Shown here: one piece after another, positions 1 through 32,752 of the stretch
Layout of the letters: every line of letters begins with the position of its first letter
Position numbering within the stretch: the first letter of the stretch is position 1
Source of the DNA: Candidatus Tantalella remota
GTDB lineage: Bacteria > Omnitrophota > Gorgyraeia > Tantalellales > Tantalellaceae
Assembly (NCBI GenBank): GCA_030765685.1
Contig: JAVCCB010000089.1
Location: 1 to 32,752 of the forward strand
Reading direction: 5' to 3'
Length of the DNA: 32,752 nt
Made by a program: the position numbers and the translations under genes
The notes under the pieces: model-generated
Databases searched by the model: none
Told to the model about the DNA's origin: nothing
The model's input: only the letters and a program-made list of their open reading frames with translations

Positions 1-437
1 CTTTTCGCGAGATACTTTTTCTCCACCACGCCGATGATAGATACGTCTATCGTGAGCCTGGCGGCGGCAACGGTATCTCCACCGACGACACTGACTCCGT
101 ATTTCCGGCACATCTTAAATATGCCGTCATAGATCTTTTTCACTGACCCGGCGGTCATTTTCGGCGACACTCCGACGGACACCGTAATATACAAGGGTTT
201 TCCGCCCATGGCAGCTATATCGCTTATATTAACGGCAACTGCTTTATGTCCTATTTTCCCATATCCGTCTTTCAGCCTGAAATGAGTTCCCTCGATGAGC
301 ATATCAGACGCCCATAAAAGATACTTCTTTTTGTCATACTCCAGGACGGCGCAATCGTCACCGATACCAAGCTTCACCCCTTTAGCGGGTTTCCCTGCTC
401 TTCTTCGTATGTCATCTATAAGTTTTAGTTCTTTCAT
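1..437 (-). CDS. thiL: Thiamine-monophosphate kinase ThiL, N-terminal part (cut by left edge)
   Basis: ThiL phosphorylates thiamine monophosphate to thiamine diphosphate with ATP in the cytoplasm, the last step of cofactor synthesis. About 145 codons are visible from the ATG at 437; the rest lies outside the window. Family motifs seen are GIGDDCAVL (residues 24-32), the metal/ATP-site segment DMLIEGTHF, then AVAVNISDIAAMGG and VGGDT. The visible part has no stop or frameshift. There is no convincing ribosome binding site in front of the ATG; a 7-nt periodic repeat tract begins about 12 bases upstream. It is the last gene of the minus-strand series in this window and is separated from mtnA by repetitive DNA. 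Identification from motifs is firm. Confidence 0.93.
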   Translation of the reverse strand, partial: MKELKLIDDIRRRAGKPAKGVKLGIGDDCAVLEYDKKKYLLWASDMLIEGTHFRLKDGYGKIGHKAVAVNISDIAAMGGKPLYITVSVGVSPKMTAGSVKKIYDGIFKMCRKYGVSVVGGDTVAAARLTIDVSIIGVVEKKYLAK

Positions 438-448
438 AACTTTAGCGT

Positions 449-545
449 ATGGTACCGAGTATCGAGTACCGGGTATCGGCTCGGTACCCGGCACCCAGGA
501 CCCGGTACCTATTAGCACCTGATCCCTATTCCCTGATATTCCGTA
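449..545. repeat. Degenerate heptad array, CGGTACC / GAGTATC type, grading into CCCTATT
   Basis: Short units of seven bases follow each other from about 451 (GAGTATC, GAGTACC, GGGTATC, then CGGTACC, CGGCACC). They run into CCTGATCC and CCCTATT units. The tract lies in the mtnA-thiL gap and has no coding potential of its own. Confidence 0.8.
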
Positions 546-660
546 TGTCGTTAATCGGTTACGTCTATGGAATCGTCAAGGGGTTTAGGGTTGCAGTCAA
601 AACGTAACCCTATAACGACAACTGTTTCGCTAGCCGTAACCCTACAACGTACTCCTATAA
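546..660. other. Spacer, mostly unexplained
   Basis: This is the middle of the 318-base gap between mtnA and thiL. It holds diffuse CGTAACCCTA-like motifs, seen near 605 and 649, that look like eroded repeat units. I see no gene, RNA or clear promoter here. A 67-codon open frame across 551-754 is made of repeat sequence and is not considered a gene. Confidence 0.5.
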
Positions 661-745
661 TCAGTCCCTGATATCCTAGTCCCCAATATCCTGATACCCC
701 GATATCCTGATACCCCGATATCCTGATACCCCGATATCCTGACTC
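661..745. repeat. GATATCC-type array with a 16-bp tandem repeat
   Basis: A 16-base unit, GATATCCTGATACCCC, is repeated about 3.6 times almost perfectly at 685-742. It is preceded by looser CCTGATATCC and TAGTCCC units. The array stops about 13 bases from the stop codon of mtnA (756-758). Confidence 0.85.
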
Positions 746-755
746 TCTTCCCAAC

Positions 756-1799
756 TTACCGTTTATTTCCCCCCACTACTCTCATTACCTTCTCCCTGTC
801 CGGTCTCCTTATGACTCCCTTTTCCGTAATTATCGCCGTTATAAGATCTTTCGGGGTCACGTCGAACGCGGGATTCCTGACATCTACATCGCTTACCGTT
901 ATGGGAACGCCCTTTATCTCCCTCACTTCGGAGGCGGAGCGTTCTTCTATGGGTATATCTTTCCCGGTTTTAAGTGACAGGTCAAAAGTCGATACCGGAG
1001 CCGCTACATAAAACGGCACTTTATGATATTTCGCCATCACCGCCAGGCCGTACGTTCCTATCTTATTGGCGGTGTCACCGTTAGAAGCGATACGGTCGGC
1101 GCCTACAACTATAAGGTCGATCTCTTTCTTTGCCATGATCGAAGCCGCCATATTGTCGCATATAAGCGTCGTAGGTATACCTTCCTGCATAAGTTCCCAT
1201 ACCGTAAGGCGCGCCCCCTGGAGAACGGGTCTCGTCTCATCGACATAAACCATTTTTATCTTTTTTTTCGAAGAAAAGATAACGCCTAAAGCCGTGCCGT
1301 AGGCTCCCGTGGCCAGACCGCCGGCGTTACAGTGTGTAAGGACATTGGCCTTCTCGGGGATAAGTTTACGCCCATTACTGCCTATAGCGTGGCAGATCTT
1401 TTTATCTTCCGCGAGTATTCTGTTCGCCTCTTTCAGAAGCAGCTGCTTTATCTCTCTGATACTTTTTCTGCTGTTACGCGCCACCACTCCTTCCATCCTC
1501 TCCAACGCCCAAAAAAGGTTACGCGCCGTAGGACGGGAAGATGCCAGGTACTTCGTCACTTTCCATAACTCTTTGCTGAAAGTTTTCATGTCTTTGGCGC
1601 GGCTTCCCCGAACACCCAGGTATACCCCGTAAGCTCCCGCTATGCCGATCGCCGGGGCCCCTCTTATTATCATCGTCTTTATGGCGTCATGCATATCTTT
1701 CGCACTGACACAATTCACATACCGCGCCTTCCTGGGAAGAATGCGCTGATCGATAAGTTCCGCGCGGTTGTTCTTCCATCTTATAGTGTCGTATGACAT
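756..1799 (-). CDS. mtnA: S-methyl-5-thioribose-1-phosphate isomerase MtnA
   Basis: MtnA converts the aldose 5-methylthioribose 1-phosphate to the ketose 5-methylthioribulose 1-phosphate in the methionine salvage pathway. It belongs to the eIF2B-like family. The 347-residue length is normal. Visible motifs are RGAPAIGIAGAYG (46-58), the catalytic cysteine in THCNAGGLATG (Cys157) and the catalytic aspartate in VVGADRI (Asp235), followed by NGDTANKIGTY. The ATG at 1799 has a good ribosome binding site (AGGAGAA, 5 bases away). No other methionine-salvage gene is in the window, so the pathway must be completed elsewhere, or the enzyme may act on a related pentose phosphate. Repetitive spacers lie on both sides, so it may form its own transcription unit. 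Confidence 0.96.
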   Translation of the reverse strand: MSYDTIRWKNNRAELIDQRILPRKARYVNCVSAKDMHDAIKTMIIRGAPAIGIAGAYGVYLGVRGSRAKDMKTFSKELWKVTKYLASSRPTARNLFWALERMEGVVARNSRKSIREIKQLLLKEANRILAEDKKICHAIGSNGRKLIPEKANVLTHCNAGGLATGAYGTALGVIFSSKKKIKMVYVDETRPVLQGARLTVWELMQEGIPTTLICDNMAASIMAKKEIDLIVVGADRIASNGDTANKIGTYGLAVMAKYHKVPFYVAAPVSTFDLSLKTGKDIPIEERSASEVREIKGVPITVSDVDVRNPAFDVTPKDLITAIITEKGVIRRPDREKVMRVVGGNKR

Positions 1800-1825
1800 T
1801 ATTCTCCTGTCGTTGCTCGCTATTT

Positions 1826-1999
1826 TAGTATTTAGTATTTTGTATTCAGTATTTAGTTCAACAATTAAGGTTAAGGTTGAGATTAAGGTTCAGCTTTGTC
1901 CCCGATGTCCTGATATCCTAGTCCCTAATATCCTGATTCCCTGATATCCTGACTCTATCCTCAATTCCCAGATTTCCTATCCTTTATCCTTTATCCTTA
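1826..1999. repeat. Successive heptad arrays: TAGTATT, AAGGTTA, GATATCC, CCTTTAT
   Basis: Five units of seven bases run in perfect phase at 1826-1860 (TAGTATT twice, then three variants ending TAGTTCA). AAGGTTA-like units follow at 1862-1890, CTGATATCC/TAGTCCC units at about 1905-1955, and CCTTTAT units at about 1978-1999. This fills the right part of the 620-base gap between the CPBP protease and mtnA, next to the mtnA start side. Confidence 0.85.
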
Positions 2000-2000
2000 A

Positions 2001-2090
2001 ATACCCGGTACCCGCCTGTCCGCCGACTTGTCCGCCATAGCTTCAGCGAAGGCGGAAGCTTCAGCGAAGGCGGGATACCCGGGACTCGAT
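2001..2090. repeat. Nested repeat element, copy 1 (TCCGCC...AAGGCGG inside a CGGTACCC array)
   Basis: An inverted-repeat element runs from CCGCCTGTCCGCC, through TAGCTTCAGCGAAGGCGG and a second AGCTTCAGCGAAGGCGG, to GGGATACCCGG. Its outer borders are CGGTACCC and GATACCCGG, that is, units of the CGGTACC array family. It therefore looks like an element inserted into such an array. Near-identical copies are at 2331-2416 and, in shorter form, at 3817-3874. Confidence 0.85.
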
Positions 2091-2106
2091 ACCTGGTCCT
2101 GTTTTT

Positions 2107-2187
2107 TGTCATCCCGAGCGAAGCCGAGGGATCTAAATACCGTCATTGCGCGGAGAAGCGCAGCTGCGACAAAGCAATCTCATCCAG
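2107..2187. repeat. Two short palindromic dispersed repeats
   Basis: GTCATCCCGAGCGAAGCCGAGGGATCT (2108-2134, given here only as a landmark for its CGAGCGAAGCCGAGG core) is followed by a CGTCATTGCGCGG...CAAAGCAATCTC element (2141-2182). Elements of this shape are widespread intergenic repeats in many bacterial genomes. No gene is present. Confidence 0.7.
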
Positions 2188-2193
2188 CCATTA

Positions 2194-2300
2194 CCTATCC
2201 TTTATCCTTTATCCTTTATCCTTTATCCTTAAGTTCCGTCCCTGATATCCCTGATATCCCAATATCCTAGTCCCTGATCCCCTGATCCCCCGATGTCCCG
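2194..2300. repeat. CCTTTAT heptad array followed by GATATCC octads
   Basis: Four exact CCTTTAT units at 2199-2226 are followed by CCTTAAG, then CCTGATATCC, AATATCC, TAGTCCC and TGATCCCC units to about 2300. The 7-nt phase is exact in the first part. Confidence 0.85.
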
Positions 2301-2330
2301 TTTCTACGAGTATCCAGCGCTGAAACCCGA

Positions 2331-2416
2331 TACTCGGTACCCGCCTGTCCGCCGACTTGTCCGCCATAGCTTCAGCGAAGGCGGTAGCTTCAGCGAAGGC
2401 GGGATACCCGGTACTG
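2331..2416. repeat. Nested repeat element, copy 2
   Basis: This is the same architecture and nearly the same sequence as 2001-2090: CTCGGTACCCGCCTGTCCGCC, the CTTGTCCGCC segment, two GCTTCAGCGAAGGCGG units and GGGATACCCGGTACT. It ends four bases before the stop codon of the CPBP protease gene (2420-2422). Confidence 0.85.
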
Positions 2417-2419
2417 CTA

Positions 2420-3505
2420 CTACCCCAGCGCCCGTACTAAGAAAACCAGTATAACCATCCCCACATTGTGTACTATATGGACGCAAATAGAGGGCACGAG
2501 CGATCCTGTCCTCTCATAAAGATACGCCAAAAGAAGACCCAGGACAAAAATCGGCAGGAATCCCACAATATGCGTGTGTAAAAGCGAGAATACCAAAGCT
2601 GTCGCCAGCATGGACCAGAAAACGCCCCATTTTCTTTTCATCGCTTTATACATAAAACCCCTGAAAAATATCTCTTCCGCTATCGGGCTGAAAATAGCCG
2701 CAAAAAGTGTGGAGAACCACAATACGGCGGTCTGCTTTTCCTCCATAAAGATCTCTACTATGGGCTGTACCGGCGGCTTATACGCAAACATCTTCGTCAC
2801 GAAATACGTGACCACCATTATCAGTATCAATACCGGTATTATCGCGAGATAACCCGTAAGTCCGTAGAAAACACCTTTCAAAAACTTCTTCGCGCTTAAT
2901 CCTACAACTTCTATTTTCTGCCCGTATTTGCGTACAATAAAATAAAAGATCACGCTTATACCCACGACGTTCATGACCGCCGTATTGAAGACCATCTGGA
3001 AATTGTCGTTATTAAATACGGGTATCAGCTCTCCCACCATACTCTGGAGGATTATGAACAGGTACCCGCATCCGAGGAAAATGAGTGTCACCCTCGCTAC
3101 ATCCCCCAGTGTCCAGCGCGCGGGTTCCGAACGTATCAACGTGATGTCAAAGAGCCGTTTACGCGCCTTACATGTCAGGAAATATACATCCAGGATGACG
3201 CCTAAAAAGATCACAAAAAGTATCAGGAGGTTCAAAAGTCCCAGAAAAAGATACAGCGTCGGATCATCTTCGGCTATTTTCTCGAACTTTTCACGCCGGG
3301 CCTCAATATCTTCCTCATCAAACATCGTTTCCGCGTCTGTTTCTTCCGACGCCTTGAGAGCCGCTTCTTCCGTTACCTGAGGCTCGCTGGAGTCCTCATC
3401 CATCATCTTTCCGCCCACAAAAGCGAGAAAATTCATCCCGACTATAAAGACGACCAGGACAACGTAAAGCTTATTTCTGCCTATAAAGTTAGTGAATCGT
3501 GACAT
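2420..3505 (-). CDS. CPBP-family intramembrane metalloprotease
   Basis: This 361-residue polytopic membrane protein carries the CPBP (CAAX protease / Abi) domain in its C-terminal third. The catalytic motifs are all visible: AEEIFFRGF (Glu277, Glu278 and Arg282), FSLLHTH (His310 or His312) and the C-terminal CVHIVHN (His343, His346). One membrane helix lies at about 14-32. It is followed by an unusually acidic soluble segment (about 35-80, rich in Glu and Asp) and then roughly seven further helices. Family members cleave peptides within membranes; the substrate here cannot be told. The ATG at 3505 is preceded by a TCGTATT heptad array and has no evident ribosome binding site. The stop codon abuts a repeat element. 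Function beyond the family is unknown. Confidence 0.9.
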   Translation of the reverse strand: MSRFTNFIGRNKLYVVLVVFIVGMNFLAFVGGKMMDEDSSEPQVTEEAALKASEETDAETMFDEEDIEARREKFEKIAEDDPTLYLFLGLLNLLILFVIFLGVILDVYFLTCKARKRLFDITLIRSEPARWTLGDVARVTLIFLGCGYLFIILQSMVGELIPVFNNDNFQMVFNTAVMNVVGISVIFYFIVRKYGQKIEVVGLSAKKFLKGVFYGLTGYLAIIPVLILIMVVTYFVTKMFAYKPPVQPIVEIFMEEKQTAVLWFSTLFAAIFSPIAEEIFFRGFMYKAMKRKWGVFWSMLATALVFSLLHTHIVGFLPIFVLGLLLAYLYERTGSLVPSICVHIVHNVGMVILVFLVRALG

Positions 3506-3510
3506 AGTTT

Positions 3511-3550
3511 TCGTATTTCGTATATCGTATTTAGTTCAAAAACAAAGTTA
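3511..3550. repeat. TCGTATT heptad array
   Basis: Four units in exact 7-nt phase (TCGTATT, TCGTATA, TCGTATT, TAGTTCA at 3511-3538) lie directly upstream of the CPBP protease start. An AAGTTAAGGTT unit follows. The tract ends in the same TAGTTCA unit as the array at 1826-1860. Confidence 0.85.
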
Positions 3551-3557
3551 AGGTTGA

Positions 3558-3730
3558 CGTCATCCCCGAATGTGACCGAGGGGCAAAGGTCCCCGAGGAA
3601 ACCGAAGGTTCCCCGTAATAAAATTAAATGCATGTAGGGAAATGCCGAATGCCAGAGGGCTTCGGCCTCTTAGCGGGGATCCAATAAAAATATTACTTCC
3701 ATTTGATTCCCGCTTCCGCGGGAATAACGT
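3558..3730. repeat. Composite palindromic dispersed repeat, copy 1
   Basis: The element starts GTCATCCCCG and contains GAGGGGCAAAGGTCCCCGAG, a TGCCGAATGCCAGAGGGC arm and GCGGGGATCC. A spacer at about 3681-3710 contains AAAAATATTACTTCC, and the end is the hairpin CCCGCTTCCGCGGG (3709-3722) followed by AATAACG. The spacer and its flanks match 9188-9231 almost base for base. A degenerate third copy is at 29340-29463. Confidence 0.8.
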
Positions 3731-3737
3731 TCGAGTT

Positions 3738-3816
3738 CCGTCCCTGATGTCCTGATATCCTAATCCCTAATACCCGGATCCCCCGATGTCCCTATTCCCT
3801 ATTCCCTTACTTCCCG
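3738..3816. repeat. GATATCC / CCCTATT array
   Basis: Units of the form CCTGATATCC, TAATCCC and TAATACCC are followed by CCCTATT repeats. The tract fills the space between the composite repeat and the nested element. Confidence 0.75.
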
Positions 3817-3874
3817 ATACTCGGTACCCGCCTGTCCGCCATAGCTTCAGCGAAGGCGGGATACCCGGTACCCC
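3817..3874. repeat. Nested repeat element, copy 3 (short form)
   Basis: It has the same CTCGGTACCC and GGGATACCCGGTACC borders as copies 1 and 2. The interior is shorter, with one CTGTCCGCC and one TAGCTTCAGCGAAGGCGG. It ends one or two bases before the stop codon of the TatD-radical SAM gene (3876-3878). Confidence 0.85.
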
Positions 3875-3875
3875 A

Positions 3876-5252
3876 TCAGCCCACTACATGCAAATGACGC
3901 AAACGGAAAGATGCTCCGAACTCTTCCGCCAAACGCCGGCATTTTCTCACACCGTCCTCACCTATCATATCCAGACATGTCACCTCGACTTTTATACCCT
4001 GCCCGACGCAGGTCCTGATAAAATCAAGTATGGACTCATGGGCGGCCTTGCCGAAAACCGAACGGCAAAGATGCGCGTACGCGTCCGGTTCAGCCGAGTT
4101 AAGACTCACGGAAACCCTGTCAACAAGACCTTTCATCTCCGTCGCTATCTCTCGCCTGTTTATAAGATCCCCTTCCCCGTTGGTCGTAAGCCTTACCTTG
4201 CCGCCTTTGGACTTAACGTATGACGCTACTTTTTTGAGAACATCAAAACGGACTGTCGGTTCACCGAAACCGCAGAAAACTATCTCGTCATAATCCGTGG
4301 GTTCGCCTATAGCTGTCACCAGATCGTCATATGAAGGTTCCTTGTCCAGCTTCAGATTATGACCTTTTACATAATCCGATACCTCTCGGGCACAGAAAGT
4401 GCACCTGTTAGTACACCTGTGCGTTATGTTCAGGTACAGCGAATCACGTATCTTATACGCTACCGTATCTCCCGACTCCAGACCTAACCGGAAGAGCTTG
4501 TCAGCGTTTCGGGTAGTCGCCCCCGCTATTTCCTCTTTCGGCATACCATATATATCAGCGTATGTATCCAGAAGGTTATTCACAAAAGCCGGTTCGTTCC
4601 TTTTGCCCCGCAAGGGTTCCGGGGTTATATATGGCGAATCCGTCTCCAGAAAAAGTTTATCTAAAGGCACACGAGCGGCCAACTCCCGCAGATCCGAGGC
4701 TTTCCCGAAAGTAATATTGCCCGCGAAAGATACAAAGAAGTCCAGGGCAAGCACCTCTCTCAGAAATTCAGCGTCACCGGAAAAACAATGTACCACGCCT
4801 CTTAAAACATTAAAATCCTGAGGTCTTATTATATCCAACAAGTCCCCGCTCGCGTTCCGATTATGCAGTATCACCGGCAGATCCAGCTCTCTTGCGATAG
4901 AGAAACATCCTTTAAAAAGTCTTATCTGGTTGTCCCGTTCGGCATAATCCCGGTAATAATCAAGCCCTATCTCGCCTATAGCTACCACTTTAGGCGACGA
5001 TATCGCTATATCCCTTACCCGCTCTATATCCGCGGGGGTTGCTTTATCCGCTTCATGCGGGTGTATGCCTACAGCGGCAAATATCTCATCGTGGGAGGCA
5101 GCCAGAGCGATCGCTTCTTCGCTGCTGGGTATGCTTACCCCCGGCACTATCATGCGAACAACACCAGAGTCCACGGCATTTTTTATAACCGCTTCCCGGT
5201 CTTCGTCATACTGCTTCAGATCAAGATGGCAATGGGTATCTATTAACTTCAT
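3876..5252 (-). CDS. TatD-family metal-dependent DNase fused to a radical SAM domain
   Basis: Residues 1 to about 258 are a complete TatD hydrolase with its metal-ligand pattern: THCHLD (His7, His9), GEIGLD (Glu94), His130 in VILHNR, His155 in VVHCFSG and Asp205 in ETDSPY. Residues from about 265 to 458 form a short radical SAM domain. Its CxxxCxxC cluster motif is Cys280, Cys284 and Cys287, followed by a GFGEPT motif that helps bind S-adenosylmethionine. Such a radical SAM partner is known as the TatD-associated radical SAM family, here as one chain. TatD proteins are 3'-5' exonucleases; the radical SAM reaction is not known. The ATG at 5252 gives the standard TatD N-terminus. The gene follows metG and the MGMT gene, matching the metG-tatD neighbourhood of Bacillus. 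Confidence 0.93.
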   Translation of the reverse strand: MKLIDTHCHLDLKQYDEDREAVIKNAVDSGVVRMIVPGVSIPSSEEAIALAASHDEIFAAVGIHPHEADKATPADIERVRDIAISSPKVVAIGEIGLDYYRDYAERDNQIRLFKGCFSIARELDLPVILHNRNASGDLLDIIRPQDFNVLRGVVHCFSGDAEFLREVLALDFFVSFAGNITFGKASDLRELAARVPLDKLFLETDSPYITPEPLRGKRNEPAFVNNLLDTYADIYGMPKEEIAGATTRNADKLFRLGLESGDTVAYKIRDSLYLNITHRCTNRCTFCAREVSDYVKGHNLKLDKEPSYDDLVTAIGEPTDYDEIVFCGFGEPTVRFDVLKKVASYVKSKGGKVRLTTNGEGDLINRREIATEMKGLVDRVSVSLNSAEPDAYAHLCRSVFGKAAHESILDFIRTCVGQGIKVEVTCLDMIGEDGVRKCRRLAEEFGASFRLRHLHVVG

Positions 5253-5270
5253 ATTATGCTCGCCAATTCT

Positions 5271-5368
5271 AAGTAAAAAGTAAAAAGGAAAAGGGAAAAA
5301 GGAAAGGTTTCTTGTTAGGCATAAAGGCCCTTCCTACATTTTTTCCTTTATCCTTTTTCCTTTATCCT
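5271..5368. repeat. Opposed heptad arrays, AAGGAAA and CCTTTAT
   Basis: Five exactly phased units (AAGTAAA, AAGTAAA, AAGGAAA, AGGGAAA, AAGGAAA) occupy 5271-5305. The complementary-type units TTTATCC and TTTTTCC occupy 5340-5368. The two halves could pair into a stem in the transcript. The right end runs into the MGMT gene: its stop codon (5362-5364) lies inside a TTTATCC unit (5361-5367). Confidence 0.85.
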
Positions 5369-5679
5369 TCACTGTTATTCCTTCCTTCTTTTTTCAACAA
5401 CGCTCGTTTCTTAACTATTCCGCCGGAGTATCCGCCGATGGTACCGTCGGACGCTATGACCCTGTGACACGGCACATCAGGCACGTAAGGGTTGATCGCC
5501 ATGACCTGCCCCACCGCCCTCGCGGCGCGGGGCGAACCCGCTTCACGCGCTACCCATCCATAAGACTTTACTTCGCCTTCCGGAATATCCGCGACAACCA
5601 TAAGAACTTTCTTCTGAAAATCCGTAAGTTCCGGATCCTCACCGATCATATTTTTCAACTTTGACTTTTGATCGCCCAT
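5362..5679 (-). CDS. MGMT-family protein (catalytic domain only, methyl-acceptor Cys retained)
   Basis: This 105-residue protein corresponds to the C-terminal DNA-binding and alkyl-acceptor domain of O6-alkylguanine-DNA alkyltransferases. It lacks the usual N-terminal domain. Visible motifs are FQKKVLMVVADIPEGEVKSYG (residues 21-41), the DNA-binding segment RAARAVGQVM and the active-site motif PCHRV with Cys71. The GGYSGG loop follows. The small alkyltransferase-like (ATL) proteins have a similar size but replace this Cys, so the protein may be a minimal suicide repair enzyme. The ATG at 5679 is preceded by AGGA about 11 bases away. The last five codons and the stop are built from repeat units, so the C-terminus may have been remodelled. 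Confidence 0.9.
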   Translation of the reverse strand: MGDQKSKLKNMIGEDPELTDFQKKVLMVVADIPEGEVKSYGWVAREAGSPRAARAVGQVMAINPYVPDVPCHRVIASDGTIGGYSGGIVKKRALLKKEGRNNSEG

Positions 5680-5724
5680 GGCTTTATGTCCTGTAAATAA
5701 AAAAATAACGGGCAGGAACTCTGA

Positions 5725-7290
5725 TCACTGTATTCGCGGGAATAAGGGATCGCCCTTTGATACCTTTGTGCCGGCAGGAAATCTTCTGCCGGAAGATACC
5801 TCGGTCAGCTCCGACACGCTTATCGACTCTTCTATCTTACCTCCAAGCCCGAGCTGGTCCCACATACGCTGTGACGTCGAAGGCATCACAGGTGAAACAC
5901 CGATCGCCGCGGCTCTTAACACTTCAAGGAGATCAGCCATTATGAGCTTTATCGCGTCCATATCATTCTCTTTGGCATAGGTCCAGGGCGCGGATTCCTC
6001 TATATATTTGTTAGCCTTTCCTATAACGGACATTATCTCTTCCAGGGCTTCTTTGATCCTGAGGTCGGGGCTGAGCATGTTCTGAGTCACCGCGGGAAGA
6101 AGGCTCCCCACCGCGTCTTTCATATTATCGCTTCTGGACTGCTGCTCATCATCCACCGAGATGCCTGATACCTCAGGCGCTTCGCCTTCAAAATATTTCT
6201 CAACCATCGTAAGCGTCCTGTTCAGGAGATTACCCATATCATTGGCAAGGTCGGTATTATACATACTCACCAGGGCGTCTTCAGAAAAAACACCGTCCTG
6301 CCCCAGACTTACGGCTTTAAGGACAAAAAATCTCAACGGATCCACACCATATTTCTCAGCGAGTTCCACCGGATTGACCACATTCCCTTTGGACTTGGAG
6401 ATCTTTTCATCACCCATTTTCCACCACCCATGAGCAAAAACGGTCTTCGGCAGAGAAAAACCCGCGCTGTGAAGCATTATCGGCCAGTAAACAGCATGGT
6501 GACGCAAGATATCCTTAGCGATCATGTGGACATCCGCCGGCCAAAGTTCATCGAATCTTCCGATAGCTTTAGGGGCTGAGGTGTAGTTTATCAGCGCGTC
6601 AAACCACACATAGACCACATAATCCTTATCGAACGGAAGCTCCACACCCCAGGGTGATCTTTTCTTCGGGCGGGATATGCAGAGATCCATAAGTTTTTCT
6701 CTCAGAAAACCAAGCACTTCGTTCTTGCGGTAACCGGGCATCACAAATTCAGGGTTATCGTTTATATGATCGATAAGCCACTGTTGATATTTGCTCATCC
6801 TGAAAAAATAGTTCTTTTCCTTGATCCGGTCCACTTTACGATCGCATTCCGGACATATACCGTTCTCGGCCTGGGTATCCGTCCAGAAAGTCTCACACGG
6901 CGTGCAAAACCAGCCGTCGTATTCGCCCTCGTAGATGTCCCCCTTTTCCTTCATGTTGTTCAGAAAATCCTGAACCTCTTTCTTATGCGCCTCGTCGGTG
7001 GTGCGGACAAAATAATCGTACTCTATATCCAGTTCTTTCCACACGTTCTTGAAGTTTGATACTATCCCGTCGACGAACTTCTTTTCCTGACCCTGATCAA
7101 AACCCGCCGCGAGCGCGGCTTCTTCGATCTTTTCACCATGCTCATCCGTGCCGGTAAGAAAGAAAACATCGTTGCCCAGCATACCGTGGAACCTTTTAAG
7201 CGTATCGCATATGATCTGCGTGTACGCGTGACCTATATGCGGATTGGCATTAACATAATAAATAGGAGTGGTAATATAGAATTTTCCCAT
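5725..7290 (-). CDS. metG: Methionyl-tRNA synthetase
   Basis: MetG charges tRNA-Met, including the initiator, with methionine. The class I signatures are PHIGHAY (His18-Gly20-His21) and KISKSKG (296-302). A four-cysteine zinc knuckle is formed by Cys129, Cys132, Cys146 and Cys149. The 521 residues end after the anticodon-binding helical domain, so the C-terminal tRNA-binding/dimerization domain found in longer forms is absent. The gene begins 6 bases after ricT. A GGAGG in the last ricT codons lies 14 bases from the ATG, which suggests translational coupling. Gene order tmk-holB-ricT-metG-tatD is as in Bacillus, apart from small insertions. Confidence 0.97.
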   Translation of the reverse strand: MGKFYITTPIYYVNANPHIGHAYTQIICDTLKRFHGMLGNDVFFLTGTDEHGEKIEEAALAAGFDQGQEKKFVDGIVSNFKNVWKELDIEYDYFVRTTDEAHKKEVQDFLNNMKEKGDIYEGEYDGWFCTPCETFWTDTQAENGICPECDRKVDRIKEKNYFFRMSKYQQWLIDHINDNPEFVMPGYRKNEVLGFLREKLMDLCISRPKKRSPWGVELPFDKDYVVYVWFDALINYTSAPKAIGRFDELWPADVHMIAKDILRHHAVYWPIMLHSAGFSLPKTVFAHGWWKMGDEKISKSKGNVVNPVELAEKYGVDPLRFFVLKAVSLGQDGVFSEDALVSMYNTDLANDMGNLLNRTLTMVEKYFEGEAPEVSGISVDDEQQSRSDNMKDAVGSLLPAVTQNMLSPDLRIKEALEEIMSVIGKANKYIEESAPWTYAKENDMDAIKLIMADLLEVLRAAAIGVSPVMPSTSQRMWDQLGLGGKIEESISVSELTEVSSGRRFPAGTKVSKGDPLFPRIQ

Positions 7291-7296
7291 AACCGG

Positions 7297-8100
7297 TTAT
7301 TTTGCCTCCTTGATATCGTCCACTTTGATGTCCTTTATCTTTCCGTCTCCAAAATCCACCGTAACCTGCCTCTTAAGCGGGTTTACAGATATTATCTTGC
7401 CTTTACCCATCTCTGTCATTATCTCTTTCCCTACCTTAGGAAGCCCCTTGGAGCACTCCCGGTAGCATTTATACTCGTAACCGAGACAGCACATAAGTCT
7501 TCCGCACAGACCGGAGATCTTCGACGGGTTAAGCGGCAAGTTCTGCACTTTTGCCATTTTTATCGTCACGGGATCAAAATCCTTAAGGAAAGCTTTGCAG
7601 CAGAGTTCCCGGCCGCAGGGGCCCTGTCCGCCGATCATCCTGGCTTCATCCCGAACGCCTATCTGCCTGAGCTCTATCCTAACGCGGAATATGCTCGCCA
7701 GATCCTTCACCAGATTCCGGAAATCCACCCTGTTTTCCGACGTAAAATAAAATATGACCTTCGCCCTGTCGAACGAATACTCAGCGGATACCAGCTTCAT
7801 CGGAAGTTTGTGCTCCGCGATCTTGCGGTCGCAGACGTTCATAAGGTCCTTGGATTTTTTCTCATTCTTTTCTATCTGCTGTTCGTCCCAGGGATTAGCT
7901 TTTCTTATGACTTTACGGACGGGCTTCTCGACGTGGGCCATCTCCTTGGAAGTGTCGTTCGGAGATGTCACTTCCCCCGACTCAAGCCCCCGGTCGGCCT
8001 CGACGATCACCTTGTCCCCTGTCTCGAATTTCATACCGTTAGCAAAAAAATACTTCTTCTCACCCGCTGTCCTTAGCTGTACTTGTACCAATTCCTGCAT
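7297..8100 (-). CDS. ricT: PSP1-domain protein RicT (YaaT)
   Basis: This is a 267-residue PSP1-domain protein. In Bacillus subtilis RicT acts with RicA and RicF in an iron-sulfur complex that affects RNase Y-dependent mRNA maturation; outside Firmicutes its role is little known. The cysteine clusters typical of the family are visible: GPCGRELCCKAF and SGLCGRLMCCLGYE, in the middle of the chain, with the RIELRQIGVRDEARMIGG segment before them. The C-terminal part has a KxKIISVNPLKRQVTVDF-like beta fold. The ATG at 8100 has a strong site (AAGGAG, 8 bases away). It lies directly between holB and metG, the conserved position. RicA and RicF homologues are not in the window. Confidence 0.94.
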   Translation of the reverse strand: MQELVQVQLRTAGEKKYFFANGMKFETGDKVIVEADRGLESGEVTSPNDTSKEMAHVEKPVRKVIRKANPWDEQQIEKNEKKSKDLMNVCDRKIAEHKLPMKLVSAEYSFDRAKVIFYFTSENRVDFRNLVKDLASIFRVRIELRQIGVRDEARMIGGQGPCGRELCCKAFLKDFDPVTIKMAKVQNLPLNPSKISGLCGRLMCCLGYEYKCYRECSKGLPKVGKEIMTEMGKGKIISVNPLKRQVTVDFGDGKIKDIKVDDIKEAK

Positions 8101-8141
8101 TTTACCAGCTCCTTCTATATTAACGCGCTCTAAGCGCTTTT

Positions 8142-9113
8142 TTATTTAAGTATCATCGGCAGGTTCTGCGCGACCAGTTTAGGGTTCACGTTACCCGCCA
8201 GATAGATCTTTGTCTGTACCAGCTTTTCCACTATAAGGTTTATCTTGTCCAGTGAATAGCTCTTAAAAAAACTGTATGCCTGGCTGGTCAGGACATCCTT
8301 ATCCAGCACCAGCTCCTCGAGCCCTTCCTTCCCTAGTGTTACATCCCGAAAGAACATTATGAGCATCTCGATATCGTCCATAATATCGTCCCTGCCTTCA
8401 GTGTGCCATATAAGACAGGGCGGGTTCTCCTCGTTCGCTATTTCTCCCAGAATACCAAGAAGCGAGGCTTTTCTTGAGAGTATATCCTCTTCCATCATCT
8501 CGATGGCCCGGCCCGGAGATCCCTGGGAAAAATACGCGAGAAGCGAGGCTGTTTTACCATCTATATCAGTACTGCCGGTGATCACATCGGCAGTATCCTC
8601 AAGAGAAAGAAACTGGAACCTTACTTCCGCGCATCTGGATATCACTGTATCCAGAAGTAGTTCTTTTTTATCGGTTATCAGGATCAACAGTCCCGACCCG
8701 GGCGGCTCTTCCAACACCTTAAGCAAAGCGTTGGATGATTCATCCGTCATAAGGTGCGCGTCCTCCAGTACACATACGCTGACCGGCGCCTGATAGGGCT
8801 TATAACTGAGCCTGTCCTTGGCTTCTCTTACCTGGTCCACTTTAATCGCTTTGTTCTTTTCGGGTTTTATCCAGTTGAGATCCGGGTGTTCCAACGCGCC
8901 TATTTTCATGCACGTTACGCAATGCCCGCACGCGCCGCCATCGGTCGACTTATTCTCGCACATAAGCGACATAATAAAAGCTTTGGCGCATAAAGCCCTG
9001 CCTACGCCTTTAGGGCCGGAAAAAAGATAACTGTTAGCTATCCTCTTTCCCCGCAGGTTGCTCTTTAGTAACCTGACGGCATTCGGCTGCCCTTTTATGT
9101 CGTTCAATCTCAT
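8142..9113 (-). CDS. holB: DNA polymerase III delta-prime subunit
   Basis: Delta-prime is the structural clamp-loader subunit that helps load the sliding clamp. The start is placed at the ATG at 9113, giving MRLNDIKGQPNAVRLLKSNL, the usual family N-terminus. A TTG at 9146 would add 11 residues that do not fit the family. The chain has a zinc module with Cys in CENKSTDGGACGHCVTC, a segment ALLKVLEEPP typical of clamp loaders, and an SRC motif (VISRCAEVRF). The phosphate-binding loop reads GPKGVGRA, with Arg in place of the usual Lys. This fits a subunit that need not hydrolyse ATP. It is followed by ricT after 41 bases. Confidence 0.93.
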   Translation of the reverse strand: MRLNDIKGQPNAVRLLKSNLRGKRIANSYLFSGPKGVGRALCAKAFIMSLMCENKSTDGGACGHCVTCMKIGALEHPDLNWIKPEKNKAIKVDQVREAKDRLSYKPYQAPVSVCVLEDAHLMTDESSNALLKVLEEPPGSGLLILITDKKELLLDTVISRCAEVRFQFLSLEDTADVITGSTDIDGKTASLLAYFSQGSPGRAIEMMEEDILSRKASLLGILGEIANEENPPCLIWHTEGRDDIMDDIEMLIMFFRDVTLGKEGLEELVLDKDVLTSQAYSFFKSYSLDKINLIVEKLVQTKIYLAGNVNPKLVAQNLPMILK

Positions 9114-9149
9114 CGTATCCCGTATTCTTCTGCCTAGTAACCACAATTT

Positions 9150-9170
9150 AAGTAAAAAGGATAAAGGAAA
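9150..9170. repeat. AAGTAAA / AAGGAAA heptads
   Basis: Three units of seven bases (AAGTAAA, AAGGATA, AAGGAAA) lie upstream of holB. They are the same family and orientation as 5271-5305. Confidence 0.75.
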
Positions 9171-9300
9171 TCATCATCCCCGCGGAAGCGGGGATCCAAT
9201 CAAAAATATTACTTCCATTTGATTCCCGCTTCGCTGAAGCCCTCTGGCTTTCGGCACTTCCTCGGGGACCTTTGCCCCTCGGTCGCGCGGGAATCACGTC
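9171..9300. repeat. Composite palindromic dispersed repeat, copy 2
   Basis: The element opens with TCATCCCCGCGGAAGCGGGG, a perfect hairpin. It continues with the spacer containing AAAAATATTACTTCC that is shared with copy 1 (9188-9231 against 3673-3716, differing by one inserted base). It ends with CCTCGGGGACCTTTGCCCCT and GCGGGAATCACG. The GGGGCAAAGGTCCCC arm is in the opposite orientation to copy 1. Confidence 0.8.
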
Positions 9301-9341
9301 CCCTGCGCCTTCGGCTTGCGGATCCAGCGTCGCGAAGTTTA

Positions 9342-9370
9342 CCCTGAACCGAACTTGTTCTGGTTTAGGG
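9342..9370. repeat. Imperfect 29-bp palindrome
   Basis: CCCTGAACCGAAC pairs with the sequence ending CTGGTTTAGGG. The stem is about 12-13 base pairs and the loop is short. A related half, CCCTGAACCGGAAC, occurs at 15186-15199 between mlaF and mlaD. Confidence 0.6.
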
Positions 9371-9379
9371 CTCCTGGTT

Positions 9380-9482
9380 TTCCCTATTCCCTATTCCCTG
9401 TTTACCGTTTACAGTTTTCTGTTCACCGTTTACAGCTTACTGTTTACAGCTTATCTCCTACCACTAAACCTTAACCTCGATC
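9380..9482. repeat. CCCTATT and GTTTACA heptad arrays downstream of tmk
   Basis: CCCTATT units (about 9382-9399) pass directly into eight perfectly phased units at 9400-9455, consensus GTTTACN. AACCTTA-like units follow up to the stop codon of tmk (9483-9485). There is no gene in 9147-9482. Confidence 0.88.
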
Positions 9483-10133
9483 TTAACCTTCTTCAACTTT
9501 TTCTATCAAACTATAAACTTCCTTCTTCACCAACTCGTACGTATCCCCTATCTTCTCCCTCACACTTATGACCTTTATCCTCTCCGGATACTTAGCGGCA
9601 AGTTCAAGATATCCCTGCCGGACCTTTGTATGGAAATCGTTGCCTCTTTTTTCCATCCGGTCAGCCGCGCCGGCCCTGAGGGCGCGCTTCAGCCCCGTCT
9701 TAACGTCCAGATCCATAAGCAGCGTCAGGTCGGGCACAAGCCCTCCCGTAGCGGCATTATCCACGGTCTCGATCAGCGACATGTCCATGCCAAGCCCGTA
9801 CCCCTGGTAAGCAAAGGTAGCTGTATTGAAACGGTCACAGATCACTATCTTCCTGTCTTTAAGCGCGGGGCGGATCATCTCTTCCACATGCTGCGCCCTG
9901 TCCGCTTCGAAAAGAAAAAGTTCCGCTTTCTCTCCGAGATGAATATTGTCTTTTTGAAGAAGAATATCCCTTATCTTTGATCCAAGTTCTGTTCCTCCGG
10001 GCTGGGCGGTATGCACGACCTGGTAACCGTCAGCTATAAGGTCATCGCATAAAGAAGCGGACTGAGTGCTTTTGCCGCTGCCCTCGGGACCTTCAAGAGT
10101 TATAAAAATACCTCTGGTCAACTCTTTCGCCAT
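9483..10133 (-). CDS. tmk: Thymidylate kinase
   Basis: Tmk phosphorylates dTMP to dTDP, an essential step towards dTTP. Its 216 residues match the bacterial norm. The P-loop is GPEGSGKST (15-23). The dTMP-binding DRFNTATFAYQG motif and PGGTELGSKIRD, typical of the family, follow. The LID region carries RAADRMEKRG-like basic residues. The start overlaps the end of cysS by 16 bases, which indicates translational coupling. The stop codon lies against a repeat array. It precedes holB and ricT, as in Bacillus. Confidence 0.96.
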   Translation of the reverse strand: MAKELTRGIFITLEGPEGSGKSTQSASLCDDLIADGYQVVHTAQPGGTELGSKIRDILLQKDNIHLGEKAELFLFEADRAQHVEEMIRPALKDRKIVICDRFNTATFAYQGYGLGMDMSLIETVDNAATGGLVPDLTLLMDLDVKTGLKRALRAGAADRMEKRGNDFHTKVRQGYLELAAKYPERIKVISVREKIGDTYELVKKEVYSLIEKVEEG

Positions 10134-11602
10134 ACAGGCCCCTCCGGGGTATCTTCAACGGTAACACCCTTTTTCAGAAGTTCGTCGCGTATCTCATCTG
10201 ATCTGGCATAATCTTTTTGTTCGCGGGCGGTTTCCCGCACGGCAACAAGTTGTTCTATTTTTGCTTCTTCGCTCGCGTCCAATTCTACGGGCCGCAGCGT
10301 AAGCCCCAGGATATCCGCGAACCTGAGTATGTAGTTCTTTATAGCGCTGGTCATATGGGATTTCCCCGAAAGGGACATCTCATCCCCGGAGAGACAGTCG
10401 TTCCCCTGCCTTACGGCATCGAATATTACAGAAAGCGCCGCGGAAGTGTTGAAATCGTCGTTCATCGCTTCATCGAACTTCTCCTGAAGATTGTTAACCG
10501 CCCACTGGGCTTTACCCATGTCCTCAAGACCCATGGGCGCTTCGCCGTTACGGTCTTTTTCGGAATATTCTTTCCTTATTCTGTCTGCCTTATCAAAAAA
10601 TATCATGATCCTTTCTTTCGATCTGCGCGCTTCTTCTATTTTTTCATCGGTATAATCCATGGGGCTTCTGTAATGACTAGTAAGAAACGCTATTTTAAGA
10701 GGATCCGCGTCACCATACTTTTTAAAATAATCGTCTATAGTTATGTAGTTGCCTAAAGATTTAGACATCTTCTCCCCGCCCACGCTCAGGAGTCCGTTAT
10801 GTATCCAGTACCTGGCAAAAGATTTCCCCGTTGCGGCTTCCGCCTGAGCGATCTCGTTCTCATGATGCGGGAATATCAAGTCCAGCCCCCCTCCGTGCAC
10901 GTCAAACTCTTCTCCGAGAATATTGGTACTCATCACCGAGCACTCTATATGCCACCCGGGACGCCCATCCCCCCAGGGACTCTCCCAGAAAGGTTCCCCT
11001 TCTTTCACCACTTTCCACAGCGCGAAATCAAGAGGATGCCTTTTGTTCTCATCGACTTCTATCCTCACCCCGTGGTTCATCTCATCCTTGTTCTGGTTGG
11101 ATAACTTTCCATAATCCGCAAACTTGTCCACACTGAAATAAACGTTTCCCCCGGAAGCGTAGGCGTATTCTTTTTTTATAAGCACCTCTATGAACCGTAA
11201 CATGTTCTCTATGTTCTCGGTAGCTTTAGGCTCAACGGTCGGCGGACGCACTCCGAGCCTGTCCAGTTCCCTGTGATATACATCGAGATACCGTTTTGAT
11301 ACCTCCGTGACCCTTTGCTGAAGTCTCTCAGGAGAGGCCTTCTCGCCCAGCTCCTCAAGCTCCGATATCGCCTTGTTGATTATTTTATCGTCCACATCTG
11401 TCACGTTCCTGACAAAATACACCTCAAGGCCGGTATACTCAAAGTATCTCCTTATAACGTCAAAAGCGTAAGCGCTCCTCGCGTGCCCTATGTGAGGCAC
11501 ATCGTAAACGGTAGGGCCACAGACGTACATATTCACTTTGCCTTCTTCTATCGTCCTGAACTCTTCCTTATCCCTCGTGAGGGTATTATAGATCGTTATC
11601 AT
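10118..11602 (-). CDS. cysS: Cysteinyl-tRNA synthetase
   Basis: CysS charges tRNA-Cys. The zinc that recognises cysteine is bound by Cys28, Cys221, His246 and Glu250, the conserved spacing. HIGH is at 37-40 and KMSKS at 278-282. The 494-residue length is slightly above that of E. coli CysS. The start MITIYNTLT is the family N-terminus; the purine-rich AGAGAGG sits unusually close to the ATG. It follows cysE after 10 bases, the serine acetyltransferase that supplies the cysteine precursor, a pairing also seen in Bacillus. The 3' end overlaps tmk. Confidence 0.97.
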   Translation of the reverse strand: MITIYNTLTRDKEEFRTIEEGKVNMYVCGPTVYDVPHIGHARSAYAFDVIRRYFEYTGLEVYFVRNVTDVDDKIINKAISELEELGEKASPERLQQRVTEVSKRYLDVYHRELDRLGVRPPTVEPKATENIENMLRFIEVLIKKEYAYASGGNVYFSVDKFADYGKLSNQNKDEMNHGVRIEVDENKRHPLDFALWKVVKEGEPFWESPWGDGRPGWHIECSVMSTNILGEEFDVHGGGLDLIFPHHENEIAQAEAATGKSFARYWIHNGLLSVGGEKMSKSLGNYITIDDYFKKYGDADPLKIAFLTSHYRSPMDYTDEKIEEARRSKERIMIFFDKADRIRKEYSEKDRNGEAPMGLEDMGKAQWAVNNLQEKFDEAMNDDFNTSAALSVIFDAVRQGNDCLSGDEMSLSGKSHMTSAIKNYILRFADILGLTLRPVELDASEEAKIEQLVAVRETAREQKDYARSDEIRDELLKKGVTVEDTPEGPVWRKS

Positions 11603-11612
11603 ACCTCTCTAG

Positions 11613-12347
11613 TCAGTCCTTTCCTTTCGCGTCTTCTTTCCCGTTCTCATGAAAATCACCTATCTCGTTCTCAATGTGGTCTATCTCGTGCTGCAGTCTT
11701 TCCAGCGCCTGCTGTATAGGATCCGGCAGCGCTGAATGATCGAGGTTGATGCCGCCGGGAATGCGCTGTCCGCGTTTCTTAGCTACCCTGGCGGGAACTC
11801 CCACCGCGGTAGAATCCTCCGGCACATCCCTTATCACTACAGCGTTTGCTCCGACCATGACGTTGTTCCCGATCTTTATATTCCCGAGTATCTTGGCACC
11901 GGCGCCTACTACTACATTATCTCCCAGAGTAGGATGCCTTTTCCCTGTTTCCTTCCCTGTGCCGCCGAGCGTCACCCCCTGGAATAGCGTAACGCTCTCG
12001 CCGATGACTGTGGTCTCTCCGATAACCACTCCCATGCCATGATCTATAAAGAGGCCTTTACCTATAGTCGCCCCCGGATGTATCTCGATCCCCGTCATCC
12101 ATTTCCCTAGCTGGGAAAAGTACCTGGGCAAAAACGGCACTGACGCTTTCTTCAGATGACTTGTTATCCTGTGATAGACCAGCGCGTGCAGGCCCGCGTA
12201 AGTAAAGATCAGCTCAGCATAATTCGTAGCGGCAGGATCTCTTTCCATAGCGGCTCTTATCTCGTCCTTAAAGAACTTGCGCACCAGTACGTAGAATACT
12301 GCCGCTAATATGGCTACAATAATAATAAAGTTCAGCAAGCACACCAT
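11613..12347 (-). CDS. cysE: Serine O-acetyltransferase CysE with N-terminal membrane segment
   Basis: CysE makes O-acetylserine from serine and acetyl-CoA for cysteine synthesis. Residues 80-190 form the left-handed hexapeptide beta helix: IEIHPGATIG, FIDHGMGVVIGE with catalytic His103, GVTLGGTGKETGKRHP and NVVVGAGAKILG. Residues about 3-22 are hydrophobic and probably a membrane anchor, as in epsE-like/CysE variants of several phyla. The C-terminus is long, charged and helical. The ATG at 12347 has AAGGAGAG in front and lies one base after the ispF stop, so the two are coupled. Confidence 0.95.
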   Translation of the reverse strand: MVCLLNFIIIVAILAAVFYVLVRKFFKDEIRAAMERDPAATNYAELIFTYAGLHALVYHRITSHLKKASVPFLPRYFSQLGKWMTGIEIHPGATIGKGLFIDHGMGVVIGETTVIGESVTLFQGVTLGGTGKETGKRHPTLGDNVVVGAGAKILGNIKIGNNVMVGANAVVIRDVPEDSTAVGVPARVAKKRGQRIPGGINLDHSALPDPIQQALERLQHEIDHIENEIGDFHENGKEDAKGKD

Positions 12348-12348
12348 A

Positions 12349-12828
12349 TCAACTCTCCTTTTTATTCAACAATACAACAGCGTATGCCTCGATAGATTCA
12401 CCTTTACCCGTAGAACCAAGCCCCTCGGCCGTCTTACCTTTCACGCTTACGTCTGCCGCCTGTATCCCCAACTCGGTACTGACGCTGGCGGCGATCGCGC
12501 CGGCGTGCGGACCTATTTTAGGTTCCTCCGCGATGATCACACAATCAAGATTCCCTACCGTAAACCCTTCTTCCGCCGCGAAAGACGCTATATCCTTCAG
12601 AAACTCCATACTGTCAGCATCCTTGAAAGACGGGTCCGTATCGGGATATCTCTGACCGATATCGCCTTTCCCCATAGCTCCGAGGATAGCGTCGCATACC
12701 GCGTGCACGAGGACATCCCCGTCGGAATGCCCTACCGGCCCTGAAGGGTGGTCTATCCCGACGCCGCCGATAACCATACGGCGCCCGAGAGACAACCGGT
12801 GTATATCATACCCCATTCCTATTTTCAT
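12349..12828 (-). CDS. ispF: 2-C-methyl-D-erythritol 2,4-cyclodiphosphate synthase
   Basis: IspF closes the cyclodiphosphate ring in the non-mevalonate isoprenoid pathway, releasing CMP. The 159-residue length is typical. Metal ligands Asp8 and His10 (GYDIH) and His42 are present. So are GHSDGDVLVHAVCDAILG and the C-terminal KGKTAEGLGSTGKGE substrate loop. The IspD gene that usually precedes or is fused to it is not in the window. The gene sits between the PIN-TRAM gene and cysE, the same relative order as in Bacillus, where ispD and gltX lie in between. Confidence 0.97.
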   Translation of the reverse strand: MKIGMGYDIHRLSLGRRMVIGGVGIDHPSGPVGHSDGDVLVHAVCDAILGAMGKGDIGQRYPDTDPSFKDADSMEFLKDIASFAAEEGFTVGNLDCVIIAEEPKIGPHAGAIAASVSTELGIQAADVSVKGKTAEGLGSTGKGESIEAYAVVLLNKKES

Positions 12829-12865
12829 TTTTACCCTGTTCTCTCAGACAAACTACCGGACCTCT

Positions 12866-14305
12866 TTATTGTCCGTCATGCTGCTGCGTATCCTGTTCCG
12901 GCTGCTGCCGGTCCTGAGAATTGTTGTCCTGTCTTTTGTGCTCTTCAGCCTGAGGTTTGTTATCCTGAGACTCGTGCTGTTCCGTCTGAGGTTTATTCTC
13001 CTGCCTCTGGGGCTGTTCCGCCTGAGGTTTATTCTCCTGCCTCTGGGGCTGTTCCGTCTGAGGTTTATTCTCCTGCCTCTGGGGCTGTTCCGCCTGAGGT
13101 TTATTCTCCTGCCTCTGGGGCTGTTCCGTCTGAGGTTTATTCTCCCGCCTCTGTGGTTCCGCCTGCGGCTTATTCTCCCGCCTCTGTGGTTCCGCCTGCG
13201 GCTTATTCTCCTGCCTGTCACGCGGCTTCTGCTGCCTGTTGTTTCTCGGCCTTCTCTGCTCAGATCTTTTCTGCTCCGGCCTTTTCTGCGCGGGTCTCTT
13301 CTGCTCATGCTTTTCGTTAAGCGCGGCAAAAATCATCCTTCCGGCAGACGTCTGCAAAACGCTTGATATAGTCACGCGCACCCTTTTACCTATCATTTGC
13401 CTGGAATTATCGACGACTATCATTGTGCCGTCATCAAGGAAAGCCACACCCTGATCCCTTTCCTTACCTTCTTTTCTGATCTGCACTTCCATCTGTTCTC
13501 CTGGGAAAACAACCGGACGCATCGCGTTGGCAAGGTCGTTTATATTGAGGACTTCCACGCCTTCAAGTTTAGCGACCTTGTTAAGATTGAAATCGTTCGT
13601 AAGTACCGGGCAATCCAGTATCTTCGCCATCCTCACCAGCTTGGCATCGACTTCCTTAATTTCCGACAGACCTTCCTCATGTATTATGATCTCTATTCCC
13701 GGTATCTGTTTAAGCCTATCCAGTATGTCAAGTCCCCGGCGGCCTCTCCTCCGTCTCCCGTCATCGGCGCTGTCTGCTATCTGCTGCAGTTCATGAAGGA
13801 CGAAACGGGGCACTACTACCTTTCCCTGTAGGAACGCTGTCTCGCATATCCCGGATATCCTTCCATCGATAATAACGCTGGTATCCAGAAGAAACCTCTG
13901 GTCCCTCTGGTCCTCTCTCGAAAACCTTACATACGGTATGACCACATTAAATTCGTCTTTCCCCTTGATAGCGATGACCATGCCGAGATAACAAAATATA
14001 AGAGTGAACACTATCTGAAATATCGAGTACTGCAACGCTTCCATCGGAAGAAGACGCAAAATAAGCGTTATCATCCAGGCCATAAAAAACCCGAAGGCGA
14101 GCCCGAACGCGGCCGCCGAAAGGTTTCGCAACGAAACGCTCTTCATTTTGGCCTCTAAAAATGATATTACCGCACCTATAGTTAACCCTATTCCCGCAGC
14201 CAGCAATGCCTTCTGGCTTACCAGACCCGTAAAACCGGACCCGATATAATAACCACACACCGCGCTTAGGACCAGAAAAAAGGTCCTTATCAGTTTAATT
14301 GTCAT
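12866..14305 (-). CDS. PIN-TRAM membrane protein (YacL-like) with a repetitive C-terminal tail
   Basis: The start is set at the ATG at 14305 (MTIKLIRTFF), which has a GGAAGTGAG site; an ATG at 14359 would add 18 unlikely residues. The 479-residue protein has four hydrophobic helices within about 1-115. A PIN nuclease-like domain follows (FLLDTSVIIDGR, FVLHELQQIAD, VLTNDFNLNKVA), then a TRAM domain (EQMEVQIRKEGKERDQGVAF to RMIFAALN). From about residue 333 a basic Pro/Gln-rich tail appears, with eight 11-12-residue repeats of the form ENKPQAEQPQRQ. Bacillus YacL (about 366 residues) lacks this tail. The protein may be a membrane-tethered RNA-binding or nuclease factor; its substrate is unknown. 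Confidence 0.92.
   Translation of the reverse strand: MTIKLIRTFFLVLSAVCGYYIGSGFTGLVSQKALLAAGIGLTIGAVISFLEAKMKSVSLRNLSAAAFGLAFGFFMAWMITLILRLLPMEALQYSIFQIVFTLIFCYLGMVIAIKGKDEFNVVIPYVRFSREDQRDQRFLLDTSVIIDGRISGICETAFLQGKVVVPRFVLHELQQIADSADDGRRRRGRRGLDILDRLKQIPGIEIIIHEEGLSEIKEVDAKLVRMAKILDCPVLTNDFNLNKVAKLEGVEVLNINDLANAMRPVVFPGEQMEVQIRKEGKERDQGVAFLDDGTMIVVDNSRQMIGKRVRVTISSVLQTSAGRMIFAALNEKHEQKRPAQKRPEQKRSEQRRPRNNRQQKPRDRQENKPQAEPQRRENKPQAEPQRRENKPQTEQPQRQENKPQAEQPQRQENKPQTEQPQRQENKPQAEQPQRQENKPQTEQHESQDNKPQAEEHKRQDNNSQDRQQPEQDTQQHDGQ
12929..13210. repeat. In-frame tandem repeat of 33/36 bp inside the PIN-TRAM gene
   Basis: Eight contiguous units encode the C-terminal repeats. Six are 36 bases and two (13145-13210) are 33 bases. 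The four units at 13001-13144 are nearly identical. One codon alternates between Thr and Ala from unit to unit, giving a 72-base higher-order period. There are no spacers, so this is not a CRISPR array. The repeats keep several other frames open, which explains spurious long open frames on both strands here. Confidence 0.95.
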
Positions 14306-14363
14306 ACTACTCACTTCCTTTCTGAAAATTAATAAAAATTCATTACGGCCGACATCCATTCTG

Positions 14364-14380
14364 ACGGGCTGGTAGCCCGT
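14364..14380 (-). other. Perfect hairpin between mlaD and the PIN-TRAM gene
   Basis: ACGGGCT and AGCCCGT form a seven-pair stem with a three-base loop, 22 bases after the mlaD stop codon. No run of U follows directly, so it is not a standard terminator. It may protect the mRNA end or be part of a small repeat. Confidence 0.5.
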
Positions 14381-14401
14381 GCCCGGCCATCAACTGTGTC
14401 G

Positions 14402-15142
14402 TCAGCGGGGGCTTATATTCGTCCCGGACGACGTCTTGTCGCTCTTTTTCTTCTTGTCAGAGGTCCTGCCTTTCTGCAGCAGCTTCCACGGATGAGCCTT
14501 AATGTCAGCCGTAAATTCCTCCAGATTGTTGTACACCGCTTCGTCGGTAAGAAATTTACCTACGGTTCCTTCTCCAGCTTTTATCCTGTCGAATATTGTC
14601 ACCAGATCGTTATAGAGCGTGTCGTCGACAAGAAGTTTCCCGAGGGTGCCGTCGCCGTCCGCGGCTCTTTTAATGATCACGGTAAACGACTGGACGAGCT
14701 CCTTCACCTGCTCCATCTGCTCACCTACGTTCACGGGGGTTTTGCCTATAATGGTATCCCCGTCTTTAAGAAATATTTTTTCCTTCCCCGGGCTCAGTTC
14801 AAGATACTGCTCACCCAAAAGCCCCAGAGTATTTATCCTCGCTACAGCGTCCTTTTCTATGCGCAGATCACCCTCTATGCGCACGTCTACCTTGACGCGA
14901 GTCCTACCGGCTTCACCGTCATAAAAGATCTTTATGTCTTTCACCTCACCGGCATCCACACCCGCGAAACGCACCGGCGCGTTAACTTTTATGCCATTCG
15001 TAAAATCGAAAAGGATATCAATGTCATATCCTTTCCGCAGCAGGTAAAAGTCGCTGATCGAGAAGACCATCAGGAACATGATAAAGATCCCTATCCCTAT
15101 GAACAGCCCCACTTTGATCTCAAGCTTTTCATCTCTGAACAT
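14402..15142 (-). CDS. mlaD: MlaD-family (MCE domain) lipid transport protein
   Basis: This is the substrate-binding MCE protein of an Mla-type ABC transporter that moves phospholipids between inner and outer membranes. A single membrane helix at about 10-30 anchors it. The MCE domain spans about 36-115 (VRFAGVDAGEVKDI, INTLGLLGEQYLEL). A helical tail with HPWKLLQKG near the end is common in MlaD-like proteins. The 246-residue length is normal for the group. The ATG at 15142 has a strong AAAGGAG site. It follows mlaE and mlaF. A periplasmic MlaC or an outer-membrane MlaA gene is not in the window. Confidence 0.93.
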   Translation of the reverse strand: MFRDEKLEIKVGLFIGIGIFIMFLMVFSISDFYLLRKGYDIDILFDFTNGIKVNAPVRFAGVDAGEVKDIKIFYDGEAGRTRVKVDVRIEGDLRIEKDAVARINTLGLLGEQYLELSPGKEKIFLKDGDTIIGKTPVNVGEQMEQVKELVQSFTVIIKRAADGDGTLGKLLVDDTLYNDLVTIFDRIKAGEGTVGKFLTDEAVYNNLEEFTADIKAHPWKLLQKGRTSDKKKKSDKTSSGTNISPR

Positions 15143-15223
15143 CTTTTATCTCCTTTGTTACCTTGTTAAAAATAATACACACTTGCCCTGAACCGGAACG
15201 CCGAAGGTGTGACTGGTTCGAGG

Positions 15224-15968
15224 CTAATGCTTAGTTATCGGTCCTATCGCGCTACCCGTTATAAACTGTCTTACCACACTACTGTCAGAGGTCTTTATCT
15301 GGTCAGGTGTGCCCACTTCGATTATCTTTTTATCGTACAACATCGCTACCCTGTCGGCGATCTTGTACGCGCTTTTCATATCATGTGTCACCGTTACGGA
15401 CGTGGTCTTAAGCGTATTGTGAAGATATCGTATAAGATTGTTGATGACATCACCCATTATCGGGTCCACACCGGTCGTCGGCTCGTCAAAAAGTATTATT
15501 TTCGGGTCCATGCTGATAGCCCGCGCGAGCCCGACCCTTTTTTTCATACCACCGGAAAGCTGCGCCGGCTTGGCGGTCTCTATGCCTTCCAGGCCTACCA
15601 TGCTGAGACTCTTCGCGACGTTCTCTTGTACCTCTTCCAGGGTTTTATTAGTATACTCAAGAAGCCTGAACCCTACGTTCTCCAGGACATCCAGAGAGTC
15701 AAAAAGAGCCGCTTCCTGAAAAAGCATGCCGAAATTCATCCTGACCTTGTTCAGTTCCCTGCCGCTTAGGGTGGTTATATCCACTCCATCGATAAGCACC
15801 TGTCCGGAATCCGGCCGCATCAGGCCTATAATGTGTTTCAAGAGCACACTTACCACATCCTGACCTTCCGATTATTACCATAGATTCCCCGGTATTTATC
15901 GTAAGGTTCAGGTCTTCAAGCACCATGCGCCCGTCAAACGACTTGTATATGTTTTTTAGTTCTATCAT
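15224..15968 (-). CDS. mlaF: MlaF-type ABC transporter ATPase, frameshifted in the Walker A motif
   Basis: Two overlapping frames together make one complete ATPase. The first (from ATG at 15968) reads MIELKNIYKSFDGR and up to IIGRSGCGK. The second (ending at 15224) resumes with SVLLKHIIGLMRPDSG and continues through LSGGMKKRVGLARAI (signature), IILFDEPTTGVDP (Walker B) and VTVTHDM. The switch is at about 15848-15852. The sequence has GGTAAGTGTG where GGTAAGAGTGTG would restore GKSVLL, that is, two bases are missing. Everything else is conserved, so an assembly error or a very recent mutation is likely. It would power lipid transport with MlaE and MlaD. The first start has AGGGAAC about 6 bases away. 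Confidence 0.88.
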
Positions 15969-15992
15969 TTTTTCGTTCCCTGCTCGCTGTTT

Positions 15993-16076
15993 CTGTATTT
16001 AGTATTCCGTATGCAGTATTTAGTGTTTCCCAGTTCCCCGTTTACAGGTTACCGTTTACAGTTCCCCGTTCGCGTC
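15993..16076. repeat. TAGTATT then GTTTACA heptad array downstream of mlaE
   Basis: Five phased units (CTGTATT, TAGTATT and variants, 15993-16027) are followed after a 5-base interruption by six phased units of GTTTACA/GTTCCCC type (16033-16074). The mlaE stop codon (16077-16079) comes two bases later. Confidence 0.88.
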
Positions 16077-16880
16077 CTACTTCAAAATAAAATAGAACAA
16101 TCCCGTAAAGAAGCAGTCGGCGATGATAATCAGTATAAAACTGCGCACAACACTCGCGGTGGTCGCTCTGCCGACGCCTTCGGCTCCGCCCTGCGAATTC
16201 AAACCTTCATAGCAGGCTATGTTACATATTATAACGGCAAAAGATATACTTTTAATAAGCCCCGTTATCAAGTCTTTTATTGCCAGCGGTTCATACGTCA
16301 TTTTTATGTACATGGAGTGAGGTATACCCAGTCTACCCACTCCTATAAGATATCCTCCCATAATACCGAAAAAATCAGCGAATATAGTTAATAGCGGCAC
16401 CATCACCAAGATCGCGATAAACCTCGGTACCACCAGGTACCTCACCGGGTTTGCCGACAACGTCTCCAAAGCCTCTATCTGTTCGGTAACCTTCATAGTC
16501 CCGAGTTCCGCCGTTATCGCCGCTCCACATCGTCCGGCCACGATAAGAGCGGTCAGCACCGGTCCTAGCTCTCGGGTAAGTGAAAGCGATACCAACGACG
16601 CTATATACATCTCCGCGCCCATCTTTTTCATCTGGTAAGCACTCTGAAGCGCCAGTACCATCCCTGTAAAAAGGCTTATCAGAAAGACGATCGGAAAGCT
16701 CGATACTCCTATCCTGTTCATCTGTTCCAGTATTTGCCATTTACGTGAACGCGGCGCGAACACCCAAAAAACTGTCTGCGCCAGGAGTATCGCCAGACCT
16801 CCGGTATACCTGAACAGGCTTTTGATATGCCCTCTTATCATAATAGCGAATTTCATCAACATTTTTTTTACGGCTTTCAT
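16077..16880 (-). CDS. mlaE: MlaE-family lipid transport permease
   Basis: This is the inner-membrane permease of the Mla-type transporter. It has about five to six membrane helices and the conserved family core: FTGMVLALQSAYQMKKMGAE, SLTRELGPVLTALIVAGR and GAAITAELGTMKVTEQIEAL, with the EQIEAL contact region for the ATPase. A start at 16886 (MRM) is possible. The ATG at 16880 (MKAVKK) is better spaced from GGGG (8 bases), so it is preferred; either gives about 267-269 residues. It lies 10-16 bases after the TamB-like gene and before mlaF, which supports one envelope lipid-transfer operon. Confidence 0.94.
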   Translation of the reverse strand: MKAVKKMLMKFAIMIRGHIKSLFRYTGGLAILLAQTVFWVFAPRSRKWQILEQMNRIGVSSFPIVFLISLFTGMVLALQSAYQMKKMGAEMYIASLVSLSLTRELGPVLTALIVAGRCGAAITAELGTMKVTEQIEALETLSANPVRYLVVPRFIAILVMVPLLTIFADFFGIMGGYLIGVGRLGIPHSMYIKMTYEPLAIKDLITGLIKSISFAVIICNIACYEGLNSQGGAEGVGRATTASVVRSFILIIIADCFFTGLFYFILK

Positions 16881-16896
16881 GCGCATTTCCCCATGT

Positions 16897-18405
16897 TTAA
16901 AATTCTATACTATGTTCCATTCCAACAAAACTGTCTTCGTCTTTTGATTCGAACTTAATGCTGTTAGAATCGTCTACTTTATATTTAACGCCCAGGTCTT
17001 TCTTCAGATAATCTTCACTGCCCAATTCGGGGCGTACATAATCATCTTCCATTGACGTGCTTATCGTAACGTTATCCTTTCGGGCCTCTACCACTCCGCT
17101 TTTATCCTCCTTGGATATCTGCCAGTGCTCCCATACTGCTACTTTGTTGTCGGTATCGAACATCACACCCTCAAACGCTTTATTTTCCGACCATTTACTA
17201 AAATCCATCTCACCGCTTATTATTATGTGTCCGCCGTCTTTAACTACACGTGAATCCACCACACGTACTACCGGCAATTTTCCTTCAAGCGTCGCGAATA
17301 AAGACTTGAAATCCATCTCCCCCAGAACGCCTTCCCCGATATAAAGCCGGCCTTTTACATCTGCCGTCAGTGCCGGCCCTGTCACGTTTATCTCGCCCTC
17401 TAAACGTCCGACTACCGGTTCTTTTGATCCGCCAAACATCCCGGCCAGCTCTTCAAGCTCCAGACTTGTCATCAACAGTTTCAAGCCCACGTTATACGGA
17501 AGTTCCGTGCTTATATCTCCCGAGAGATGTATCGCTTCTCCCCAACTCACGTCATCAAGGACAAGCTCTTTTCTCGGACGGTCGAAACTGCCCTCTGCCC
17601 GGAAACCCCAGAAAGGCCTCTTGTTAACGACCATATTTTCAAGCCTGCACAAAAAGACCGGCGTACCGACATCACGGTAGATGATCCACATGTCACCTAT
17701 AATTTCCGACCCGAACAGGTTTACCTTGTCAAACCGGGAATACACCTCCACGCCATGCGGTTCCTTTATGCTTCCTTTTATCTTAACCAGGCCTTTTTTT
17801 CCGGAAAGAGGAATAAAACTCAGCTTTATAGACCGTTCCTCCGGATAAAGCTCCCCGGTAACATTTACTCTTCCGTCCCAGAGAAGATCACAATCATACC
17901 TTCCGTCATCACGCTTGCGGAAACTACCCTTCACTCCGCGCTTCCTCTCTTCGCCGAAGAGTACCGGTGAAATATGACCCATCATATCCATCCCGCCTGG
18001 AGTTCTCGTAAGCTTAATAAATCCCTGTACAAAAGGATTCCTCCTGCTAAAATACGCGGCTATCGCCTCAAACCGGTCAGGTCCGCCCTTCATCAGGCCG
18101 AACTTATCAGCTATCCCCATCCATACACGGTAGGATATTTCCATACGTTCCATGCCAAAGATCTGTTCTTCATCTCCCTTGCCCGAGATGAAAGACACAT
18201 CCTGCAGGATCATATCCCCGAAAATACCTCCCGATATCGACCCTATCCGCACCTCGAACTGATGGCCCATAAAATCAGTGACCTTGTCTTCAGCAATACG
18301 CTTTATCCATTGCGACTGCTGTGACATGATAAAATACGCCAACACCAGGACGATCACAAGAACCAGAAACTTTCGTCTTCTGGCCCTGTAGATTATATTT
18401 CTCAT
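16897..18405 (-). CDS. Short TamB/AsmA-like envelope protein
   Basis: The 502-residue protein starts with a basic stretch and one membrane helix (about 11-27), then a long predicted beta-rich region. The segment after the helix, GHQFEVRIGSISGGIFGDMILQDVSF, resembles the start of AsmA/TamB-type lipid-transfer proteins. The C-terminus, with KYKVDDSNSIKFESKDED and final VGMEHSIEF, resembles the end of the TamB (DUF490) domain. TamB proteins are usually over 1,000 residues, so this is a short form. Bridge-like members of this superfamily move phospholipids across the periplasm. Its place directly before mlaE, with a 10-base gap, fits that role. The assignment rests on pattern recognition, not a profile search. 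Confidence 0.7.
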   Translation of the reverse strand: MRNIIYRARRRKFLVLVIVLVLAYFIMSQQSQWIKRIAEDKVTDFMGHQFEVRIGSISGGIFGDMILQDVSFISGKGDEEQIFGMERMEISYRVWMGIADKFGLMKGGPDRFEAIAAYFSRRNPFVQGFIKLTRTPGGMDMMGHISPVLFGEERKRGVKGSFRKRDDGRYDCDLLWDGRVNVTGELYPEERSIKLSFIPLSGKKGLVKIKGSIKEPHGVEVYSRFDKVNLFGSEIIGDMWIIYRDVGTPVFLCRLENMVVNKRPFWGFRAEGSFDRPRKELVLDDVSWGEAIHLSGDISTELPYNVGLKLLMTSLELEELAGMFGGSKEPVVGRLEGEINVTGPALTADVKGRLYIGEGVLGEMDFKSLFATLEGKLPVVRVVDSRVVKDGGHIIISGEMDFSKWSENKAFEGVMFDTDNKVAVWEHWQISKEDKSGVVEARKDNVTISTSMEDDYVRPELGSEDYLKKDLGVKYKVDDSNSIKFESKDEDSFVGMEHSIEF

Positions 18406-18452
18406 TCACACACCTTACGCCTTTCGTAATAAACCGGCGCATCCTGCGAATA

Positions 18453-20927
18453 TTATTTTTTCTCAGCCACAGGCTCTTCTGCGGGAGAGATAGTAAACTT
18501 TAATTCATCCTTACCCTTAGGACAGGTCGCCTTTATTTTGATGCTATCCTTACAGGATCCCGACAGTATCTCTTCCGCTAGAGGATTCTCCAAATATCGC
18601 TGAATAGTCCTTTTAAGCGGACGGGCCCCAAAAGTTTGATCAAAGCCTTTATCGATAAGAAATTTTTTCGCCTTATCGTCGAGCACTATATCTATATCTT
18701 TTTCCTGCAGCCTGTCCTGAACGTCCTTGACCTCTATCTCGACTATGTGCTTAAGATCGTCCCTGGAGAGCGCCCTGAAAACTATAACGTCATCTATCCT
18801 GTTAAGGAACTCCGGCTTAAAGGTCTTTTTAACCTCTTCAAGAAGGCGCCCTTTCATCTCCTGGTACGTCCCTTCATCTTCCTGGGTCTTAAACCCTATT
18901 GCTCCGGTCTTCTTGATAAGATTAGCGCCTATGTTAGACGTCATGATAAGAATGGTGTTCTTAAAACTTACCTTTCTGCCGTACGAGTCGGTCAGGCGCC
19001 CTTCATCCAGAAGCTGCAGAAGCATGTTGAACACGTCCGGATGAGCCTTCTCTATTTCATCCAGAAGGACTACGGAATACGGCCGACGGCGTACCTTTTC
19101 CGTAAGCTGTCCGCCTTCTTCATACCCCACATATCCGGGAGGCGCTCCGACAAGCCTGGATACATTGAACTTCTCCATGTACTCGGACATGTCGATCTGT
19201 ATCACGGCATCGTCGTCGCCAAACATGATCTCCGCCAGTTTCCGGCCCAGAAGCGTTTTACCCACACCGGTGGGACCCATGAATATAAAAGTTCCTATCG
19301 GGCGGTTTGGATCTTTGATCCCGGCACGCGACCGCCTGACCGCGTGGGATATTGCGTCTATCGCCTCTCTCTGTCCTACCACACATTTCTGAAGATGCTC
19401 TTCCAGCTTGAGATACTTTTCCGACTCTTCCTCTTCGAGCCTTACCAGAGGTATACCCGTCCAGTCGCAGACGATGGACGCTATTTCCTCATCGCCCACT
19501 ATAATTTCGAGATTACGCTGGTCGTCTTTCCACTCTTTCAGCTCCTTCTCCAGTTCATCCCTTGTCTTTTTCTCGGAATCCCTGAACCGGGCGGCTTTTT
19601 CAAAATCCTGGCTTTTAACAGCTTCCTCTTTTTCAAGCTTGAACTTCTCTATCTCGTCCTCGTATTCCTTAAGCTCTTTCGGTATCATCATCGTCGAAAG
19701 CCTCGCCTTTGCCCCGGCCTCATCGATAAGATCTATGGCCTTGTCCGGCAGGAACCTTCCGCTGATATACTGATCCGAAAGTTTAGCGGCCGCTTCCAGA
19801 GCCTTATCCGAGAACTTCACCTTGTGATGAGCTTCGTACTTATCCCTCAGACCCTTCAGTATCTCGAACGTCTCCACCACACTGGGCGGATCCACCATAA
19901 CAGGCTGAAACCGCCTTTCCAGGGCCGGATCCTTTTCTATGTTCTTCCTGTACTCATCAAGCGTCGTAGCGCCTATAACCTGTATGTCCCCCCTCTGGAG
20001 AGACGGTTTCAGTATATTGGAAGCGTCTATAGCTCCTTCCGCGCCGCCGGCGCCCACAAGCGTGTGTATCTCGTCGATAAAAACAATGACTTCCGGCGTA
20101 TCCTTTATCTCTTTCATAACGGCCTTAATTCTCTCCTCGAACTGACCTCTATACTTGGTACCGGCTATCATCATCGCCAGGTCGAGAATAAGAAGTCTCT
20201 TGCCTTTCAGGATTTCCGGTATATCTCCGTTAATGATCTTCTGGGCAAGCCCTTCGACTATAGCCGTCTTCCCAACCCCGGCTTCTCCTATAAGAACAGG
20301 GTTGTTCTTCTTGCGCCGGGCAAGTATCTGCACGACACGCTGTATCTCTTTATTTCTGCCTATTACCGGATCCAGCTCATCTTTTTTCGCCATATCAGTA
20401 AGGTCCCTGCCAAAAGAATCAAGCGCCGGGGTCTTGGTCTTCTTTTTCTGTTTGGCGTCGGTTCCCGTAGAATATCCCGGTACCGATGAACCCAGAAGGT
20501 TCAGGACTTCGTCCCTTACGCCTTTAAGATCCAGCCCCATATTAAGCAGTACCTGGCTTGCCACACCGTCACCCTCGCGGATAAGTCCCAGCAAAAGATG
20601 TTCGGTACCTATGTAGTTATGCCCGAGACTGCGCGCCTCATCCATGGCCAGTTCTATCACTTTCTTGGCTCTGGGAGTAAACGGTATATCCGTGGTCTGC
20701 ACTTTAGCGGGACCTATCTGGACCAGTTTCTCCACCTCTTCCCTTATGCCTTCGGAATCCAGCCCGAGACTGCTCAAGACGGCCGCCGCCACCCCCTCGC
20801 CCTCTTTGACCAAACCGAGCAGGATATGTTCCGTTCCGATATAATCGTGCCTGAACCTCTTCGACTCTTCTTTTGCCAAAAGTATGACTTTCCTCGCGCG
20901 TTCGGTAAATCTGTTAAATGCCGGCGT
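18453..20927 (-). CDS. clpC: ClpC-type Clp ATPase (start codon uncertain)
   Basis: ClpC unfolds proteins and feeds them to ClpP. Counting from the TTG at 20879, two Clp_N repeats cover about 1-130. The first AAA domain has GEAGVGKT (198-205) and [12 protein letters not shown] coiled middle domain lies at about 400-455. The second AAA domain has GPTGVGKT and [11 protein letters not shown], and an IGF tripeptide suits ClpP docking. The usual N-terminus [18 protein letters not shown] is encoded upstream of that TTG without a stop, so translation must begin earlier. No ATG, GTG or TTG is available there. An ACG at 20927 lies 6 bases after AAGGAG. It follows mcsA-mcsB, whose kinase marks ClpC substrates. 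Confidence 0.93.
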
Positions 20928-20933
20928 TGCTTT

Positions 20934-20939
20934 CTCCTT
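20934..20939 (-). promoter_or_regulatory. Ribosome binding site of clpC
   Basis: AAGGAG is a strong site on the minus strand. The ACG at 20927-20925 is 6 bases away. The position where other ClpC proteins begin (before Phe-Asn-Arg-Phe) is 12 bases or more away. It shows that initiation happens upstream of the annotatable TTG at 20879. Confidence 0.7.
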
Positions 20940-20944
20940 TTATT

Positions 20945-21003
20945 TTGTCCTAACCCTAAACTTTACTCTAGCCTTTAGCCTTTTGCCTCTGACCTTTCGC
21001 CTT
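20945..21003. repeat. TAGCCTT heptad array reaching into the mcsB stop codon
   Basis: Five units of seven bases are in exact phase at 20969-21003 (TAGCCTT twice, TTGCCTC, TGACCTT, TCGCCTT). The last unit covers two bases of the mcsB stop codon (21002-21004). Looser CTAAACT-type units lie to the left. Confidence 0.85.
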
Positions 21004-22060
21004 ATTTTTCTTCCACTCCCAGCTTCTCCCTTATCAGGTCCGCTCTTTTTATGTCCCGTTCGTGTGTCGCTATTTTTTTTCCGTTTATCTTCTGCAGATG
21101 AGCCGGTTGCGTGAGAAGAAGCATCTCATTTATCGTCGCTGTCTCCAGTTCATCGACGAGTCCCAGATCCGACCCGAAACGTATAGCGGATAGAAGCTTT
21201 ATCGTCTCACTCGAGGTGATTATCCTCGCGCTCTTTAATGTACCTAACGACCGTGATACCCTGTCGACCATTTCCTCTTTCTTGCTCTTCAATATCTTCT
21301 CTCTGGCCAGTTCCTCTGTTGCTATTATCTTCTTTACTACGCGCTGAAGATTACCGATTATGTCCATCTCCGAATGCCCCAGAGCCACCTGATTGGATAT
21401 CTGGAAAAAATCCCCGAGCGCTTCGGTACCCTCCCCATAGAACCCGCGCATGGTCATACCAACCTTTGATATAGCCTCGAACACCCCTAAGACCTGTCCC
21501 GTTAAAGCGAGCGCTGACAGGTGAAGCATCACCGATGCCCTGAGCCCCGTACCGGTGTTCGTAGGGCATGATGTCAGAAAGCCGAACTTATTGGAATAGT
21601 CGAACTCTATCCTCTTCGCCAGTTCGTTATCTATCTCATCGGCGATCCTCCACGCTTCCATCACGTTAAAACCGGACTTAATCACCTGCAGCCTCAAATG
21701 GTCTTCCTCGTTGATCATGGCGCTCACTATTTCCTGCTCTTCCAGAACTATGGCTTTCTGGTCAAACTCTTTCATGTGGTCCATACTCATGAGATGTCTC
21801 TCTACCAAAAACAGTCTGTCTACCGCGCTCAAGTCTTTCACGTTCAGAAAAACCGCGTTCTTTAGGAAATTGCTTTTCTTCATCGCCCCGAGAAGCGTCT
21901 CAAGCGTTTCCTTCCTGTGCTTCTCATCCGCGTGATCGAAATAAATATGTCCCGCGACGTTCCTTGCCAGGCGCACCCTCGTGGATATCGCTATATTAGA
22001 GTTCGGTCCTTCGCCTCGAAGCCACTCTGTCTTTCCGTTTATAAGATCATCCAGTTTCAT
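21002..22060 (-). CDS. mcsB: Protein arginine kinase McsB
   Basis: McsB phosphorylates arginine side chains and so marks proteins for ClpC-ClpP degradation. The 352 residues carry the phosphagen-kinase-like catalytic core: STRVRLARN near the N-terminus, the EEDHLRLQ loop and SCPTNTGTGLRASVMLHL around the catalytic region. The C-terminal ERDIKRADLIREKLG matches the RDxxRA phosphoarginine-binding motif used for allosteric control in Bacillus McsB. The gene begins 8 bases after mcsA, and clpC follows, forming the known functional module. No CtsR repressor or YwlE-like phosphatase gene is present here. Confidence 0.95.
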   Translation of the reverse strand: MKLDDLINGKTEWLRGEGPNSNIAISTRVRLARNVAGHIYFDHADEKHRKETLETLLGAMKKSNFLKNAVFLNVKDLSAVDRLFLVERHLMSMDHMKEFDQKAIVLEEQEIVSAMINEEDHLRLQVIKSGFNVMEAWRIADEIDNELAKRIEFDYSNKFGFLTSCPTNTGTGLRASVMLHLSALALTGQVLGVFEAISKVGMTMRGFYGEGTEALGDFFQISNQVALGHSEMDIIGNLQRVVKKIIATEELAREKILKSKKEEMVDRVSRSLGTLKSARIITSSETIKLLSAIRFGSDLGLVDELETATINEMLLLTQPAHLQKINGKKIATHERDIKRADLIREKLGVEEK

Positions 22061-22068
22061 ATACCGGC

Positions 22069-22575
22069 CTATCCTTCCAGTTTTTCTTCCATTTCCCTTA
22101 CCCTGTCCCTCACAAGTGCCGCCTTTTCAAATTCTTCCGACAGGATGAGTTCGCCAAGTTCGTTCTTAAGGCGCTGCAGGTCCTCCTGGTCTTTTACGGC
22201 TTCATCATTCTTAAAAGGCATCTTACCAACATGCCTTTCCGAACCATGTATCTTTCTCAGGAGACCGTTGAGGTTCCCCTCGAACGTCTCATAGCATTGT
22301 CCGCATCCCAATCTGCCGGACCGCTGAAAATCAAAATACGTGAGGCCGCATCCGGCGCACTTTACGTCTATGTCCTGACCCATATCTCCGTCCGGCATAG
22401 AAGGACCCAGGTCCATCAACCCCGTCAAAAGATCCGTAAGCCCGAAATGCGACTGCATCTCCTCGCTTTTGTCATGCGCACACTCTTCGCAAAGATGAAG
22501 CTTGTTCACGCTACCATTCACCACTTCCGTCAGATGTACCGTAGCTTCCCTGTCCTTACATATATCACATTTCAT
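22069..22575 (-). CDS. mcsA: McsA-like zinc-finger activator of McsB
   Basis: This 168-residue protein has four CxxC zinc motifs (CDIC at 3-6, CEEC at 29-32, CAGC and CGQC near 73-97). A C-terminal UVR-type helical hairpin follows (LKNELGELILSEEFEKAALVRDRVREMEEKL). In Firmicutes McsA binds and activates McsB. Here it is the first gene of mcsA-mcsB-clpC, where Firmicutes have ctsR in front. The ATG at 22575 has an AAAGGA site. It follows ilvE after a 151-base repetitive gap. Confidence 0.94.
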   Translation of the reverse strand: MKCDICKDREATVHLTEVVNGSVNKLHLCEECAHDKSEEMQSHFGLTDLLTGLMDLGPSMPDGDMGQDIDVKCAGCGLTYFDFQRSGRLGCGQCYETFEGNLNGLLRKIHGSERHVGKMPFKNDEAVKDQEDLQRLKNELGELILSEEFEKAALVRDRVREMEEKLEG

Positions 22576-22633
22576 CTTTTTCCTTTACCGTTCACTGTTT
22601 AAATATTGGAAACGGCGGCGATATTAACGTGAT

Positions 22634-22724
22634 CTATTCCCGATTCTCCATTCCCAATTCTCTGACGCTGATCCTGTTCACAATTCACTGTTTACAGTTT
22701 ACTATTTACAGTTTACAGTTCACT
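22634..22724. repeat. Thirteen perfectly phased heptads downstream of ilvE
   Basis: The 91 bases divide exactly into thirteen 7-base units. The sequence type drifts from CTATTCC/CCATTCC through TGATCCT to GTTTACA/GTTCACT without losing phase. The ilvE stop codon (22727-22729) follows two bases later. A short GTTCACT pair also lies near 22589-22602. No gene is in this gap. Confidence 0.92.
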
Positions 22725-22726
22725 CC

Positions 22727-23599
22727 TTAATATTCCGTTCCCTCGGACTGTGTCAGTTTCTTATATTCCTGTCTTAGTCTGTGCGTCATCTCGCCGGGTT
22801 CCCCGGATCCGATCTTTTTGCCATCGAGATCGACGACAGGGATTATTTCCGCGGCTGTACCCGTTAAAAAACATTCATCGGCCTGAAGGACTTCCTCGGG
22901 AAGTATATTTTTGAACTCTGTGTCTATCCCCATATTTTTAGCCATATCTATTACTGTGTCCTGCGTCACACCCTCAAGCGCCCCCATCTCCGCGAGAGGA
23001 GTAAAGAGTTTACCGTCACGCACCAGAAGTATATTGTCTCCGCTGCACTCCGCAACATACCCTTCTATACTCAGCATAAGCGCTTCTTCTGTCCCGCCGT
23101 TTATCGCGTCTATCTTCGCGAGTATGTTATTAAGATAGTTCAGGGATTTTATCCTGGGATCCAGCGTAGTCGGATGGTTCCGTCTTACTTTGGAAGTCAC
23201 TATCGGCAATCCCTTTTCATAGAGCTCTTCGGGATAAAGCTCTATCGTATCCGTAATTATAAAAATGGTCGGCGCCGGGCACTTGCGCGGATCAAGCCCG
23301 AGATCTCCCGCTCCCCTGGTAACAACAGCACGGATATAGGCGTCGCCCAGATCATTCAATTTAAGAGTCTCTATCACTTTCGACTTGAAAGCTTCTTTTG
23401 TTATAGGTATCTCAAGAGATATCGCCGCGGCTCCCCGATAAAGACGGTCTATGTGCTCGTCCAGTTTGAAAACTCTTCTGTTGTACGACCGTATGCCTTC
23501 AAACACACCGTCACCATAAAGCACACCGTGGTCGAACACCGACACGCACGCGTTTTCTTTCTCGACAAATTTTCCGTTCAAAAATATTTTAAGTCCCAT
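22727..23599 (-). CDS. ilvE: Branched-chain amino acid aminotransferase
   Basis: IlvE is a fold-type IV PLP enzyme that transfers amino groups in leucine, isoleucine and valine synthesis. The Schiff-base lysine is Lys151 in RIKSLNYLNNILAK. GDGVFEGIRSYN, EGYVAECSGDNI and CFLTGTAAEIIPV match the branched-chain group rather than D-amino acid or aminodeoxychorismate relatives. The 290-residue length is normal. The ATG at 23599 has AAGGGG 7 bases away. It lies between lolD and mcsA, with no pathway partner nearby. Confidence 0.94.
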   Translation of the reverse strand: MGLKIFLNGKFVEKENACVSVFDHGVLYGDGVFEGIRSYNRRVFKLDEHIDRLYRGAAAISLEIPITKEAFKSKVIETLKLNDLGDAYIRAVVTRGAGDLGLDPRKCPAPTIFIITDTIELYPEELYEKGLPIVTSKVRRNHPTTLDPRIKSLNYLNNILAKIDAINGGTEEALMLSIEGYVAECSGDNILLVRDGKLFTPLAEMGALEGVTQDTVIDMAKNMGIDTEFKNILPEEVLQADECFLTGTAAEIIPVVDLDGKKIGSGEPGEMTHRLRQEYKKLTQSEGTEY

Positions 23600-23622
23600 T
23601 AAATCCCCTTCTGTTACACACC

Positions 23623-24318
23623 TTAAATACTGACCTCGTCCGCTGCCGCCATAGTTGCAAGCTCGCCATCCTTCATGTGATACTCTTTATGAAAAAAATC
23701 CTTCTCAACTCCCTGATGAGACACCAGTATCACGCTCATATTGTTCTTTTCACTGATATCCTTAACGAGAGCGTATATCTGGCCGCTCATATCCGAATCC
23801 AGATTACCCGTCGGTTCATCGCAAAAAAGAACTTCCGGCGAATTTATAAGTGCTCTGGCTATTGCCGTCCTTTGTGACTCCCCGCCCGAAAGCTGTGAGG
23901 GCCTGTGCGTCAGGCGAGCGTCCATATGTACCGTATTCAAAAGCTCCAGGGCTCTTTTCTTCAGCTTCCTGCGACGTTCACCGCCCTTCATCCTCCCGGG
24001 CAGCATAACGTTCTCGAGAACCGTGAGCTCCGGCAGAAGATGATAGAACTGAAAAATAAACCCGAAAGACCGGTTCCTCACCCTGCTTCTCTTTACGTCA
24101 GACAACCTGTATATATTCCTTTCCCCGAAAGTCACCGTTCCGCCCGTAGGCCGGTTTAAACCGCTCAGGACCTGGAGAAGGGTGGATTTCCCGGCGCCTG
24201 ACGGTCCGTGAATATATATCCTTTCCCCCTTTTCCACGGTAAGAGCCGCGCCCTTTACCGCGTGAACAGGTTTTGATCCCTGCTTAAAAGTTTTATCTAT
24301 GTTCTCCGCTATTAACAT
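23623..24318 (-). CDS. lolD: Lipoprotein-releasing ABC transporter ATPase LolD
   Basis: This 231-residue ATPase drives release of outer-membrane lipoproteins from the inner membrane, together with the permease encoded just upstream. Motifs are GPSGAGKST (Walker A), FGFIFQFYHLLPELTVLENV (Q-loop region of the LolD/MacB group), LSGGESQRTAIARAL (signature), LFCDEPTGNLD (Walker B) and VSHQ (switch His). The gap to lolC is 15 bases, with GAAGG as ribosome site. The general LolD/MacB/FtsE group is hard to split by motif, but the lolC neighbour decides it. Confidence 0.92.
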   Translation of the reverse strand: MLIAENIDKTFKQGSKPVHAVKGAALTVEKGERIYIHGPSGAGKSTLLQVLSGLNRPTGGTVTFGERNIYRLSDVKRSRVRNRSFGFIFQFYHLLPELTVLENVMLPGRMKGGERRRKLKKRALELLNTVHMDARLTHRPSQLSGGESQRTAIARALINSPEVLFCDEPTGNLDSDMSGQIYALVKDISEKNNMSVILVSHQGVEKDFFHKEYHMKDGELATMAAADEVSI

Positions 24319-24333
24319 GCTTTTTAAAACCTT

Positions 24334-25548
24334 CTATTCGTATCTGATAGCCTCTACCGGATCCAGTCGCGACGCTTTCCATGCCGGATAAATGCCCGCG
24401 ACTACCGTAAGGATCATCGCCACGGAAATAATAAGGGTCACATCCGGACGGCTTACCACAACCGGTATTTCCGTAAAATAGTACACGTCGCTGGGAAACA
24501 CGGTGACACCGGTAAAACGCTCTATCAGATCCGCCACATCGTTGACCCGCCTTGCTATGTATACGCCGGAAAACCCGCCGGCCAGAATACCCAGTAACCC
24601 TATCATCGTTCCCTCGAAAAGGAATATCAATCTCACTCCCCAGGCGCTTGCTCCTATCGCTTTAAGTATTCCGATATCCCTGGTCTTTTCCATGACCATC
24701 ATTATGAGTGAACTCGATATATTAAAACATGCCACCATCACTATAAGCGCCAGTATTATGAACATCATCTTCTTTTCAAGAGCCAGGGCCGCTACCAAAT
24801 TGCGGTCAAGGTCCATCCAGCTCTTTACCAAATACGGGTAACCCAGCGTATGCTGCAGCTTGTCCCGTATAACCGTAACATTCATCTCATCATTCACCTT
24901 GAGGCCTATTCCGGAGACCCTGCTTCCTTTCATCCGGAAAAGTTCCCTCGCCGTATCAAGCCCCACTACCCCGATATTGGAATCGTAATCATATCTGCCG
25001 GAAGTGAAAGTCCCAATGACTTTGAGCTTCTCCTTTTCCATATCGAAAGCCGAATACGGCAGCAGTATCTCCACCATATCTCCAACGATGATACCCTCGT
25101 TCTTCATAAGCTCGCTGCCCAGGATGATCGTCTTACCCTGAAGTCTCTCCCCGTCCCCACCCGAGTATGTAAGGACCTGTGAGACTTCCGATTCCTTATC
25201 AGGGTCTATTCCCTTAAGAAGTATTCCGGTAGCAATATCATCTTTCCTGAGTATTGCCTGTCCGGTTATGAACGCCGAAGCGCTTTCGACTTCCGGCAGG
25301 GATTCAAAATAACCCGTCAGCTCACGTGGATCGCTTATTCCTCCTTCACGCATCACTATAGCGTGCGCGTAGGTGCCAATGATCTTTTTCCTGACTTCAA
25401 GGTCGAACCCGTTCATCACCGACATCACTATTATCAAAGAAGCCACCCCAAGCGCCACTCCGAGAACAGATATCGCGCTTATAAGCGAGATCATTCCCTC
25501 TTTACGTTTGGAAAGAAAATATTTTATACTTAAAGAAAAACTCCACAT
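24334..25548 (-). CDS. lolC: Lipoprotein-releasing ABC transporter permease (LolC/LolE family)
   Basis: This 404-residue permease has one N-terminal helix (about 17-45), a large periplasmic MacB-type core domain and three C-terminal helices. The N-terminus FSLSIKYFLSKRKEGMISLIS and the segment MVMEKTRDIGILKAIGAS are typical of LolC/LolE. The end, YPAWKASRLDPVEAIRYE, is the family signature. A single permease gene next to lolD suggests a homodimeric LolF-like arrangement instead of LolC plus LolE. The ATG at 25548 has no ribosome binding site: the gap to lysS is filled by a heptad array, so initiation may rely on coupling. Confidence 0.94.
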   Translation of the reverse strand: MWSFSLSIKYFLSKRKEGMISLISAISVLGVALGVASLIIVMSVMNGFDLEVRKKIIGTYAHAIVMREGGISDPRELTGYFESLPEVESASAFITGQAILRKDDIATGILLKGIDPDKESEVSQVLTYSGGDGERLQGKTIILGSELMKNEGIIVGDMVEILLPYSAFDMEKEKLKVIGTFTSGRYDYDSNIGVVGLDTARELFRMKGSRVSGIGLKVNDEMNVTVIRDKLQHTLGYPYLVKSWMDLDRNLVAALALEKKMMFIILALIVMVACFNISSSLIMMVMEKTRDIGILKAIGASAWGVRLIFLFEGTMIGLLGILAGGFSGVYIARRVNDVADLIERFTGVTVFPSDVYYFTEIPVVVSRPDVTLIISVAMILTVVAGIYPAWKASRLDPVEAIRYE

Positions 25549-25552
25549 ATAT

Positions 25553-25619
25553 TAGTCGCTAGTCGTTAGTCTCTAGTCACTAGTACTGTTCACCGTTCAC
25601 TGTTTACTATTCACTGTTG
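25553..25619. repeat. TAGTCNC to GTTCACT heptad array between lysS and lolC
   Basis: Nine units in unbroken 7-nt phase cover 25553-25615: four TAGTCNN units, TAGTACT, then GTTCACC, GTTCACT, GTTTACT and ATTCACT. The next seven bases, GTTGTTA, contain the lysS stop codon (25620-25622). The left end is four bases from the lolC start codon. Confidence 0.92.
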
Positions 25620-27050
25620 TTATTCCGGTCTCATATGCGGGAAAAGTACGACCTCCCGAATACTTGCCGAATCCGTAAATATCATCGCCAGCCTGTCAAT
25701 GCCTATGCCAAGTCCTCCCGCAGGCGGCATTCCGTATTCAAGCGCCCTGACAAAATCGTCATCGACCATCGCGTCCGGATCAGCCTTGGCCTGTTCTTCA
25801 AACCTTTCGCGCTGGTCTATAGGATCGTTAAGCTCAGAATAAGCGTTAGCTATCTCCATCCCGCCCATATAAAGCTCAAACCTGTCCACCAGCCCCGGAG
25901 CATCCTTCTTCTCTTTTGCCAGGGGGCTGAGTTCCTTGAACATATCCACTACAAAAACAGGATGTGTCTCGGTCTCCGGCTCGACAAGTTCTCCGACTAT
26001 ATTTATTATCTGCGTCTTACTTACTTTATCTCCCTCTATCTCGATGTCTTTCGCTTTGAGCTTCTTGACCCATTCTTCCAGAGGGTCCTGCACCCTTATG
26101 CCGAAATTGCTTTCCATAAGTTCGGCAAAGGATACCCTCTTCCATTTTGTCAGGTCGACTTCTCTGCCCTGGTACTGGAATTTCTCCGTCCCGAGTAAAG
26201 TCTTCGCGGCCGAACGTATAAGTTCTTCCGTTATCCTCATCATACCGTCACAGTCAGAATACGCCTCATACACTTCCATCATGGTAAACTCAGGGTTATG
26301 CCGTGTGGATATACCCTCGTTACGGAACGACCGGTTGATCTCGAAAACTTTCTCAAATCCTCCTACCAGAAGTTTTTTCAGGTATATCTCCGGCGCTATC
26401 CTCAGGTACAAGTCCATATCAAGAGCTTCATGATGTGTTTTGAAAGGCTTGCCTGCCGCGCCGCCGGGTATCGGATGCATCATCGGGGTTTCCACTTCGA
26501 AAAACCCTTTGTCTATAAGACTTTCCCGTATATGCTGGACCAGCTTGATCCTGGTCTTAAACTTCTCCATCGCCTCGTCATTGACGATAAGGTCCACGTA
26601 TCGCTGCCTGTACCTTGTCTCCACATCTTTCAGGCCGTGCCATTTCTCCGGCAGTGGAAGGAGCGATTTGGAGAGCACCTTGAACTCGGCTACCTGTATG
26701 GTATCTTCACCGGTCCTGGTTTTAAAGATCTTCCCGTCAACGCCGATTATATCCCCTATATCCAGAGCCTTATAGGTTTCAAACGCTTCGTCCCCTACAA
26801 CATTCTTCCTGACATATACCTGCATACGGCCCGAGAAATCCTTAATGTCCAGAAACGCGCTTTTTCCATGCTCTCTTCTGGCCATTATCCTGCCGGCTAT
26901 CCTGCACTTACGCCCTTCAGCCGGATCTTCCTTCACGGATCCTATGCTCTCTATGTCGGTAAAATGTTCTCCGAACGGATCAATACCTGTTTCCCGAAGT
27001 TTCTCAAGGTTCTTGTATCTCTGCTCAATAAGCTCGTTTTTCTCTTCCAT
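25620..27050 (-). CDS. lysS: Lysyl-tRNA synthetase (class II)
   Basis: LysS charges tRNA-Lys. The start is taken at the ATG at 27050 (a GTG sits directly before it). An N-terminal OB-fold anticodon domain covers about 50-145. The class II catalytic core follows with RYRQRYVDLI, motif 2 FEINRSFRNEGISTRHNPEFT and motif 3 GGLGIGIDRLAMIF. It ends at FPHMRPE, the normal C-terminus, with 476 residues in all. A consensus promoter lies about 150 bases upstream, so it is probably the first gene of the long operon. Bacillus also has lysS just before the mcsA-mcsB-clpC region. Confidence 0.97.
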   Translation of the reverse strand: MEEKNELIEQRYKNLEKLRETGIDPFGEHFTDIESIGSVKEDPAEGRKCRIAGRIMARREHGKSAFLDIKDFSGRMQVYVRKNVVGDEAFETYKALDIGDIIGVDGKIFKTRTGEDTIQVAEFKVLSKSLLPLPEKWHGLKDVETRYRQRYVDLIVNDEAMEKFKTRIKLVQHIRESLIDKGFFEVETPMMHPIPGGAAGKPFKTHHEALDMDLYLRIAPEIYLKKLLVGGFEKVFEINRSFRNEGISTRHNPEFTMMEVYEAYSDCDGMMRITEELIRSAAKTLLGTEKFQYQGREVDLTKWKRVSFAELMESNFGIRVQDPLEEWVKKLKAKDIEIEGDKVSKTQIINIVGELVEPETETHPVFVVDMFKELSPLAKEKKDAPGLVDRFELYMGGMEIANAYSELNDPIDQRERFEEQAKADPDAMVDDDFVRALEYGMPPAGGLGIGIDRLAMIFTDSASIREVVLFPHMRPE

Positions 27051-27194
27051 CACACACCCTTTTTAGTAAATTGCTTTAAAATTTGCCTGCAAGAAAACAC
27101 TGAAAAAGACACTCTCCTGCCCTTTTCCTATACCTCTGCCTGTATACTGCGCCCTTATATATACATAGAAATATAATTCTATAGATATTATTAC
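27051..27194 (-). other. Untranslated leader of lysS
   Basis: About 144 bases lie between the expected transcription start (near 27194) and the lysS ATG. The leader is AU-rich and includes AATTATATTTCTATGTATAT. I see no T-box motif, strong terminator-antiterminator pair or known riboswitch. AAGGG before the start serves as ribosome site. Confidence 0.5.
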
Positions 27195-27200
27195 CACAAA

Positions 27201-27229
27201 ATTATAACGGTATTATGAGAGTATGTCAA
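27201..27229 (-). promoter_or_regulatory. Consensus sigma-70 promoter upstream of lysS
   Basis: On the minus strand TTGACA (27229-27224) is followed by a 17-base spacer and TATAAT (27206-27201). Both hexamers match the housekeeping consensus exactly and the spacing is optimal. It points at lysS and the genes after it. Confidence 0.88.
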
Positions 27230-27262
27230 TGTAATTAAGCGTGAAGAGAGAAATACCCATGT

Positions 27263-27304
27263 TTTATATAGGTTTGTGTATGTTTAGGTGGGTTTATATA
27301 GGTT
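27263..27304. repeat. Direct repeat TTTATATAGGTT, two copies
   Basis: Identical 12-base copies at 27263-27274 and 27293-27304 have starts 30 bases apart, between ligA's end and the lysS promoter. They could be a protein-binding pair; nothing else supports that. Confidence 0.55.
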
Positions 27305-27320
27305 GCTTTTGACAGGCCTT

Positions 27321-29312
27321 CTATCCGACCAGGTTTCTGAACTCTTCCTCGGTAATTATCTTTATGCCCTTCTTTCTGGCGTCCTCCAGCTTAGACCCCG
27401 CTTTTTCCCCTGCCACGACCAGATCCGTCGACGCGCTTACGCTTGAGGAGGCTTCCCCGCCTTCGGCTTCCACTATTTTTTTTGCCTGAGAGCGTGTGAC
27501 GGTCTGGAGAGATCCGGTGAATACCACTTTTTTCCCTGCCAGTTTTCCTTCTGTGGATATTACCTGCGGCAGTATGCTGACACCGTTATTCCTAAGCTTG
27601 TCGATCTCTTCGATGTTCTTCTTCCCGGAGAAGAAAGAAACAATGCCCTCGGCTATCTCAGGACCTATTTCATTCAAACTAAGAAGATCCTCTTTTGATG
27701 AAGACATCAGGTTTTCCAGGGTGCCGAACCTCTCTGCCAGGACACGGGAGATATGCTTCCCGACATTCTTTATCCCCATCCCGTAAACGAACCTGTCCAG
27801 CGTCACATTTTTCGCTTTCCCTATGGCTTGCAGGACATTATCAGTTTTCTTTTCTTTCCATCCTTCCAGCTCGAGAAGATCTTCCCTTTTGAGCGTGTAA
27901 ATATCCGATATACTTTTTATCAGTCCTTTGTCGTAGAGAAGGTCGACCGTCTTATCTGAAAATCCGTCTATGTCTACAGCCCCCTTGGACGCGTAATGAG
28001 CCATGGCCTCCTTAAGCTGCGCGGGACATCCTAACCCCGCGGGACACCGGTAAAACACGTCTTCGACTTCTACCCGGCTTCCGCAGCTGGGACATTCTTT
28101 CGGCATGTGAAATGCTGTTTCTTTTCCCGTCCGCTTCTCTTTGATAGCTTCGGTTATATACGGTATGACGTCACCGGCCCTTTCGACTTTAACATGATCG
28201 CCTATCCGAACGTCCAGTTCTTTGATCTGATCCATATTGTGCAGCGTCGCTCTCGAGACCGTAACGCCCCCCACCTCGACCGGCTGCAAAAGAGCCACGG
28301 GTGTCAAGACACCGGTACGTCCCACCTGCACGACAATATTCTCTACGCGCGTGATCTCTTTTCTGGCTTTGAACTTATACGCCACGGCCCACTTAGGGTT
28401 CGTAGTCCTCATACCGAGTTCATCCTGCAAAGAAACATCATTAACTTTAATAACTATTCCATCGATCTCATAATCAAGATCATTTCGTTCCTCTTCCATC
28501 TTATGATGATACGCTATCGCGCCTGCGATATTACGGCAATGTTTTACGCCGGGTGAGGTCTGGAAACCCAGGTCTTTCAGGGACCGCAGCGCTTCTTCCT
28601 GGGTAACGGGCATCTTTGTAGAGATATCAAGTATGCGGTAACAATATACCCTTAGTTTCCTTTCGGCGGTTATACGGTAATCAAGCTGGCGCATTGAACC
28701 GGCGGCAACATTTCTGGGATTCGCGAAAGGCTCCTTACCGTCGGCGAGCTGGCGTTTGTTCAGCTGTTGAAAATCCTTAATATGCATCATGACCTCGCCG
28801 CGCACAGCAAGGCGCTCCGGTACGTTTTTACCTTTCAATATAGCGGGGATATTCGGGATGGTCTTAAGGTTCAGCGTAACATCTTCCCCCGTAGTACCGT
28901 CGCCGCGCGTCGACCCCCGGAGAAACTTGCCTTCCTCATATACAAGCTCTATGCTGATACCGTCAAGTTTCGGCTCGCATATGTAGTTGATATCTTTTTC
29001 GGTTTCTTTCCGGCAGGTCTTATCAAAACGTTCCGCGCCGTCAGAGTCGTTGACGCTCTCGAGACTGAGTAACGGAGCGACATGCTTTACCTTCACGAAC
29101 TTGTCGGGGATAGGCGCTCCCACCGCCTGAGTCGGGGAATCCGGCGAGGCGTACTCTGGATGTTCCTTCTCAAGAGCCCGGAGCTCTTGTATCATAGCGT
29201 CATACTTCGCGTCAGAGATCTCTTCGGCACCTTCGGTGTAATAAAGCTTATTATGCCGCCTTATCTCTTTTCTAAGCTCTTCTATCTTGGTTTTTATGCT
29301 TTTTTTGTTCAT
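27321..29312 (-). CDS. ligA: NAD-dependent DNA ligase LigA
   Basis: LigA seals nicks in DNA using NAD. Starting at the ATG at 29312 the protein has 663 residues and the nucleotidyl lysine falls at Lys115 (EPKLDGIS), the same number as in E. coli LigA. An ATG at 29351 would add 13 residues translated from a dispersed repeat and is rejected. Domains in order are Ia/NTase, OB fold, the four-cysteine zinc finger (CPSCGSRVEVED to CPAGLGCPAQ), helix-hairpin-helix repeats and a C-terminal BRCT domain (GKKVVFTGSLQTVTRSQAKK). No clear ribosome site is visible before the chosen ATG. It lies between polX and the lysS promoter. Confidence 0.96.
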   Translation of the reverse strand: MNKKSIKTKIEELRKEIRRHNKLYYTEGAEEISDAKYDAMIQELRALEKEHPEYASPDSPTQAVGAPIPDKFVKVKHVAPLLSLESVNDSDGAERFDKTCRKETEKDINYICEPKLDGISIELVYEEGKFLRGSTRGDGTTGEDVTLNLKTIPNIPAILKGKNVPERLAVRGEVMMHIKDFQQLNKRQLADGKEPFANPRNVAAGSMRQLDYRITAERKLRVYCYRILDISTKMPVTQEEALRSLKDLGFQTSPGVKHCRNIAGAIAYHHKMEEERNDLDYEIDGIVIKVNDVSLQDELGMRTTNPKWAVAYKFKARKEITRVENIVVQVGRTGVLTPVALLQPVEVGGVTVSRATLHNMDQIKELDVRIGDHVKVERAGDVIPYITEAIKEKRTGKETAFHMPKECPSCGSRVEVEDVFYRCPAGLGCPAQLKEAMAHYASKGAVDIDGFSDKTVDLLYDKGLIKSISDIYTLKREDLLELEGWKEKKTDNVLQAIGKAKNVTLDRFVYGMGIKNVGKHISRVLAERFGTLENLMSSSKEDLLSLNEIGPEIAEGIVSFFSGKKNIEEIDKLRNNGVSILPQVISTEGKLAGKKVVFTGSLQTVTRSQAKKIVEAEGGEASSSVSASTDLVVAGEKAGSKLEDARKKGIKIITEEEFRNLVG

Positions 29313-29339
29313 GTTTATTTTATTAATATTTGTTCGTCC

Positions 29340-29463
29340 AAAATCCGTCATCCCCGCAAGCGCCCTAGAGACAAAGGTTCCCGAGAAAGTGCCGAATGCC
29401 CAAGAGCTTCAGCTTCTTAGCGGATATAAAAAAATCGTCATCCCCGCGTAAGCGGGGACCCCA
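29340..29463. repeat. Composite palindromic dispersed repeat, copy 3 (degenerate)
   Basis: Pieces of the element at 3558-3730 recur in order: GTCATCCCCG, GACAAAGGTTCCCGAG, AGTGCCGAATGCC, AGAGCTTCAGCTTCTTAGCG. A second hairpin, TCATCCCCGCGTAAGCGGGG, is followed by CCATAAAAATAT. It lies upstream of ligA; a spurious ATG in it extends the ligA frame. Confidence 0.75.
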
Positions 29464-29634
29464 TAAAAATATATCCCAATATCCTAGTCCCCGATACTCG
29501 GTACTATTCTCCATTCCCTATTCCCTAGTCCCTGATATCCAAATATCCTGATATCCTAGTCCCTGATCCCCTGATATCCTGATAACCTAGTCCCTGATAT
29601 CCCTATACTCGGTACCCGATACCCGGTACTGTTA
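29464..29634. repeat. GATATCC octad and CGGTACC heptad array downstream of polX
   Basis: Repeated CTGATATCC, TAGTCCC, ATTCCCT and TGATCCCC units pass into the exactly phased 7-base units CTATACT, CGGTACC, CGATACC and CGGTACT (29603-29630). The next heptad, GTTACTA, contains the polX stop codon (29635-29637). No gene is present. Confidence 0.88.
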
Positions 29635-31371
29635 CTACGCCCTCTTCAGTGCTTTAACCATCTTATCAAAACTGTACGTATTAAGCACATCTTTTCTGCT
29701 TACCCAACCGCGCCTGGCCGTTATCACACCGTATTTCATATAATCAAGCTGCTCCACTTCATGCGAATCGGTACCTATGACTACTTTAGCGCCCAACTCC
29801 AGGGCGCGACGGCAGTTGGCGGCATTAAGGTCTATCCTTTCACCATGCGTGTTCACCTCGAGAAAAACACCGTTCTCCGCAGCCTTTTTAAATACCCTGT
29901 CAAAATCCAGGCTGATAGGTTTGCGGGTAGTAATAAGCCTGCCGCTGGGATGGGCCAGGATATTGACGTATTTATTGTCCAGTGCGTTAAGTATGCGCCT
30001 GGTCTGTGTCTCCAGATCCAGGGAAAAACGTGAATGCACAGCAGCTATCACAATATCCATTTCCTTAAGTACGCTGTCCGAAAAATCCAGTTTACCTTCG
30101 TCGAGTATATCCACCTCGACACCCATAAGTATTTCGATACCTTTTGTCTTCTGGTTGAGCTTCCGCACCCTTTCGGTATGTTTAAGTATCCTTTTATCAT
30201 CCATGCCATTGGCGATCTTTACGTGCTTGGAATGATCGGTTATCGCGATATATTTGTAACCTTTCCGGATGGCGGCTTCCACTGATTCCTGCACGGTGGC
30301 TCTGCCGTCAGTTTCCGTGGAATGAATATGCAGGTCGCCTTTTATGTCCTTTAGCTGTACCAGGTCTTGCGGCAAGGTCCCGTCCCGGGCCGCTTCGACT
30401 TCTCCGTTATCTTCCCGAAGCTCCGGCGGCACCCACTCCATATCTAGTTTTTTATATACGTCCTGTTCCGTTTTGCCGGCTATCTTTCTTTCTTTTCCGG
30501 TCTTACCTATTAAGAACACACCGTACTCATTCACCTTGTAACCCTTATTTTTAGCGAGTTTTCGGATCTTGATGTTGTGCTGCTGCGACCCGGTAAAATA
30601 CACCAGCGCCGCTCCGAAAGAGGCATCATCCACCACTCTGAGGTCCACCTGATGTCCCGCCTTAAGCAAAACGCTCGACTTTGTCGGCCCTTGGGCTATA
30701 ACCGAATCCACTCCGAAATAGCCGACAAAATATTCCATAGCTTTCTCCGCGTCCTTCGCGGTGGTAAGTATGTCAAGGTCCCCTACAGTCTCCCTGCCTC
30801 GCCTGAGGCTGCCCGCTTTTTCTATTTTTTTAAAATTTCCCGACTCTTTCAGATATGCCACTATCTCATCGGCATACTCATCGGCTTCCTGCAGAAGCAT
30901 CCTACCCTGTTTTTTTCTAAAATATTCTATAGCTTCAAGAAGTTTCTCCTCGGTCCTGGCCCCCATACCTTCTATATCGGCGAGTTTCCCCTTCATACAC
31001 GCTTTTTCCAAAGCGTCGATGTTCTCTATTCCCAGTTCGTCCCGGAGCTTCTTTATTTTTTTAGGACCCAGCCCGCCGAGGTTAAGCATTTCCAGAAATC
31101 CGGGAGAAAATTCCTTCATCAGGTCATCGTAATACCCCAGCTCTCCGGTCCCTACCATCTCTATTATCTTTGATTTTAAGTCTTTCCCGATGCCCGGAAT
31201 ATTATCGAGCAAGGAAGGATCTTCCTCGTGTATATCCTTGAGCGGGCGAGCGAGAGCCATGATGTTCTGGGCGGCGTTCCTGTAAGCCCGCACCCTAAAC
31301 ACGTTCTCGTTCTTTATCTCGAGCATATCCGCTATACGCAGAAATATATTCGCAATATCTTTGTTATCCAT
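29635..31371 (-). CDS. polX: Bacterial DNA polymerase X with PHP domain
   Basis: PolX is a gap-filling repair polymerase whose PHP domain has 3'-5' exonuclease and AP-endonuclease activity in characterised bacteria. The 578-residue length is normal. N-terminal helix-hairpin-helix units include NIPGIGKDL (about 57-65) and GLGPKKIKKL. The polymerase core has GSLRRGRETVGDLDIL with Asp198 and Asp200, plus Asp243 in QVDLRV. The PHP domain starts with GDLHIHSTETDG (near 341). It continues with AITDHS, GVEVDIL, AHPSGR and a final GTDSHEVEQLDYMKYG. The ATG at 31371 is the only good start. It is divergent from the deacetylase gene. Confidence 0.95.
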   Translation of the reverse strand: MDNKDIANIFLRIADMLEIKNENVFRVRAYRNAAQNIMALARPLKDIHEEDPSLLDNIPGIGKDLKSKIIEMVGTGELGYYDDLMKEFSPGFLEMLNLGGLGPKKIKKLRDELGIENIDALEKACMKGKLADIEGMGARTEEKLLEAIEYFRKKQGRMLLQEADEYADEIVAYLKESGNFKKIEKAGSLRRGRETVGDLDILTTAKDAEKAMEYFVGYFGVDSVIAQGPTKSSVLLKAGHQVDLRVVDDASFGAALVYFTGSQQHNIKIRKLAKNKGYKVNEYGVFLIGKTGKERKIAGKTEQDVYKKLDMEWVPPELREDNGEVEAARDGTLPQDLVQLKDIKGDLHIHSTETDGRATVQESVEAAIRKGYKYIAITDHSKHVKIANGMDDKRILKHTERVRKLNQKTKGIEILMGVEVDILDEGKLDFSDSVLKEMDIVIAAVHSRFSLDLETQTRRILNALDNKYVNILAHPSGRLITTRKPISLDFDRVFKKAAENGVFLEVNTHGERIDLNAANCRRALELGAKVVIGTDSHEVEQLDYMKYGVITARRGWVSRKDVLNTYSFDKMVKALKRA

Positions 31372-31472
31372 AATGGCACGAATTTAGTTGTTTATATATA
31401 AATGAAGGCGCTGTAAAATATATGTTATAGAAGAACCTTCAAAGCGTAAAGCAAAAAGTACACTTATTTCTT
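31372..31472. promoter_or_regulatory. Divergent promoter region between polX and the deacetylase gene
   Basis: This AT-rich 101-base gap must hold promoters for both directions. It contains the perfect palindrome TTTATATATAAA (31391-31402). On the minus strand TTGCTT and TATAAC lie 19 bases apart, a weak candidate for polX. I could not choose a plus-strand promoter. Confidence 0.4.
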
Positions 31473-32183
31473 ATGGCTATTATAACTCTCGCATTTGATG
31501 ACGGCTATGCCGACATTTACGCCCACTGCGCAGGACCGCTTGCAGATAAGGGTATTACGGCCACTTTTGCCGTCCCTTCCCGACATGTAGGCGGGACGCT
31601 TGAAAACCGTCCGGTCATGAGTGAACAAGAGCTTCTCTCCCTCAGGAACACCGGCCACGAGATAGCTTCCCACACATACGATCACAGCAACCTGCTCGAG
31701 CTTTTGGACTCTGAGGGAGAAGACGCCGTAAATTTCGAGATGAAAACATCCAAGGTTTGTCTTGGCCTCATGCTAAACACGTATATCTCGTCGATGGTGT
31801 TCCCTTTCATAAACGACAACAATAATGCTTTCCTGCAGAAACTTGCTTCGAGATATTACACTTCCTCGCGCATAACCACCGAAAAAAAAGTTTTCAACCC
31901 GCTGCCCGTACAAGATCCTTACTCGATCATCGGCATGGCAGTTACGGGGGATAACCCGATAAAATATTACAACAGGATCGTCGATGAAATATCCGATAAG
32001 GACTGCTGGCTGATAGAGGTGTTCCATCTGGTCTCGGACACCAACACTAAAAGTGCTCATAGAGATGAACCCTACCGGTTCTTCACTCACATAGACGACT
32101 TCAACGCCCACGTCGAGTACATAGTATCAAAAGGCGTACCGATCATGACACAAGGTGAAGCTGTAAAACAATTCTGTCTCTAA
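31473..32183 (+). CDS. Polysaccharide deacetylase family protein (NodB-like)
   Basis: This is the only plus-strand gene. The 236-residue protein starts directly at the NodB fold: ITLAFDDGYADIY (catalytic Asp9 and metal Asp10) and GHEIASHTYDHSN (metal His67 and His71). The family removes acetyl groups from sugars in peptidoglycan, chitin-like polymers or lipid-linked glycans. No signal peptide or membrane helix is visible, so it may act in the cytoplasm on a glycan precursor. The later motifs are weakly conserved. The ATG has no ribosome binding site and no alternative start exists downstream of the in-frame stop at 31428. Its stop is two bases from the end of the convergent TPR gene. Confidence 0.88.
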   Translation: MAIITLAFDDGYADIYAHCAGPLADKGITATFAVPSRHVGGTLENRPVMSEQELLSLRNTGHEIASHTYDHSNLLELLDSEGEDAVNFEMKTSKVCLGLMLNTYISSMVFPFINDNNNAFLQKLASRYYTSSRITTEKKVFNPLPVQDPYSIIGMAVTGDNPIKYYNRIVDEISDKDCWLIEVFHLVSDTNTKSAHRDEPYRFFTHIDDFNAHVEYIVSKGVPIMTQGEAVKQFCL

Positions 32184-32185
32184 GG

Positions 32186-32752
32186 TTACTTGAGTTTTTT
32201 GATAAAATCCAGGTTCCTACGAGCTTTTTCGTGATCGGGATCTATCTCCAACGCCTTGTTAAAGTACTCTTCTGCCAGGTAAACTTCCCCTTTGCGGTAA
32301 TACGCGAAACCAAGGTTGTTATACACGTCGGCATTGGACGGATCCAGCTTGACCGCTTTTTTGAACAACGTGATCGCGTCATCGATATCCCCTGATTTAC
32401 CCTGGTTCTCTCCCAGCATGTTAAGGAACATCGACTCTTCCTTGATATCCTTTTCCTTCGCCTGCACTGACTCTTCTTCAGTCATCGTCTCCGACATCAT
32501 CCTGGCTCTGTCCTTATACGCGCTTTCTATGTTTATCTGCGCGAGATCCAGCTCCGGATTAACAAGAAGCGCCTCCCTGAAATATCCTATGGCCTTATCG
32601 ATCTCTCCCTTTTCCGCGTAAAACGTACCAAGATTGTTGTAAGCGATGGACGCGGTGGGATATTTGCTTACAACGTCGGAGAACAGCGTCGAGCTGTCTT
32701 TCCATATGAGACACCTTTGCCAGGTCATCCCCGTCAAAGAAACTACCATAAC
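32186..32752 (-). CDS. TPR-containing membrane protein, C-terminal part (cut by right edge)
   Basis: The frame stays open to the right edge, so the ATG at 32749 is probably internal. The visible 188 codons begin with TWQRCLIWKDSSTLFSDVV, a sequence typical of the junction between a multi-helix glycosyltransferase-like (TMTC/O-mannosyltransferase-type) membrane domain and its TPR tail. TPR units follow at about 34-67 (AYNNLGTFYAEKGEIDKAIG) and 107-175 (VYNNLGFAYYRKGEVYLAEE). A charged helical insert lies between them. The enzyme part is outside the window, so the function is only suggested. It ends convergently with the deacetylase, with no room for a terminator. Confidence 0.8.
   Translation of the reverse strand, partial: VMVVSLTGMTWQRCLIWKDSSTLFSDVVSKYPTASIAYNNLGTFYAEKGEIDKAIGYFREALLVNPELDLAQINIESAYKDRARMMSETMTEEESVQAKEKDIKEESMFLNMLGENQGKSGDIDDAITLFKKAVKLDPSNADVYNNLGFAYYRKGEVYLAEEYFNKALEIDPDHEKARRNLDFIKKLK

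Follow-up and report, generated by a model that had tools for sequence, protein, structure and literature searches.

Intergenic heptamer tandem repeats in Candidatus Tantalella remota change unit family in register between related units, as expected from slippage and point mutation

The window analysed here is a stretch of 32,752 nucleotides (contig JAVCCB010000089.1) that forms part of the 2.03 Mb draft genome of Candidatus Tantalella remota. One of its intergenic spacers (22576-22726, unstranded), delimited by open reading frames and Pfam domains (PF01063, PF02151), lies between an mcsA-like gene with a UVR motif (22069-22575, minus strand) and an ilvE-like gene for a class IV aminotransferase (22727-23599, minus strand), both assigned from reading frame and Pfam. 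The spacer holds an array of heptads at 22634-22724, the end of which adjoins the 3' end of ilvE (22727), while its start is 58 bp from the start of mcsA. A first block on the plus strand (22634-22661; TRF 22636-22662) consists of the units CTATTCC, CGATTCT, CCATTCC and CAATTCT, which belong to the ATTCYCN family (NNATTCY in this unit cut) and alternate between C and T at base 5; a second (22676-22724, plus strand; lag-7 array 22677-22723, score 22) consists of seven RTTYACN units. Between the two lies a non-repeat linker, CTGACGCTGATCCT (22662-22675, plus strand). Another spacer (25549-25619, unstranded), delimited by reading frames, spacer sequence and Pfam, is made up almost entirely of heptads and is flanked by a gene for an FtsX/MacB-like permease (24334-25548, minus strand) and one for a lysyl-tRNA synthetase-like protein (25620-27053, minus strand), again assigned from reading frame and Pfam. 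It carries, on the plus strand, four TAGTCNN units (25553-25580), a junction unit TAGTACT (25581-25587) that is best read as TAGT[C]ACT less one base, and four RTTYACN units (25588-25618), both blocks being lag-7 arrays.

According to the original prediction, the heptad phase is kept at both of these sites while the repeat changes family. The 91 bases of the first site do divide exactly into the 13 heptamers that had been listed, and the 63 bases at 25553-25615 are divisible into nine. A 7-base ruler fits any stretch, so the register has to be judged from the sequence likeness of the two blocks. At the first site their mean identity is 0.29 at shift 0 and highest (0.57) at shift 5, equivalent to -2; the linker carries this shift, which is taken up by units 5 and 6 (CTGACGC and TGATCCT), members of neither family, and an independent genome-wide pattern search also returned an offset of 5 (22657 to 22676, d = 19). 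At the second site, where TAGTCNN units had been described as passing into GTTCACT units in phase, mean identity is 0.09 at shift 0 and highest (0.53) at shift 6, and the junction unit carries the corresponding shift of -1. The blocks are thus unlike at the ruler phase and most alike at shifts 5 and 6, so that the register is broken at both sites, and the phase seemingly kept there is an effect of the ruler only.

Heptad arrays are common in this genome. At a lag-7 score threshold of 12, 117 period-7 arrays were detected in 368 kb of the genome, compared with 2 in a Markov-2 control sequence of equal length; the sampled contigs had been chosen for containing matches, so that array densities may be high. 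The same sample contains 25 period-8 arrays. Of the period-7 arrays, 98 are fully intergenic, 16 partly so and 3 genic, in sequence of which 81% is coding. About a dozen heptad families are present, and 472 of the 502 spacings measured inside families are divisible by 7. No Rfam family reached its gathering score anywhere in the window. As for mobile miniature elements (REP/MITE), shared flanks were not found, and the matches of a 301-bp query elsewhere in the genome all fell within its positions 133-236, that is, the array and its edges.

The spacers of the window contain other repeats as well. Period-8 and mixed 7/8 arrays of the CCTGATAT and CCTAGTC types, with GATATC cores, are present in heptad-bearing spacers (666-742, 1904-1952, 2239-2260, 29524-29602), and 18-bp units of the type TAGCTTCAGCGAAGGCGG recur across spacers (2039-2073, 2367-2402, and within the spacer 3506-3875). 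Palindromes resembling CATCCCCGCGGAAGCGGGGATCC are found in the spacers 3506-3875 and 9147-9482. A 36-bp tandem repeat of about 8 copies (12940-13216) lies within a PIN-TRAM protein gene (12866-14359, minus strand), in its 3' part, and gives rise to a tail resembling QENKPQAEQPQR. A single reading frame at 3876-5252 joins a TatD DNase domain to a radical SAM domain.

Junctions between heptad families were examined for register throughout the genome. From ATTCYC to GTTYAC units, 26 of 44 junctions are in register against 8.25 expected (p = 4e-9), and many of those in register contain hybrid units, often a single mutation away, such as ATTCAC, GTTCCC and GCTCAC. An example of such a change is found in the window, from ATTCCCT to GTTYACN units (TTCCCTATTCCCTATTCCCTGTTTACCGTTTACAG; 9380-9453, plus strand, lag-7 score 33), with its in-phase junction at 9393-9405, and also a mixed array in which GTATTYA units are followed by GTTCCCN/GTTTACN units (15995-16071, plus strand, lag-7 score 24). 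A double-anchored pattern had 16 matches in the genome itself, of which the 10 listed represent 8 distinct loci, 7 of them in register; the whole GTDB set contained 14 stretches with this pattern, spread over several phyla, and in 9 the length was in register. A change of family within a kept 7-base step is therefore real for families related in sequence, though not at the two sites for which it had been proposed. A general phase lock over all family pairs was not detected (p = 0.10, with 15 strict junctions in repeated pairs), and targeted searches for AGTAT-to-GTTYAC and AGCATC-to-RTTYMC junctions found few loci with mixed offsets. Where less related families lie side by side there is no fixed register, the few junctions having no common offset. 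A positional profile common to all families, which the original prediction had called for, was not supported (p = 0.14). Frequent phase breaks, which had been named as the result that would speak against the prediction, were seen at the two sites and at the junctions of less related families, the latter being few cases, but not inside families, where 472 of 502 spacings keep the step.

Most probably, the arrays belong to an already known kind of heptamer tandem repeat, in which slippage adds or removes whole units and mutation alters units without displacing them; to this reading we assign a probability of roughly 0.85. Replication slippage is the most likely means by which arrays would gain or lose whole units (7, 14, 21 or 28 bp), and units would pick up point substitutions that later slippage re-amplifies. 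A substitution would leave the register unmoved, and indels of one or two bases would be much rarer, so that a mutated unit would stay in phase with its neighbours and families could grade into one another (ATTCCC to GTTCAC by way of ATTCAC or GTTCCC) without a phase break. Within arrays, identity declines over lags 7-42 in the series 0.74, 0.67, 0.61, 0.54, 0.47 and 0.45, compared with about 0.25 off phase; when 7-bp slippage was simulated with uniform substitution and 3-4 substitutions for every slippage, the values were 0.72, 0.62-0.64, 0.59-0.61, 0.54, 0.50-0.51 and 0.46-0.50. The first and last units of an array differ in phase at two or more positions in 84% of cases in this genome and 78% in others, and in 64-81% when unit slippage, uniform substitution and some indels were simulated, slightly below the value for this genome. 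In-phase family change between related units is thus what slippage with point mutation leads one to expect. The premise that ordinary slippage makes copies of only one unit is mistaken once substitutions build up between slippages, and the step from phase-locked mixtures to templated addition, or to selection for spacing, does not follow, since slippage plus substitution gives similar decay and family change.

Templated addition of one unit at a time, whether telomerase-like or from reverse-transcribed heptads, could also set different units in one register, and blocks of identical units followed in register by other blocks have the appearance that it would produce. A Nostocales stretch (L162:1251-1370) provides an example, where 17 heptads follow one another without a gap; they form homogeneous blocks, and from block to block about 1-2 bases change in register (ACAGGTG, AACAGTG, AAAACTG, ATAACTG). 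However, neighbouring units are few substitutions apart and their likeness decays with distance, which slippage predicts and a template does not, and related genera carry different families at the same locus, so that templated addition is extremely improbable.

Differences of whole units are visible when Xanthomonas species are compared. In one orthologous spacer, three close pairs of sequences (91-94% identity) differ by a single array indel each, of 28, 14 and 14 bp; these lengths refer to close pairs only, more distant pairwise alignments being too gapped. Sequences L104 and L116 differ by one extra GAATCCC (7 bp), and one Xanthomonas species contains a stepwise series in register, GTGAACC, GTGAATG, GGGAATG, GGGAATC. 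Such changes in unit number probably result from replication slippage rather than recombination, and by analogy the history seen in Xanthomonas would hold for the Tantalella genome also.

Some arrays are arranged as inverted pairs. One in the window (5271-5369, unstranded) consists of two lag-7 arrays, of the AAGTAAAAAGGAAA type on the plus strand at 5271-5305 and the TTTTTCCTTTATCC type on the plus strand at 5340-5369. In the family relative G013, inverted array pairs about 30-55 bp apart occupy successive spacers (L080: 6623-6737, 8346-8453, 9351-9463, 10218-10327, 11545-11667, 13270-13373), each pair being largely of one family. Among 11 pairs of neighbouring arrays in family relatives, 7 are inverted copies and none is direct; among 24 such pairs in the genome itself, 7 are inverted and 3 direct. 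This would suit long intergenic hairpins with the arrays as their arms, if function or repair held the two arms to one family and one register. In Xanthomonas both arms tend toward one family, with GGGAAT on the left and ATTCCC on the right in some species and GGGATT with AATCCC in others, and the coding-strand RNA of the spacer at 22576-22726 is predicted to fold better than shuffled sequences (z = -2.3). Yet most arrays of the Tantalella genome are without an inverted partner of the same family, the predicted fold of the spacer at 25549-25619 is not unusual (z = 0.61 and -0.56), the two arms of Xanthomonas L100 belong to different families, and a hairpin by itself leaves the register unexplained. 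This arrangement is very unlikely to account for the in-phase changes.

The unit sequences turn over fast. Orthologous spacers in family relatives contain quite different heptads or none, and among the phylum's 384 genomes the mixture of ATTCYC and GTTYAC units is present in this one alone. In the family to which a Nostocales match belongs, 1 of 145 genomes contained a stricter form of it. The idea of a unit family kept throughout bacteria was rejected in view of this rarity and of the 14 GTDB stretches.

Uniform mutation does not predict two features of the arrays. Within this genome, variation recurs at positions 4 and 7 of GTTYACN units across 39 arrays (permutation p = 2e-4, from a repeat without the regular expression, as the per-position mismatch test based on that expression is biased to free positions outside it); in the other genomes sampled the effect was weaker or absent. 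The second feature is alternation: of 35 steps from one GRTACYC unit to the next, 31 switch between A and G. Near-strict alternation of GATACCC and GGTACCC, a 14-bp super-unit built on GGTACC palindromes, was noted in the window at 452-509 and 29601-29629 and in L012 at 2676-2708 and 7789-7956. Adjacent units are alike at position 7 in only 16 of 66 comparisons, where an identity of 0.37 is expected, so that they differ more than random units would. The position-7 differences and the GRTACYC alternation suggest that copying often proceeds in units of 14 bp, not 7. Shared free positions and alternation could reflect dispersal of mixed arrays, 14-bp copying, or selection on fixed positions. It is unlikely that every seventh base is read under a position-specific constraint (G-T-T-.-A-C fixed, positions 4 and 7 free, at dozens of loci), with the families as tolerated spellings.

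Selection that holds the 7-base spacing through a protein or RNA that reads certain positions of the unit, and for which the families are alternative spellings, is also improbable. It would account for variable positions that match between independent loci of one family in this genome, and for the orientation of [AG]TTYMCN units, which mostly run opposite to the gene direction (24 versus 10; p = 0.024 for this family, six families having been tested). Against it, no profile is shared by all families, the register is broken at the two sites first considered and has no fixed offset between less related families, orthologous spacers in relatives hold different heptads or none, and the unit mixture is confined to one genome of the 384. 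Stop codons in all frames were rejected as the cause of the 7-base step, stop trinucleotides being fewer in the arrays (482) than in column-permuted arrays (567, sd 25).

Repeats of this kind have been described in other prokaryotes, and the arrays reported here belong with them: their 7-bp units occur well above chance and are mostly intergenic. In the SPADE survey of 7006 prokaryotic genomes (PMC6344855), no other intergenic tandem repeats are as abundant as heptamers, and no clear clue to their function is given there. The repeats of that survey and the long simple sequence repeats of Mrazek et al. (2007, as cited in PMC4679880) resemble the present ones, as far as those accounts describe them, in being intergenic, with a period of 7 and many unit sequences; abundance is what they report, whereas the present analysis measured register where one family gives way to another. 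The proposal attributed to Mrazek (PMC4679880, PMC4692102) that the polymerase holds a stretch of 7 nt would explain the 7-base step.

There is also a likeness in sequence to the GGGAATC/GGGGAYT heptads of Xanthomonas and Nostoc (PMC4692102), which are likewise intergenic, degenerate and often in inverted pairs, degenerate units and inverted pairs having been reported for Xanthomonas by Rehm et al. (2015), and which vary in unit number between species. ATTCCCN is the complement of NGGGAAT, that is, of the GGGAATC type, but about half of the units here, unlike those heptads, break the G-tract (ATTCTC, ATTCAC), base 5 being C in 29, T in 18 and A in 9. Intact GGG in at least four successive units, as a G-quadruplex would require, was not found in ATTCYCN arrays. 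Quadruplex formation is therefore not a general constraint, and was rejected as such.

TAACTGA repeats, known from Beggiatoaceae, Cyanobacteria and Bacteroidetes (MacGregor 2015, PMC4679880), are also intergenic heptamers, are mixed with other heptamers in Microcystis, and are described together with 7-nt indels between close Cyanothece strains. In the Beggiatoaceae genome of that study mostly one sequence is found, just upstream of start codons, whereas here there are a dozen families, and the array at 22634-22724 lies beside the 3' end of ilvE. The heptads in the P6b stem of the Nostoc trnL intron (Kaasalainen et al. 2015, PMC4476775), with 7-nt units TDNGATT/NNTGAGT, degenerate positions and repeated replacement of one class by another, are located in a group I intron, whereas the arrays here are intergenic. 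Related families keep register, less related ones do not, and slippage with substitution reproduces both, so that no special mechanism for writing the units is needed. What is left to explain is the length of the step, seven bases, and the constancy of some unit positions from locus to locus.
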